NCBI RefSeq assembly: GCF_030408835.1
Contig: NZ_CP047357.1
Span: forward strand, 1,054,001-1,118,000
Origin: Corynebacterium freneyi
GTDB taxonomy: Bacteria > Actinomycetota > Actinomycetes > Mycobacteriales > Mycobacteriaceae
Length of the DNA: 64,000 nucleotides
Direction of reading: 5' to 3'
Shown here: positions 1-64,000 of the stretch, piece after piece
Position numbering within the stretch: position 1 is the stretch's first letter
How the letters are laid out: each line of letters starts with the position of its first letter
Translations under genes and position numbers: made by a program
The notes under the pieces: model-generated
Told to the model about the DNA's origin: nothing
Database searches by the model: none
The model's input: the letters and a program-made list of their open reading frames with translations, nothing else

Positions 1-140
1 TGTCCGCGCTGGACCCGCAGGCCGCGATCGACCTGCTGATCAAGCAGCTGAAGAAGACGAAGAACAACCGCGAGTTCCTCATGCAGGTGGCGACTTCGGC
101 GCCGATGGCCGCCGACGTGGACGTGGACGAGATGCTGTAG
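1..140 (+). CDS. rho: Transcription termination factor Rho, C-terminal end (partial)
   Basis: The window opens inside a reading frame whose last 45 codons end at TAG 138-140. The visible protein contains AIDLLIKQLKKTKNNREFL and ends in an acidic tail (VDVDEML). This matches the C-terminus of actinobacterial Rho, the hexameric RNA helicase that ends transcription. The helicase core lies outside the window, so the call rests on this tail and on the position just upstream of prfA, the usual order in corynebacteria. The start is missing. Confidence 0.8.
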   Translation, partial: SALDPQAAIDLLIKQLKKTKNNREFLMQVATSAPMAADVDVDEML

Positions 141-230
141 CCGAGGTCGGACCCCCTTCCCGGCGCTTGCCGTCGGCGGGGCCACGCGGCGCAGTCAATC
201 CACTTCCATTTCGACGACGAGGAACATCCC

Positions 231-1304
<1,074 letters not shown>

Positions 1305-1307
1305 TCG

Positions 1308-2372
1308 GTGTCGGCTCCGTCGACCGTCGGGTCGATTCTTTCGGAGGTCGCGGCCGCGCTGGCCGACGCCGGTTGCGCGTCGCCGCAGGCAGATGCCGAA
1401 CAGCTGATGATGCACGTCAGCGGCCGGTCGCGCACCGACCTCATCCTGTCGCGCCGTGATCCGGTGGCGGCGGATGATCCCCTCGTCGCCGAGTTGCCGG
1501 CGCTGGTGGTCCGCCGCGCCGCCCGGGAGCCGTTGCAGCACATCCTGGGCACGGCGCCGATGGGCCGGTTGGAATTGGCCGTGGGGCCCGGCGTGTTCGT
1601 GCCGCGCCCGGAGACCGAACTCCTCGCCGAGTGGTGCATCACGGCGCTCGGGGATGTTGGGCTTGACGACGACCCGCATCGTCGTAAAGCAGGAGCACCG
1701 GCCGGGAACGGGCCCGTCGTGGTCGACTTGTGCACCGGATCCGGTGCGCTCGCGTTGGCCATCGCCGACCGGGTGCCCGCGGCATCGGTGACCGGCGTGG
1801 AACTCGACCCGGTTGCAGCCGAATGGGCGCGGCGCAACCTCGACTCCTGCCGCGAACTGTGGGCGGGGGAGGCCACGCCGCGAACCGGTGCGGTGCGCAT
1901 CATCGCCGGCGACGTCACCGACCCCGGCCTCGTCGACGGCGCCGACGCCCCGCTGGCCGACCTGCGCGGCCGCGTCGACCTCGTCGTCTCCAACCCGCCG
2001 TACGTGCCGCTGGCCACCTACGTCGACGCCGAAGTGCGCCACGACCCCCATCACGCCGTGTTCGGGGGAGACGACGGACTCGACGTCATCCGGCCTATGC
2101 TGAACATCGTGCGCGAGCTGCTCGCACCCGGCGGCGCCGTCGCCATCGAACACGACGACGACTCCGGCGCCGACGTATCCGAACTGCTCGCCGGAACCGG
2201 ATTTTGCCGCGACATCGAGGTTCACCGCGACCTCGCCGGGCGGGACCGGTTCACCACCGCGTACCGTTGCGGCGGCGGGCACCGCTGCGCGCGACGCGGC
2301 GCCACCGGAGACGGCGCCACCCAAAATGACTCCACCCGAGACACGAACGAAGGGACAGACCAGGCGACATGA
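1308..2372 (+). CDS. prmC: Release factor glutamine methyltransferase PrmC (HemK)
   Basis: SAM-dependent methyltransferase that N5-methylates the glutamine of the GGQ motif in RF1 and RF2. The SAM-binding glycine motif DLCTGSGAL and the substrate-binding NPPY motif (residues 229-232) are both present. The GTG start lies 3 nt after the prfA stop, and the 3' end overlaps ywlC by ATGA, so all three are translated as one unit. At 354 residues it is longer than most PrmC proteins (around 280-300). The extra length comes from a linker between the N-terminal helical domain and the SAM domain, encoded partly by a hairpin repeat (1661-1690), and from a low-complexity C-terminal tail rich in Arg, Gly, Thr and Asp. 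The core looks intact. Confidence 0.93.
   Translation: MSAPSTVGSILSEVAAALADAGCASPQADAEQLMMHVSGRSRTDLILSRRDPVAADDPLVAELPALVVRRAAREPLQHILGTAPMGRLELAVGPGVFVPRPETELLAEWCITALGDVGLDDDPHRRKAGAPAGNGPVVVDLCTGSGALALAIADRVPAASVTGVELDPVAAEWARRNLDSCRELWAGEATPRTGAVRIIAGDVTDPGLVDGADAPLADLRGRVDLVVSNPPYVPLATYVDAEVRHDPHHAVFGGDDGLDVIRPMLNIVRELLAPGGAVAIEHDDDSGADVSELLAGTGFCRDIEVHRDLAGRDRFTTAYRCGGGHRCARRGATGDGATQNDSTRDTNEGTDQAT
1661..1690. repeat. GCTTGACGACG-family hairpin inside prmC
   Basis: Left arm GCTTGACGACGA (1661-1672), six-base loop CCCGCA, right arm TCGTCGTAAAGC (1679-1690). The arms are complementary over 12 positions with one mismatch. It is the most complete copy of an 11-mer found at seven other places in this window. 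It encodes part of the linker of PrmC without breaking the frame. Confidence 0.6.
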
Positions 2373-3034
2373 GCATCATCCACGACTGCTCCACCGACGA
2401 AGGCCGCGAGAACGGCCTGAAGGCCGCCGTCGACGCGGTGCAGGCAGGCCGTCTGGTCGTGCTGCCCACCGACACCGTCTACGGACTCGGCTGCGACGCA
2501 TTCAACAACGCCGCCGTCGCGTCCCTGCTCCGGGCCAAGCACCGCGGCCCCGACATGCCGGTGCCGGTGCTCGTCGGCTCGTGGACCACCGTCGACGGAC
2601 TCGTCCGCGAGCACACCGCCGCCGGTCGCGCGCTCGTCGAGGCGTTCTGGCCCGGCGGGCTGTCCCTCGTGGTCAATCAGGCGCCCAGCCTGCCGTGGAA
2701 CCTCGGCGACACCCGCGGCACGGTGATGCTGCGCATGCCGCTGCACCCCATCGCCATCGAACTGCTGCGCCGCACCGGTCCGATGGCCGTGTCCAGCGCG
2801 AACATTTCCGGCCAGGAGCCGGCGCTGACCGCGGTGCGCGCCAAGCAGCAGCTCGGCGCCGAGGCCGCGGTGTACCTCGACGGCGGGCGCGCGACCATCG
2901 GCAAGCCGTCGACCATCGTCGACCTGTCCGGCATGGAGCCGCGCATCCTCCGCGAGGGCGCCGTCACTGCGGAGCAGATCGGGGAGGTCCTGGGCAAGGA
3001 CCCCGCCGCTTTGCGACGGCCCGCGGGCGCCTGA
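2369..3034 (+). CDS. ywlC: L-threonylcarbamoyladenylate synthase (Sua5/YwlC/TsaC)
   Basis: Makes threonylcarbamoyl-AMP from threonine, bicarbonate and ATP, the first step of the universal t6A37 modification of ANN-decoding tRNAs. The YrdC domain fills the protein: PTDTVYGLGCDAF near the N-terminus, a KHRGPDMPVPVLV loop where the family has K-R-P, VSSANISGQ, and STIVDLSG near the end. At 221 residues it is the short YrdC/TsaC type without the extra C-terminal Sua5 domain. The ATG overlaps the prmC stop (ATGA), indicating translational coupling. Placement after prmC and before wecA is the standard actinobacterial order. Confidence 0.93.
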   Translation: MSIIHDCSTDEGRENGLKAAVDAVQAGRLVVLPTDTVYGLGCDAFNNAAVASLLRAKHRGPDMPVPVLVGSWTTVDGLVREHTAAGRALVEAFWPGGLSLVVNQAPSLPWNLGDTRGTVMLRMPLHPIAIELLRRTGPMAVSSANISGQEPALTAVRAKQQLGAEAAVYLDGGRATIGKPSTIVDLSGMEPRILREGAVTAEQIGEVLGKDPAALRRPAGA

Positions 3035-3047
3035 TCGGCCGACCACC

Positions 3048-4250
3048 ATGGGCAACGACGTCGCGCTGCTCGCCGCCTCCGGAGCCGGGGCCGGCGTGCC
3101 CCTCCGGGAACTGGCGCTGCTCGTCCTCGTCTCGGCGTCGGTGAGCTACCTGCTCACCGGAGTCGTCCGCTACCTGGTGGTGCGCAGCGGGCACCTGGAC
3201 ATGCCGCGCGAACGCGACGTCCACGACATCCCCAAACCGCGCCTGGGCGGGGTGGCCATGTACAGCGGCATCATCGTCGCCATTTGGGTGGCCAGCGAGC
3301 TACCCGCCCTGAACAGGGGATTTCCGCCGATGACGCCGGACATGTACGCCATGGTCGCCGCAGCGACGATCCTGCTGCTCGTGGGCATCCTCGACGACCT
3401 GTTCGACCTCGACGCCCTGACCAAATTCGCCGGACAGGTGCTCGCCGCCGTCGTCATGTCCCTGATGGGCGTGACGTGGTACCTCCTGTACATCCCATTC
3501 GGCGGCGGCACGACGCTCATCCTCGACCCGGTGTCGTCGACGTTGGTGACGGTGCTGTTCACCGTCGCACTGATCAACGCCATCAACTTCGTCGACGGCA
3601 TCGACGGACTCGCCTCCGGGCTGGGCATGATCGCCTCCGGTTCGCTGCTCGTCTACTCGATGGTCATGCTCCACGACCAGGGCGGCACCGTGTCCGCCTA
3701 CCCGCCCGCGATGATCTCCGCCTGCCTGCTCGGCGCGTGCATCGGTTTTCTGCCGCACAACTTCGAGCCGGCGCGGATCTTCATGGGCGACTCCGGCGCA
3801 ATGCTCATCGGCCTGATGCTCGCCGGCGCGTCGGTGTCGGCGTCGGGGCGCATCTCGCCGTCGATGTACGGCACCGCCGATGCGCTGGCCCTCATGTCGC
3901 CGATCATCGTCGTCGTCGCCGCGCTGAGCGTGCCCATGCTCGACCTGCTGTTGGCGATCATCCGCCGCACCCGCCGGGGACAGTCGCCCTTCGCGCCCGA
4001 CAAGATGCACCTGCACCACCGCCTGCTGGAAATGGGTCACAGCCACCGCAGGGTCGTGCTGGTGCTCTACATGTGGGTGTCCGTCGTCGCGTTCGGCGCC
4101 GTGGGCACCACCGTGTTCCCCGCGCCCTTCGTGGCCGTGGCCTTCGGCTTCCTGCTGGTGCTCGCCGTGGCGTTGACGATGGTGCCTATCTGGCGCCGCG
4201 GGGGAGCGGGTACCATGTCCCCCCGTGAGCGAAGACACTCCCATCAATGA
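3048..4250 (+). CDS. wecA: Undecaprenyl-phosphate sugar-1-phosphate transferase (WecA/Rfe family)
   Basis: Polytopic membrane enzyme that moves a sugar-1-phosphate, probably GlcNAc-1-P, from UDP-sugar onto decaprenyl phosphate. In corynebacteria this starts the linker unit joining arabinogalactan to peptidoglycan. Family motifs in order: DDLFDLDALTKF (Mg-binding Asp pair), NFVDGIDGLASG, FMGDSGAMLIGL, and the cytoplasmic HHRLLEMGHSHR histidine motif. About ten hydrophobic segments are visible. The start lies 13 nt after ywlC. Its last 26 nt overlap the next gene in another frame. The exact sugar is inferred from family knowledge. Confidence 0.92.
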   Translation: MGNDVALLAASGAGAGVPLRELALLVLVSASVSYLLTGVVRYLVVRSGHLDMPRERDVHDIPKPRLGGVAMYSGIIVAIWVASELPALNRGFPPMTPDMYAMVAAATILLLVGILDDLFDLDALTKFAGQVLAAVVMSLMGVTWYLLYIPFGGGTTLILDPVSSTLVTVLFTVALINAINFVDGIDGLASGLGMIASGSLLVYSMVMLHDQGGTVSAYPPAMISACLLGACIGFLPHNFEPARIFMGDSGAMLIGLMLAGASVSASGRISPSMYGTADALALMSPIIVVVAALSVPMLDLLLAIIRRTRRGQSPFAPDKMHLHHRLLEMGHSHRRVVLVLYMWVSVVAFGAVGTTVFPAPFVAVAFGFLLVLAVALTMVPIWRRGGAGTMSPRERRHSHQ

Positions 4251-4734
4251 CGACGACCGCCTGACCGAAGGCACGGCCGGTGGCCCCTCGGATGCTGCCG
4301 ACGCCGCCGCTACGGCGCCGACGTCGAAGTACGACGATCCGCGCATCCCGCTGCTGGCGGCCGCCCGTTCCGGCCTCATCGCGCTGGGCGTCCTCACCGT
4401 CATCTCCCTGCTCGTGTGGGGAGGCAAGGACGGCATGCCGGGCGTGTGGGGAGTGGTCCTCGGCGCGGCCATCGGCGGCGGTTTCGTTCTGCTGACCGTC
4501 GTGTCGGTGCTCGTCACCGCGCGGTCGACCCCGGCGATGACCGGAGCCGTGGTCATGTTCGGATGGCTTGCGAAGATCGTCGTGCTGATCCTCATCCTGC
4601 TCGTCATCAAGGACATGACCTTCTACGACACGATGGCGTTCTTCGTCACCGTGGTGCTCGCCCTCATCGTGACGCTCGGCGCGGAAGTGTGGGGGATGTC
4701 TCAGTCGAATCTCACGTACGTGACCGGAGGCTGA
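4225..4734 (+). CDS. atpI: AtpI-like membrane protein preceding the ATP synthase operon
   Basis: A 169-residue protein with an Asp/Ala/Thr-rich soluble N-terminus (about 45 residues) and four hydrophobic segments, e.g. GLIALGVLTVISLLVW and IVVLILILLVIKDM. Position and topology match the poorly conserved AtpI family, which helps assemble the c-ring or acts in Mg handling. The GTG start overlaps wecA. A TACCAT box lies 8 nt upstream (4211-4216), so it could also have its own nearly leaderless promoter. The 400-nt gap to atpB suggests atpB has a separate promoter as well. The family call is by context and membrane pattern rather than by a motif. Confidence 0.75.
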   Translation: MSEDTPINDDDRLTEGTAGGPSDAADAAATAPTSKYDDPRIPLLAAARSGLIALGVLTVISLLVWGGKDGMPGVWGVVLGAAIGGGFVLLTVVSVLVTARSTPAMTGAVVMFGWLAKIVVLILILLVIKDMTFYDTMAFFVTVVLALIVTLGAEVWGMSQSNLTYVTGG

Positions 4735-5135
4735 CGAGGGCTCGACTCGAACGTGCGGACGATGGTTTCCGTTTGATGGCACGTCATCGCCGGTCATCAC
4801 CCCCGATCATTTCCGCTTTCACCCGAAAACGGTGCAATCCCACAGGATCGAGCGCCGTTTTCCCGCTTTACGGGGTCGAATGCCCGGGGGTGTGCCCAAT
4901 GTGAAAAACGTGCCGGAACTGTTATCCTGAGCGATGGGTAAGACGGCTTGCCCCCGTTTCGGGTTTCCCGCAGACGGGGGCGCAGGTCGGCGGCCGTAGA
5001 AATACGGGGTCGGCTTCGGCTGCCACCCCGTGTACGCCGTGCAGATGTGCGAATGGAATCGCCGGCGCTCCACGTTAAACGACGTCCTTCGCACCGCTTG
5101 ACCCAGTTCATGCGGCCCAATCACGGGAGAGAACG
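4735..5135 (+). promoter_or_regulatory. ATP synthase operon promoter and leader region
   Basis: A 401-nt stretch with no convincing gene. TATCCT at 4923-4928 is a plausible -10 box, with GTGAAA at 4901-4906 sixteen bases upstream as a weak -35. Downstream is a strong hairpin: GCCCCCGT (4950-4957) pairs with ACGGGGGC (4974-4981), and inside it CGGG pairs with CCCG. There is no T-run after it, so it is not a classical terminator. A 21-codon ORF (ATG 4934 to TAG) spans the hairpin, but it has no clear ribosome site. The leader from the putative start point to atpB would be about 200 nt. Confidence 0.45.
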
Positions 5136-5954
5136 CTGAGCGTTTCAACACTTGCCGCCACGAAGGGTGAGTTTCACTCACCCAACTTGCAGGAGGAGTA
5201 CTTCCCGGGTGAGCTGTACGACCACTTCATCATCGGAGGTGCCGGCGACTGGTACGCCATGGACCGCCTGATGTTCGTTCGTCTGCTCATGGCCGTTCTC
5301 GTCGCCATCTTCTTCGTGGTCGCCTTCCGGCGGCCGAAGCTGGTGCCGACTGGACTGCAGAATGTCGCCGAGATGATGCTGGACTTCGTCCGCATCCACA
5401 TCGCGGAGGAAATTCTGGGCAAGAAGGAGGGCCGCCGGTTCCTGCCGGTGCTGGCCACCATCTTCTTCCTGGTCATCTCGATGAACGTTGCGGCCGTCAT
5501 TCCCGGCCTCAACATCTCGCCCAACGCGCGAATCGGCATGCCGCTGATTCTCGCGCTGTTCGCGTATGTCGCCTTCATCTACGCGGGCTCGAAGAAGTAC
5601 GGCTTCTTCAAGTACGTGAAGTCTTCGGTCGTCATCCCGAACTTGCCGCCGGCGCTCCACCTCATCGTGGTGCCCATCGAGATCTTCTCCACCTTCGTTC
5701 TGCGCCCGGCCACGCTGACCATCCGTCTGATGGCCAACATGCTGGCCGGCCACATGGTCCTCGTTCTTCTGTTCGGAGCCACGAACTTCTTCTTCTGGCA
5801 GCTGAACGGCTGGACGGCCCTGTCCGGCTTGACCCTCATCGCCTCGATCCTGTTCACGCTGTTCGAGCTTCTGGTGATCTTCCTGCAGGCGTACATCTTC
5901 GCCCTGCTGAGCGCCGTGTACATCGAACTGTCGCTGCACGCAGACGAGCACTAG
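5136..5954 (+). CDS. atpB: ATP synthase Fo subunit a
   Basis: Membrane subunit forming the proton half-channels of F1Fo ATP synthase. The essential arginine is in TLTIRLMANMLAGH, followed by the conserved C-terminal helix FLQAYIFALLSAVYIELSLHAD at its usual place. Start choice is unusual. The first ATG/GTG/TTG in frame is TTG 5187, which has no ribosome site. Yet corynebacterial homologues begin with a KGxFHxPxL segment that is encoded here upstream (KGEFHSPNL). The frame is open back to a stop at 5076-5078, and the only plausible initiator is CTG 5136, preceded by GGGAGAG at 4 nt. A perfect 8-bp hairpin (5165-5183) lies in this N-terminal stretch. I chose CTG 5136 (272 aa); TTG 5187 (255 aa) is the conservative alternative. 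Confidence 0.9.
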   Translation: MSVSTLAATKGEFHSPNLQEEYFPGELYDHFIIGGAGDWYAMDRLMFVRLLMAVLVAIFFVVAFRRPKLVPTGLQNVAEMMLDFVRIHIAEEILGKKEGRRFLPVLATIFFLVISMNVAAVIPGLNISPNARIGMPLILALFAYVAFIYAGSKKYGFFKYVKSSVVIPNLPPALHLIVVPIEIFSTFVLRPATLTIRLMANMLAGHMVLVLLFGATNFFFWQLNGWTALSGLTLIASILFTLFELLVIFLQAYIFALLSAVYIELSLHADEH

Positions 5955-6012
5955 CAAGCCCGCCGCCGGGTCACCCGGCATCGGGCCCAACTTCATAGCA
6001 CGACCCATTTGA

Positions 6013-6327
<315 letters not shown>

Positions 6328-6361
6328 GTCCGGACCTCAACTAAGCGGAGAACACTGAACC

Positions 6362-6928
6362 ATGACGGATTTCATTACCTACCTGGCTGCGGGGGAGGCT
6401 CTTCCTCTGGAGGAGCAGATCAACCCCCTGCTGCCCAAGAACTATGACATCGTCTGGTCCATTGTCCCGCTCATTGTCATCCTGGTGCTGTTTTGGAAGC
6501 TCGTGCTTCCGAAGTTCCAGGAGGTCCTGACCGAGCGGGAGGACCGGATTGAGGGCGGCATCGAGCGTGCCGAGGCCGCGCAGGCCGAGGCCAAGGCCGC
6601 TCTCGAGAAGTACAACAGCCAGCTCGCCGAGGCCCGCACCGAAGCCGCCAAGATTCGCGATGAGGCCCGAGTCCAGGGTCAGAAGATCATCGCCGAGGCG
6701 ACCTCGAAGGCCAACGACGAGAGCGCACGAATCATCGAGTCCGGTGAGAAGCAGCTGGCGGCCCAGCGTGAGCAGGTCGTCGCCGAGCTTCGCAAGGAGA
6801 TGGGGCAGAACTCGATCAACCTCGCGGAGCGTCTGCTCGGCGAGCAGCTGTCCGACGACGTCAAGAAGTCGGGCACGATCGACAGCTTCCTCAGCAACCT
6901 TGACACCGTGGCCACGGCCGGAAAGTAG
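6362..6928 (+). CDS. atpF: ATP synthase Fo subunit b
   Basis: Peripheral stalk subunit that holds F1 against the rotating ring. One N-terminal membrane helix (about residues 28-46, [20 protein letters not shown]) is followed by a long charged coiled coil full of Ala, Glu, Lys and Arg, typical of b subunits. At 188 residues it is normal for corynebacteria, which keep separate b and delta subunits; mycobacteria fuse a second b to delta. It is followed 5 nt later by atpH, indicating coupled translation. Confidence 0.95.
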
Positions 6929-6933
6929 GCGAC

Positions 6934-7752
6934 ATGCACGCAGCTAGCCGCGAATCTTTGGCGCACCTCCGCACGGAGCTGGACGCCGCCGTCGGCGGTG
7001 CCACCGTCTCCGTCGCGAACGCGGCCCAGACCGGCTCCGAGCTTTTCGACGTCGTCGAAACCCTCGACTCCGACCGCGGCCTGCGTGTCGCCGTCGCCGA
7101 CCAGTCGGTTACGGCGGAGCAGCGCTCCGGAATCATCCGGAGCCTGTTCGCTGGAAAGGTGTCCGAGACGACCCTCAAGGTCATCACCGACGCCGCCACG
7201 CAGACCTGGTCGAACTCGCGCGAGTTCCGCGCGGGCCTGGTGGAGCTGGGCCGTCGCGCCCTGCTGCGCTCCGCCGAGGGCCAGGGCCAGCTGGAAACGG
7301 TCGAGGACGAGCTGTTCCGTTTGGGCAGCATCCTCGTCAACGAGCCGCAGCTCGAGCAGCTGCTGGCCGACAAGGCAGCGACCCCCGAGGCGAAGCGGGG
7401 TCTTCTGGCCTCCGTGCTGTACGGCAAGGTCACCTCGGTGACCGAGGCGTTGGCGCTGCAGGCCGTCGGGCGCCCCGAGAAGCGCCCCGCGGACGACATC
7501 GACTCCCTGTCCCGGCTTGCCGCCGGCCTCCGGAATCGCACCGTCGCCCGTGTGACCAGTGCAACCGCTATCTCCCCGGAGCAGCAGCGTGCGCTGGCGG
7601 ACAAGCTCGGCCGGCTTTACGGCGAAGAGATGTCCATCCACACCGAGATCGATCCGTCGATCCTCGGTGGACTGGTCATCCGGGTCGGCGATGAGGTCAT
7701 CGACGGCAGCCTTTCGACGAAGCTCGAGAAGCTGCGCGTCGGCCTCGGCTGA
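6934..7752 (+). CDS. atpH: ATP synthase F1 subunit delta
   Basis: Connects the peripheral stalk to the top of the F1 hexamer. The 272-residue protein has the N-terminal helical OSCP-like domain and the conserved C-terminal region [20 protein letters not shown], a reliable delta signature. It is longer than the 180-residue E. coli protein, as is usual in Actinobacteria. The ATG lies 5 nt after atpF. The 55-nt gap to atpA is mostly ribosome-binding leader. Confidence 0.95.
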
Positions 7753-7807
7753 CGGATGGTTTGACGAAATTTCACTGGAAGTAGAATTTACCGAGAGCAG
7801 GAAGAAC

Positions 7808-9451
<1,644 letters not shown>

Positions 9452-9503
9452 TCGGGGCGTGTTTGCAATGACCGTTATCGAAAAAGAAGGGAGGCGTTAG
9501 AAC

Positions 9504-11926
<2,423 letters not shown>

Positions 11927-11938
11927 GGGGCGTTCCAC

Positions 11939-12313
11939 ATGGCTGACATCGCCACCGAACTGGTCGCCGTCGAGCGCAAGCTCTGGGAGGGCAAGGCCAC
12001 TTCCGTGACGGCCGAGACCACCGAGGGTGAGATCGGCGTGCTGCCCGGCCACCAGCCGTTCCTCGGCCAGCTGGTCGAAAACGGCACGGTGACCATCCGG
12101 ACCGACGACGGCCAGGTTCTGGTCGCCGCCGTCCAGGGCGGGTTCCTCTCCGTGTCCACGAAGAAGATCACCGTCCTCGCCGACAAGGCGGTTTGGGCCG
12201 ACGAGGTCGACGTCTCCGACGCCGAGTCCCGCCTCCAGTCGGACGACCCGGACGTCAAGGCTCGGGCACAGTCCGAGCTGCGCGCCACGCGCCGCGCTTC
12301 GGGTGCCGCCTAG
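11939..12313 (+). CDS. atpC: ATP synthase F1 subunit epsilon
   Basis: Small rotor subunit that can inhibit ATP hydrolysis. The N-terminal beta-sandwich carries [15 protein letters not shown], the family hallmark. The C-terminal helical domain is present but short, ending in [17 protein letters not shown]. It is the last gene of the operon; a strong terminator begins 47 nt after its stop. Confidence 0.95.
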
Positions 12314-12360
12314 GCGGTAACCGGTCGCACGACCAGGTTCTCCACCCGCATCAGCGAGAG

Positions 12361-12407
12361 GGGGGCGCCGGAACCACACGAGAGTGTGGGGCCGACGCCC
12401 CCTTTTT
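12361..12407 (+). terminator. Rho-independent terminator of the ATP synthase operon
   Basis: GGGGGCG (12361-12367) pairs with CGCCCCC (12396-12402). An inner stem CCACAC/GTGTGG closes on a GAGA tetraloop, and five T follow (12403-12407), then CGTTTT. This is a textbook terminator placed just after atpC. Confidence 0.92.
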
Positions 12408-12514
12408 CGTTTTACCCTGGGCCCAGCTTCCATTAAGATTTCCTTAATTCCCGTGTTCTTCCGGGGCCGCGGATTCCCTGCGCGGTGGACGGAGTCGAGC
12501 GAATCGAGGTCGGT

Positions 12515-13006
12515 GTGGACGCCCTGAACGTCTTCGTGGTGGTCGTGGCCTTCGTCCTGCTGCTCGGGGGAGCGCTGGCGATGTGGCGGTTCACCAAGTT
12601 GCGCTCCAAGGGCACGCCGGTGATCATCCGCCCGATTCCCGCCCAGGACGGCGCCGCGTGGCGCCATGGGGTGATGACGTACAACGAGGGCACCGCGCTG
12701 GTGTACAAGCTTCGTTCGCTTCGTCCGGGTGCCGATCTTTCCTTTCCCCGCAACGATGTCGAGATCCTCTCGCGCAGAGAGCCGACCGACGTCGAGGCGG
12801 GTTTTTTCGATTCAGGGCTCCACGTCGTCGCGCTGGCGGTGGCCGGCCAGGGGGAGTGGGAGCTGGCCGTCGACGATTCGGGTGACACGGCGCTGGTGGC
12901 GTGGGTGGAATCCTCGCCGTCCGCGCGTCAGACCCGCACCCTGCCGACGAACATCGAAGAGCGTTTCCGCCGCGTTCGGGGCCGCGCCCGGCGCCAGGGC
13001 CGGTAA
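12515..13006 (+). CDS. DUF2550 family membrane-anchored protein
   Basis: Conserved actinobacterial protein of unknown function that regularly sits between atpC and nucS. One N-terminal membrane helix (LNVFVVVVAFVLLLGGALAM) is followed by a cytoplasmic domain with WRHGVMTYN and YKLRSLRPGADLSF, the DUF2550 core. The 3' part is basic. GTG 12515 has GAGG five bases upstream and gives MDALNVF; an in-frame GTG at 12485 would add ten residues but has no ribosome site. A role near the membrane or wall is only inferred from the helix and from conservation. Confidence 0.8.
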   Translation: MDALNVFVVVVAFVLLLGGALAMWRFTKLRSKGTPVIIRPIPAQDGAAWRHGVMTYNEGTALVYKLRSLRPGADLSFPRNDVEILSRREPTDVEAGFFDSGLHVVALAVAGQGEWELAVDDSGDTALVAWVESSPSARQTRTLPTNIEERFRRVRGRARRQGR

Positions 13007-13073
13007 CGCGCGCGCTTTCCGTCTCCCGGGGCCGTGAATCACGGGCGGAACGCCGACCGTTAGGGTGTGGGGC

Positions 13074-13766
13074 ATGCGTCTCGTCATCGCCCGCTGCACG
13101 GTCGACTACGTCGGTCGGCTCACCGCCCATCTTCCGGAGGCCCCGCGCCTGCTCATGGTCAAGGCCGACGGATCGGTGTCCATTCACGCCGACGATCGGG
13201 CCTACAAGCCCCTGAACTGGATGACCCCGCCGTGTTCGCTGTCCGAGCAGCCGATTCTCGACGAGTCCGGAGAAGACACGGGCGAGTTGTTGTGGGTCGT
13301 GGAGAACTCCAAGGGGGAGCAGTTGCGCATCACCATTTCCGAGGTGCTTTCCGACGACTCCCACGAGCTCGGCGAAGACCCGGGCTTGGTCAAGGATGGC
13401 GTGGAGACACACCTGCAGGAGTTGCTCGCGGAGCATTTCACCACCTTCGGCGAGGGCTGGACGCTGATCCGCCGGGAGTACCCGACGGCGATCGGCCCGG
13501 TGGACCTGCTGGGCCGTGACGCGGACGGGGCGACGGTGGCGGTGGAGGTCAAGCGCCGCGGCAACATCGACGGCGTGGAGCAGTTGACGCGGTACCTGGA
13601 CATGCTCAACCGCGACGAGATGCTCGCCCCGGTCGCCGGAGTCTTCGCCGCCCAGGAGATCAAGCCGCAGGCGCGCACGCTGGCCGAAGACCGCGGCATC
13701 CGGTGCGTCGTGGTCGACTACGACGCCCTGCGCGGCACCGAATCCAACGAATTGCGGCTTTTCTAG
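13074..13766 (+). CDS. nucS: Mismatch-specific endonuclease NucS (EndoMS)
   Basis: Key enzyme of the MutS/MutL-independent mismatch repair of Actinobacteria. It cleaves both strands at G-T, G-G and T-T mismatches. The N-terminal domain begins [16 protein letters not shown]. The C-terminal RecB-like nuclease domain has [12 protein letters not shown] and [16 protein letters not shown], carrying the Asp, Glu and Lys of the active site. The extreme C-terminus LRLF resembles the clamp-binding tail known to couple NucS to the DNA polymerase sliding clamp. TAGGGT (13061-13066) followed by exactly 7 nt and the ATG suggests a leaderless transcript. Confidence 0.95.
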
Positions 13767-13878
13767 CGGGTAGCGTCTCTTTCAACGGCGACTGTTCCAG
13801 CGACGTCGCAACGACCGGGCACGCCGACTCGGCCCACCGGGCCGGGCGAACCCGGCGCAGGAAACGGAGGGCAGGAAC

Positions 13879-14211
13879 GTGGGACGGGGCAAGAAGCGCA
13901 GGCGCGGGCCGTCGCAAAGCAAAGGCGGCGCACACCGCCCGCTGCCGAGCCTCGGCGCCTTCCAGACCACGCGCACCGAATCCGGGCCGGGCAGGCTCGC
14001 GGGGGAGGACTTCAACGTGCGCGACGTCGCCTCCGGGCAGGCCACGAAGTGGTACCGGTGCCCGGGCTGCGACCAGGAGATTCCGCCGGGCGTGGCGCAC
14101 ATCGTGGCGTGGCCGGCCGATTACGGGGGACGCGCCGACGACCGTCGGCATTGGCACCGCAACTGCTGGGGCAAGCGCGCCGACCGGGGCATCACGCGAC
14201 GCTGGGGCTAG
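13879..14211 (+). CDS. Conserved actinobacterial zinc-ribbon-like small protein
   Basis: A 110-residue protein with a basic N-terminus (MGRGKKRRRGPSQ) and a C-terminal cluster of potential metal ligands: YRCPGCDQEIPPGVAH, then RRHWHRNCW. The CxxC...H...H..C pattern suggests a zinc-binding fold. Similar proteins appear in actinobacterial genomes, often labelled ATP/GTP-binding without experimental support; I give no function. The GTG follows GGAGGGCAGGAAC. It lies 112 nt after nucS and on the same strand. Confidence 0.75.
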   Translation: MGRGKKRRRGPSQSKGGAHRPLPSLGAFQTTRTESGPGRLAGEDFNVRDVASGQATKWYRCPGCDQEIPPGVAHIVAWPADYGGRADDRRHWHRNCWGKRADRGITRRWG

Positions 14212-14436
14212 GCACCCCCCGAACGGACGGAAACGGACATCGTCGGGAATGCGGGGTATTCCGTTCGGTCACGGCCGGGAGTAGTCTGAATCAAGACAGT
14301 TCCGGAAACGGGCCACGGCTCGGACATGACCGCACGACCCGCGGTGTGCAGCGGGAACGCGGCCCCGAACGGCCACGCGCTTCCGGCAGCACCCGCGGTT
14401 CGCCCGACGGCCGCCGCGGCCGACGAAAGGGACACC
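14212..14436 (+). promoter_or_regulatory. ptsG upstream region
   Basis: A 225-nt gap. TAGTCT at 14282-14287 is a possible -10 box. Just upstream, GGAAT (14246-14250) and ATTCC (14258-14262) form a short inverted repeat separated by 7 nt, where a repressor could bind. No known SugR or GlxR consensus was recognised by eye. An in-frame ATG at 14326 would extend PtsG by 37 low-complexity residues, but the ATG at 14437 has the better ribosome site. Confidence 0.3.
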
Positions 14437-16557
14437 ATGGCCGGATCGGTCGAGTCCACGGCAGCATTCATCCTCGACAAAGTCGGTGGGCCGGACAACA
14501 TCACCTCCGTGACCCACTGCGCCACCCGCCTGCGCTTCCACCTCCGAGACCTGTCCAAGGCGGACCAGGAGGCCATCGACGCCGATGACGAGGTCCTCGG
14601 CGTCGTGCCCCAGGGATCCACCGGGCTGCAGGTCATCATGGGCGGCGACGTGGGCAACTACCACCAGGCCCTCATGCGGCAGCCCGGCATGGGCGACGCG
14701 GAGAGGGAAGAAGGCACGAAGACCACGTCGCGCGGCCCCAAGACCGGTGCCGACGGGAAGAAGGAGTACGACGGCGTCCGCGGCAAGTTCGGCTGGGTCG
14801 ACTACTGCTTCGAGTTCCTGTCCGACACGTTCCGGCCGGTGCTGTGGGCGCTGCTCGGCGCGTCGCTGATCATCACCCTGCTGGTGCTGGCCGACACGCT
14901 CGGAATCCAGGACTTCAGCCCCGCCGACGGCGAGACCCTGCCGCCGACGTGGCAATTCCTGCACGCCATGTGGCGGTCGGTGTTCTACTTCCTGCCGATC
15001 ATGGTCGGCGCGACGGCGGCGCGGAAGCTTGGCGCGAACGAATGGGTCGGCGCCGCGATCCCCGCGGCCATGCTCACGCCGGAGTTCATCGCCCTCGGCG
15101 ACCAGGGCGACACCGTCACCGTCTTCGGGCTGCCGATGGTCCTCAACGACTACGCCGGGCAGGTCTTCCCGCCGCTGTTCGCCGCGGTGGTGCTGTACTT
15201 CGTGGAGAAGGGCCTGAAGAAGATCATCCCCGGCGCCATCCAGATGGTGTTCGTGCCGTTCTTCTCGCTGCTGATCATGATTCCGGTCACCGCGTTCGTC
15301 GTCGGCCCGTTCGGCATCGGCCTGGGCAACGGCATCTCCAACATGCTGCTCGCCATCAACGAGTTTTCTCCGTTCATCCTGGCCATCGTCGTGCCGCTGA
15401 TCTACCCGTTCATGGTCCCGCTGGGACTGCACTGGCCGCTCAACGCGATCATGATCCAGAACATCGCGACGCTGGGCTACGACTTCATCCAGGGCCCCAT
15501 GGGCGCGTGGAACTTCGCGTGCTTCGGCCTGGTCACCGGCGTGATGATCGTCGCCATGCGGGAAAAGGACGCCTCCATGCGCCAGGTGTCCTCGGGCGGC
15601 ATGTTCGCCGGCCTGCTCGGCGGCATTTCCGAGCCGAGCCTGTACGGCGTGGTGCTGCGCTTCAAGAAGACGTACCTGCGGCTGCTGCCCGGCTGTTTCG
15701 TCGGCGGCGTGGTCATGGGCCTGTTCAACGTCAAGGCGAAGGCGTTCGTGTTCACGTCGGTGCTCACCGTCGGCGCCTTCGATCCGCTGGGCGGCTACGT
15801 CATCGGCATCGCCGCGGCGTTCTTCACGTCGCTGCTGCTGGTGGTGTTCTTCGACTACCGGTCGGCGGACGAGAAGGCCGAGGCCCACGAGCGCATCGCC
15901 CGGGAGCGCGCCGCCGCGATGGCGGAGGTGGAGGAGGCCGCGAACGCGCCTGTGCCGGAGTCTGCGGACGCCGCGTCTTCGCGTGACGACGCCGACGTTT
16001 CCGCCGCAGGGGCCGGGGCCGCGGGTGCGGGCGCCGCGACCGCCGTTGCGGTGAAGGACGTCGACGCGGACGCCGCCGTCGACCTCGCCATCGCCGCCCC
16101 CATGAGCGGCACGCTGCTGCCGCTGTCCGAGGTGCCCGATGCCGCGTTCGCCGCCGGCAAGGTGGGCAAGGGCGCGGCCATCGATCCCGACGGCGACGTC
16201 GTGGTCGCACCCGCCGACGGCAAGGTCATGGTCACCTTCCCGACCGGCCACGCCGTCGGCCTCAAGCTCGACAACGGCCTGCAGGTCCTCGTCCACATCG
16301 GCGTCGACACCGTGAACATGGACGGCGAAGGCTTCAAATTCCTCGTGGCCAAGGGCGACCGCGTCACCGCCGGCACGCCGCTGGTGCGCTTCGACCGCGA
16401 CGCCATCGTCGCCGCCGGCTACTCGCCGATCACCCCGGTGCTGGTGACCAACCACAGGAAATTCGCGGGGGTCGACGTCGTCGCAAAGCAGGGGCCCATC
16501 GCAATCGGCGACGCCCTGCTCGAGGCAACCCCCAAGCCGCCGAAGCCGGAGGCCTGA
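14437..16557 (+). CDS. ptsG: Glucose-specific PTS enzyme II (EIIBCA fusion)
   Basis: Imports and phosphorylates glucose using PEP-derived phosphate from HPr. The order is EIIB (phospho-Cys28 in SVTHCATRLRFHL), EIIC (about residues 115-475, multiple membrane helices, with HWPLNAIMIQNIATLGYDF and GGISEPSLYGV), an Ala/Asp-rich linker, and EIIA (phospho-His620 in VHIGVDTVNMDGEGF). Long stretches such as FYFLPIMVGATAARKLGAN agree with what I recall of Corynebacterium glutamicum PtsG, more closely than with sucrose or beta-glucoside permeases. GAAAGGGACACC precedes ATG 14437, so I reject the upstream ATG 14326. Confidence 0.9.
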   Translation: MAGSVESTAAFILDKVGGPDNITSVTHCATRLRFHLRDLSKADQEAIDADDEVLGVVPQGSTGLQVIMGGDVGNYHQALMRQPGMGDAEREEGTKTTSRGPKTGADGKKEYDGVRGKFGWVDYCFEFLSDTFRPVLWALLGASLIITLLVLADTLGIQDFSPADGETLPPTWQFLHAMWRSVFYFLPIMVGATAARKLGANEWVGAAIPAAMLTPEFIALGDQGDTVTVFGLPMVLNDYAGQVFPPLFAAVVLYFVEKGLKKIIPGAIQMVFVPFFSLLIMIPVTAFVVGPFGIGLGNGISNMLLAINEFSPFILAIVVPLIYPFMVPLGLHWPLNAIMIQNIATLGYDFIQGPMGAWNFACFGLVTGVMIVAMREKDASMRQVSSGGMFAGLLGGISEPSLYGVVLRFKKTYLRLLPGCFVGGVVMGLFNVKAKAFVFTSVLTVGAFDPLGGYVIGIAAAFFTSLLLVVFFDYRSADEKAEAHERIARERAAAMAEVEEAANAPVPESADAASSRDDADVSAAGAGAAGAGAATAVAVKDVDADAAVDLAIAAPMSGTLLPLSEVPDAAFAAGKVGKGAAIDPDGDVVVAPADGKVMVTFPTGHAVGLKLDNGLQVLVHIGVDTVNMDGEGFKFLVAKGDRVTAGTPLVRFDRDAIVAAGYSPITPVLVTNHRKFAGVDVVAKQGPIAIGDALLEATPKPPKPEA

Positions 16558-16587
16558 CCTGACGCCCTGGGCGTAGAGCCCCGCTAT

Positions 16588-16647
16588 CCCACCTCGAATG
16601 ACGTAACCCACCCGCAATAGCGGGTGGGTTACGCCATTCGAGGGGGG
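16588..16647. repeat. Long palindrome A (left flank of DUF559 gene)
   Basis: A hairpin with a stem of about 28 bp and an AATA loop (16616-16619). The left arm has CTCGAATGACGTAACCCACC and the right arm is its complement with two mismatches. It ends with a G-run rather than T's. Its arm is nearly the same as that of palindrome B at 17822-17887. It could stop transcription from ptsG, but sharing arms with B suggests a mobile or duplicated element. Confidence 0.85.
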
Positions 16648-16771
16648 GTTGGTCGATTTCATGGAACCGATCCACCGCGAACCGCGTCTAAGTCATCGAG
16701 GAGACCACCGGCGGCGACCACCAGGTCGACTGCCCGGTGGCGAGGCAACTGACGAAAAGGGGCGAAACTCG

Positions 16772-17749
16772 ATGACGGGGGAGCGGGAATCACTGGTCAC
16801 GCATGCGGAGACCGGATTGATGCTGAGCTCGATGCAGGGGGAGTCCGGACCGCGGCTGCTGCAGGCGGCGCTGAGGGACGGGCGGATCGAACGAATCACG
16901 AGAGGCGTATACGCGACCGTGGAGGCCAGGGCCCGCCACGAGACCTTCATGCTGCTCGCCATGGCCATCGGGCTGACCAACCGCGCGGCGATAGTCACCG
17001 GCCCGGCGGCCGCCGCCATCATGGGGTTCGCGTTCATCATCCCGGACGACGGACGCGTGGACGTGCTCGCCATCGGGTCGAAGGATCGCCGGGCGGGACG
17101 CTCGGTAGCGCGGCACGCGGTGACGGGGATCGGGACCCCGTGCATTTCACGGGGCGTCCGCGTGACGTCACCGGCCCGGACGGCGCTGGAAACGTGCCTC
17201 CTGCACGGGATCAAGGCCGGATTGGTGGTCGTCGAATCCGTGCTGTGGAAGGGGAGCGCCGATGCCGCAGCCCTGGCCGCGGAACTGCGGGCCATGGGCA
17301 GGCGGCGCGGAATCGGGTCCGCGCGGCGGGTGCTAGCGTTGGCCTCGAATCGCAGCCAATCAGCGGGTGAATCACTCGTGCGCTGGTGCATCGACCGAGC
17401 CGGGCTGCCACAGCCGCTGCAGCAGGTGGCGGTATTCGACCGGCATGGGAACTCGCTCGCCGTGGTCGACTTCTTCTGGCCCGAGCTGGGCCTGGTCATC
17501 GAATTCGACGGTCTGGTGAAGACCTCCGGCGAGTATGGGGATCCCGTGCAGGTGGCCCGAAAGCAGCTCGAGAGGCAGGACCTTCTGCTGCACGCCGGAT
17601 TGCGCGTCATGCGCCTTGGGTGGGCTGACGTGTTGTCCGGGCGGTGCGTGCCCGTCCTGCTCGACGCGTACCGGCAGCGCCGTGCCCAAGGATCCGACTT
17701 CACCGGCCAGCACCGCCTCGCCGATGTGGCGTCGATGTCGCGGCGGTGA
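16772..17749 (+). CDS. AbiEi-like / DUF559 (Vsr-fold) nuclease-like protein
   Basis: A 325-residue protein of the type often annotated as 'type IV toxin-antitoxin AbiEi domain' or DUF559. The N-terminal half resembles the AbiEi winged-helix regulator (RLLQAALRDGRIERITRGVY, then TGPAAAAIMGF and TSPARTALETC). The C-terminal half has a PD-(D/E)XK-like core: Asp233 in VDFFWPELG, then IEFDG with Glu244 and Asp246, and the typical tail KQLERQDLLLHAGLRVMRLGW. No partner toxin lies beside it. It is flanked by two related long palindromes. GAAAAGGGGCG precedes ATG 16772; a longer TTG-started frame begins at the palindrome edge (16649). Its role is unknown; nuclease activity is inferred from the residues. 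Confidence 0.75.
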   Translation: MTGERESLVTHAETGLMLSSMQGESGPRLLQAALRDGRIERITRGVYATVEARARHETFMLLAMAIGLTNRAAIVTGPAAAAIMGFAFIIPDDGRVDVLAIGSKDRRAGRSVARHAVTGIGTPCISRGVRVTSPARTALETCLLHGIKAGLVVVESVLWKGSADAAALAAELRAMGRRRGIGSARRVLALASNRSQSAGESLVRWCIDRAGLPQPLQQVAVFDRHGNSLAVVDFFWPELGLVIEFDGLVKTSGEYGDPVQVARKQLERQDLLLHAGLRVMRLGWADVLSGRCVPVLLDAYRQRRAQGSDFTGQHRLADVASMSRR

Positions 17750-17821
17750 GGAGAACGCGAGGAGGCGGAGCGACACGGGAGCGAAGGCGGTGTGCAGGCG
17801 GTGCGCGCCTGGCGCACGAAC

Positions 17822-17887
17822 TAACCCACCTCGAATGCCTTAACCCACCCGATACAACTGGTGGGTTAAGTCATTGGAGGTGGGTTA
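17822..17887. repeat. Long palindrome B (right flank of DUF559 gene)
   Basis: A 28-bp stem (17822-17849 with 17860-17887) with two mismatches and a 10-nt loop. The left arm reads TAACCCACCTCGAATGCC and continues TTAACCCACC, almost the same as the arm of palindrome A. It lies between convergent genes and may serve as a two-way terminator. Confidence 0.85.
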
Positions 17888-17925
17888 ACGGGACGGGGGC
17901 GCAGCTTCGCGGGAACGGCGCCCTG

Positions 17926-18990
17926 CTACCCGGGAATCTCGTCCGTCGGGTAACCGGTCGTCGGGCCCTCGGAGCCCGGCCTCCAACCGAGCTCGGGCGC
18001 GACGTGCTCGGCGAAGGCCGACAACAGGTGCAGGTTGTAGTCCACGCCGAGCTGCGAGGGGATGGTCAGCATCAGCGTGTCGGCGCTCATGACGGCTTCG
18101 TCGGCCAGGAGCGCCTCCACGAGCTGATCGGGTTCGCCAGCGTAGCTCTTGCCGAACGTCGACCGGAAACCGTCGATGACGCCGATCTGGTCGCGGCCCT
18201 GGGCCTCGCGGATGAACAGCTGACGGTCGACGTCGGTCATGATCGGGAAAACGCTGCGGCTCACCGACACCCGCGGCGTCCACTCGTGGCCGGCCTCCGC
18301 CCACGCGGCGCGGTAACGGGCGATCTGCTCGGCCTGCAGCGACGCGAACGAGTCGCCGGTGGCCTCGGTGAGCAGGGTGGAGCTCATGAGGTTCACGCCC
18401 TGCCGCGCCGCCCATTCGGCCGTGTCCCGGGAACCCGCGCCCCACCAGATCCGCGAGGCGAGACCGGGGGAGTGCGGCTCGACCCGCAGGTACTGGTTTG
18501 GCCCGAACTGGGCGGGGTCGGCGGTGGCCAGGCGCTCGCCGCGCACGGCCCGCAGGAACAGATCGAACTTTTCGCGGGCGATGTCCGCGCCGCGCGGGTC
18601 GGTGGAGCCGTCGTAGCCGAAGGCCTCCCAGCCGCGCAGGGCGGGTTCCGGCGATCCCCGGGATACGCCGAGCGCCACGCGTCCGCCGGAGAGCAGATCC
18701 AGGGCGCCGGCCTCTTCCGCGAGGTACAGCGGGTTTTCGTACCGCATGTCGATCACGCCGGTGCCGACCTCGATGTGCTTCGTCCGTGCGGCGATGGCCG
18801 ACAGCAGCGGCATGGGCGACGCCGCCTGACGGGCGAAGTGATGGACGCGGAAGTACGCGCCGTTGACGCCGATCTCGTCGGCGGCGACGGACAGCTCGAC
18901 TGCCTGGGTGAGCATGTCCGCGGCGTCGTGGCCGGAGCCGGGGCTTCCGTAGTGGCCGAATGACAGGAACCCGAAAGATTTCATGTCCAT
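17926..18990 (-). CDS. LLM-class flavin-dependent monooxygenase
   Basis: Bacterial luciferase-like alkanal/organic monooxygenase using FMNH2 or F420H2. Features: FGFLSFGHYG at the N-terminus, VHHFARQAASPMPLLSAIAA, VGTGVIDMRYENPLYLAEE, SGGRVALGVSRGSPEP, and WWGAGSRDTAEWAARQG. These are the expected order of TIM-barrel strands in the family. The 354-residue length is normal. The natural substrate cannot be read from the sequence. It has its own upstream gap of only 48 nt from the next minus-strand gene, so co-transcription with 19039-19749 is possible. Confidence 0.88.
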   Translation of the reverse strand: MDMKSFGFLSFGHYGSPGSGHDAADMLTQAVELSVAADEIGVNGAYFRVHHFARQAASPMPLLSAIAARTKHIEVGTGVIDMRYENPLYLAEEAGALDLLSGGRVALGVSRGSPEPALRGWEAFGYDGSTDPRGADIAREKFDLFLRAVRGERLATADPAQFGPNQYLRVEPHSPGLASRIWWGAGSRDTAEWAARQGVNLMSSTLLTEATGDSFASLQAEQIARYRAAWAEAGHEWTPRVSVSRSVFPIMTDVDRQLFIREAQGRDQIGVIDGFRSTFGKSYAGEPDQLVEALLADEAVMSADTLMLTIPSQLGVDYNLHLLSAFAEHVAPELGWRPGSEGPTTGYPTDEIPG

Positions 18991-19038
18991 GTCAACAAAG
19001 CGGGGGGCGGGCGCTATTCCCGAAGCCGCACGGGCCGG

Positions 19039-19749
19039 CTAGATTTTCTTCTTGCGCGCCTTGACGACGACCAGCACCAGCAGGCCGATCGTGAACCACA
19101 GAAGATAGCGGTTGACCACGTTGATCACCTCGAGCACCTGATCGCCGAAGGTGTGGCCCAACCACATGAACAGACCGTTGACCGCCAGGACGCTGAGCGC
19201 GTTGATGGCCATCACGACGCCGAGTCCGACCTTCAGCAGCCCGGCGATGGCGTTGAGCACGGTGCCCGGCACCGGCCCCGGGCAATAACCCAACGGCACG
19301 AGCCCCAGGATGACTGCCGTGGTCTTGCCGCTTTCCTTGGTCAGCGCCTTGGTGAAGAACGTGCGCGCCCGCGGCATGTACTGCAGCGACATGTCGATGA
19401 ACTCCATGCCCCACCGCTTGCCCATCAGCCAATAGACGGGCACGAACTTCAACGCGCCCACCAGCGACGCCGCGAGGTAGAACCACCAGTCGCCGTTGCC
19501 GACCGACGCATTCGCGCCGGACACGGTGGCGCTGGTGTAGCCGCCGATGAGCAGCGAATACGCCAGAGGATGCGACAGCAGCCACGCCCGCAGCGCCAAC
19601 ATGGCCATGGAGTAGACGCCCATGGCCATGAGGAGGACGAACAGGAGCTTGTCCATCGGCTCCGGGTTCTTCATGAAGTCGGGGAGCTCGGGCTCGTCCC
19701 CGCCACCTCCGGAGGCGTGGTGGCGCCGGTCGTTTCGCTGTTCGGTCAC
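19039..19749 (-). CDS. Multi-spanning membrane protein of unknown function
   Basis: A 236-residue protein with an acidic and Gly-rich N-terminus, about five or six membrane helices and a basic tail (VKARKKKI). A CPGPVPGTVLNAIAGLLKVG segment suggests a re-entrant loop. I do not recognise the family; a DedA/VTT-like small-molecule transporter is one possibility. The longer frame upstream runs through the next gene antisense and is not used. The GTG start at 19749 is preceded by TACTCT and exactly 7 nt (box 19757-19762), the leaderless arrangement. Confidence 0.7.
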   Translation of the reverse strand: MTEQRNDRRHHASGGGGDEPELPDFMKNPEPMDKLLFVLLMAMGVYSMAMLALRAWLLSHPLAYSLLIGGYTSATVSGANASVGNGDWWFYLAASLVGALKFVPVYWLMGKRWGMEFIDMSLQYMPRARTFFTKALTKESGKTTAVILGLVPLGYCPGPVPGTVLNAIAGLLKVGLGVVMAINALSVLAVNGLFMWLGHTFGDQVLEVINVVNRYLLWFTIGLLVLVVVKARKKKI

Positions 19750-19793
19750 GACAGTGAGAGTAGACCAGCCCCCGGATCCGCCGGACCCTGCAC

Positions 19794-20246
19794 CTACTTG
19801 GCGGGCTCGACCAGCTCGAGCAGCACGCCGCCCGCGTCCTTCGGGTGGACGAAGTTGATGCGGGAACCGGCGGTGCCCTTCTTCGGCACCTCGTAGAGCA
19901 CGCGGGTGCCCTGCTCCTTCAGGTGCGCCATCAGGGCGTCCATGTCGGTGACGCGCAGGGCGTACTGCTGGATGCCGGGGCCCTTCTTGTCCAGGTACTT
20001 CGCGATGGTCGACTCGTCGTTGAGCGGGGCGAGGATCTGGACCAGGGTGACGCCCTCGACCTTCTCGGCCGGCCCGAGCATGGCCTCGCGGACGCCCTGC
20101 TCCTCGTTGACCTCTTCGTGGTAGTTCACGAAGCCCATGTTCGCGCGGTACCACTCGACGGCGGCGTCGAAGTCGGGCACGGCGATGCCGACGTGGTCGA
20201 CGTGGGTGACGAAGTGGTGGGGGACGGTGACGTTGTTCTCGCTCAT
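19794..20246 (-). CDS. mce: Methylmalonyl-CoA epimerase
   Basis: Interconverts the 2R and 2S forms of methylmalonyl-CoA in propionate and odd-chain degradation. It is a VOC-fold metal enzyme of 150 residues: THVDHVGIAVPDFDAAVEWY at the N-terminus with the metal His, VTLVQILAP, GIQQYALRVTDMD with the Gln/Glu ligand region, and FVHPKDAGGVLLELVEP with the last His and Glu. The mutase genes are not in this window. TATTCT (box 20254-20259) lies exactly 7 nt before the ATG, indicating a leaderless transcript. Confidence 0.92.
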   Translation of the reverse strand: MSENNVTVPHHFVTHVDHVGIAVPDFDAAVEWYRANMGFVNYHEEVNEEQGVREAMLGPAEKVEGVTLVQILAPLNDESTIAKYLDKKGPGIQQYALRVTDMDALMAHLKEQGTRVLYEVPKKGTAGSRINFVHPKDAGGVLLELVEPAK

Positions 20247-20296
20247 GCCTTCCAGAATACGGTGTTTGCCTCGGCGGCGGCGCTACGCTGGGATGC

Positions 20297-20596
20297 ATGA
20301 TCGTCGCCTTTTCCGTCGCCCCCGCGTCCGTGGATCCCGATGAGGGGATGTCCGCGGCCGTCGCCGAGGCCGTCCGGGTGGTTCGCGAGTCGGGCTTGCC
20401 CAACGAAACCAACGCCATGTTCACTCTCGTCGAGGGCGAGTGGGATGAGGTGATGGACGTCGTCAAGCGCGCCACCGAAGCCGTGTCGTCCGTCGCGCCG
20501 CGCACGTCGCTGGTGCTCAAGGCCGACATTCGCCCGGGGTTCACGGGGCAGTTGTCGGCGAAGGTGGATGCGGTGGAGCGTCGCCTCGCGGAGTAG
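20297..20596 (+). CDS. MTH1187 family thiamine-binding-like protein
   Basis: A 99-residue single-domain protein. IVAFSVAPASVDPDEGMS, the mid-protein FTLVEGEWDEVMDVVKRA and RTSLVLKADIRPGF match the MTH1187/YkoF fold, whose members bind thiamine or related pyrimidines. It lies divergent to mce, with only 50 nt between start codons. TACGCT (20284-20289) sits exactly 7 nt before ATG, so the mRNA is probably leaderless. A palindromic copy of the GCTTGACGACG motif follows 11 nt after its stop. Confidence 0.8.
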   Translation: MIVAFSVAPASVDPDEGMSAAVAEAVRVVRESGLPNETNAMFTLVEGEWDEVMDVVKRATEAVSSVAPRTSLVLKADIRPGFTGQLSAKVDAVERRLAE

Positions 20597-20607
20597 GCCG
20601 CTTTTTT

Positions 20608-20632
20608 GCTTGACGACGGCCCGTCGTCCCGC
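20608..20632. repeat. GCTTGACGACG-family copy after MTH1187 gene
   Basis: Directly behind a run of six T, the motif is followed by a 17-bp perfect palindrome: GACGACGG (20612-20619), C, CCGTCGTC (20621-20628). It lies between the stop at 20596 and the next gene at 20677. Confidence 0.6.
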
Positions 20633-20676
20633 CCGACCGGCCGACAGTTTCCCACGACCGTTAGGATCCCATTCCC

Positions 20677-21702
20677 ATGACGCATGCCCACGGACATTCC
20701 CATGGCCACTCGCACTCGCACGGACACTCCCACGGCGGCCACCGCTCGTGCTCGACGCCTCCGCCGCCGCCGGGCACCGTGGATTTGGAGGCCCTGAAGC
20801 GCGAGGCCGACGCCCGGGCCGAGGCGGAAAAGCGCATCTCCGACCAGGGAGAGGGACTGCCGCCGTTGGTGGAGGCCACCGTCGAGAATTTCGAGCCCGA
20901 GGTGGTCATCCGTTCCGAGCAGGTGCCGGTGGTGGTGCTCATCGGCGCGGCGGCGTCGCCGGAGTCGGTGCGGATGCGGCTGCTGCTGGAGGAGATGGCG
21001 CGCGAGGCGAACCTCAACTGGATCGCAGCGTGGGTGGATGCGGACACGCAGTTCGACGTCGCCCGCGCCTTCGGCGTGCAGGCCCTGCCGACCGTGGTGG
21101 CCGTGGCGATGGGCCAGCCGATCGGCCAGTTCGTCGGCGAACAGACCCGCGAGTACATGGACCAGTGGATCGAGGCGGTCATGGACGCCACTCGCGGCCG
21201 CCTGAAGGGCCTGCCCGCCGGCACCCGCATGATGGGCGAGGGGGAGGAGGGCCCCGACGAGGGCGCCGGCCTGAAGCCCCCGACGGATGATCCCCGCCTG
21301 CAGGTCGCCGAGGACAAGCTCAACGAGGGCGACTTCGACGGCGCGGTGGCGGTGTACGACGAGATCCTCCAGTCCGAGCCGGCCAACGCGGAGCTGAAGG
21401 CGGCGCGCACCAACGTGGCGTTCCTCGCCCGGGCCCAGAAGATCGACCGTTCCTCCGACCCGGTCGCCCGCGCCGACGCGGACCCGAAGAACGTGGAGCT
21501 GGCGCTGGACGCCGCCGACGTGGAGATGCTCGTCGGCGATCCGGCGCAGTCGCTCGAGCGTCTGCTGGTGCTGCTGCCGACGGTGTTCGGCGACGATCGC
21601 ACCGCCGTCAAGGACCGACTGCTGGATCTGCTGCAGCTTTTCGACGCCGCCGATCCCGTCGCCCTCGACGCCCGCCGTCGGATGGCCAGCGCGCTGTTCT
21701 AG
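20677..21702 (+). CDS. Thioredoxin-fold TPR protein (CnoX/YbbN-like) with His-rich N-terminus
   Basis: Begins with a metal-chelator-like run in which His alternates with Gly or Ser over about 22 residues. A thioredoxin-like domain follows (VVLIGAAASPESVRMRLLLE, then AFGVQALPTVVAVAMGQPIG with the cis-Pro region). The CxxC active site is missing: the position reads ASPES, so it should not be a redox enzyme. The C-terminal half has TPR-like repeats (DEILQSEPANAELKAARTNVAF). E. coli YbbN/CnoX has the same layout and acts as a chaperone helper for GroEL. This role is inferred. TAGGAT lies 9 nt before the ATG. Confidence 0.85.
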   Translation: MTHAHGHSHGHSHSHGHSHGGHRSCSTPPPPPGTVDLEALKREADARAEAEKRISDQGEGLPPLVEATVENFEPEVVIRSEQVPVVVLIGAAASPESVRMRLLLEEMAREANLNWIAAWVDADTQFDVARAFGVQALPTVVAVAMGQPIGQFVGEQTREYMDQWIEAVMDATRGRLKGLPAGTRMMGEGEEGPDEGAGLKPPTDDPRLQVAEDKLNEGDFDGAVAVYDEILQSEPANAELKAARTNVAFLARAQKIDRSSDPVARADADPKNVELALDAADVEMLVGDPAQSLERLLVLLPTVFGDDRTAVKDRLLDLLQLFDAADPVALDARRRMASALF

Positions 21703-21753
21703 AACCCGGGGCGGACGGGGCGGGGCGGGGCCGGACGGGAGAGTGCCCCCGGC

Positions 21754-22149
21754 TCAGGCGTCCTGGTGGGTGTACGGCCAGTCGTCGGGGGCGACGAAGT
21801 ACCAGACCGACGCCATGACCGCGGCCACCGAGATCGTCAGAACGGCTCCCAGGGCCACTTGCGTGGCCCAGTGTCGGGCGCGGAACCATTCCTCGGCGTC
21901 GTCGTAAAGCCGGGCCAGCCGCACGTTGAGCCGCCGCATGGGCGGATGGACCAACGACAGCAGGCCCAGTGACACGAAGATCAACAGCCAGCCGGGCGCC
22001 GGCGTGGGCAAAATGACGACGCCCACGATGAGCAGGCAAAACCCCAGGACGAGCAGGATCGGGGACAGGACGGGGCCGTACCAACGCCGCCGCATCCGCT
22101 CGTGGCGGTCCTTCATCCGGTCCATCAACCGGCTGATCCTCTCCTCCAC
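21754..22149 (-). CDS. PGPGW-type (TIGR02611-like) transmembrane protein
   Basis: A 131-residue membrane protein. Two helices flank a PTPAPGWLLIF motif, a variant of the PGPGW signature of putative transmembrane proteins found across Actinobacteria. A third helix (VALGAVLTISVAAVMASVWYF) lies near the C-terminus, which ends in an acidic/His tail. Function is unknown. The GTG at 22149 has an excellent ribosome site (GGAAGGGAGGGCCC); the longer upstream frame is not used. It is convergent with the TPR gene, with a 51-nt GC-rich gap. A GCTTTACGACG-type variant lies inside the gene at 21900-21910. Confidence 0.75.
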   Translation of the reverse strand: MEERISRLMDRMKDRHERMRRRWYGPVLSPILLVLGFCLLIVGVVILPTPAPGWLLIFVSLGLLSLVHPPMRRLNVRLARLYDDAEEWFRARHWATQVALGAVLTISVAAVMASVWYFVAPDDWPYTHQDA

Positions 22150-22484
22150 GGGCCCTCCCTTCCGATGCTCGCGTCCGTGCCGCGCGTCCGTCCCGCGACC
22201 GTTCGGTGGTCCGGGCGCATATTCCGACGATTTTGCCATCCCGCAGCCGTGAGCGCCCGTCGAAAACACGGCGAAACCGCTCCATCGCCGGCATATGGGG
22301 GGGGATTTTCGGGTGCGTCCGTTGGAAGCCGATGCTTGACGACGGCCGTGACCTGGTACTCTGCCGACGTTCACCGAAGAAGAAACGTCGACGCCCGACT
22401 TCCGGAAGCGGACCGGGCGTCTTTTCGCGGCCCGAACGCGCCAGCCCGACGGGATGCGGCGCCCGGGGCGACACCCAGGAGACG
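22150..22484 (+). promoter_or_regulatory. Leader of the serine-hydrolase lipoprotein: promoter and tandem hairpins
   Basis: A 335-nt gap between divergent genes. TTGACG (22337-22342, inside a repeat copy GCTTGACGACG) and TGGTACTCT, an extended -10 with TACTCT at 22358-22363, form a plausible promoter. Two hairpins follow: CGACGTT with AACGTCG (about 22366-22390), then GACGCCCG (22390-22397) with CGGGCGTC (22414-22421) followed by TTTT. The second looks like a terminator placed 60 nt before the start codon, so attenuation is possible. No known riboswitch was recognised. Confidence 0.45.
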
Positions 22485-23627
22485 ATGATGCGAGCACGAA
22501 CGGGGACGGCGAGGAAGGTCCCCGGACTCATCCTGGCCGGCATGACGGTCACCGCGCTGCTGGCCGGCTGCACGATCGGCGGCGGCGACGCCCCCGCCAC
22601 CGAGAACCCGACGGCCACCGTCGAATCCGTCGACGGGTGGGACCCGTCGGAGGAAGTGGAGTGGACCGACGCGCAGAAGATCCTCGACGACGCCGTCGAC
22701 GACTTCTACGACCTGTACGGCATCGACCTGGCCGTCTACCTCCGCGTCATCGACGGCCCGTACCGCGGCCTGACCGCAGCGGCCGGCGGCGACGAAAAGC
22801 AGTACTCGGCGTCGACCATCAAGGCCCCGCTCGTCGTCACCGCGCTGAACACTTTCGGCGACGACCTCGACGAGATCGTCACCGTCGACTGGGAGGACGC
22901 CGTCGGCGGCAGCGTCATCGGCCCGGGCGACTACACCGTGGACACGTTGGTGCGCTACGTGATGGCCTACTCCGACAACACCGCCGCCAACGGCCTCATC
23001 GACGCCGTCGGCGGATTCGATGCGGTCAACGACGTCATCGAGGCGGCCGGCGTCGACGGCGAGCGCTACCACCTGGGCAACAAGATGAACATCCCGAACC
23101 CCTCCGGCGACCGTTCGTGGATCTCGCCGAGCCAGGCCGCGCTGTTCATGGCGCGGATCCAGGAAGTCGCCGACGGGCGCGGCGACCACGACTTCATCGA
23201 CCGGGACACCGCGCAGCAGGCGCTGACGTACCTGACGTACGGAGGGGCGCAGAAGTTCGCCATGTACGTCGGTTCCGCCGTGCAGAAGACCGGCGACACC
23301 GGCGAAGGCACCAATGACCACGGCATCCTCTACACCGCCGCGGGCCCCGTGGCCTACGGCATCACGACCCGCTTCGGGACCCCTATGAACGAACTCACCG
23401 ACGCGCTGCTCGGCCAGCTCGGCGGGCGGATCGCCCCGCTGTTGCCGGACTACAACCGCCTCGACGACGACGGGAAGCCCGTGAGCCCGAAGGACGCCGC
23501 GACGTGGAGCGCCGACGAGGACGGCGACGGCATCGCCGACCGACTGGCCGACGCGGACGCCACCGCCGAGCCGCAGTACGACGAGACCCTCGAACCCGAC
23601 TGGTTCAACCCCTACCGGGCGTCCTAG
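22485..23627 (+). CDS. Lipoprotein with class A beta-lactamase-like serine hydrolase domain
   Basis: A secreted, lipid-anchored protein of 380 residues. The signal peptide ends in LLAGC with Cys29 as lipid site. The catalytic motifs of the penicillin-recognising fold are all present: STIK (Ser110, Lys113), SDN (163-165) and KTG (268-270). Homologues are annotated as class A beta-lactamase-related hydrolases. It may act on peptidoglycan or beta-lactams, but neither is shown. After the fold comes an acidic tail (DEDGDGIADRLADADA) resembling a calcium-binding loop. AGGAG precedes a double ATG (22485 and 22488). It converges on glgB with a 20-nt gap. Confidence 0.85.
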   Translation: MMRARTGTARKVPGLILAGMTVTALLAGCTIGGGDAPATENPTATVESVDGWDPSEEVEWTDAQKILDDAVDDFYDLYGIDLAVYLRVIDGPYRGLTAAAGGDEKQYSASTIKAPLVVTALNTFGDDLDEIVTVDWEDAVGGSVIGPGDYTVDTLVRYVMAYSDNTAANGLIDAVGGFDAVNDVIEAAGVDGERYHLGNKMNIPNPSGDRSWISPSQAALFMARIQEVADGRGDHDFIDRDTAQQALTYLTYGGAQKFAMYVGSAVQKTGDTGEGTNDHGILYTAAGPVAYGITTRFGTPMNELTDALLGQLGGRIAPLLPDYNRLDDDGKPVSPKDAATWSADEDGDGIADRLADADATAEPQYDETLEPDWFNPYRAS

Positions 23628-23647
23628 GCAAGCTGCGCCGCCCGGGA

Positions 23648-25843
23648 TCAGCCCTCGTGGCGGAACCAGATCGCGGTGTTGGCCGGCAGGGTCAGCTCGA
23701 TGGACTGATCCTGGCCGTTCCAGCCGTGCGACTCGGCCTCCAGGGTGCCGTTGAGGCCGTAGCCCGAACCGGCGTAGCGCTCGTCGTTGGTGTTGAGCAC
23801 CTCGCGCCACGCACCCGTACGCGGGACACCGATGCGGTAACGCTCCTGCGTCGCACCGGACAGGTTGAGCACGCACGCCAACACGGACCCGTCGTCGCCG
23901 TAGCGGACGAAGGACAGCACGCTGTTGTTCGTGTCGTCGGCGTTGATCCAGGAGAAGCCCTCCGGACGATCGTCCTGCGACCACAGGGCGTTGGTGTCGC
24001 GGTAGATGGCGTTGAGGTCCTTGACCAGCAACTGGATGCCGCGGTGGAACTCGCCGCCCCAGCCCTCGAGGTTGTCCCACGCGATGGACTCGTCATGGTT
24101 CCACTCGCGGTTCTGGCCCAGCTCCTGGCCCTGGAACAGCAGCTGCTTGCCCGGGTGGCTCCACATGAAGGACAGCAGGGTGCGCAGGCCGGCTGCCTTG
24201 TTCCAGTCGTCGCCCGGCATCCGCTCCCACAGCGAACCCTTGCCGTGCACGACCTCGTCGTGGCTGAACGGCAGGATGAACTTCTCGGAGTAGGCGTAGA
24301 CCATCGCGAAGGTGATCTCGTGATGGTGGTACGAACGGTGGATCGGATCCTTGGAGAAGTACTCCAGGGTGTCGTTCATCCAGCCCATGTTCCACTTCAT
24401 GGTGAAGCCCAGGCCCCCGTCCTCGGTCGCGGCGGTGACGCCAGGCCACGACGTGGACTCCTCGGCGATGGTGAGGAACCCCGGGTGGTGCTTGTGCACC
24501 GTGGCGTTGAACTCCTGCAGGAACTGCACGGCGTCGAGGTTTTCGCGGCCGCCGTACTGGTTCGGCAGCCACTCGCCCTCGTTGCGGGAGTAGTCGAGGT
24601 AGAGCATCGACGCGACGGCGTCGACGCGCACGCCGTCGATGTGGAACTCCTCGGCCCAGTACAGGGCGTTGGCGTACAGGAAGTTGCGGACCTCGTTGCG
24701 GCCGAAGTCGAAGACGTAGGTGCCCCAGTCCTTCTGCTCGCCGCGACGCCAGTCCGGGTGCTCGTAGCAGGCGGTGCCGTCGAAGCGGGCCAGCGCCCAG
24801 TCGTCCTTGGGGAAGTGGCCCGGAACCCAGTCGACGATGACGCCGATGCCGGCGGCGTGGAAGGCGTCGATGAGGGCGCGCAGCTGATCCGGCGAACCGA
24901 AACGGCTGGTCGGGGCGTAGTAGGAGGTGACCTGGTAGCCCCAGGAACCGGCGAACGGGTGCTCGGCGACCGGCATGAACTCCACGTGGGTGTAGCCCAT
25001 GTCCTTGACGTAGCGCACCAGCTGCTCGGTCATGACCTCGTACGACAGGCCCCGCTTCCACGAGCCGAGGTGGACCTCGTAGATCGACATCGGCTCGGCC
25101 CGCCAGTCGGTGGTGGCGCGCTTGGCCATCCACTCGTCGTCCCTCCATCGGTATTCGGACTCGGCGACGACGGAACCGGTGGCCGGCGGGACCTCGGTGG
25201 CGAAGGCCATCGGGTCGGCCTTGTCGCGGCGGTGTCCCTCCGGGGTGGTGATGGCGAACTTGTAGACCTCGCCCGGGCCGACGCCCGGGATGAAGACCTC
25301 CCACACGCCCGATCCGCCCATGGAGCGCATCGGGTACTGGGCGCCGTTCCACATGCAGAAGTCGCCGATCACCGCCACGCCGCGGGCGTTGGGCGCCCAC
25401 ACGGAGAAGGACACGCCGGACACCTCGCCCAGTTCGGTGTCGTAGGTGCGCGGATGCGCGCCCAGCGCCTCCCACAGGCGCTCGTGGCGGCCTTCGCCGA
25501 TCAGGTGGAGATCACCCTCCTGGACCGTCGGCAGGAAGCGGTAGGCGTCCGCGCGTTCCTCGACGGAACCGTCGGCCCACGTGACGCGCAGGCGGTAATC
25601 GAAGTCCGGCTCACCCGGAACCAATGCCGCGTAGACGTCGTCGCCGACCGGTTCGGCCTCGAATTCTCCCCGGGTGGAGACGACGGTCACCGCGGTCGCG
25701 CCGAAAATGCGGGCGCGGATGACGGTGTCGCCGTCGATCAGGTGCGCACCGTAGAACGAGTGGGGGTCGTGGTGCGTGCAGCTGCGGAGACGATCCATGT
25801 CTCCGGCCGGGATGGTCAGGCGCGGATCGGTGGGGGCGCTCAT
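23648..25843 (-). CDS. glgB: 1,4-alpha-glucan branching enzyme
   Basis: Introduces alpha-1,6 branches into glycogen (GH13). The N-terminal carbohydrate-binding module ([20 protein letters not shown]) is followed by the catalytic barrel with nucleophile Asp in [13 protein letters not shown], acid/base Glu in [12 protein letters not shown], and [13 protein letters not shown] carrying the third Asp. A C-terminal beta domain ends the protein. 731 residues is the usual actinobacterial length. It follows glgE on the same strand after 186 nt that hold an own promoter candidate. With glgE and glgP it forms the trehalose/maltose-1-phosphate route of alpha-glucan metabolism. Confidence 0.97.
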
Positions 25844-25962
25844 GGCGGTCCTTCCAGGTGGATTCCGGTGTATTCGTCGTGGGACGGGCCGAACGGGGAT
25901 CGGGTCGAACTGTGTTGCGTCGGGGCACGCCGAAGTCCCGACCGGGAATTCGGACGGACCCG

Positions 25963-25973
25963 CCTCCAGCGTA
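25963..25973 (-). promoter_or_regulatory. Candidate glgB promoter element
   Basis: On the minus strand the sequence reads TACGCTGGAGG, 120 nt upstream of glgB. The same 11 bases occur upstream of glgE (28153-28163). TACGCT fits a TANNNT -10 box. No good -35 is seen. Confidence 0.4.
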
Positions 25974-26029
25974 TGCGCGTGTGGCGGGGCCCGTGCCGGG
26001 GTGACCCCGGGTGGGGCCGGGGGCGCCGT

Positions 26030-28060
26030 TTAGCCCTCGTAGTCGGGGACGTCGCGCCACGCCAGCTTGCGGCGCAGGCTCTCGGGCACGTCGGGCAGCT
26101 GGACGATGTGGGCCACGTTCGACCACGGCTCGAGGCGGATGAAGTTCTCCTTGCCCCAGTCGAAGCGCTGCCCGGTGATCAGGTCCTCGACGTCCATGCG
26201 GTCGGTGCTGCGGCGGCCGATGGAATTCATGTCGATGTCGAGGATGCCCTCCTGGGCGTTCCACGGATCGAGATTGACGACGACCATGACGGCGTCGCCG
26301 GTCAGCGGGTCGATCTTGGAGTACGCCAGCAGATTGTCGTTGCCGATGTCGTGGAAACGCAGGGTCCGCAGCTGCTGCAGGGCCGGGTGCTCGCGGCGCA
26401 GGGTGTTGAGCAGGGTGATGAAAGGCTCGAGGGAGTCGCCGGATTCCAGCGCGGCGTCGTAGTCGCGGTGGCGCAGCTGGTACTTCTCGCTGTCCAGGTA
26501 CTCTTCGGAGCCTTCCTTGACCGGCACGTTTTCGTAGAGCTCGTAGCCGGAGTACATGCCCCACAGCGGCGACATGGTCGACGCCAGCGCGGCGCGGATG
26601 GCGAAGGCGGCGCGACCGCCCTTGACCAGGAAGTCGTGGAGGATGTCCGGGGTGTTGACCCACAGGGACGGGCGGGCGATGTCGGTGTGCTTGACGATTT
26701 CCTCGCCGAACTCCTTCAGCTCCTTCTTCGTGGTCTTCCACGGGAAGTAGATGTAGGACTGCGTGAAGCCGGCCTTGGCCAGGCCGTACAGGCGGGCCGG
26801 GGCGGTGAAGGCCTCGGCGAGGAAGATGACCTCCGGGTTGGTTTCGTGGACGGTCTCGATGAGCCATTCCCAGAAGTTGCCCGGCTTGGTGTGCGGGTTG
26901 TCCACGCGGAAGACCTTGACGCCGCGCTTGACCCAGAACTTCACGACGCGCAGGACCTCCGCGTAGAGGCCCTTCGGGTCGTTGTCGAAGTTCAGGGGGT
27001 AGATGTCCTGGTACTTCTTCGGCGGGTTCTCGGCGTAGGCGATGGTGCCGTCGGGCAGGACGGTGAACCAGTCCGGGTGCGCCTCGGCCCACGGGTGGTC
27101 GGGGGCGCACTGCAGGGCCAGGTCGATGGCGACCTCCAGGCCGCGTTCCTCGGCCGCCTTGACGAACTCGGCGAACTCGTCTTCGCCGCCGAGCTTCGGC
27201 TCGATGGCGTCGTGGCCGCCGTCGGCCGAGCCGATGGCCCACGGGGAGCCGACGTCGCCCGGCTCCGCGGTCAGGGTGTTGTTGCGGCCCTTGCGGTTGA
27301 TTTCGCCGATCGGGTGGATCGGGGGCAGGTAGACGACGTCGAATCCCATGCGGGCGGCGCGGTCGAGCTGGGGGAGGGCGGTGGTGAACGTGCCGTGCAG
27401 GAGGTTGCCGTCTTCGTCGAAACCGCCGTTGGAGCGCGGGAAGAACTCGTACCAGGAGCCGAACAGGGCCTCGCGGCGCTCGACGAGGACCTTGCGGGTC
27501 TTGCCGCGGGTGAGCAGCTCGCGCAGCGGGTGGAGTTCGAGGATGCCGCGGGTCTCGTCGGACAGGGCCGGGGAAACGCGGGCGCGCAGTTCGGCGTCGG
27601 AGCGCAGCGACTGGGCCACGCCGCGCAGGTGCGAGCGGTACACGGTGGCGGCGCCGGTGGCGGCGCGGTCGAACAGGCGGGCGCCGATCTCGAGGTCGTT
27701 GGCCAGCTCCTCCGCGGACTGCCCGGCCTCGATCTTCTTGATCACGGCGTTGCGCCAGGTGGCCATCGGGTCGGACCAGGCGTCGACGCGGAAGGTCCAC
27801 AGGCCGGGGGCGTCGGGGACGAAGGTGGCGTTGACCTGGTTGGGGTCGTGGTCGCTGAAGCGCATGGGGATGCGCTGGGTGCGGGCGGCGAAGGAGGATT
27901 CCTTCGGGCCCTTGACGTTCAGCGTCGCATTGAGCGCATCGTGGCCCTCGCGCCAGACGACGGCGAAGACGGGGACGACTTCACCGGCCACCGCCTTGGA
28001 CGGGGTGGCGCCGCCGTCCACCTGGGGTCGTACGTCGTCGATTCCGAGTCGTCCGGTCAC
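26030..28060 (-). CDS. glgE: Alpha-1,4-glucan:maltose-1-phosphate maltosyltransferase
   Basis: Extends alpha-glucans with maltose units from maltose-1-phosphate (GH13 subfamily 3). The N-terminal beta domain begins RLGIDDVRPQVDGGATP. The catalytic core has the nucleophile Asp in VKVFRVDNPHTKP, the acid/base Glu in VIFLAEAFTAPARLYGL, and the conserved SYIYFPWKTTKKEL. At 676 residues it matches mycobacterial GlgE, a validated drug target there. Directly upstream and divergent is an ABC ATPase; downstream is glgB. Confidence 0.97.
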   Translation of the reverse strand: MTGRLGIDDVRPQVDGGATPSKAVAGEVVPVFAVVWREGHDALNATLNVKGPKESSFAARTQRIPMRFSDHDPNQVNATFVPDAPGLWTFRVDAWSDPMATWRNAVIKKIEAGQSAEELANDLEIGARLFDRAATGAATVYRSHLRGVAQSLRSDAELRARVSPALSDETRGILELHPLRELLTRGKTRKVLVERREALFGSWYEFFPRSNGGFDEDGNLLHGTFTTALPQLDRAARMGFDVVYLPPIHPIGEINRKGRNNTLTAEPGDVGSPWAIGSADGGHDAIEPKLGGEDEFAEFVKAAEERGLEVAIDLALQCAPDHPWAEAHPDWFTVLPDGTIAYAENPPKKYQDIYPLNFDNDPKGLYAEVLRVVKFWVKRGVKVFRVDNPHTKPGNFWEWLIETVHETNPEVIFLAEAFTAPARLYGLAKAGFTQSYIYFPWKTTKKELKEFGEEIVKHTDIARPSLWVNTPDILHDFLVKGGRAAFAIRAALASTMSPLWGMYSGYELYENVPVKEGSEEYLDSEKYQLRHRDYDAALESGDSLEPFITLLNTLRREHPALQQLRTLRFHDIGNDNLLAYSKIDPLTGDAVMVVVNLDPWNAQEGILDIDMNSIGRRSTDRMDVEDLITGQRFDWGKENFIRLEPWSNVAHIVQLPDVPESLRRKLAWRDVPDYEG

Positions 28061-28152
28061 CTTGGGGGTCTCCTTCGCGTCGCGTTCGTGTCATCCGATG
28101 GTGCGTCCACCGTGCGTCCCCGGCGGCGACCTGCCGGCCGCCGCGGATACTC

Positions 28153-28163
28153 CCTCCAGCGTA
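28153..28163 (-). promoter_or_regulatory. Candidate glgE promoter element
   Basis: Minus-strand TACGCTGGAGG about 95 nt before the glgE start, identical to the element upstream of glgB. On the plus strand it also forms half of a small CCTCCA/TGGAGG hairpin. Confidence 0.4.
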
Positions 28164-28312
28164 GTGGAGGTTCGCCGATCCCACAGGGGAGGAATTCGCC
28201 GGTCGGCCCCGATCGGGTAACACCGGACGCCGCGGCCCGGATGCCGCACGTCGGCCGCCACGCGGGGGAGCGCGTCGGGGCGCGGGGCGGGGAAGTGGGG
28301 CACGATGGTGAC

Positions 28313-29167
28313 GTGGCTGACTTTGACTCTGACTTCAACGACGACGACTTCGACGAGGACCTGCTGATCGATTTCCGCGGGGTCTCGCTCAAGCGCGGCG
28401 GCCGCACCCTGGTCGGCCCGCTGGATTGGCAGGTCGAGCTCGACGAGCGCTGGGTGGTGCTCGGGCCGAACGGCGCGGGCAAAACGTCGCTGATGCGCGT
28501 CGCGGCGGCGGAGGAGTTTCCGTCGTCGGGCGTGGCCCGGGTGATGGGGGAGCGTCTGGGGCGCACGGACATGCGGGACCTGCGCACGATGATCGGCTTG
28601 ACGTCGTCGGCGCTGGCGCATCGGATTCCCGCCGACGAGAAGGTGGCGGACCTGGTCATCTCGGCGTCGTATTCGGTGTTGGGCCGGTGGCGCGAGACGT
28701 ACGAGGAGATGGACTTCCGCCAGGCCGCGGACATCCTGGAGAAGATGGGCGCCGAGCATCTGGCGGATCGCACGTGGGGGACGTTGTCGGAGGGCGAGCG
28801 CAAGCGGGTGCTCATTTCGCGGGCCCTGATGGTCAATCCGGAGCTGCTGCTTCTCGACGAGCCGGGCGCGGGCCTGGATCTCGGCGGGCGCGAGGATCTG
28901 GTGGGCTATCTCGGTGATCTGGCGTTGGATGCGGATGCGCCGGCGATCGTCATGATCACCCACCACGTGGAGGAGATTCCGTTCGGTTTCACCCACGCGA
29001 TGCTTCTCGACGACGGTGGCGTGGTGGCCCAGGGGCTCATCGACGATGTGCTCACGAGTGAAAATCTGTCGAAGGCCTTCCACCAGTCCATTGCGGTGGA
29101 TCGCATCGACGGCCGGTTCTTCGCGCGCCGGGCGCGCCGGGCCGGTGCGCACCGGAGGAAGGAGTGA
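28313..29167 (+). CDS. ABC transporter ATP-binding protein (ModF/YlmA-like)
   Basis: A stand-alone ATPase of 284 residues with an acidic N-terminal run. Walker A is GPNGAGKTSL, the signature is LSEGERKRVLISRAL, Walker B is LLLLDEPGAGLD, and the H-loop is VMITHHVEEIPFGF. The closest pattern I know is the ModF/YlmA group found beside glgE in corynebacteria; no permease is encoded nearby, so the partner and substrate are unknown. The frame continues upstream for kilobases antisense to glgE and glgB, which is an artefact of GC bias. GTG 28313 is the best start; GTG 28295 is an alternative. Confidence 0.85.
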   Translation: MADFDSDFNDDDFDEDLLIDFRGVSLKRGGRTLVGPLDWQVELDERWVVLGPNGAGKTSLMRVAAAEEFPSSGVARVMGERLGRTDMRDLRTMIGLTSSALAHRIPADEKVADLVISASYSVLGRWRETYEEMDFRQAADILEKMGAEHLADRTWGTLSEGERKRVLISRALMVNPELLLLDEPGAGLDLGGREDLVGYLGDLALDADAPAIVMITHHVEEIPFGFTHAMLLDDGGVVAQGLIDDVLTSENLSKAFHQSIAVDRIDGRFFARRARRAGAHRRKE

Positions 29168-30033
29168 CCGGCATGGGTGGTTCGCAGAAGAAGGGTGCCG
29201 CGATTCCGGCGACCCCGCGGTTGGCGTCGACGGTGTTGTTGGTGCGCGATTCGGTGCACGGCATCGAGGTGTACGTGCAGGAGCGCGTGAGCACCATGAA
29301 GTTCGCGGCGAACATGACGGTGTTCCCGGGCGGCGGGGTCGATGCCCGCGACTTCCCGGGCGACGTCGACGGCGACGGCCACGACAGTCCGAGTTTGGCG
29401 TGGTCGGGGCATCCGCCGCAGTGGTGGGCGGAGGCGTTCGACGTCGCGCCGGCGACGGCCCGTGCGTTGGTGTGCGCGGCGGTGCGCGAGACGTTCGAGG
29501 AGACGGGAACATTGCTGGCGGCGGATGCGTCGGGTGACGTGGTCGTCGATTCGGGGCGGTTCCATGCCCGGCGCAAGGCGTTGGAGTCCCATGAGCTGTC
29601 GTTTTCGGACTTCATGGCGGACGAGGGGCTGTGCCTTCGCTCCGACTTGCTGCGGCCGTGGAGCAATTGGGTGACTCCGGAGGGCATGCCCACGCGCTAC
29701 GACACGTATTTCTTCCTGGCGGCGCAGCCGGAGGGGCAGATCGCAGACGGTGACACGTCCGAGGCGTCGTCGACGGGGTGGTTCCGGCCGACGGCGCTGA
29801 TGGAGGGTTGGCGCGACCGCAAGGTCGGTCTCATGCCCCCGACGTGGGCGCAGATCAAGCGGCTGGTGCGGTACACGACGGTGGCCGAGGTCCTTGCCGC
29901 GGCGGATTCGGGGCAGGAGCCGCCGCATCGCACGACCAGCGATTTCTTCGGGGACCCGTTCATGGACGAGTTCTTCGCGGTGTCCACGCATCTGGGGCAT
30001 CTGCGGGATCTCGCCGAGCGGGGTCGCCGGTGA
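29164..30033 (+). CDS. Nudix hydrolase
   Basis: A 289-residue pyrophosphohydrolase-family protein. The N-terminal strand ASTVLLVRDSVHGIEVYVQE and FPGGGVDARDF precede the Nudix box, seen here as AVRETFEETGTLL (RExxEExG). An insertion of about 40 residues rich in Asp, Gly and Trp separates FPGGG from the box. The substrate is unknown; length and insertion resemble NUDT7/NUDT19-type CoA hydrolases. The GTG overlaps the ABC gene stop (GTGA); an ATG nine bases later is an alternative. The following gene overlaps in the same way, so the three are an operon. Confidence 0.88.
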   Translation: MTGMGGSQKKGAAIPATPRLASTVLLVRDSVHGIEVYVQERVSTMKFAANMTVFPGGGVDARDFPGDVDGDGHDSPSLAWSGHPPQWWAEAFDVAPATARALVCAAVRETFEETGTLLAADASGDVVVDSGRFHARRKALESHELSFSDFMADEGLCLRSDLLRPWSNWVTPEGMPTRYDTYFFLAAQPEGQIADGDTSEASSTGWFRPTALMEGWRDRKVGLMPPTWAQIKRLVRYTTVAEVLAAADSGQEPPHRTTSDFFGDPFMDEFFAVSTHLGHLRDLAERGRR

Positions 30034-31292
30034 GCCTGTCTTCGGCGGAGGTCCGGGCGCTGCTCGCCGATCCCGGGTTGGCCGGAGCCGCCGCGGGCCT
30101 CGAGCTTTCCGACGCCTCCCTCCTGGCCGATCTCACGCACCTGCGGGAATCGCTGGGTGAGTCGGCGGAGTTGGCCCGGGCGGTGGTCGAGTTGGAGCGG
30201 GCGCGCCGGTCGACGGCGGGAAAACTGCCCGGGTGGTGGCTGCTGGACTCCGATTCCGCGCAGCAGGCCACGCATGCGGCCGTGGCGCGGGCCCGCGCCG
30301 AACGCTTGACGACGGCCGTCGGGGAGGGCGTCGCCCCGGGGGTGCATGACGTCACGTGCTCCATCGGCGCGGAGATCGCCGCGTTGACGGAGTACCGGGC
30401 CGAATCCGCCGTCGGCGCGTTTCCCGTGCTGGGGTCCGACCTGGACATGGCGCGAGTGCTCATGGCCCGCCACAATGCTCCGGACGCGCACGTCGTCGTC
30501 GCCGATGCGCTGGCCCCGGTGAGCGAGGGGATGATCATCGTCGCCGATCCCGCGCGCCGGGCCGGCGGCCGCCGCATCCTCCGGCCGGAGGATCTCCTGC
30601 CGCCGTTGCCCGACCTCATCGACGCCTGGCGTGGCCCGGGCGTCCGCCGCAATCACGAGATGGCCGTCAAATGCGCCCCCGGCATCGACTACTCCGACTG
30701 GGAGGGCGAAGCCGCCGTCACCTCGGTCGACGGCGGGGTCAAGGAAGCGTGCCTGTACACGCCGGGACTTGCGGCCACACCTCTGGGGGACGGGGGAGAC
30801 GTCGTCACGCGAAGCGCCCACCTGCTGCGGACCCGGGGCGAGGGCGCCGTCGGGGAACGCTACGACGACACGATGCCCGACGATTGCGGCGTCGGGGATG
30901 CGGGGCGCTGGATCATCGACCCCGACGGGGCGGTCGTGCGCGCCGGGCTGGTGCGCCACTACGCCACCGCGCACGGGCTGCGGCAACTCGACGAACGCAT
31001 CGCCCACCTCACCGGCGACGCCATCCCGCCCGGGGCCTCCGGATTCGAGGTGCTCGAGCAGGTGCCGCTGAAGAAGGTCAAGCGGGCGCTGGCGGCGCGG
31101 GACTGCGCATCGGCGGAGATCCTCGTGCGCGGCGTCGACGTCAATCCGGACGTGCTGCGCAGGCAATGGAAGCTCGGCGGGGCGAAGAAGGGCGGCGGGA
31201 AAGGCGCGCAGCTCGGCGTCGTGATCACCCGGATCGGGTCGACGGCGACCGCCTTCGTGTGCGGCCAACGGCAGTGGGGACCGGAGTCGTAG
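30030..31292 (+). CDS. SAM-dependent methyltransferase with THUMP-like C-terminal domain
   Basis: A 420-residue protein. The N-terminal helical part leads to a Rossmann methyltransferase: VHDVTCSIGAEIAAL (SAM motif), VVVADALAPV and IVADPARRAGGRRI, which replaces the usual DPPY. The C-terminal third (DVNPDVLRRQWKLGG) matches the THUMP-like domain of actinobacterial proteins in this place. An RNA substrate is likely but unproven. The GTG overlaps the Nudix stop, so I do not use the longer open frame. An exact GCTTGACGACG copy lies at 30304-30314, encoding part of ERLTTAVGEG. Confidence 0.85.
   Translation: MSLSSAEVRALLADPGLAGAAAGLELSDASLLADLTHLRESLGESAELARAVVELERARRSTAGKLPGWWLLDSDSAQQATHAAVARARAERLTTAVGEGVAPGVHDVTCSIGAEIAALTEYRAESAVGAFPVLGSDLDMARVLMARHNAPDAHVVVADALAPVSEGMIIVADPARRAGGRRILRPEDLLPPLPDLIDAWRGPGVRRNHEMAVKCAPGIDYSDWEGEAAVTSVDGGVKEACLYTPGLAATPLGDGGDVVTRSAHLLRTRGEGAVGERYDDTMPDDCGVGDAGRWIIDPDGAVVRAGLVRHYATAHGLRQLDERIAHLTGDAIPPGASGFEVLEQVPLKKVKRALAARDCASAEILVRGVDVNPDVLRRQWKLGGAKKGGGKGAQLGVVITRIGSTATAFVCGQRQWGPES
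30304..30314 (+). repeat. GCTTGACGACG copy within methyltransferase gene
   Basis: Exact 11-mer followed by GCCGTCG, giving CGACGGCCGTCG as a 12-bp palindrome. It lies inside the coding region. Confidence 0.5.
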
Positions 31293-31551
31293 AGGCGGGG
31301 GTACCCGACGTGCGCCTTTGTCACCCTGCGTTAATGGAGATTCACTCAACTAGAAACGAAAAAATATCGACATTGTTACGTGGATCACCTACAGTTCACC
31401 CTTGACTCTGTTACCTTCGACACAGAGGGCGCGCCGACCGGCCGCGGTCACGCAAACACCGTTTCGGGTGCGAACATGACCCGCGCCGCGGGTGCGCCGG
31501 ATAAATTCATGACACGTTCACAGTCACTCAACCAGTAAGGACGACAGACAC
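31293..31551 (+). promoter_or_regulatory. etfBA promoter region
   Basis: A 259-nt gap that is clearly richer in A and T than its surroundings between 31330 and 31430. It contains TTGACT (31402-31407), TACCTT (31412-31417) and TTGTTA (31373-31378), but no pair at ideal spacing. A promoter for etfBA is expected here; I cannot fix its exact position. The leader then runs about 120 nt to the etfB ATG. Confidence 0.4.
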
Positions 31552-32337
31552 ATGCCGAACATCGTGGTTCTGGTCAAGCAGGTCCCGGACACCTGGTCCG
31601 AGCGCAAGCTCGCCGACGACGACTTCACGCTCGACCGCGAAAGCGCCGACGCCGTGCTCGACGAGATCAACGAGAACGCCGTCGAGGCCGCCCTGCAGCT
31701 GAAGGAAGAGCACGGCGGCAACGTCACCGTCGCCACCATCGGCCCGGAGCGCGCCGTCGAGGCCCTCCGCAAGGCCCTGTCCATGGGCGCCGACGACGCC
31801 GTCATCCTGTCCGACGACGCCCTGGCCGGCTCCGACGCCATCCAGACCGCGTGGGCCCTGTCCACCGTCATCGACGCCATCGGCGACGTCGACCTCATCA
31901 TCACCGGCAACGCCTCCACCGACGGCGGCACCGGCACCGTCCCGGCCGTGCTCGGCGTCTACCGCGGCCTGCCGGTCCTCACCCACATGCGCTCCGTCTC
32001 CGTCGACGGCTCCACCGTCACCGGCGAGCGCGAGACCGAGGACGGCATCCACCAGCTCAAGGCGAACCTCCCGGCCATCGTGTCGGTGACGGAGAAGGCC
32101 AACGAGCCGCGCTTCGCCTCCTTCAAGGGCATCATGGCCGCGAAGAAGAAGCCGGTCCGCGAGCTGACCCTGGCCGACGTCGCCGCCGAGGCCGAGCAGG
32201 TCGGCCTGGAGAACGCCGCCACCTCGGTGACCTCCGCGACGCCGAAGCCGCCGAAGACCGCGGGCGAGCGCATCACCGACGAGGGCGACGCCGGCGTGAA
32301 GCTGGCCGAATACCTCAAGGCCCAGAAGTTCATCTAA
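31552..32337 (+). CDS. etfB: Electron transfer flavoprotein subunit beta
   Basis: Small subunit of ETF, which carries electrons from acyl-CoA dehydrogenases to the quinone pool. It begins MPNIVVLVKQVPDTWSE and has GADDAVILSDDALAGSDA, ITGNASTDGGTGTVP and LPAIVSVTEKANEPRFASF, the beta-subunit signature. 261 residues is normal. AGTAAGGACGACAGACAC leads to ATG. The genes lie in the order etfB-etfA with 48 nt between them, followed by a terminator, so this is a two-gene operon. Confidence 0.96.
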   Translation: MPNIVVLVKQVPDTWSERKLADDDFTLDRESADAVLDEINENAVEAALQLKEEHGGNVTVATIGPERAVEALRKALSMGADDAVILSDDALAGSDAIQTAWALSTVIDAIGDVDLIITGNASTDGGTGTVPAVLGVYRGLPVLTHMRSVSVDGSTVTGERETEDGIHQLKANLPAIVSVTEKANEPRFASFKGIMAAKKKPVRELTLADVAAEAEQVGLENAATSVTSATPKPPKTAGERITDEGDAGVKLAEYLKAQKFI

Positions 32338-32385
32338 GCGCCCATCGCGAACACCGCACGAACGAACAGCAGGAGAAGAATCACA

Positions 32386-33336
32386 ATGACCGACGTCCTC
32401 GTTCTCGTCGACCACAACGATGGCGAACTGAAGAACACCACCGCCGAGCTCCTCACCGCCGCCCGTGCCTTCGGCACCCCCGCGGCCGTGGTTGTCGGCA
32501 AGCCCGGCACCGCCGAGAACTTCGCCGAGACCCTCGGCAAGTACGGTGCCGGCGAGATCCTCGCCGCCGAGTCCGATGAGGCCGGCAAGCACCTGATCAC
32601 CCCCGAGGTCGGCGTCCTCGTGGGCCTGGCCTCCGAGCGCCAGGTCCCCGTCCTCGTCGCCGCCTCCGCCGCCGGCAAGGAGATCGCCGGCCGCGTCGCC
32701 GCCCTGACCGGCTCCGGCGTTCTGTCCGACGTCGTGGAGATCAAGGACGACCGCTCCGTGGTCTACTCGATCTTCGGCGGCGAGTTCATCGTCGAGGGTG
32801 CCGGCTACGGCGCCTCCCCGGTCTACGCCCTGCGCCCGGGCTCCGTCGACCCGGTCGAGGCCGCCGCCTCGCCGTCCGTCACCGCCGTGGAGTACCCGGC
32901 CGCGGACGACACCGCCGTCGAGATCGTGTCCTTCACCCCGGCCGAGGGCGGCGACCGCCCCGAGCTGACCGAGGCCAAGATCGTCGTCTCCGGTGGCCGC
33001 GGCGTCGCGTCCGCCGAGGGCTTCGCCGACGTCGTCGAGCCGATGGCCGACGCCCTCGGTGCCGCGGTCGGCGCCTCCCGCGCCGCCGTCGACGCCGACT
33101 ACTACCCGGGCCAGTTCCAGGTCGGCCAGACCGGCAAGACCGTGTCCCCGGACCTGTACATCGCCCTGGGCATCTCCGGTGCGATCCAGCACAAGGCGGG
33201 CATGCAGACCTCCAAGACCGTCGTCGCCGTCAACAAGGACGAGGAGGCGCCGATCTTCGAAATCGCCGACTTCGGCGTCATCGGCGACCTCTTCAACGTG
33301 GCCCCGCAGGCCACCGAGGAGATCAAGAAGGCGTAA
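32386..33336 (+). CDS. etfA: Electron transfer flavoprotein subunit alpha
   Basis: FAD-binding large subunit of ETF. The FAD-binding C-terminal domain has [51 protein letters not shown] and [19 protein letters not shown], the alpha-subunit signature. AGGAGAAGAATCACA precedes the ATG. 316 residues is normal. It partners with etfB just upstream. Confidence 0.97.
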
Positions 33337-33353
33337 GCCTTCCCGATCCGCGA

Positions 33354-33386
33354 AAGGGGCCGTCCGCAGCATGCGGGCGGCCCCTT
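33354..33386. terminator. Terminator after etfA
   Basis: AAGGGGCCGTCCGC (33354-33367) pairs with GCGGGCGGCCCCTT (33373-33386), 14 bp with one G-U pair and a five-base loop. The T-run is short (TT), but the position 17 nt after the etfA stop fits. Confidence 0.75.
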
Positions 33387-33438
33387 CGCCGTGCCCGGTG
33401 CACCGGCGAGGCCGCGGCGACGCGCTACTCTGTCCGGG

Positions 33439-34638
33439 ATGTCCAGCACCGATGATTCCCGCACCACCCGGCCGCGCCACCACCTCGACCATGCCGCGAC
33501 GTCTCCGCTGCGCCCGGCGGCCCGCGAGGCGATGATCGCCGCACTCGGCGCCGGCAACCCCAATTCGCAGTATGCGGAAGGGCGGGCCGCACGGAAGATC
33601 CTGGAGGAGGCGCGCGAATCCATCGCCGCCGACCTCGGCGCCGAGCCCGTGGAGGTCGTGTTCACCTCCGGAGGCACCGAGGCCGACAATCTCGGTCTGC
33701 GCGGCCTGTACCTGGCGTCGGCGGCGAAGTCGGGCGCGCCCGGCACGGTGGTGACCACTCCCGTCGAGCATGACGCGATCCGCAAGGCCGCCGCGCACTT
33801 GGCCGAGCACCATGGCGCCCGCGTCGTGGAGGCCCCGGTGGACGCCGCCGGACGGGTGTGCGTGGGCGCGCTCCGGGAGCCGTGCGCCGACCCCGCCGTC
33901 GCCGATGCACCCCACCACGCGTGGACGTGCCAGTGGGCGAACAACGAAACCGGCGCCATCCAGCCCGTGGACGAGTTCATCGCGGCGGCCTCCGACCACG
34001 ACGCGCCCGTCCACGTCGACGCCGTTCAGGCGGTCGGCCACGTGCCGGTGCATTTCGGGAAGTCGGGGGCGGCCACCCTCGCCGCGTCGGCCCACAAGTT
34101 CGGCGGCCCGCGCGGAATCGGCGTCCTGCTGGTGCGGCGTTCGACGTCGTTGACCGCGCTCAACGCCGGGGGCGGCCAGGAACGGGGCCTGCGGTCGGGC
34201 ACTCCGGACGTCGCCGCCGCCGCCGGAATGGCCGCCGCACTGCGCACCGCGACCACGGCGATGGAGGAGGAACGCCGGGCCGTCGTCACGCTCCGGGATC
34301 GTCTGCTCTCCGGCATCCGCGACCTCGACGGCATCGTCGTGCACACCACCGAGCCCGCGTTGCCCGGGCACGTCCACGTCAGCGTGACGGGGGCGGAGGG
34401 CGACAGCCTCATCATGCTTCTCGACGCCGCCGGGATTTCCGCCGCGACCGGCTCGGCGTGTGCCGCAGGCGTCAATCGGGCCAGCCACGTGCTCGAGGCG
34501 ATGGGCGTCGACGTCGCGGTGTCGCGCGGTGCGCTGCGGCTGACGCTGGGCTGGGATTCCACGGCCGCCGACGTCGATGCGGTGCTGTCCGTGATGGGTG
34601 ATACCGTCGCACGGGCGCGCGCGGCGGGCATGGCCTGA
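33439..34638 (+). CDS. nifS: Cysteine desulfurase (NifS/IscS family)
   Basis: PLP enzyme that takes sulfur from cysteine and passes it on for thiolation and Fe-S clusters. The N-terminus [17 protein letters not shown], the PLP lysine Lys220 in [13 protein letters not shown] and the sulfur-carrying Cys341 in TGSACAAG are clear. Placed before mnmA, it likely supplies sulfur for tRNA 2-thiouridine. ATG 33439 follows TACTCT and exactly 7 nt (leaderless pattern), so I reject the ATG 48 nt upstream. 399 residues. Confidence 0.94.
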
Positions 34639-34711
34639 TCCCGTGCAGTGCGGTGACGGGGACGACGGAATCGGACGGAAACGAAGGGCGAAGCCCACGG
34701 GAGGTAGCGCG

Positions 34712-35848
34712 ATGCGGGTGTTGGCGGCGATGAGCGGCGGCGTGGATTCGGCCGTGGCGGCGGCGCGGCTGGTCGATGCCGGCCATGACGTCGTCGGCGT
34801 GCACCTGGCGCTGGCCAAGGATCCCGTCACGCTGCGCGCCGGCGCCCGCGGCTGCTGCTCGCTGGAGGATTCCGGCGACGCCCGCCGGGTCGCGGACCTG
34901 TTGGGCATCCCGTTTTACGTGTGGGATTTCTCGGAGCGGTTCCGTGCCGAGGTCGTCGACGATTTCATCGATTCCTACGCCCGCGGCGAGACTCCGAACC
35001 CGTGCCTGCGCTGCAACGAGCGCATCAAGTTCCAGGCCTTGCTCGACCGTGGGCTGGCGTTGGGGTTCGATGCGGTGGCCACGGGCCATTACGCGTTGGT
35101 CGACGACGACGGTCGGCTGCGGCGCGCCGGCGATCCGGCGAAGGACCAGTCGTATGTGCTCGGCGTGCTCGACCGGCATCAGCTGTCGCGGTCGCTGTTT
35201 CCCATCGGCGACACCGAGAAGCCGCAGATTCGCGCGGAGGCGGCGGCCCGCGGCATCTCCATCGCGAATAAGCCGGATTCGACGGACATCTGCTTCATCC
35301 CCGACGGCGACACCCAGGCGTTTCTGGGCCGTCACATTCCGCGGCGGCCGGGTGCGGTGGTCGACGGTGCGACGGGGGAGAAGCTCGCCGACCACGGCGG
35401 CGTCGACGCCTTCACCATCGGCCAGCGCAAGGGCCTCGGGCTGCCGGGTCCCGCCGTCGACGGCAAGCCGCGTTACGTCACGGGCGTCGATGCCGGCACG
35501 GGCACGGTGACCGTCGGACGACGCGAGGACCTGGATGTCCGGGTGCTCCACGTCGATCGGGCGGTGTGGCTTTACGACGACGCCGGCGTCGACGCGGGCG
35601 GCCCCCCGGCGGAATTCGATGCGGAGGTGCAGGTGCGGGCGCATGGCCGCCCCGTGCCGTGCACCGTGTCGTGGACCGGCCCGGTGGATGCGGCGGGCAC
35701 CGGAGGGGCGTTCATCTGCGTCCTCGCCGAACCGTTGCGCGGGGTGGCCCCCGGGCAGGCGGCCGTGCTCTACCGCCCCGACGCCGACGGCGACATCGTG
35801 CTGGGGTCCGGCACCATCGCGTCGACGGAGAAGGAGGCGGACCGGTGA
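34712..35848 (+). CDS. mnmA: tRNA-specific 2-thiouridylase MnmA
   Basis: Puts sulfur at position 2 of the wobble uridine in tRNA-Lys, -Glu and -Gln. The PP-loop is [13 protein letters not shown]. The catalytic cysteines are Cys98 ([15 protein letters not shown]) and Cys194 ([12 protein letters not shown]). VATGHYALV and the C-terminal beta domains follow. GGGAGGTAGCGCG precedes ATG 34712. The 3' end overlaps the next gene by GTGA. A GCTTTACGACG variant repeat occurs at 35569-35579. Confidence 0.96.
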
Positions 35849-36897
35849 CCGCGTTTTCGGGTCTGGGGCCGCTGCCGGGTACCGACGTGCGCGCGGCGGC
35901 GGAGATCCTCGCCGGGGAATGCGGGGCCACTCCACACCTGCCCATCCTCGCCGACCGGGGACTCGGTGCCGACGCCATCGGGCGGACCGGCGCGATCCTG
36001 GCGGACCTGTCGATGGACGTCGGCCCGCGGTCGTGGCGCGTGGCCGATCGACCGGGGGCCGCGGCGTCGCTGGCCGCCGACCACCTGGAACGCGACCTCG
36101 ACGTCTGCGAGGAGTTCTGGGGCGCGACGCCGGAGACCGTCACCGTGCCCGTCGTCGGGCCGTGGACGCTGGCGGCGTCAATCGAGCTGGCCGACGGTCA
36201 CCGCATGCTGGTCGACCGCGGCGCCGTGTCCTACCTCGCCGCCGCGCTCGCCGAGGGGTTGGCCGCCCACATCGCCGACGTGCGACGGCGGTTCGGAGCG
36301 GAGGTGGCCGTCGTCATGCACGAACCCGCTGCCCCGGCGATCGCGGCGGGCCTGGTCGAGGCGGCGGTGGCGGGAACGTCGCTGCCCGCCGTCGGTTACC
36401 GCGAAATGGCCGCGCAGTGGCGGGTGCTCACGGCGGAAGGCTCGGGGCTGCCCGACATCGCCATCGCGGTTCCCGGGCTGGTCGCGCGGACGTCGGGGGA
36501 GGGGCCGCGGCCGCCGTCGCTGGAAAAGGCGCTGCTGGAATCGGGCGCCGCCCGAATCGCGCTGCCCATCGGGGCGATCCGTGGCTCGGCCACCCTCGAC
36601 GAAGTCGGCCGCCTGCGCGCCGCCGGCCTGGATCTGCTGTTCGGCGCCGTGCCAGCGGTCCCGGGCGCCACCGACGAACACACCGGCGCATACCTGGAAC
36701 CCGAAGCCCGCGACATCGCCGAACGCGTCGCCCGGCTGTGGGACGAACTGTCGTTCCCGCGCGCCGACCTCGTCGACCACGTCGGCGTCACCGTCGACCG
36801 CGGTTTCGTCGGTGCGCCCGCGTCGTGGATCGCCCCCGCCTACGCCGCAGGCCGTCGCACCGCGGAATTGATCTCGCGGGCGGCGGGAGACCTGTAG
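35845..36897 (+). CDS. Cobalamin-independent methionine synthase-like protein (MetE C-terminal family)
   Basis: A 350-residue protein related to the C-terminal catalytic half of Met[18 protein letters not shown] at the start, [20 protein letters not shown], and [18 protein letters not shown] near the end. The classical MetE zinc-binding His-x-Cys pair is not obvious to me, so enzymatic methionine synthesis is uncertain. It belongs to a group of short MetE-like proteins next to mnmA in Actinobacteria. The GTG overlaps the mnmA stop. A cobalamin riboswitch lies just downstream, but it controls the next genes. Confidence 0.8.
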
Positions 36898-36929
36898 CGC
36901 GCCTTTCGGCCGGGTCGATGGCGTTGGAA

Positions 36930-37092
36930 TGTTACGGTTGTCGCGCAAGGAATCGGCGTCAGGGAATCCGGTGTGAATCCGGAACTGTCGCGCAGCGGTG
37001 AGAGGGATCCATCCCCCGCATGAGGCCACTGGAGTGCACTGCACCGTCCGGGAAGGCGCGGGGGAGTCGCCTTCGAGTCCGAAGACCCGCCG
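36930..37092 (+). ncRNA. Cobalamin (adenosylcobalamin) riboswitch
   Basis: Conserved elements in the right order: the segment CCGGTGTGAATCCGG (36968-36982), CGCGCAGCGGTGAGAGGG, the B12 box GCCACTG (37025-37031), then GTCCGGGAAGGCGCGGGGG with its complementary 3' stem. The element ends 60 nt before the first transporter gene. Its class and position predict shut-off of the uptake operon when B12 is plentiful, probably by masking the ribosome site or by termination. No clear T-run is seen, so translational control is likelier. Confidence 0.92.
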
Positions 37093-37154
37093 GTTCGTCA
37101 TCGACGTCGCATCTCGCGTAAAGATCGCGGCGGTTTTCCACGAAGGTGGACCAA

Positions 37155-38246
37155 TTGAACAAGTTCCCGCTTCGCCCTGCCTCCGCCGCCATCGCCGCCT
37201 CGATGGCCCTGCTTCTGGTGTCCTGCTCCGGGACCGACGGCGCCGATGACGCCAACGGCGGCACCGTCAACGCCGACGGCAGCGTCACCGTGGAAAACTG
37301 CGGCGAGGAGATGACTTACCCGGCCGATCCGTCGATGCTGGCCTACGACTCGGGAATCATCTCCATCGCCCTCGCCGCCGGTGCGGGCGACAACCTGTCC
37401 GCGGTGGCGTCGATCGGGAAGGCCCACGACACCCTGGCCGCCAAGTACGGTGCCGACGTCATCGACGGCTTCGACGTGATTTCGGACAAGCAGCCCACGC
37501 TCGAACAGGTGGTGTCGCTGCAGCCCGACATCTACTTCGCCGGCTGGAACTACGGACTGTCGGAAGGCCTCGGCGTGACGCCGGACCTGCTGGACCAGCG
37601 CGACATCGCCACGTACCTGCTCACGGAGTCCTGCCGACAGGAGGGCACCGACCACCGCGGTCTCGTCGAACCGTGGGAGGCGCTGGACATCGATCTGCGC
37701 AACATCGGCGCGATCGCGGGCGACTCCGAGCTGGCCGAATCCGTCATCGACGACATCGATGACCGGCTGAAGAAGCTGAACGACGCTCCGCAGCCGGAGC
37801 AGACCCCCACCCTGTTCGTCTTCGACTCCGGCACCGACGCGATCTTCACGTCCGGCAAGTTCGGCGCGCCTCAAGCGATCATCGAGGCCGCCGGCGCCCG
37901 CAACCAGGCCGAGGACCTCGCCGACTCCTGGGTGCAGGTCGGTTGGGAGTCCCTCGCCGCCGACGCCCCCGACGCCTTCGTGTTCGTCGACTACGAGGGG
38001 CAGTCGCTGGAGGACAAGATCAAGATCCTGAAGAACCACCCGCTGACCCGCGACCTGCCGGCGGTCAAGGAAGACCGCTTCATCAACCTCAACTACTCGA
38101 TGTGGGTGTCCTCGCCGCTCAACATCGACGCCGCCGAGCACGTTCGCAAGGGACTCGAGAAGTTCGGCCTCGTGCCGGAGTCGGACATCGAGCCGGCGAT
38201 GACGCTGCCCGAGAGCCTGGACGGACGGGAGTACATCACCCGGTAG
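37155..38246 (+). CDS. Cobalamin ABC transporter substrate-binding lipoprotein (BtuF/FecB-like)
   Basis: Periplasmic-binding-protein fold, class III. The signal peptide ends LLLVSC with Cys24 as lipid anchor. Later segments DVISDKQPTLEQVVSLQPDI, TPTLFVFDSGTDAIF and the C-terminal FVDYEGQSLEDKIKIL follow the FecB/BtuF pattern. Substrate B12 is inferred from the riboswitch. TTG 37155 has GAAGGTGG five bases upstream and yields MNKFPLRP; GTG 37146 is the other choice but has no ribosome site. Confidence 0.88.
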   Translation: MNKFPLRPASAAIAASMALLLVSCSGTDGADDANGGTVNADGSVTVENCGEEMTYPADPSMLAYDSGIISIALAAGAGDNLSAVASIGKAHDTLAAKYGADVIDGFDVISDKQPTLEQVVSLQPDIYFAGWNYGLSEGLGVTPDLLDQRDIATYLLTESCRQEGTDHRGLVEPWEALDIDLRNIGAIAGDSELAESVIDDIDDRLKKLNDAPQPEQTPTLFVFDSGTDAIFTSGKFGAPQAIIEAAGARNQAEDLADSWVQVGWESLAADAPDAFVFVDYEGQSLEDKIKILKNHPLTRDLPAVKEDRFINLNYSMWVSSPLNIDAAEHVRKGLEKFGLVPESDIEPAMTLPESLDGREYITR

Positions 38247-38289
38247 CCGCGACGCTACGGGACACCGGAGAAAAGCGAGGTTTTCGAAA

Positions 38290-39327
38290 GTGCGGAGCAA
38301 GGCGGCGACGCCGCTTCTCGTGTTTTTGTTGGCGGCGCTGACCGCCGTCAGCTTCGTCGCGTCGTTGACGTTCGGTTCGGTGAGTTACTCGCTGTCGGAC
38401 GTGTGGTCGGTGCTCGCGGCCCAGTTTTCGGGCACGGTGCACCCCGACCGCGCCGTCAACGACATCGTGTGGGAGCTGCGCGCGCCCCGCGGGCTGATGG
38501 CGATCATCGTCGGCGCGGGGTTGGCGATGGCAGGCGTCGCCATGCAGACGTTGGTGCGCAACCCGTTGGCAGACCCCTATCTGCTCGGCATTTCCTCGGG
38601 CGCGAGCGTCGGTGCGACGGCCGTGATCACCCTGGGGGCGTTTTCCAGTTTCGGCATCTGGGCGTTGTCCGGTGGCGCGTTGGTCGGCGCGATCGCGGCC
38701 ACCGCCACCGTGTATTTGGTGACGATGTTGCAGGGCGGCATCACCCCGCTGCGGCTGATTTTGTCGGGCGTCGTGCTGTCATCGGCGTTCTCGGCGGTGG
38801 CGAGCCTGCTGGTGTTCAAGGCACCCGATTCCCGCTCGGCGCAGTCGGTGCTGTTCTGGATGCTCGGGTCCGTGTCGGGGGCGCAATGGGACCGGCTGCT
38901 GCTGCCGCTGCTCGTTCTCGTGCCCGCGGTGATCCTGATGTTCATGTTGAGCCCGCGCCTCGACGCGCTGTCCGCGGGCCCCGAAACCGCGGCGGCCCTG
39001 GGCGTGCGGGTCGGACTGCTGCGCAAGGGGCTGTTCGCGGTGCAGGCGCTGTTGGTCGGCGCGATGGTGGCCGTGGCCGGTGGCATCGGCTTCGTCGGCC
39101 TGGTCATCCCGCATTTCGCCCGTCTCGTGGTGGGGTCGGTTCATCGCCGGGTCATTCCCGTCGCCGTGTTCGGCGGCGCGCTGTTCCTGCTGTGGGTGGA
39201 CGTCTTGGCCCGTCTCATCGCGCCGCCGCAGGAGATTCCGCTGGGAGTGGTCACGGGCGTCATCGGCGCCCCGGTGTTCCTGCTGCTGATGGGCCGTTCC
39301 CGATACCGTTTTGGAGGACAGTCATGA
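38290..39327 (+). CDS. Cobalamin ABC transporter permease (FecCD/BtuC family)
   Basis: A 345-residue permease with about ten membrane helices. Signatures are ELRAPRGLMAIIVGAGLAMA, QTLVRNPLADPYLLGISSGA and GFVGLVIPHFARLVVGS, the cytoplasmic coupling loop. It lies 43 nt after the binding protein and overlaps the ATPase gene by ATGA. As the FecCD family serves both siderophores and B12, the substrate is assigned from the riboswitch. Confidence 0.92.
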   Translation: MRSKAATPLLVFLLAALTAVSFVASLTFGSVSYSLSDVWSVLAAQFSGTVHPDRAVNDIVWELRAPRGLMAIIVGAGLAMAGVAMQTLVRNPLADPYLLGISSGASVGATAVITLGAFSSFGIWALSGGALVGAIAATATVYLVTMLQGGITPLRLILSGVVLSSAFSAVASLLVFKAPDSRSAQSVLFWMLGSVSGAQWDRLLLPLLVLVPAVILMFMLSPRLDALSAGPETAAALGVRVGLLRKGLFAVQALLVGAMVAVAGGIGFVGLVIPHFARLVVGSVHRRVIPVAVFGGALFLLWVDVLARLIAPPQEIPLGVVTGVIGAPVFLLLMGRSRYRFGGQS

Positions 39328-40109
39328 GCGGGTCGAGCAACGCCGCGATCCTCGAAGTCGAGTCGGTGGCCGTCGACGTGGGGCGGCGCCGCCTGCTGTC
39401 GGACGTGACCTTCACCGCCACGCCCGGCTCGCTGACGGCCATCGTCGGCGTCAACGGCATCGGCAAGTCGACGCTGATGCGCGCCTTGGCCGGGATCACC
39501 CCGCCGGCTTCCGGACGGGTGCTGTACGGGGGTCGCGACGTCGCCGGCATGCGTCCGCGGGAGCGCGCGCGGTTGGTGGGCTTCGTGGGGCAGGATGAGC
39601 GTCCGCCCGGGGAGCTCACCGCCGCGGAATTCGTCGCACTCGGCCGCCTGCCGCACATGAATCCGTGGGATCTCGGCGGCAAGTCCGAACATGCGGCCGT
39701 GCGGGAGGCGCTGGAGCTCATGGGCGTCGATGCCCGGGCCGATGCGATGTGCGATCAGTTGTCCGGTGGCCAGGTGCGGCGGGTCGTGCTGGCCCGGGGG
39801 TTGGCGCAGGAAACCGGGCTGCTGCTTCTCGACGAACCGACCAACCACTTGGACGTGCACCATCAGATTCACCTGATCGAGGTGCTGCGAGGCTCCGGTC
39901 GGACGGTCGTGGCGAACATCCACGACCTGGATCTGGCCATGGCGCACTTCGATCGGGTCGTGTTGCTCCACGACCGTGCCGTGCTGCGGGACGGGGATCC
40001 GGCGCATGTGTTGGCGCCGGAGGCGGTGCGGGAGGCTTTCGCCGTGGAGAGCCTGGTGGTGCGGCCGGAGGAATCCTCGCGCCCGCACCTGGTCATCGAG
40101 TCGCTGTAG
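39324..40109 (+). CDS. Cobalamin ABC transporter ATP-binding protein (BtuD/FecE-like)
   Basis: A 261-residue ATPase. Walker A GVNGIGKSTLMRALAG has Val-Asn where most have Pro-Asn. The signature is LSGGQVRRVVLARGL, Walker B LLLLDEPTNHLDVHHQ, and the H-loop region reads VVANIHDLDLAMAHFD. The ATG overlaps the permease stop. It completes a lipoprotein-permease-ATPase importer. It converges on the exonuclease gene with a 4-nt gap. Confidence 0.93.
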   Translation: MSGSSNAAILEVESVAVDVGRRRLLSDVTFTATPGSLTAIVGVNGIGKSTLMRALAGITPPASGRVLYGGRDVAGMRPRERARLVGFVGQDERPPGELTAAEFVALGRLPHMNPWDLGGKSEHAAVREALELMGVDARADAMCDQLSGGQVRRVVLARGLAQETGLLLLDEPTNHLDVHHQIHLIEVLRGSGRTVVANIHDLDLAMAHFDRVVLLHDRAVLRDGDPAHVLAPEAVREAFAVESLVVRPEESSRPHLVIESL

Positions 40110-40113
40110 GGGC

Positions 40114-40800
40114 TCAGCGTTCCGGTTCGTCGATGGGCCAGCCGCCGATGCGGAAATCGGACACGTCGCGGCCCTGGCCGACCAGCCAATCCCGCAACGA
40201 GGACTGCGATTCGAAGTGGGACACGGCCTGGTATTCCATGAGCTCGTCGCCGTCCATCTCGGCCAGGTCCGGCCAGACCTTCTTGCTCATCACCCAGGCC
40301 AGGCGGGCGGCGGCCAGGGCGTCGGCGGTGGCCTCGTGTGCGTTGTCCAGGCGGACCCGGTAGTGCTCGCACACGTTTCCCAGCGTGCGCTTGCCCTTGC
40401 GGTGCGTGTCCCGCGCGCGGTCGATGACGAGCGGGTCGAATACCAGGCCGTCGACGGTGAAATCCGGTTGCCGTGAGCGCAGCACCGTCAGGTCGTAGGC
40501 GGCGTTGTAGGCCACCAGCGTCAGTCCGTCGCTCCATGCCCGCCGAATGGCCGCGATGGTGTCGGCCAGGACCTCGTCGTGCGGGCGGCCGTGCTCGCGG
40601 GCGTACTCGGTGGTGATGCCGTGCACCCGGGCGGCGCCCTCGGGGATCTCCACTCCCGGATCCGCGAGCAATTCCTCCGTCTGCGGCGGACCCCCGTCGA
40701 TGCGGACCAGCGCCGAGGTCACGATCCGGCATTCGTGCGGGTCGGTACCCGTCGTCTCCAGGTCGAAGGCGAACATCCTGCCCGCGTCGAAGGTGGTCAT
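40114..40800 (-). CDS. DEDDh 3'-5' exonuclease (DnaQ-like)
   Basis: A 228-residue nuclease with all exonuclease motifs: FAFDLETTGTDP (ExoI), LVAYNAAYDLTVL (ExoII) and HEATADALAAARLAW (ExoIIIepsilon with His and Asp). It resembles the epsilon-like exonucleases that actinobacteria carry in addition to the PHP domain of DnaE. A C-terminal tail of about 50 residues (SQSSLRDWLVGQG) resembles the family tail in other Corynebacterineae. The start at 40800 lies exactly 7 nt after TAAAGT (40808-40813 on the minus strand), a leaderless pattern; a GTG nine bases upstream is not needed. Confidence 0.9.
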   Translation of the reverse strand: MTTFDAGRMFAFDLETTGTDPHECRIVTSALVRIDGGPPQTEELLADPGVEIPEGAARVHGITTEYAREHGRPHDEVLADTIAAIRRAWSDGLTLVAYNAAYDLTVLRSRQPDFTVDGLVFDPLVIDRARDTHRKGKRTLGNVCEHYRVRLDNAHEATADALAAARLAWVMSKKVWPDLAEMDGDELMEYQAVSHFESQSSLRDWLVGQGRDVSDFRIGGWPIDEPER

Positions 40801-40955
40801 GGGCACCACTTTAAACGGGTCCCCGGATTCGGGGCGGCCCGGGTGGAGGGGTCGACGGAGGGGTCGGCGGAGGGGGCGCGATTCCCCACGGTCGGGTGGT
40901 TGCCGCGGTGCAGCGTTCGGCTTCGGATGGGGGATCGCCTAATGTCGTTGTCGAA

Positions 40956-40978
40956 GTTATCGACGGTGCGTCGATAAC
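40956..40978. promoter_or_regulatory. Perfect palindromic operator upstream of mmpL
   Basis: GTTATCGAC (40956-40964), GGTGC, GTCGATAAC (40970-40978): 9-bp arms with no mismatch. It lies just after a TAATGT -10 candidate (40940-40945) and 62 nt before the mmpL start. Size and position fit a TetR-family repressor site. No regulator gene is nearby. Confidence 0.75.
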
Positions 40979-41040
40979 ATTCGTTTTCCGTTTCGGCGCG
41001 ACTGATGTCGACGCGATTGATTTCGAAAGGTGTCCCACCC

Positions 41041-45454
<4,414 letters not shown>

Positions 45455-45467
45455 CGTCAAGACGCGA

Positions 45468-45503
45468 AAAGCCGGGCCCCGCGCAGATGCGGGGCCCGGC
45501 TTT
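45468..45503. terminator. Bidirectional terminator between ligA and glgP
   Basis: AAAGCCGGGCCCCGC (45468-45482) pairs perfectly with GCGGGGCCCGGCTTT (45489-45503) over 15 bp with a six-base loop. It has A's before and T's after, serving both convergent genes. Confidence 0.92.
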
Positions 45504-45517
45504 CGTCTGGACCAGTC

Positions 45518-45548
45518 GATCCGAACTACTTGTGATCCGAACTACTTG
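45518..45548. repeat. Tandem 16-bp duplication at the glgP stop codon
   Basis: GATCCGAACTACTTG occurs at 45518-45532 and again at 45534-45548. The second copy contains the end and stop codon of glgP; the first repeats them just outside the gene. Confidence 0.85.
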
Positions 45549-47908
45549 ATCGGGGTGGCCTTGATCTTCCACACCTCGTCGGCGTAGTCGCGGATGGTGC
45601 GGTCGGAGGAGAAGCGACCCGAACGGATGATGTTCAGGAAGCACATGCGCGCCCACTTCAGCTCGTCGCGGTAGTCCTCGGCCATGCGGTCGCGGGTCTC
45701 GCGGTAGTCGGTGAAATCGCCCAGGACGTAGTACACGTCGGCCGGCTCGTAGCCGGGGGAGTTGAGCAGCGAGTGGTGCAGGTCGTGGAACATGCCCGAT
45801 CCGCCGTCGGAGAACGTGCCGTCGATCAGGGAGTCCAGCGCCCGCTTCAGGCCCGGCACCGACTCGTAGACCGCGCGCGGGTCGTAGGTCTTGCGAAGCT
45901 CCGGCAGCTCCTCTTCCTTCGCGCCGAAGATGTAGGCGTTGTCGTCGCCGACGGCCTCGACGATCTCGACGTTGGCGCCGTCGAGGGTGCCCAGGGTCAG
46001 GGCGCCGTTCATCATGAACTTCATGTTGCCCGTGCCCGAGGCCTCCTTGCCGGCCGTGGAGATCTGCTCGGAGATGTCGGTGGCCGGGATGATGTGCTCG
46101 GCGGGGGAGACGTTGTAGTTCTCGACGAACACGACCTTGAGTTTGTCGCCGATCTCCGGGTCGTTGTTCACCAGGTCCGCGATGGAGTTGATGAACTTGA
46201 TGATCGCCTTCGCCCGGACGTAGCCCGGGGCCGCCTTCGCGCCGAAGATGGCCACGCGCGGCACGACGTCCCACTCCGGGTCGTCCTTGATGCGGTAGTA
46301 CAGGTCCAGGATGTACAGGGCGTTGAGCAGCTGGCGCTTGTACTCGTGGAGGCGCTTGATCTGCGAGTCGAAGATCGCGTCGGGCGAGATCTCGACGCCC
46401 TGGCGGGCCTTGATCCACGCGGCGAAGTCTTCCTTGTTGCCGTGCTTGATGGCCATGACCTCGCGCAGGACGTCCTCGTCGTCGGCGAACTTCTCCAGCT
46501 CGGCGAGCTTGTCCAGGTCGGTGACCCAGTCGTCGGATCCCGACAGGCGGGTCAGCAGCTGCGGCAGGCGCGGGTTGCACTGGTTGAGCCAGCGGCGCGG
46601 GGTGACGCCGTTGGTCTTGTTGTTGAACTTCTCCGGCCAGATGTCGTGCCACACGCCGAGGGTTTCGCGCTTGATGATCTCGGTGTGCAGCGCCGCGACG
46701 CCGTTGATGGAGTACGCGGTGTAGCAGGCGATCCAGGCCATGTGGATGAAGCCGTTGGAGATCGGCGCCATGTAGTCGATGGTGCCGTGGTCGATGCCGC
46801 GCTCGGCGAGGTCGAGGCGGAAACGGCGGTCGATTTCCTGGATGATCTCGAGCACGCGGTGGAACAGGCGCTCGAAGATGGAGAATTCCCAGGTCTCCAG
46901 GGCCTCGGCCAGCACGGTGTGGTTGGTGTAGGCGAAGGTCTTGGAGGTGATGTCCCAGGCCTTGTCCCAGCCGAGGCCGTGCTCGTCGAGAAGCAGTCGC
47001 ATTAGTTCGGGGATGGCGAGCACCGGGTGGGTGTCGTTGAGCTGGACGCAGTTGTACTCGGCGAAGGAGTCGAGGGAGCCGTGGTTGTCCAGGTGGGAGT
47101 CGATCATCGCCTGGAGGGAGGCGGAGACGAAGAAGTACTGCTGGCGGACGCGCAGCACCTTGCCCTCGTAGGTGGAGTCGTTGGGGTAGAGCACGCGGCA
47201 CAGGTCGTGGACGCGTTCGCGCTCGACGATGGCGTCGGTGAAGCGCTGGGAGTTGAAGGCGTCGTAGTCGAACTCGCGCATGGGCTCGGAGTTCCACAGG
47301 CGCAGGGTGCCGACGTTGTCGGTGCCGTAGCCGGTGATCGGCATGTCGTGGGGGACGGCGCGGACGGTGAGGTCGTCGAATCGCACGATGCGGGACTCGT
47401 CCTCGCGGCGGACGACGAAGGGGTAGCCCTCTTCCATCCACGGGTCGGGGTGTTCGTCCTGGAAGCCGTCTTCGAAGGTCTGCTTGAACAGGCCGTAGCG
47501 GTAGAGGATGCCGTAGCCGGTGGCCGGCAGGTCCTGGGTGGCGCAGGAGTCGAGGAAGCAGGCGGCGAGTCGGCCGAGGCCGCCGTTGCCCAGCGCGGCG
47601 TCGTGCTCGGCTTCGAGGATGTCGGTGAGGTTCTTGCCGTAGGCGGCGACCGCCTCTTCGGCTTCGTCGACCAGGCCGAGGTTGAGCAGGTTGTTCAGCA
47701 GGGCGCGGCCCATGAGGAATTCTGCCGAGAAGTAGTGCTGCTGCCGGGTGGCGGCGTAGGCGCGGGTGGTGGCTTCCCAATCGTCGGCGAGGTGGTCGAC
47801 GACGACGCGGGACATGCCGGACCAGAATTCCATCTCGGAGGAGGCTTCGGGCGTGCGGCCGGATTCGGCGCGCACGTGGGAGGCGAGGCGATCAGTGAAA
47901 TTCGTCAT
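45542..47908 (-). CDS. glgP: Glycogen/maltodextrin phosphorylase
   Basis: Releases glucose-1-phosphate from alpha-glucan ends (GT35, PLP-dependent). 788 residues. Signatures: LGNGGLGRLAACFLDS near the N-terminus, QLNDTHPVLAIPELMR, and the PLP-lysine site KEASGTGNMKFMMNGALTLG. The protein runs from the N-terminus (TNFTDRLASHV) to the usual tail (IRDYADEVWKIKATPIK). With glgE and glgB it completes a storage and mobilisation set in the window. A terminator follows; a short tandem duplication spans its stop. Confidence 0.97.
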   Translation of the reverse strand: MTNFTDRLASHVRAESGRTPEASSEMEFWSGMSRVVVDHLADDWEATTRAYAATRQQHYFSAEFLMGRALLNNLLNLGLVDEAEEAVAAYGKNLTDILEAEHDAALGNGGLGRLAACFLDSCATQDLPATGYGILYRYGLFKQTFEDGFQDEHPDPWMEEGYPFVVRREDESRIVRFDDLTVRAVPHDMPITGYGTDNVGTLRLWNSEPMREFDYDAFNSQRFTDAIVERERVHDLCRVLYPNDSTYEGKVLRVRQQYFFVSASLQAMIDSHLDNHGSLDSFAEYNCVQLNDTHPVLAIPELMRLLLDEHGLGWDKAWDITSKTFAYTNHTVLAEALETWEFSIFERLFHRVLEIIQEIDRRFRLDLAERGIDHGTIDYMAPISNGFIHMAWIACYTAYSINGVAALHTEIIKRETLGVWHDIWPEKFNNKTNGVTPRRWLNQCNPRLPQLLTRLSGSDDWVTDLDKLAELEKFADDEDVLREVMAIKHGNKEDFAAWIKARQGVEISPDAIFDSQIKRLHEYKRQLLNALYILDLYYRIKDDPEWDVVPRVAIFGAKAAPGYVRAKAIIKFINSIADLVNNDPEIGDKLKVVFVENYNVSPAEHIIPATDISEQISTAGKEASGTGNMKFMMNGALTLGTLDGANVEIVEAVGDDNAYIFGAKEEELPELRKTYDPRAVYESVPGLKRALDSLIDGTFSDGGSGMFHDLHHSLLNSPGYEPADVYYVLGDFTDYRETRDRMAEDYRDELKWARMCFLNIIRSGRFSSDRTIRDYADEVWKIKATPIK

Positions 47909-47971
47909 GGGGCTTTGGATCTCCGATTGCGGGGGTGGGCGGGCGTCGGTGGACGCAGGCGGACTCCGACA

Positions 47972-48898
47972 TTACCCCGCAATGCGGTCGGTCTCGCGCC
48001 GAGCGTTCCGGTCGGGGTTGCTTTGCGACGCCGACGTGGCGATCATCCGGCGTCCGATGGCGATGACGGCGATTGCGGTGACGTACATGACGATGGAGTA
48101 GACGGCGGCGGGCACGGCGAATTCCTCGTCGCGGACGACGGTCAGCGCGATGACGAGTCCGAGGGTGGAGTTCTTGATGCCGTATTCGACGGCCAGCGCC
48201 AGCTGGGAGGCGCGGTCGACGCGGGCGATCCACGCCAGTGCGCCGCCGACGAGAATGACGGCGATGTTGAACACGAGCACGGCCGGGCCGGTGACGATGG
48301 TCATGTCGATGATCTCCCCGCCGAGGTCGACGGCGACGGCGCCGATGGCCAGCAGCAGGACCAGCGCGCCGAAAACGGACATGCCGCGCTCGAGCTTGGC
48401 GGCGAGTTCCGGCTTCTTGGCGCGGATGACCATGCCGATGGCCACGGGGATGAGGATGATGCCGATGAGCAGGCCGAAGGTCTGGCCCAGCGGCACCGAG
48501 ACGGAGAGTTCGGTGGCGCCGGGGAGAATGCGGCCCGCGACGTCGAGCCAGCCGGGCAGGGTGACGATGATCACCAGCGATGCGACGACGGTGAGGATGA
48601 TCGACAGGGCGACGTTGCCGCGCGCCAGGTAGGTGACCAGGTTCGACGTCGATCCGCCGGGGCAGGCGGCGACGAGGACGAGGCCCAGCGCCATGATCGG
48701 CGGAAGGTCCATGACCAGCGCCACCGCGATGCCGATGGCGGGCACCAGGAACACTTGGCCGAGCGTGCCGATGATGGTGGCCCGCGGCGTGCGGGCCTGT
48801 TCCCGGAAGTCGGCGAGCGTCAGGCTCAGCCCGATGCCCACCATGATGACCGCGAGGGCCACCGGCAATCCGATGGCGATGACCGGGCTGTCCTGCAT
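47972..48898 (-). CDS. Bile acid:sodium symporter family (BASS) transporter
   Basis: A 308-residue transporter of about ten helices. ACPGGSTSNLVTYLARGNVALS is the characteristic BASS crossover/Na-binding region, here slightly over its core, and EYGIKNSTLGLVIAL is the second crossover motif. Corynebacterial relatives carry organic anions such as pantoate or sulfonates; the substrate here is unknown. Start ATG 48898 gives MQDSPVIAIGLPVAL; a longer frame (to 48949) adds a non-conserved leader. It lies 63 nt before glgP's start on the same strand. Confidence 0.85.
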   Translation of the reverse strand: MQDSPVIAIGLPVALAVIMVGIGLSLTLADFREQARTPRATIIGTLGQVFLVPAIGIAVALVMDLPPIMALGLVLVAACPGGSTSNLVTYLARGNVALSIILTVVASLVIIVTLPGWLDVAGRILPGATELSVSVPLGQTFGLLIGIILIPVAIGMVIRAKKPELAAKLERGMSVFGALVLLLAIGAVAVDLGGEIIDMTIVTGPAVLVFNIAVILVGGALAWIARVDRASQLALAVEYGIKNSTLGLVIALTVVRDEEFAVPAAVYSIVMYVTAIAVIAIGRRMIATSASQSNPDRNARRETDRIAG

Positions 48899-49072
48899 GC
48901 GTCGACGACCTTCCCCTTGGCTTGCGGCACCCGCCGATGACGGGCACATGGTTTTGCGGGGGATGGTATTCGCGTCGAGGGTGGTTGTGGGTGAAAAACG
49001 AAAACTTGGTCGCCTTTTGTGTCGTGCGCCCCATGCCCGTGGCTCGGGCGCGGCGGTTCCGGCGTGGCGACT

Positions 49073-49735
49073 CTAGTCCAGGATCGCGCCGACGATGTCG
49101 CCGATGCGGCCGAGGTGGGCGACCTCCGACGGGAGGAAGTCCGGGCCGCCGGGGCGGCCGATGACCAGCGTCCAGCCCTTGCCCATGGGTGCGGCGGCGA
49201 GGGAGGACTCCATGAGCGTCCACGACGGGGGAATCCACTGCTCGTTGTCGACGTCGAGGCGGCGCGCGGAATCCACCGGCGGCTCGGACAGCGTGCGGCC
49301 GTCATCGGCGGGGGCGGCCATGGACGCGACCACGCGGCGCGTGCCGCCGGAGGAGTGGCCGAGCACCAGCGCCCAGCCGGCGGTCATGGTGCGGGGCAGG
49401 CCGTCGACGAGCTCGCCCAGCGCGCGCTGCGGCTGATTGCGGTGCCGCGACAGGTCGGCGAGCATCGCGATCTGGCCGCGGCGGTCGACCGACCCGGAAA
49501 ACGGGCGAATCGAATCGACTTCGACTCCGTCGAGTGACTGCGCCGCGCTGATGAGGGTGTCCGGCAGGCTGCCGCCGGGCAACTCCACCACGATGTCGTC
49601 CACGACCGTCCCGTCGGCGCCGTGCTCCACCACGTCGACGGAACGGATGTCCCCGCCCGTGTCGCCGAGCGCCGCCGCCAGCAGGCCCAAAGAGCCCGGG
49701 GCGTCGGGGATTTGCACTCGCAAGAGATAGGACAT
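49073..49735 (-). CDS. ACT domain protein next to gatCA
   Basis: A 220-residue protein. The N-terminal ACT domain reads SYLLRVQIPDAPGSLGLLAA then DIRSVDVVEHGADGTVVDDI, typical of amino-acid-sensing modules. The C-terminal half (WTLVIGRPGGPDFLPSEVAHL) looks GAF-like and is conserved in corynebacteria at this place. Function is unknown; a ligand-sensing role is inferred. It is divergent to gatC with a 276-nt gap. Confidence 0.8.
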   Translation of the reverse strand: MSYLLRVQIPDAPGSLGLLAAALGDTGGDIRSVDVVEHGADGTVVDDIVVELPGGSLPDTLISAAQSLDGVEVDSIRPFSGSVDRRGQIAMLADLSRHRNQPQRALGELVDGLPRTMTAGWALVLGHSSGGTRRVVASMAAPADDGRTLSEPPVDSARRLDVDNEQWIPPSWTLMESSLAAAPMGKGWTLVIGRPGGPDFLPSEVAHLGRIGDIVGAILD

Positions 49736-50011
49736 GGGTTACGGGAACCTTTCGTGGCGGCCGCCACCAGGGGCGATCCCGGGTGACGCCGGCCGGTATG
49801 GTCAAGACGGATCACAAGGGTACATGGCCGTCACCCGCCACGGGAATGTGAGTTGCACCACTGCTGAAACGTCGGGTCGAGTGCCGCGACGGTGCAGTAA
49901 CGGCGCCGCGCCAACCACGCGACGACCCCGTGTCGACCCCGCACGGCGACGAATCCGCCGCAGCGGCTAACCTGTTCGGGGAAAACCCGGAGACAACGAA
50001 AGGGGTCACGC
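49736..50011. promoter_or_regulatory. Divergent intergenic region between ACT gene and gatC
   Basis: A 276-nt gap. TAACCT (49967-49972) is a possible -10 for gatCA, about 40 nt before the GTG; CGAAAGGGG (49999-50007) is the ribosome site. No strong palindrome or RNA element was recognised. Confidence 0.4.
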
Positions 50012-50311
50012 GTGCCCGCAATCTCGCGCGACGAGGTCGCCCACCTCGCACGACTGTCCCGCCTGGCTCTGACCGACGCCGAGCTCGACGAGTTCGCCGG
50101 TCAGATCGACGGCATCATCAACCACGTCCAGGACGTCCAGGAGGTCGCCGCCGCGGACGTCGAGCCCATGAGCCACCCGTCGTCGCTGTCGGGCGTCATG
50201 CGCGAGGACGTGGTCAAGCCCACGCTGACCGCCGAGCTGGCCCTGGACCAGGCGCCCTCCGTCGAGGACGAGCGTTTCGAGGTTCCGCAGATCCTGGGCG
50301 AGGAGGAGTGA
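50012..50311 (+). CDS. gatC: Asp-tRNA(Asn)/Glu-tRNA(Gln) amidotransferase subunit C
   Basis: Small subunit that stabilises GatA in the GatCAB complex. 99 residues: [22 protein letters not shown], then [18 protein letters not shown] and the C-terminal [12 protein letters not shown], the usual GatC tail. The GTG follows CGAAAGGGGTCAC. Its stop lies 2 nt before gatA. Confidence 0.95.
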
Positions 50312-50313
50312 TC

Positions 50314-51834
50314 ATGGCCGACAACGCCGCCAACGCCAAGCTGTTCACCGCCGTCGCCGACGACCCGATCCTGGGTCTGACCGCCGCGGAACTGGCCGAG
50401 AAGATCCACGCCCGCGAGCTGACCTCCGTGGAGGTCACCCAGGCGTTCCTCGACCGCATCGCCGCCGTCGACGGGGACATCCACGCCTTCCTGCACATCG
50501 GCGCCGAGGAGGCCCTGGCCGCCGCGAAGGCCGTCGACGAGTCCCTCGACGCGGGCGAGGCCCCGGCGTCGCCGCTGGCGGGCGTGCCGCTGGCGCTGAA
50601 GGACGTCTTCACCACCGTCGACGCCCCGACGACGTGCGCGTCGAAGATGCTCGAGGGCTACATGAGCCCCTACGACGCCACGGTCACCGAGAAGCTCCGC
50701 GCCGCGGGCATCCCGATCCTGGGCAAGACGAACATGGACGAGTTCGCCATGGGTTCGTCGACGGAGAACTCCGCGTACGGCCCGACCCACAACCCCTGGG
50801 ACGTCGAGCGCACCGCCGGCGGCTCGGGCGGCGGTTCCTCCGCCGCGCTGGCCTCGGCCATGGCTCCGCTGGCCATCGGCACCGACACCGGTGGTTCTAT
50901 CCGCCAGCCCGCCGCGCTGACCGCGACCGTCGGCGTGAAGCCGACCTACGGCACCGTCTCCCGCCATGGTCTCGTCGCCTGCGCGTCCTCGCTCGACCAG
51001 GGTGGTCCGACCGCCCGCACCGTGCTGGACACCGCTCTGCTCCACGCGGTCATCGCCGGCCACGACGAGCGCGACTCCACCTCCACCGATCAGCCCATCG
51101 CCGACGTCGTCTCCGCCGCCAGGGAGGGCGCCAGCGGCGACCTGACGGGCATGAAGGTCGGCGTCGTCAAGCAGTTCGACCGCACCGAGGGTTACCAGGC
51201 GGGCGTGCTGGACAGCTTCCACGAGGCCGTCGAGAAGCTGAAGGGGGCCGGCGCGGAGGTCGTCGAGGTCGACTGCCCGAACTTCGACCACGCCCTGAGC
51301 GCCTACTACCTGATTCTGCCGTGCGAGGTCAGCTCCAACCTGGCCCGCTTCGACGGCATGCGCTACGGCCAGCGCGTCGGCGACGACGGCACCCGCTCCG
51401 CCGACGAGGTCATGGCCATGACCCGCGCCGCCGGTTTCGGTGACGAGGTCAAGCGCCGCATCATCATCGGCACCTACGCCCTGTCCGTCGGCTACTACGA
51501 CGCCTACTACGTCCAGGCGCAGCGCGTGCGCACCCTGATCCAGCAGGACTTCGAGCGCGCCTTCGAGGAGGTCGACGTCCTGATCTCGCCGACCACCCCG
51601 ACCACCGCGTTCAAGCTGGGCGAGAAGGTCGATGACCCGCTGAGCATGTACATGTTCGACCTGTGCACCCTGCCGCTGAACCTGGCCGGCATGTGCGGCA
51701 TGTCCGTGCCGTCGGGCCTGGCCCCGGACACCGGCCTGCCGGTGGGCCTGCAGATCATGGCGCCGCGGCACGGCGACGACCGCCTGTACAAGGTCGGCGC
51801 CGCCTACGAGAAGGTCCGCGGCCCGGTGGCCTGA
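50314..51834 (+). CDS. gatA: Asp-tRNA(Asn)/Glu-tRNA(Gln) amidotransferase subunit A
   Basis: Amidase subunit that releases ammonia from glutamine for transamidation of misacylated tRNA. The catalytic triad is visible: Lys in [14 protein letters not shown], the cis-Ser in [13 protein letters not shown] and the nucleophile Ser in [14 protein letters not shown]. 506 residues is normal. GAGGAGTGATC precedes ATG 50314. gatB is not adjacent but lies 4.4 kb away, as in other corynebacteria. Confidence 0.97.
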
Positions 51835-51886
51835 TCTTCTCGTCAGATCTGGTCGCCCGCGCGGGGTCGCCCCGCGGGTGACGATG

Positions 51887-51915
51887 ACCGCCGTCCCTTC
51901 CCGGGGCGGCGGTTT
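51887..51915 (+). terminator. Terminator after gatA
   Basis: ACCGCCGTCCC (51887-51897) pairs with GGGGCGGCGGT (51903-51913) with one T-G pair, then TTTCGTC. A second small GCGGGG/CCCCGC hairpin lies just upstream. Confidence 0.75.
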
Positions 51916-52093
51916 CGTCGTCTGTGGCCACCGCACGCGCGGGCGAAAGTCGGCCGGTCCGTCCGGCCATGAGATCGACGATCGTCCCGCCGACGACGTT
52001 CGCCGGATCCTGGAGGCGCCGTCTCGCGGCGAAGAAGGTTGGTGGGAGCCGGCGGCGGCAACGGGGGAGTAGCCGTCGCGTAGCATCACTGCG

Positions 52094-53545
52094 ATGGACG
52101 CACGGGGCACGGAAGCGAAAGGCGGTCACATGCGGGATGAGTCGATGCCGGCGCAGCATCATCTGCCGCCCAAGCAGGCGTATCTCGCGTTGTTCGCGCT
52201 CTGCGTCGGGTTCTTCATGAACCTCTTGGATCAGTCGATCGTCGCGGTGGCCACGCCGCAGATCATGGACCAGCTCGACGCCGAATACTCCGCCGCGATC
52301 TGGGTGACGTCGGCCTACCTGCTCGCCTACGCGGTGCCGCTGCTGGTCACCGGCCGCCTCGGTGACCAATTCGGGCAGAAGCGCGTCTACCAGGTCGGCA
52401 TGGTCATCTTCACGCTGTCGTCGCTGTGGTGCGGCATGGCGGCGTCGATCGAATCGCTCGTGCTCGCCCGCTTCGCCCAGGGGCTCGGCGCAGCTCTCAT
52501 CGGGCCGCAGACGTTGGCGATCATCACCCGCATCTTCCCGCCGGAGCGCCGCGGCAAGGCGATGGGCTGGTGGGGCACCGTCGCGGGCCTGGCCACCCTC
52601 ACCGGCCCGCTGCTCGGCGGCGCGTTGACCAGCTCCGTCGGCTGGGAGTGGATCTTCTTCGTCAACATTCCCTTCGGCATCCTGTCGTTGGTGCTGGTTG
52701 CCACGTGGGTGCCGGATCTGCCGTCGACGTCGCGCAGCTTCGACATCCCGGGCATCGTGGTGTCGACGCTGGCGATGGTCGGCCTCGTCTTCGGCCTGCA
52801 GCAGGGCCAGCACGCCGGTTGGGCCCCGTGGATCTGGGCGCTGCTGGGCGGCTCCGCGGTGCTGTTCGTCATCTTCGTGCGACTGCAGGCCACGGCTCCG
52901 TCGCGCGGGGTGGAGGCGCTCGTTCCGCTTCGGCTTTTCGACGACCCGAACTTCGCCCGGGGAGCGCTGTCCATCGCGACGATGGCCTTCGCCACCGCGG
53001 CCAACGCGCTGCCGATCATGCTGTACGTGCAAACCCACGAACACCTCACCGCTTTCCAGGCGGGGCTGCTGGTGGCGCCGATGGCCCTGCTGTCGGGCGT
53101 GCTGGCGCCGTGGGTCGGGTCGATGGTCGAACGCACCAAACCCAACCGACTGTCCATGATCGGCTTCGGTTCGATGATCGTCGGCCACGTGGCCATGTTC
53201 GCCGTCCTGCGCGACTCGGTGCCCACGGCGGCCATCGCCGTCGTGGTCCTCATCCTCGGCGTGGGCAACGCCTTCGTGTGGGCGCCGAACTCCACCATCA
53301 CCCTGCGCGGCCTGGACACCCGCATCGCCGGCGCGGGCTCCGGCGTCTACAACGCCACCCGACAGGTCGGCGCGGTCTTCGGCGCGGCCGCCACCGCGGC
53401 GTTCATCGAAGTCGGGCAGGCGGCCGGGGCCGGGGCCGCCGTCTTCGGCCGGTCGCTGCTGCTGCATGCGGCGGTTCTGTGCATCGGATTCGTCGCGGTG
53501 TCCGGGTTCACCCGACCCCGCGAATCCCACGTCGGGGCGTCGTAA
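52094..53545 (+). CDS. MFS multidrug exporter, DHA2 (14-TM, EmrB/QacA-like) family
   Basis: A 483-residue proton-driven exporter with about fourteen helices. LLDQSIVAVATPQIMDQL is the DHA2 motif D1 region, GRLGDQFGQKRVYQ the loop 2-3 motif A, and GTVAGLATLTGPLLGGAL the antiporter motif C. The substrate is unknown. ATG 52094 stands exactly 7 nt after TAGCAT (52081-52086), the leaderless pattern seen at many genes here; ATG 52130, with an AAAGGCGG site, is an alternative (471 aa). A CGTCGTAAAGC repeat variant contains its stop codon (53538-53548). Confidence 0.9.
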   Translation: MDARGTEAKGGHMRDESMPAQHHLPPKQAYLALFALCVGFFMNLLDQSIVAVATPQIMDQLDAEYSAAIWVTSAYLLAYAVPLLVTGRLGDQFGQKRVYQVGMVIFTLSSLWCGMAASIESLVLARFAQGLGAALIGPQTLAIITRIFPPERRGKAMGWWGTVAGLATLTGPLLGGALTSSVGWEWIFFVNIPFGILSLVLVATWVPDLPSTSRSFDIPGIVVSTLAMVGLVFGLQQGQHAGWAPWIWALLGGSAVLFVIFVRLQATAPSRGVEALVPLRLFDDPNFARGALSIATMAFATAANALPIMLYVQTHEHLTAFQAGLLVAPMALLSGVLAPWVGSMVERTKPNRLSMIGFGSMIVGHVAMFAVLRDSVPTAAIAVVVLILGVGNAFVWAPNSTITLRGLDTRIAGAGSGVYNATRQVGAVFGAAATAAFIEVGQAAGAGAAVFGRSLLLHAAVLCIGFVAVSGFTRPRESHVGAS

Positions 53546-53625
53546 AGCGGGCACCGACACGGAGGGGAACCAGGCACCCGCCGCCCGAAGCGCGGTGACG
53601 CCCGGTCGTCGCTATTGTGGAGATC

Positions 53626-54657
53626 ATGCGAATCGCGACCCTGACCTCCGGTGGCGACTGCCCCGGTCTCAACGCCGTCATCCGCGCCATCGTGCGCACC
53701 GCCAGCTCCGAATACGGCTCCACCGTCGTCGGCTTCGAAGACGGCTGGATCGGCCTGATGGAAGACCGCAGGGTCCAGCTCTACGACGACGAGAACATCG
53801 ACAAGATGCTGCTGCGCGGCGGCACCATGCTCGGCACCGGCCGCGTCCACCCCGACATCCTCACGTCGAGCCTGGACCGGATCAAGGAAAACCTCTCCGA
53901 CGCGGGCATCGACGCCCTCATCCCCATCGGCGGCGAAGGCACCCTCAAGGCCGGCAAGTGGCTGTCGGACAACGGCGTGCCCGTCGTCGGCGTGCCCAAG
54001 ACCATCGACAACGACGTCAACGGCACCGACTTCACCTTCGGCTTCGACACCGCCGTCGCCGTGGCCACCGAAGCCGTCGACCGCCTGCACACCACCGCCG
54101 AATCCCACGAGCGCGTCATGATCGTCGAGGTCATGGGCCGCCACGTCGGCTGGATCGCCCTCCACGCGGGCATGGCCGGCGGCGCGCACTACATCGTCAT
54201 TCCGGAAGAGCCCTTCGACATCAACGTCATCTGCAAGTCCATGGAACGCCGGTTCCAGATGGGCGAAAAGTACGGCATCATCGTCGTCGCCGAAGGCGCC
54301 ACCCCCAAGGAAGGCACCATGCGGTACGAGGAAGGCGGCATCGACCAGTTCGGCCACCAGACCTTCAACGGCATCGGCCAGGTCATCGGCAACGAAATCA
54401 AGGAACGCACCGGCTACGACGTGCGCACCACCGTCCTCGGCCACATCCAGCGCGGCGGCACCCCCACCGCCTACGACCGCGTGCTGGCCACCCGCTACGG
54501 CGTCCACGCCACCCGCGCCGTCCACGAAGGCGACTACGGCAAGATCGTCGCCCTGCGCGGCGAGCACATCGAGCGCATCGACATCGACGACGCCGTCGCC
54601 GAGCTCAAGGTCGTGCCGCCCCGCCGCTACGCCACCGCCAAGGCGCTGTTCGGCTAA
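53626..54657 (+). CDS. pfkA: 6-phosphofructokinase
   Basis: Commits fructose-6-phosphate to glycolysis. 343 residues. [19 protein letters not shown] is the nucleotide-binding start, [12 protein letters not shown] follows, and the active site is [20 protein letters not shown] with the catalytic Asp; [13 protein letters not shown] binds substrate. Corynebacterial PfkA of this type is ATP-dependent, although GGEGT replaces GGDGS of enteric enzymes. ATG 53626 lies 7 nt after TATTGT (53613-53618), a leaderless pattern. The stop codon overlaps that of the convergent gene. Confidence 0.95.
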
Positions 54658-55520
54658 GCGCCCCCGTGCCCGGCGACCTCCAACACGAAGGAGTCGCACC
54701 GGTAGGGAAGCGGCACCACGTCATCCGAGGCGAACCCCAGGTGGTCATGCAGATACCACCGCAGGTTCGCCTCGACCTTTTCCCGCGTCCGCTGCGCCGA
54801 CCGCAGCCAGTACGACCGGGTGCGGGCCAACATGACGATCTGCTCCGGCGTCAAAAGCTGCTCCCATTCCAGTCTCAGCTCGTCGGTGATGCGCAGCGGG
54901 GCGGCGACGTCGGGGACGAAGCCGGGCTTCTGCACGTCGCCGGCGTGCATGATGCGCGTCAGCCGGTGCACCCACGGCACCCGCACGTCGAGGGTGTTCC
55001 ACGTCAACACCACCCGCCCGCCGGGCCGCAGCAGCCGCGCGAACTCCGCCGACGCCGCCGGCACGTCGACCCAATGCCACGTCTGCGCGCAGGTGATCGC
55101 GTCGAACGAGCCGTCCGCCAGGCCCGTGGCCTCCGCCGTGGCCCGCACCCGCGCGACGTCGGGGCAGGCGCGCCCCAGGGCGGCGAGCATCTCCGCGCCG
55201 GGTTCCACGGCGGTGACCCGATGGCCGGACGCCACCAGCGCGGCGGTGAGCTTGCCGGTGCCCGCACCGACGTCGAGAACATCGAGCGCTGCGCCAATGG
55301 TCCCTGCGTCAGTGGTCCCTGCGCCGACCCCGGCGCCGACGAGGGCGACGACCTCCTGCGGATACCCGGGGCGCACGTCGTCGTAGCGTGCCGCGTCGCC
55401 GTCGGAAAGCCCCTCGCCGAAGGCCCCGGCACCGACCCGGCGATGCGCGCCATCGCGGAACACGGGCATCGCCGCCCGCGACGTCGGCGGAATCGGGGGA
55501 TGATCGCTGGGACCGGGCAT
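54654..55520 (-). CDS. Class I SAM-dependent methyltransferase
   Basis: A 288-residue methyltransferase: [20 protein letters not shown] (SAM motif I), [12 protein letters not shown] (motif II), [14 protein letters not shown] (motif IV) and [13 protein letters not shown] (post-motif). The small-molecule substrate is unknown. Its stop (complement of 54654-54656) shares two bases with the pfkA stop. It follows the upstream minus-strand gene after 4 nt, so the two are an operon. Confidence 0.88.
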
Positions 55521-55524
55521 GGAA

Positions 55525-56094
55525 CTACAGCAATCCGTGGGCCGACGCGAAGTCGCGGGCCTCGTCCTCGGAACCGTACGGACCGAAACGCAGCACCGAA
55601 TTCTCCGTCACGTCGTAGATCAGACCCGTCTCCTGCAGCCAATGCACTTCATGGGCGCCATCGGGGGAGGTGCCGAGCTCGATCATGTCGACCCCGCCGG
55701 CGGGATCCTTCACCGCATCGGCGAACCCCTCGTCGGTGACCATCGTGGTGGAAATTCCGTTCGGCGAGCCGTCGTCAAGCAAGCAATTCACCGCCGGCAC
55801 CTCGGCGGGAACGCCATCGTCCGGCGACCCCAAGCCGCGGGGATTGTCCATGAGCAGGAAGCACATCTCCGCATTCCAGCCCTCCGCGAGCTCCGCGGGA
55901 AGGGAATCCCGCAGGCCCTCCGGATGCAGCTCCGCGCCGAAACCCTCGTTCGACGTGCCCGTGAACATCGACGCGATCACCGCAATCGACACCACCACCG
56001 CCGCACCGATCCCGAGTCCGGCCAGCAGCCCCCTGCGGCGCGGTCGATTCGGCTCGTCCTTGGCGCTGTCATCCTGGGTGCGGGCGTGGGTCAT
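55525..56094 (-). CDS. Hypothetical single-pass membrane protein
   Basis: A 189-residue protein: a charged cytoplasmic N-terminus (about 25 residues, KDEPNRPRRRG), one membrane helix (LLAGLGIGAAVVVSIAVIASMF) and an outside domain with paired cysteines (AEMCFLLMDNP and VNCLLDDGS) that could form a disulfide. I do not recognise the family. The ATG at 56094 gives MTHARTQDD; a longer frame to 56208 overlaps gatB's start and is less likely. An exact CGTCGTCAAGC repeat copy lies at 55770-55780. Confidence 0.6.
   Translation of the reverse strand: MTHARTQDDSAKDEPNRPRRRGLLAGLGIGAAVVVSIAVIASMFTGTSNEGFGAELHPEGLRDSLPAELAEGWNAEMCFLLMDNPRGLGSPDDGVPAEVPAVNCLLDDGSPNGISTTMVTDEGFADAVKDPAGGVDMIELGTSPDGAHEVHWLQETGLIYDVTENSVLRFGPYGSEDEARDFASAHGLL
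55770..55780 (-). repeat. GCTTGACGACG copy within hypothetical gene
   Basis: Exact 11-mer on the minus strand, preceded there by TTGCTT, so the strand reads TTGCTTGCTTGACGACGGC. It lies inside the coding region. Confidence 0.5.
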
Positions 56095-56206
56095 CGGGAC
56101 TCCCGGTGCGTGATCGGCGGCGACTGTGAAGCAACGAGAACAGGGTAGTCCACCGTCCCGGCCCCGGGGTGCCCGCCTCCACCCGGCCACTAGTACGATG
56201 TCCCCC

Positions 56207-57715
56207 ATGACCGCCGCTTACGCTGATGATCTGATGGACTACGACGAGGTCCTCGAGCGCTTCGAACCCGTGATGGGCATGGAGGTGCACGTCGAGCTCG
56301 CGACGAACACCAAGATGTTCTCCTCTTCCTCCGCCAACTTCGGTGCCGCACCGAACAGCAACGTCGACCCGTGCAGCCTGGGCCTGCCGGGCGCGCTGCC
56401 GGTGGTGAACAAGACCGGCGTCGAATGGGCCATCAAGATCGGCCTGGCGCTGAACTGCGAGATCGCCGAGTCGTCGCGCTTCGCGCGGAAGAACTACTTC
56501 TACCCGGACCAGCCGAAGAATTACCAGATTTCCCAGTACGACGAGCCGATCGCGTTCAACGGCCACCTCGACGTCGTCCTCGACGACGGCACCGAGTGGC
56601 GCATCGAAATCGAGCGCGCCCACATGGAGGAGGACACCGGCAAGCTGACGCACCTGGGCGGCACGTCGGGCCGCATCCACGGCGCGACCCGTTCGCTGGT
56701 CGACTGCAACCGTGCGGGCGTGCCGCTGATCGAGATCGTCACCAAGCCGATCATCGGCGCCGGCGAGCGCGCCCCGGAGGTCGCCCGCGCGTACGTGTCG
56801 GCCCTGCGTGACCTGGTCAAGGCGCTGGGCGTGTCGGATGCCCGCATGGATCAGGGTTCCATGCGCGTCGACTCGAACCTGTCGCTGCGTCCGATCGGCC
56901 AGGAGGAGTTCGGCACCCGCACCGAGACGAAGAACATCAACTCGCTGAAGTCCGTCGAGCAGGCGGTGCGCTACGAGATGCAGCGCCAGGCGCAGGTTCT
57001 CGTCGACGGCGGGTCCATCCGCCAGGAGACCCGCCACTACCAGGAGACCGACGGGTCGACGTCCGCCGGCCGCATCAAGGAGACCGCGGAGGACTACCGC
57101 TACTTCAACGACCCGGATCTGCCGCCGGTCATCGCCCCGCGCGAGTGGGTCGAGGAGATCCGCGCGACGCTGCCGGAGCTGCCGTGGGTCCGCCGCGCCC
57201 GCATTCAGCAGGAGTGGGGCCTGAAGGACGAGGAGATGCGCGACCTGGTCAACGCCGGCGCGCTGGACCTGGTCGTCGACACGGTCGAGGCGGGCACCAC
57301 CCCGGATGAGGCGCGTTCCTGGTGGGTGGCGTACCTGTCGCAGCAGGCCAACGAGCGGGGCGTGGACCTGGCGGAGCTGGAGATCACTCCGGCGCAGGTT
57401 GCCCGCGTCGTCGCGTTGATCAAGGAGGGCAAGCTGACCAACAAGCTGGCCCGCCAGGCCGTCGACGGCGTGCTGGCCGGCGAGGGCGACGTCGATGAGG
57501 TCGTCGAGGCCCGTGGCCTGGAGGTCGTTCGCGACGACGGTGCCATCGAAGCTGCGGTCGACGAGGCGCTGGCCGCGAACCCGGACATCGTGGAGAAGTA
57601 CAAGGCCGGCAACAAGAAGGTCGTCGGCGCGATCGTGGGTCAGGTCATGAAGGCAACCCGCGGCAAGGCCGACCCCGCGCAGGTCAATCAGCTGATCGCG
57701 AAGAAGCTCGGCTAG
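56207..57715 (+). CDS. gatB: Asp-tRNA(Asn)/Glu-tRNA(Gln) amidotransferase subunit B
   Basis: Kinase/tRNA-binding subunit of GatCAB. 502 residues: [20 protein letters not shown] at the start, [43 protein letters not shown], and the C-terminal YqeY-like tail [22 protein letters not shown] 56207 is 7 nt after TACGAT (56194-56199), a leaderless pattern, so it has its own promoter. A long terminator follows. Confidence 0.97.
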
Positions 57716-57718
57716 TTT

Positions 57719-57729
57719 GCTTGACGACG
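57719..57729 (+). repeat. GCTTGACGACG copy at the gatB end
   Basis: The exact 11-mer begins 4 nt after the gatB stop and runs straight into the terminator stem. The wider string TTTGCTTGACGAC is shared with the copies at 63453 (minus) and, in part, 20608. Confidence 0.55.
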
Positions 57730-57730
57730 C

Positions 57731-57769
57731 CCACGGGCCCGGCATCCGATGTGGATGCCGGGCCCGTGG
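57731..57769 (+). terminator. Terminator after gatB
   Basis: CCACGGGCCCGGCATCC (57731-57747) pairs perfectly with GGATGCCGGGCCCGTGG (57753-57769) over 17 bp with a GATGT loop, followed by CGTTTGGTTGGTCGTTG. Confidence 0.9.
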
Positions 57770-57770
57770 C

Positions 57771-58224
57771 GTTTGGTTGGTCGTTGTGCGCCGCTGTACT
57801 TTTGCGGTGAATATAGGAGAATAATGGGCATTTGCTGGACCGTGTCGGGTGGGGGAATTTTCAGCCGAGGCTTTATGTGGATCCTGTGAACGCTCTGCAT
57901 TTTGTTGAAGATATAGTTATCTGAAGCGTATTGCGGCCCCTTTTGCGTGATCGGCTTTCTGACGCTCGGAGGTGCGGGTGACCTATCGGCGCAGCGTGCT
58001 GCCATGGTGGGCATGCGGCAAGAGTCGCAATTGTGCAGCGTCAAGGGTGGGGGTGCGCATTGTTGTGGGGTGACCTGCGTTAATTCAAAATGCCGGGGGG
58101 TCGCCAAAAAATAGTTGCTCCAAATGGGGGAAATGTGTGCTTATCCTGATGGCGAAGTTGTTCAGCGATGTGGCCGGTGGCGCTATCGCGGCGTGAATGG
58201 CCACATATATGTGAGGAGATCACG
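57771..58224. other. AT-richer intergenic region before the surface locus
   Basis: About 450 nt without a supported gene. Base composition drops to near 50% G+C in places, unlike the flanks. TTATCCTGA at 58141-58149 repeats the nine bases at the putative atp promoter (4922-4930) and may be a -10 region. The string GGGTGACCT occurs twice (near 57977 and 58068). A minus-strand ORF covers much of it, but it runs through the gatB terminator and has no family look. A promoter for the surface protein, or a small RNA, could be here. Confidence 0.4.
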
Positions 58225-58923
58225 ATGAAGGTCAGGAAGACGACCGTGTGGGCCGGTGCCGCGATTCTCGCCTCCGGTGTGATGACGATGGGGGCTCCGG
58301 CGGCTCTTGCCGATGTCGACGATGACGGGGTTCTGATTCAGGCGCAGGAAGCCGGGGGCGACCAGGGCGGTGACGACCAGGGCGGTGACGACCAGGGCGG
58401 CGACGGCGGCGGCGACGGCGGAGATGACGGCGGCGACGGCGGCGATGACGGCGGCGACGGCGGCGACGGCGGAGATGACGGCGGCGACGGCGGCGACGGC
58501 GGAGATGACGGCGGCGACGGCGATGACGACGGCGGAGATGACGGCGGCGACGGCGGTGACGACGGCGGAGATGACGGCGGCGACGGCGATGACGACGGCG
58601 GAGATGACGGCGGCGACGACGGCGATGACGGCGGCGACGACGGCGATGACGGTGGCGACGACGGCGGAGATGACGGCGGCGACGACGGCGATGACGGCGG
58701 CGACGGCAACGGGGGCGACGATGAAGACGGCGACGGCAACGGGGGCGACGACAAGGACAAGGACAAGCCCCGTCCGACCGACCCGCGGGAACGTCCGCGG
58801 CCGGGTGATCGTGGCGTGCCGGCGCGTACCGGCGACACCACCGCCGCGTGGGCTGCTGCAGGTGGCGTGGTGCTGATCTCGGTTGCGGGTGGCACGTACG
58901 CGCTGCGTCGTCGTCAAGCCTGA
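58225..58923 (+). CDS. Asp-Gly-repeat cell-wall-anchored surface protein
   Basis: A 232-residue secreted protein. The signal peptide is cleaved after AALA (residue 29). Residues 44-176 consist almost only of Gly and Asp in short units such as GGDDGGD, making a very acidic, flexible rod. A KDKDK and Pro/Arg-rich spacer (177-197) leads to the sorting signal: PARTG at 199-203, a hydrophobic helix (about 207-226) and the tail RRRQA. PARTG is nearer to the LAxTG signal of class E sortases than to LPxTG. GAGGAGATCACG precedes the ATG. Two sortase-fold genes follow, so they probably act on it. No function of the Asp-Gly rod is known to me; calcium binding is a guess. Confidence 0.85.
   Translation: MKVRKTTVWAGAAILASGVMTMGAPAALADVDDDGVLIQAQEAGGDQGGDDQGGDDQGGDGGGDGGDDGGDGGDDGGDGGDGGDDGGDGGDGGDDGGDGDDDGGDDGGDGGDDGGDDGGDGDDDGGDDGGDDGDDGGDDGDDGGDDGGDDGGDDGDDGGDGNGGDDEDGDGNGGDDKDKDKPRPTDPRERPRPGDRGVPARTGDTTAAWAAAGGVVLISVAGGTYALRRRQA
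58354..58752. repeat. Low-complexity GGCGAC/GATGAC tract
   Basis: Some 400 bp built from GGC, GAC, GAT and GGA codons, with longer units (e.g. GGCGGAGATGACGGC) repeating imperfectly. It encodes the Asp-Gly rod and is likely to vary in length between strains by slippage. Confidence 0.9.
58909..58919 (-). repeat. GCTTGACGACG copy at the end of the surface protein gene
   Basis: CGTCGTCAAGC on the plus strand; it encodes the last residues RRQA and ends 1 nt before the stop codon. Confidence 0.5.
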
Positions 58924-59054
58924 GTGAGGTTGAGTTTCCGGGAGTGATGCGGACGGCGCCGGACGGGTGAGGGACCAACCGCCCGGCCGGCGCCGAACCC
59001 GTCGTTCATCGGTAAGAAGGTGGAAAGTGCGGGTTCGGTTCGGGAGGTGCGGTG

Positions 59055-59750
59055 ATGTCCGGCATGACGCGATCGCGCGGCGGCGTGCGGTTGACGGATG
59101 TCGTGGTTGCGTTGGTGGTCATCGCAGCTTTCGCCGTCGGCGCGCACTTCCTCGGTTTCGGCCCGTTCGCGGATTCCCGGTCGCCGGTCGATCGTGTCGA
59201 CGCCACCGTCGACGTCTCCGAGCCGATTGAGGACATTGCCACGTCGCAGCCCCTCGAGATGGCCATCCCGGCCTTGGGGTTGCGCGCCGACATCGACGCC
59301 CAAGCCTGCCCGTTGACGGACGGTGCGCTCGACCCGCCGACATTGGACACCGCTTGCTACTACGTCGCCGATGATCGTCCGTACTCGCTGCCGGGCACCG
59401 ACGCGCCCGATCTGTCGGTGCTTGCGGGTCATGCCGCAAGTGGCCGGGATGCGGTGTTCGACGACCTCTACGACAACGGCACCGACACCTTCACCCTGGA
59501 GAAGGGCGACGAATTGCTCGTGCGCACCCGCGCCGGCGGGGATCGGTGGCTGGTGTACGAGGCGACCGATTTTCACGGCATCGACAAGGCGTCCCTCGGC
59601 GGCTCCGCCGAAGTGTGGGGCGATGGTCCGATGCCGGGGCGGATGCTGACCATCAGCTGCATCGAGTCCCGCAATCCCTTCGCCGCTGCGACGCACAACG
59701 TCATCGTCGGCTGGACCTTCGCGGGTCTTGCCGATGCCCCGGATCTCTGA
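59055..59750 (+). CDS. Sortase-fold protein 1 (class E/F-like), membrane-anchored
   Basis: A 231-residue protein with one N-terminal helix (about residues 14-33) and an outside sortase domain: LEMAIPALGLRADID, VLAGHAASG with catalytic His126, FTLEKGDELLVRT, and MLTISCIES with catalytic Cys202. The catalytic Arg, normally some ten residues after Cys in the next strand, is not there: that strand reads THNVIVGW. An Arg206 lies four residues after Cys and might replace it. GGAGGTGCGGTG precedes ATG 59055. It lies 131 nt after the wall-protein gene, its likely substrate. Confidence 0.8.
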   Translation: MSGMTRSRGGVRLTDVVVALVVIAAFAVGAHFLGFGPFADSRSPVDRVDATVDVSEPIEDIATSQPLEMAIPALGLRADIDAQACPLTDGALDPPTLDTACYYVADDRPYSLPGTDAPDLSVLAGHAASGRDAVFDDLYDNGTDTFTLEKGDELLVRTRAGGDRWLVYEATDFHGIDKASLGGSAEVWGDGPMPGRMLTISCIESRNPFAAATHNVIVGWTFAGLADAPDL

Positions 59751-59823
59751 CGCACGGGGTTGGCGCCCGCCTACGCCATGAACGGCTCCACCACCAGCGA
59801 CAACACCTTTTCGAATATTCGGC

Positions 59824-59851
59824 TTAATGCAGTGCCGGTTAATGCAGTGCC
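59824..59851. repeat. Tandem 15-bp repeat between the sortase genes
   Basis: TTAATGCAGTGCC occurs at 59824-59836 and 59839-59851, 15 bp apart, in the 172-nt gap between the two sortase genes. It may be an operator pair or a slippage product. Confidence 0.8.
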
Positions 59852-59922
59852 AGACCGACTCTTCGACGGACGTGGCGGGTTTCGTGACATCGGAGGGTCG
59901 CGACTTTCAGGAGAAGATCATC

Positions 59923-60609
59923 ATGTCCACTTCGCTTGCTCGACCGCGCGGAGTGCGGTCGGCCGTTATCGCGGCATTGGCCGCAGTACCGTTGTTGCTC
60001 ACCGCGTGCGGGTCGGATACGCCGCCGTCGCCCGCTTCCCCGGAGCCGGGGGAGACCGGGGAAACCGGGGAGGTCGATCAGGCCGCCATCGAGGCGTCGA
60101 TGCCGGTGGAGATCTCCATGCCGGGCTTGGGTTTGTCGGAGCCTGTGGTCGATGAGTTGTGTCCGATGACGGCCTATGGCGTGGACCCGGTGCAGCTGAT
60201 GGACGTGTGTTTCTACACCGCCGACGACAAGCCGTACGTGTTGCCGTCGACGGATCAGGAGGATGTCGCCGTGTTGGCGGGTCACGCCAACACCCGGCCC
60301 CCGGGTGTTTTCGATGACGTCTACGACTCGGTGAAGCAGGAGTTCAACGTCAAGCTTGGCGACGAGTTGCGCGTGCGGACGGAGGCGTCGGGAAGCAAGT
60401 GGCTCGTGTACAAGGCGACCGATTTCCATACGCCGATGAAGGTGGATCTCGCCGTCGACGATGATGTGTGGGGTACCGAGCCCATGCCCGGGCGCCTGGT
60501 GCTCTTGACGTGTTTGCGCGCGTCAACTCCCAACGAGCCCGTGTTGCACAATGCGGTGGTGGGGTACCAGTTCGACCGGGTCGAGGATGATGACGGGGTG
60601 GATGGCTGA
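59923..60609 (+). CDS. Sortase-fold protein 2, predicted lipoprotein
   Basis: A 228-residue paralogue of the preceding protein. The N-terminus is a lipoprotein signal peptide: AVPLLLTAC with Cys29 as lipid site, then a Pro/Glu/Gly-rich linker. The sortase domain has EISMPGLGLSEPVVD, VLAGHANTRP (His121), FNVKLGDELRVRT, WLVYKATDFH and VLLTCLRAS (Cys197). As in its neighbour, the expected Arg strand reads LHNAVVGYQF without Arg; Arg199 lies two residues after Cys. A lipid-anchored sortase is unusual, since sortases normally use a transmembrane helix. AGGAGAAGATCATC precedes ATG 59923; the longer frame upstream is not used. Confidence 0.8.
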   Translation: MSTSLARPRGVRSAVIAALAAVPLLLTACGSDTPPSPASPEPGETGETGEVDQAAIEASMPVEISMPGLGLSEPVVDELCPMTAYGVDPVQLMDVCFYTADDKPYVLPSTDQEDVAVLAGHANTRPPGVFDDVYDSVKQEFNVKLGDELRVRTEASGSKWLVYKATDFHTPMKVDLAVDDDVWGTEPMPGRLVLLTCLRASTPNEPVLHNAVVGYQFDRVEDDDGVDG

Positions 60610-60622
60610 CGCTGGTTCGGTC

Positions 60623-61462
60623 TCAGGCGTCGTCGGGTCGGTTTTCCTTCTTCCAGGTGCGGAAGCCCTCTTCGGTGCGGCCGACGCGCCAGTAACCGGA
60701 GATGGAGGCGCCGCGGACCTGGAGGCCGGCGTCTTTCAGCATGGGGCGGATGCGTTTCATCACCGCGTTGGCTTCGCCGTGGATGAAGACCTGGATTCCG
60801 GTGGGGTCGAAGTCGGGTCGTGATTCCAGCTTTCCGACGATCGCCGTGGTCATCTCCACCAACGAATCCCCGGGTTCGGCGTCGGGGGCGTTCGACGGGG
60901 TGACGTGGGTGATTGCCGCGCCGGGGTGGTTGGGGATCAGGTCGACGTCGGCGTAGGCGGGGGCTTCAACCACGACGTCGGCGATCGCGTCGGCGGGAAG
61001 TGCCTTGATGGCGGATGCGATTGCGGGAATTGCGGTCGCGTCGCCGCAGAGGAGGTGGCGGGTGGCGTCGGGGTTGGGGGAGTAGGCGCCGCCCGGGCCG
61101 AGTGCTTCGATCACGTCGCCGGGGCGTGCCGACAATGCCCAGGCGCAGGCGATGCCGGAGCCGGAGCCGGGGTTGCCGGCTTCGTCGCCGTGCAGTGCGA
61201 AATCGATGGCGAGCGTTGCCGCGTCGGCGTCGATCGAATGGACGGTGTACGTCCGCATGATCCGTGCTGCGGTCTCCGTGGTCGCTGCATCGGTGGCGGC
61301 GGCTTCTCCGACCGGGGGTTCGAAGACCAGCTTCACGTAGGCGTCCGTGTTCGGGGAGTCCGCGAAAGGCGTGATGTCCGAGACGTCGAACATCACCCGC
61401 TGGATGGTCGGGGAGACCCGGTCGGAAGCGGTGACGGTGAACGTGGAAGTGATTCGAGCCAT
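60623..61462 (-). CDS. Siderophore-interacting FAD-binding protein (ViuB-like)
   Basis: Ferric-siderophore reductase family, thought to free iron inside the cell. 279 residues. The FAD site is MRTYTVHSID, then the family's FALHGDEAGNPGSGSGIACAW, here split by an insertion, and LSARPGDVIEALGPGG. The NAD(P)H-binding half has LLCGDATAIPAIASAI, and the C-terminal SGYWRVGRTEEGFRTWK is diagnostic. The ATG lies 7 nt after TACGAT (61470-61475 on the minus strand), so it is leaderless, and the promoter overlaps a DtxR-like box. Converges on sortase 2 with a 13-nt gap. Confidence 0.92.
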   Translation of the reverse strand: MARITSTFTVTASDRVSPTIQRVMFDVSDITPFADSPNTDAYVKLVFEPPVGEAAATDAATTETAARIMRTYTVHSIDADAATLAIDFALHGDEAGNPGSGSGIACAWALSARPGDVIEALGPGGAYSPNPDATRHLLCGDATAIPAIASAIKALPADAIADVVVEAPAYADVDLIPNHPGAAITHVTPSNAPDAEPGDSLVEMTTAIVGKLESRPDFDPTGIQVFIHGEANAVMKRIRPMLKDAGLQVRGASISGYWRVGRTEEGFRTWKKENRPDDA

Positions 61463-61467
61463 AAATG

Positions 61468-61486
61468 GAATCGTAGCCTAACCTTT
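61468..61486 (-). promoter_or_regulatory. DtxR-like iron box over the siderophore-interacting gene promoter
   Basis: On the minus strand AAAGGTTAGGCTACGATTC contains the ten-base core GGTTAGGCTA of the 19-bp DtxR consensus; by eye 12 of 19 positions agree. It overlaps the TACGAT -10 box, as expected of iron-dependent repression. Confidence 0.6.
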
Positions 61487-61536
61487 GTTGATGTGGTCTC
61501 GGCCCTGGTGAGGAGTTGTCCTAGAACGGGGATGCG

Positions 61537-63237
61537 TCAGAAGGGAATGCCCGGTCGCGGCCCCAACGGCTTCGGCGGCTGCGGCACGCGGTGGGCATCC
61601 ACATCAGCCCGACACCACCCAAACCCCTGCTCACGCCGACGCCTGGCCACCCGCGCCGAGACCTGCTGCCGCGACCACACCACATCATCGACACACGGCC
61701 ACCCATCATCAGCCGCGACCACCAACCCACCGGCCTGTTGCCGCACATCCGGGTCACCGGAATTAAGCGGCCCGGCAACGAAATCAGCCAACTCCTCCTC
61801 GTACCGTCTGGTCTGACGGGCGTGTGTGCGCAGTGCGGCATCGATATCGGCCTGCTCCATCGCCGCCTGCCTGTCGGCTTCGGCTTTCATCCGCCGCAGA
61901 TTATCCCCGTGAATCGTCGACGCCCGACGGGTGGCCCGCTGCGAAAACGTCTGCCGGCCGATATGGGCAATCGGACCATGAGCCACCGTGGTGGCAAACA
62001 CATGTCCGGCATGGTCGACCCACGTCACCGACCCATCGGCATGCATCACCGCGCGCCAATGCTTCGAGGTCTTCAAGTTGTGGTGGCGCTGGCACAAACA
62101 CTGCAGATTCCACGTCGCCGTCACCCCCAACCCATAACCACTGCCGGAACCACCACCGCCACTGGTGGTGTGGGTGGGGTCGTAGTCGATGACATGGTCG
62201 ATCTGACATCGATGCGCCGGCACATCACACCCCGGGAACCGACACTGACCATCACGGCCGCGTACCCGCGCTTTTTGTGCTTCGGTGGGCACATACCCAC
62301 CGGTGACCGAGTCCGACGACAACCGAACAGTCGCCGCCCGGGACAGCCACGCCTTGGTCAGGTACTTCGGCAACCAGCCGGCACCGTCGAGCCAGACCTG
62401 CACATCAGCCTCATCAGCAGTGCCGGTGGTGTTGGCGGCGCCGGTAGTGCTGGTGCCGGTGGTGTTGGTGCCGTCGACGTAGACGTTCATCGTCACCGAC
62501 ACCCCCTCACCGCCACCGCGACACAACGCCACAAGAGCATCGGGCAAAGAACACTCGTTGCCGTCGTTGCCGTCGTTGGCCTTCGCATCCCTAATCGCCC
62601 GCACGGTGGCGTCGAACTCGGCGAGACGGTCTTTGCGCAACACCACGATCAACTGCCCGAAATCACCAGCTCCCTCATTGTCGACCGCGTACGACTCACC
62701 GACAATCGGCCTCGGTTCATCGTCGGGTGGGGTCGACACCGGTTCGATGGCTTCGACGATGCGGCGCAACTCCCGGGCGAAGACCCTCGGCCCGGGCAGG
62801 GCCTGGAAGTCCTTCCTCGGGCACAGGTAGGCGACGAACTTGTCTTCCACCGCAGCGAGATTGTCGTCGGATACCGCGGCAATGGCCGCGGCAATCGTGG
62901 CCAGACGTTCATGCGGCCACGCTCCCGACCGGCATACGCCCAAGACTTTGGGCATGCGGCGCAGCATCACCCCGACGTCGCAGTATCGGGCGGCTTTGCC
63001 GCGTGACAGGCCCAGGCGCGTGGCCACGCAGGCGAGGTGGGAGTCGACGTCGTCGTCACCATCGGGGGCGACTGCAAGGCAGATGTCGATGTCGACGATG
63101 TTGCGCCGCCGGGCGAGGTTGCTCACCGGTTCATCGCGTTCGGTGGCCCACCGCTTCCGCGCAGGTGGTGGCTCGGTGTCGTGATGATCGTGATCGTGAT
63201 GGTGGTGGTTGTTGGTTGCGTCATGGTCGAATGCCAT
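61537..63237 (-). CDS. 13E12 repeat family / DUF222 HNH endonuclease-like protein
   Basis: A 566-residue protein. It has a His/Asp-rich N-terminus, the DUF222 domain (ATRLGLSRGKAARYCDVGVM through DFQALPGPRVFARELRR), a Thr/Gly-rich spacer, and an HNH nuclease domain: CRFPGCDVPAHRCQIDHVIDY, then NLQCLCQRHHNLKT with the second Cys/His cluster. Such proteins are multicopy in mycobacteria and corynebacteria and are often linked to mobile DNA; some mycobacterial members are induced by DNA damage. A LexA-like site lies about 115 bp upstream. Cellular role unknown. Confidence 0.9.
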   Translation of the reverse strand: MAFDHDATNNHHHHDHDHHDTEPPPARKRWATERDEPVSNLARRRNIVDIDICLAVAPDGDDDVDSHLACVATRLGLSRGKAARYCDVGVMLRRMPKVLGVCRSGAWPHERLATIAAAIAAVSDDNLAAVEDKFVAYLCPRKDFQALPGPRVFARELRRIVEAIEPVSTPPDDEPRPIVGESYAVDNEGAGDFGQLIVVLRKDRLAEFDATVRAIRDAKANDGNDGNECSLPDALVALCRGGGEGVSVTMNVYVDGTNTTGTSTTGAANTTGTADEADVQVWLDGAGWLPKYLTKAWLSRAATVRLSSDSVTGGYVPTEAQKARVRGRDGQCRFPGCDVPAHRCQIDHVIDYDPTHTTSGGGGSGSGYGLGVTATWNLQCLCQRHHNLKTSKHWRAVMHADGSVTWVDHAGHVFATTVAHGPIAHIGRQTFSQRATRRASTIHGDNLRRMKAEADRQAAMEQADIDAALRTHARQTRRYEEELADFVAGPLNSGDPDVRQQAGGLVVAADDGWPCVDDVVWSRQQVSARVARRRREQGFGWCRADVDAHRVPQPPKPLGPRPGIPF

Positions 63238-63349
63238 GTCGATTCCCCCCGGCGCTGGATGCGCGTGTCGAAAGTGACTGTGTCGCGTGATCGCTGCTGC
63301 TGATCTGCCCCGATGCGGCAGCCTCCCCCGGCCCCGCCGTCACCATTCG

Positions 63350-63365
63350 TGATACAAGTGTTCGA
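63350..63365 (-). promoter_or_regulatory. Candidate LexA (SOS) box upstream of the 13E12 gene
   Basis: Minus strand TCGAACACTTGTATCA. Compared with the corynebacterial SOS consensus TCGAAMANNTGTTCGA it agrees at 11 of 14 defined positions. A second inverted repeat, TGTTCGA (63359-63365) with TCGAACA (63376-63382), overlaps it. Confidence 0.45.
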
Positions 63366-63452
63366 GTCGATTCCTTCGAACATTGGGTAACGATTCGGGT
63401 TCGTTTCGCCCCACCGTTCACATGTGCATCAGGGCGCATGCGTACCCGCCGC

Positions 63453-63463
63453 CGTCGTCAAGC
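63453..63463 (-). repeat. GCTTGACGACG copy after the partial end gene
   Basis: Exact 11-mer on the minus strand, 27 nt after the stop of the minus-strand gene at 63491. The wider TTTGCTTGACGAC matches the copy after gatB. Confidence 0.55.
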
Positions 63464-63490
63464 AAACAAGTCCCGGCCCCGCACCACCGG

Positions 63491-64000
63491 CTAATCCGGG
63501 GAGCCGCCCGACGAACCGCCGGAGGGAATGCGGAACACGCGCTCATCCGACGTGCCGCCCGAACGCCCCTCGGCGGTGTTGACGGTGCCGCCCCACACCT
63601 CGACGCCTTCTTCCGCCACCACCGGCGCAACCCAGCCGACGTGGCCGAACTCGCCCTCGAGCAACGTCGTCGGCGACCCCGCCACGGTCCAGGCCCCGAA
63701 CGGCCCCGGCTCCGGAGGAGTGATCGGAATGGATACCACGCGCTGCGCCCCCGGCACCGCCACGACCACGTCCGGGCCGATTACCGCGCAGCCGCCCAAC
63801 GAATCATCCAGGTCCACGCCGCCGACCGGCTCGATCAGCCCACCCGACCACTGCGCGAGCATCGGCGTCCCGTCGAGACGCACCGTCATCAGCGGCGGCG
63901 CCCCATGCGGGCCATGGCACATGGAAATCACCTCGATGCCGGGATCGCCGGCCAGCAGCGTGTTCACCTCGCCGTCCTCGTCGAGATACAGGCCCAGGGT
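63491..64000 (-). CDS. Hypothetical protein, possible beta-propeller (partial, 5' end outside)
   Basis: The minus-strand frame is open from the window edge to TAG at 63491-63493; 169 codons are visible. An internal GTG at 63967 could start a shorter protein, but the frame continues upstream (LGLYLDEDGE), so the gene most likely begins beyond the window. Repeating beta-rich stretches such as GGCAVIGPDVVVAVPGAQRV, FGHVGWVAPVVAEEGVEVWG and a Gly/Ser tail suggest a secreted sugar-dehydrogenase-like propeller. That is a weak impression; I do not name it. Confidence 0.6.
   Translation of the reverse strand, partial: TLGLYLDEDGEVNTLLAGDPGIEVISMCHGPHGAPPLMTVRLDGTPMLAQWSGGLIEPVGGVDLDDSLGGCAVIGPDVVVAVPGAQRVVSIPITPPEPGPFGAWTVAGSPTTLLEGEFGHVGWVAPVVAEEGVEVWGGTVNTAEGRSGGTSDERVFRIPSGGSSGGSPD

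What the first reader, a model, noticed from the sequence alone, without database searches (positions are those of the whole stretch)
58225..60609. Asp-Gly rod protein with two dedicated sortase-fold proteins: a candidate undescribed surface system
A secreted protein made of a 130-residue Gly/Asp rod ends in a sorting signal (PARTG, helix, RRRQA). It is followed on the same strand by two related sortase-fold genes. The signal is non-standard, the sortases are a diverged pair, and the locus sits after an AT-richer gap, between core genes and a 13E12 gene. The simplest reading is a self-contained anchoring unit for a highly acidic wall polymer, perhaps binding Ca2+ or cationic molecules.
Basis: partly seen in the sequence, partly recalled or inferred. 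Interest (0 to 1): 0.75.

Follow-up and report, generated by a model that had tools for sequence, protein, structure and literature searches.

The report
Corynebacterium wall-stalk cassette with paired sortases
A Corynebacterium carries a small gene set that appears to fasten a featureless, low-complexity protein to its cell wall with two unusual copies of a protein-anchoring enzyme; it looks like a pared-down version of a wider, so far unlabelled anchoring system in that genus.

Summary
58225-58923 encodes a secreted protein with a 137-residue Gly/Asp stretch and a PARTG-helix-RRRQA tail. Two related sortase-fold genes follow: a membrane-anchored copy (59055-59750) and a lipoprotein copy (59923-60609). 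'Dedicated anchoring unit' is supported; 'acidic, Ca2+-binding polymer' is not, because the repeat is replaced in the relatives seen and only export signal and tail persist. PARTG belongs to a signal family, RG[MIVL]xAxTG, found at E<=1e-8 in 101 of 242 Corynebacterium genomes, all 101 carrying this class-F-like sortase family; of 110 genomes with other sortases but not this family, none has it at that threshold (15 have weaker matches). The window's clade is derived: the partner lacks its usual domain and is a bare stalk, the sortase is duplicated, and the catalytic-arginine position is His, Asn or Asp in 11 of 11 copies. The housekeeping class E sortase is broken in C. xerosis and G167 and missing from its locus in G070, though kept in the window's genome and G168. 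The pair stays under purifying selection, so it is probably the working anchoring machinery. Catalysis is untested. New variant of a known kind.

The parts
57716..58224 (+). AT-richer intergenic leader after gatB; terminator-like hairpin of the upstream gene at 57731-57769; ribosome-binding stretch GAGGAGATCAC before the ATG conserved in the four clade sequences aligned
58225..58923 (+). stalk ('rod') protein, 232 aa, secreted, sorting-signal tail
58225..58311 (+). signal peptide, about residues 1-29 (cut after ALA, judged by eye)
   Evidence: conserved in clade
58354..58764 (+). low-complexity Gly/Asp stretch, residues 44-180; tandem repeat (periods 12-66 bp)
58810..58920 (+). sorting signal RGVPARTGD-helix-RRRQA (PARTG at 58819-58833), member of the RG[MIVL]xAxTG family
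59055..59750 (+). sortase-fold protein 1 (P0001), N-terminal membrane helix residues 13-32; the copy most like the genus-wide family
59430..59432 (+). His126 codon (catalytic His position), protein 1
59658..59660 (+). Cys202 codon (catalytic Cys position), protein 1
59694..59696 (+). His214 codon at the position of the catalytic Arg (Cys+12, first residue of predicted strand beta-8), protein 1
59923..60609 (+). sortase-fold protein 2 (P0003), lipoprotein (lipobox LTAC by eye, Cys29 at 60007-60009), diverged tandem copy
60283..60285 (+). His121 codon (catalytic His position), protein 2
60511..60513 (+). Cys197 codon (catalytic Cys position), protein 2
60547..60549 (+). His209 codon at the catalytic-Arg position (Cys+12), protein 2

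Best explanation
The three genes are a clade-specific, reduced form of a Corynebacterium class-F-like sortase/partner cassette. The stalk protein is exported (presumably by Sec) and held in the membrane by its C-terminal helix. One or both sortase-fold proteins recognise RGVPARTG, cut between Thr and Gly through the conserved Cys, and pass the stalk to a cell-wall precursor. Copy 1 sits on a membrane helix; copy 2, a lipoprotein, works beside it, perhaps on a second step or as a partner. The mature product is a wall-anchored, probably disordered tether whose sequence and length drift freely. Shown by sequence and model: gene set, signal family, co-occurrence, sortase fold, retained His and Cys, replaced Arg, purifying selection, loss of class E in some relatives. 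Inferred: cleavage, anchoring, division of labour, disorder and tether function.
For: Signal family at E<=1e-8 in 101 of 242 Corynebacterium genomes, all 101 within the 108 that carry the sortase; 0 of the 134 without it, although 110 of those 134 have PF04203 sortases. In fetched stretches 96 of 104 with the sortase motif also hold the signal, 95 of 96 on the sortase's strand, 73 of 96 within 500 bases (frame to frame). In the window's genome the only signal match is the stalk. The 6 clade stretches keep stalk plus two sortases. dN/dS (NG86) is 0.18-0.28 for copy 1 and 0.21-0.27 for copy 2, 6 pairs each. Catalytic His and Cys are invariant in the 66 members of A3 and present in 98 and 97 of the 100 frames. 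The class E gene is only end pieces in C. xerosis (G237) and G167 and leaves no trace between its flanks in G070. G240, with two class-F-like copies and RG signals, also has no PF04203 match at E<=10.
Against: The catalytic Arg is replaced in both copies, which would cripple a textbook sortase. No wall fractionation or cleavage data exist. The window's own genome and the MAG G168 still have an intact-looking class E sortase that could take an xAxTG signal. The 1e-8 threshold was chosen after seeing the results: at E<=1e-3, 118 of 242 genomes match, 15 of them without the class-F-like sortase (best 9.5e-7, none inspected). Related genomes are not independent, so the Fisher value is not a true probability, and the signal model was built from sortase-bearing loci. 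7 of 108 sortase genomes lack a strong signal. C. ulceribovis has a tandem pair with no signal protein found nearby. Neither window protein matches the NCBIfam class F model.
Confidence: 0.6

Rival explanations
1. The pair are pseudo-enzymes (chaperones or substrate binders), and the stalk is cut and anchored by the housekeeping class E sortase, which accepts xAxTG motifs.
For: Catalytic Arg replaced in 11 of 11 clade copies; class E enzymes accept LAxTG (PMC5148588, passages); the window genome has a class E sortase and two LAQTG proteins, and the MAG G168 has a class E sortase too.
Against: Class E is broken in C. xerosis and G167 and absent at its locus in G070, where the stalk and pair persist; G070 and G069 have no PF04203 match even at E<=10. 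His and Cys are still conserved. Arg is also replaced elsewhere in the family. 110 genomes with PF04203 sortases but no class-F-like one lack the signal at E<=1e-8.
Confidence: 0.2
2. The stalk is not anchored at all: its tail is a permanent membrane anchor and the pair does something unrelated, so the neighbours are linked only by descent.
For: No biochemical evidence of cleavage; the A. missouriensis quadruple class F mutant showed no phenotypic change (PMC13251363, passages).
Against: RG, A, TG and a tail Arg are invariant across 57 aligned signals (rows were chosen for RG..A.TG), while stalk sequences in the clade differ entirely; co-occurrence with the sortase.
Confidence: 0.12
3. One reading: an acidic wall polymer that binds Ca2+ or cationic molecules.
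For: The window's stretch carries 63 acidic and 2 basic residues in 137.
Against: The stretch is not conserved: stalk net charge -33 in G167, -14 in C. xerosis, -3 in L034; no Pfam match in the stalk protein and no RTX nonapeptide seen by eye.
Confidence: 0.06
4. A sortase-built pilus or fibre in which the second sortase polymerises the stalk.
For: Two sortases beside one substrate, as in some pilus loci (recalled).
Against: No Pfam domain in the stalk and no pilin motif by eye; L036 has no lysine between its export signal and the end of the protein.
Confidence: 0.02

Closest known systems
Class F sortases (NCBIfam NF033748; first reported in Propionibacterium acnes according to PMC13251363, passages)
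   Same: Actinobacterial, single sortase domain, His and Cys conserved; 13 of 51 family members touch NF033748 at E<=1, best 3.5e-5; NCBI calls a C. ulceribovis relative 'class F sortase' (search listing)
   Different: Window copies do not match NF033748; Arg position is His; copy 2 is a lipoprotein; two conserved Cys precede the catalytic His
A. missouriensis SrtF1/SrtF4 with neighbours AMIS_11010/AMIS_36440 (PMC13251363, passages)
   Same: Class F sortase next to a secreted protein with a transmembrane region and basic C-terminal end, suspected substrate
   Different: There no recognition pentapeptide was found; here a shared motif RG[MIVL]xAxTG is defined by comparison
SspA of A. missouriensis, sortase-anchored disordered protein (PMC13293333, passages)
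   Same: Secreted, predicted-disordered mature part, sorting signal
   Different: Anchored by class E (PMC13251363, passages), whose genes lie at separate loci; no Asp-Gly repeat mentioned in the passages seen
Class E sortase / LAxTG system (PMC5148588, passages)
   Same: Ala at the second motif position, xAxTG
   Different: Window signal has Pro for Leu and an RG dipeptide shortly before the motif; class E Arg is 9 residues after Cys (C320, R329), here the position is +12

Membership tests
Sortase superfamily | sortase beta-barrel fold | tested here: met
Sortase superfamily | catalytic His and Cys | tested here: met
   GHA and (I/L)(S/T)C in both window proteins; His and Cys invariant in the 66 members of A3
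Sortase superfamily | catalytic Arg on strand beta-8 | tested here: not met
   His at Cys+12 in both copies; the column is R in 86 and K in 11 of 116 family copies counted. Position assigned by sequence pattern and predicted strand, not by a measured distance
Class F sortase (NF033748) | match to the curated model | tested here: inconclusive
   no match for P0001 or P0003 at E<=1; 13 of 51 relatives match at E<=1
LPXTG-type sorting signal (TIGR01167) | motif, hydrophobic helix, basic end (score over the curated cut-off) | tested here: met
   18.8 bits, cut-off 15.9
LPXTG-type sorting signal (TIGR01167) | literal LPXTG or LAXTG | tested here: not met
   PARTG; family consensus RG[MIVL]xAxTG
Sortase-assembled pilus | pilin motif and pilin domains in the substrate | tested here: not met
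   no Pfam match in the stalk protein at E<=1; no pilin motif by eye
RTX-type Ca2+-binding repeats | conserved Ca2+-binding repeat | tested here: not met
   no Pfam match at E<=1; the repeat is not kept in relatives
Sortase superfamily | transpeptidase activity | not testable with these tools
   needs enzyme assays

The most novel reading that the evidence does not exclude
The pair are active transpeptidases that work without the canonical beta-8 arginine. They use another basic group: Arg at Cys+4, present in 6 of 6 clade copy-1 loci (5 of them distinct; L034 and L038 are near-identical), or the Arg of PARTG in the substrate itself. In sister species they have replaced the housekeeping sortase altogether, so a dedicated class-F-like couple is the cell's only sortase system.
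Probability: 0.27. Interest if true: 0.78.

Novelty: new variant of a known kind. Interest (0 to 1): 0.56.

Why it matters
The physiological roles of class F sortases are described as unknown (PMC13251363, passages). A motif that co-occurs with one sortase family across a genus names about a hundred candidate enzyme-substrate pairs that can be tested. Species that lost the housekeeping sortase but kept an Arg-less pair offer a natural test of whether the sortase triad is really obligatory.

Tried and rejected
Rejected: Ca2+-binding polymer as the conserved function (stalk not conserved); pilus (no pilin features); chance open frame (conserved ends). Substrate-supplied Arg as a general rule: rejected, since other family members without Arg or Lys at Cys+12 have N, E, Q or A before TG in the neighbouring signal, and L092 has HARTG with an Arg-bearing sortase; it stays open for this clade only.

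Led nowhere: PDB sequence searches with P0001, P0003 and A2 gave no sortase. hhalign of A2 against the genome's class E sequence did not align the domains, so the Arg column rests on pattern and model. No coordinates of the models were available, so no distance from Arg206 to Cys202 could be measured. Searches of open PMC papers listed no title or abstract on Corynebacterium class F substrates; one search found no paper holding sortase, Corynebacterium and AETG together; most subscription papers are not held. One search's residue count misses 8 fetched stretches (L096, L125, L128-L133) that its pattern did not fit. The tree places copy 2 with the second C. ulceribovis copy (support 100/96) but warns that long branches meet there, so the age of the duplication is unsure. 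A first domain pattern found 43 of 121 and was replaced by a profile (104 of 121; 48 of the 121 trained it). The A2 profile was not run over the whole genus; sortase presence rests on the single query P0003, so diverged copies may be missed.

Full report
Observation. The stalk gene is 58225-58923. After a signal peptide come residues 44-180 with 67 Gly and 62 Asp of 137; the longest G/D-only run is 104 residues and no other [GDE] run of 18 or more occurs in six frames of the window. The protein ends in RGVPARTGD, a hydrophobic helix and RRRQA, above the cut-off of the LPXTG anchor model. Two sortase-fold genes follow on the same strand after gaps of 131 and 172 bases. They are 45% identical over 167 residues. 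Pfam misses the first and sees the second just below cut-off, but predicted structures of both match known sortases. The first has an N-terminal membrane helix; the second has a lipobox by eye, as do the 4 other clade copies printed (L034, L035, L036, L039).

The repeat is not the conserved part. In L035 (C. xerosis) the stalk is PDPSEDPK repeats, in L034 and L038 PTETSK, in L036 and L039 other acidic mixtures. Stalk net charge is -63 in the window, -33 in G167, -14 in C. xerosis and -3 in L034. Among metagenome proteins with a C. xerosis-like stalk, length varies by repeat number (P0149-P0151: 135, 159 and 171 aa). The signal peptide, tail and ribosome-binding stretch are conserved. So the repeat behaves as a drifting spacer; a Ca2+ role is not supported as the conserved function.

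A genus-wide family. P0003 matches in 109 of 242 Corynebacterium genomes at E<=1e-3; I set aside G081, whose match (E 4.9e-4) covers only residues 11-61, leaving 108. In the first set of relatives P0001 was the better query for 93 of 100 frames, so copy 1 is the ordinary member and copy 2 the diverged duplicate. Near these sortases lie secreted proteins with a shared tail. In the fetched loci a loose xAxTG-plus-helix filter found 140 signals, of which 121 read RGxxAxTG, the residue after RG being M, I, V or L in 120 and A in one. The other 19 are mostly LAxTG types. A profile of 57 such tails (A1) matches at E<=1e-8 in 101 of 242 genomes. All 101 are among the 108 with the sortase; 7 have sortase only, none signal only, 134 neither. 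Two of those seven (G143, G144) hold sortase matches with stop codons inside. The threshold was set after the fact, in the gap between the weakest strong genome (2.5e-11) and the next (9.5e-7). At E<=1e-3 there are 118 matching genomes; 15 of the 17 extra ones lack the class-F-like sortase, and I did not inspect those matches. As a control, 213 of 242 genomes have a PF04203 match at E<=1e-6; 110 of these lack the class-F-like family and none of the 110 reaches 1e-8 for the signal. Limits: the profile came from sortase-bearing loci, the sortase set rests on one query, and related genomes are not independent. In 121 genomes sampled from the family (31 genera; 8 listed as Corynebacterium) both signal and sortase were found only in Corynebacterium (5 of 121 each). 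A protein search listed one distant relative from Microbacteriaceae.

The window's clade is derived. Across the genus 104 of 121 signal proteins carry a short domain of the form YLNxDGxTYV...PTxEE (profile E<1e-3, 48 of the 121 used to train it), and none of the 6 clade members does. Pfam and NCBIfam gave only scattered weak matches at E<=0.1 in the 20 proteins scanned, none shared by more than 3. In the window's own genome the stalk is the only match to the signal profile, and a profile of whole partner proteins finds only the stalk's tail. Gene order partly supports descent from a common locus: a gatB match lies in 9 of 110 fetched stretches, namely 4 of the clade, L037 (C. ulceribovis), and L060, L069, L087 and L092; in L069 and L087 it is directly beside the sortase, in L060 about 2.3 kb and in L092 about 4 kb away. 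In the rest of the genus the cassette sits elsewhere.

Active site. His and Cys are invariant in the 66 members of A3. The Arg position, Cys+12 at the start of predicted strand beta-8, is R in 86, K in 11, H in 8, Q in 3, and N, D, E, S in 2 each of 116 copies; 8 fetched stretches did not fit the counting pattern, and in 12 copies the spacing is 10 or 11 rather than 12. In the window's clade 0 of 11 copies have R or K. In SrtE1 the Arg contacts the P3 carbonyl (PMC5148588, passages). Copy 1 in the clade has an Arg at Cys+4 in 6 of 6 loci. Whether this compensates is unknown.

Why I still think the pair works. Both copies are under purifying selection (dN/dS NG86 0.18-0.28 and 0.21-0.27; the YN00 method failed for five of the six copy-2 pairs). 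In C. xerosis (G237) and G167 the housekeeping class E gene survives only as end pieces with the middle missing. In G070, a one-contig genome, its flanking genes stand about 670 bases apart with no tblastn trace of it between them, and neither G070 nor G069 has a PF04203 match at E<=10. There the pair is the only sortase found. The same holds for G240, which has two class-F-like copies and RG signals. Against this, the window's own genome keeps an intact-looking class E sortase and two LAQTG proteins, and the MAG G168 keeps a class E sortase, so there the housekeeping enzyme remains a possible route for the stalk.

Known systems. Class F roles are called unknown, and a quadruple class F deletion in A. 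missouriensis had no visible phenotype; two class F neighbours there look like substrates without a motif (PMC13251363, passages). SspA is a predicted-disordered sortase-anchored protein needed for rigid sporangia, anchored by class E (PMC13293333 and PMC13251363, passages). These are likenesses, not membership.

Verdict. Observation confirmed; interpretation partly supported. A clade-specific, reduced and duplicated variant of a genus-wide class-F-like sortase/partner pairing with its own sorting signal. Function of the stalk and activity of the Arg-less pair are inferred.

Noticed in passing
L222 (G237:C2:305000-319000), L223 (G167:C262), L208 (G070:C1:820001-840000): Housekeeping class E sortase gene reduced to remnants in C. 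xerosis and G167 and missing between its conserved flanks in G070.
   Followed up: partly
L146 and L149 (window genome, G000:C1 near 1398225 and 1399883): Two secreted proteins with SALGSS-type repeats and LAQTG tails, perhaps class E substrates.
   Followed up: no
fetched loci, e.g. L067, L083, L097, L109: A short domain YLNxDGxTYV..PTxEExxxSxxLLxxNxxEV precedes the RG-type signal in 104 of 121 partner proteins; Pfam and NCBIfam gave no consistent match.
   Followed up: partly
L070, L075, L096, L132: Very long proteins (about 1140-1260 aa) with LASTGAN(V/I)GW tails sit directly downstream of the class-F-like sortase instead of RG-type partners.
   Followed up: no
family alignment A3, P0001 Cys85 and Cys101: Two Cys before the catalytic His are invariant in 66 members; a possible disulfide.
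   Followed up: no
L034 (NZ_JVMD01000020.1): Record titled C. halotolerans 307_CHAL is nearly identical here to G070, probably C. hansenii; the label may be wrong.
   Followed up: no
window 36918-37108 and 5029-5149: Cobalamin riboswitch and atpB RNA by Rfam.
   Followed up: no
L045 6478-7248: Second class-F-like copy in G229 with the catalytic His and Cys positions changed: a likely dead paralogue beside an intact one.
   Followed up: no
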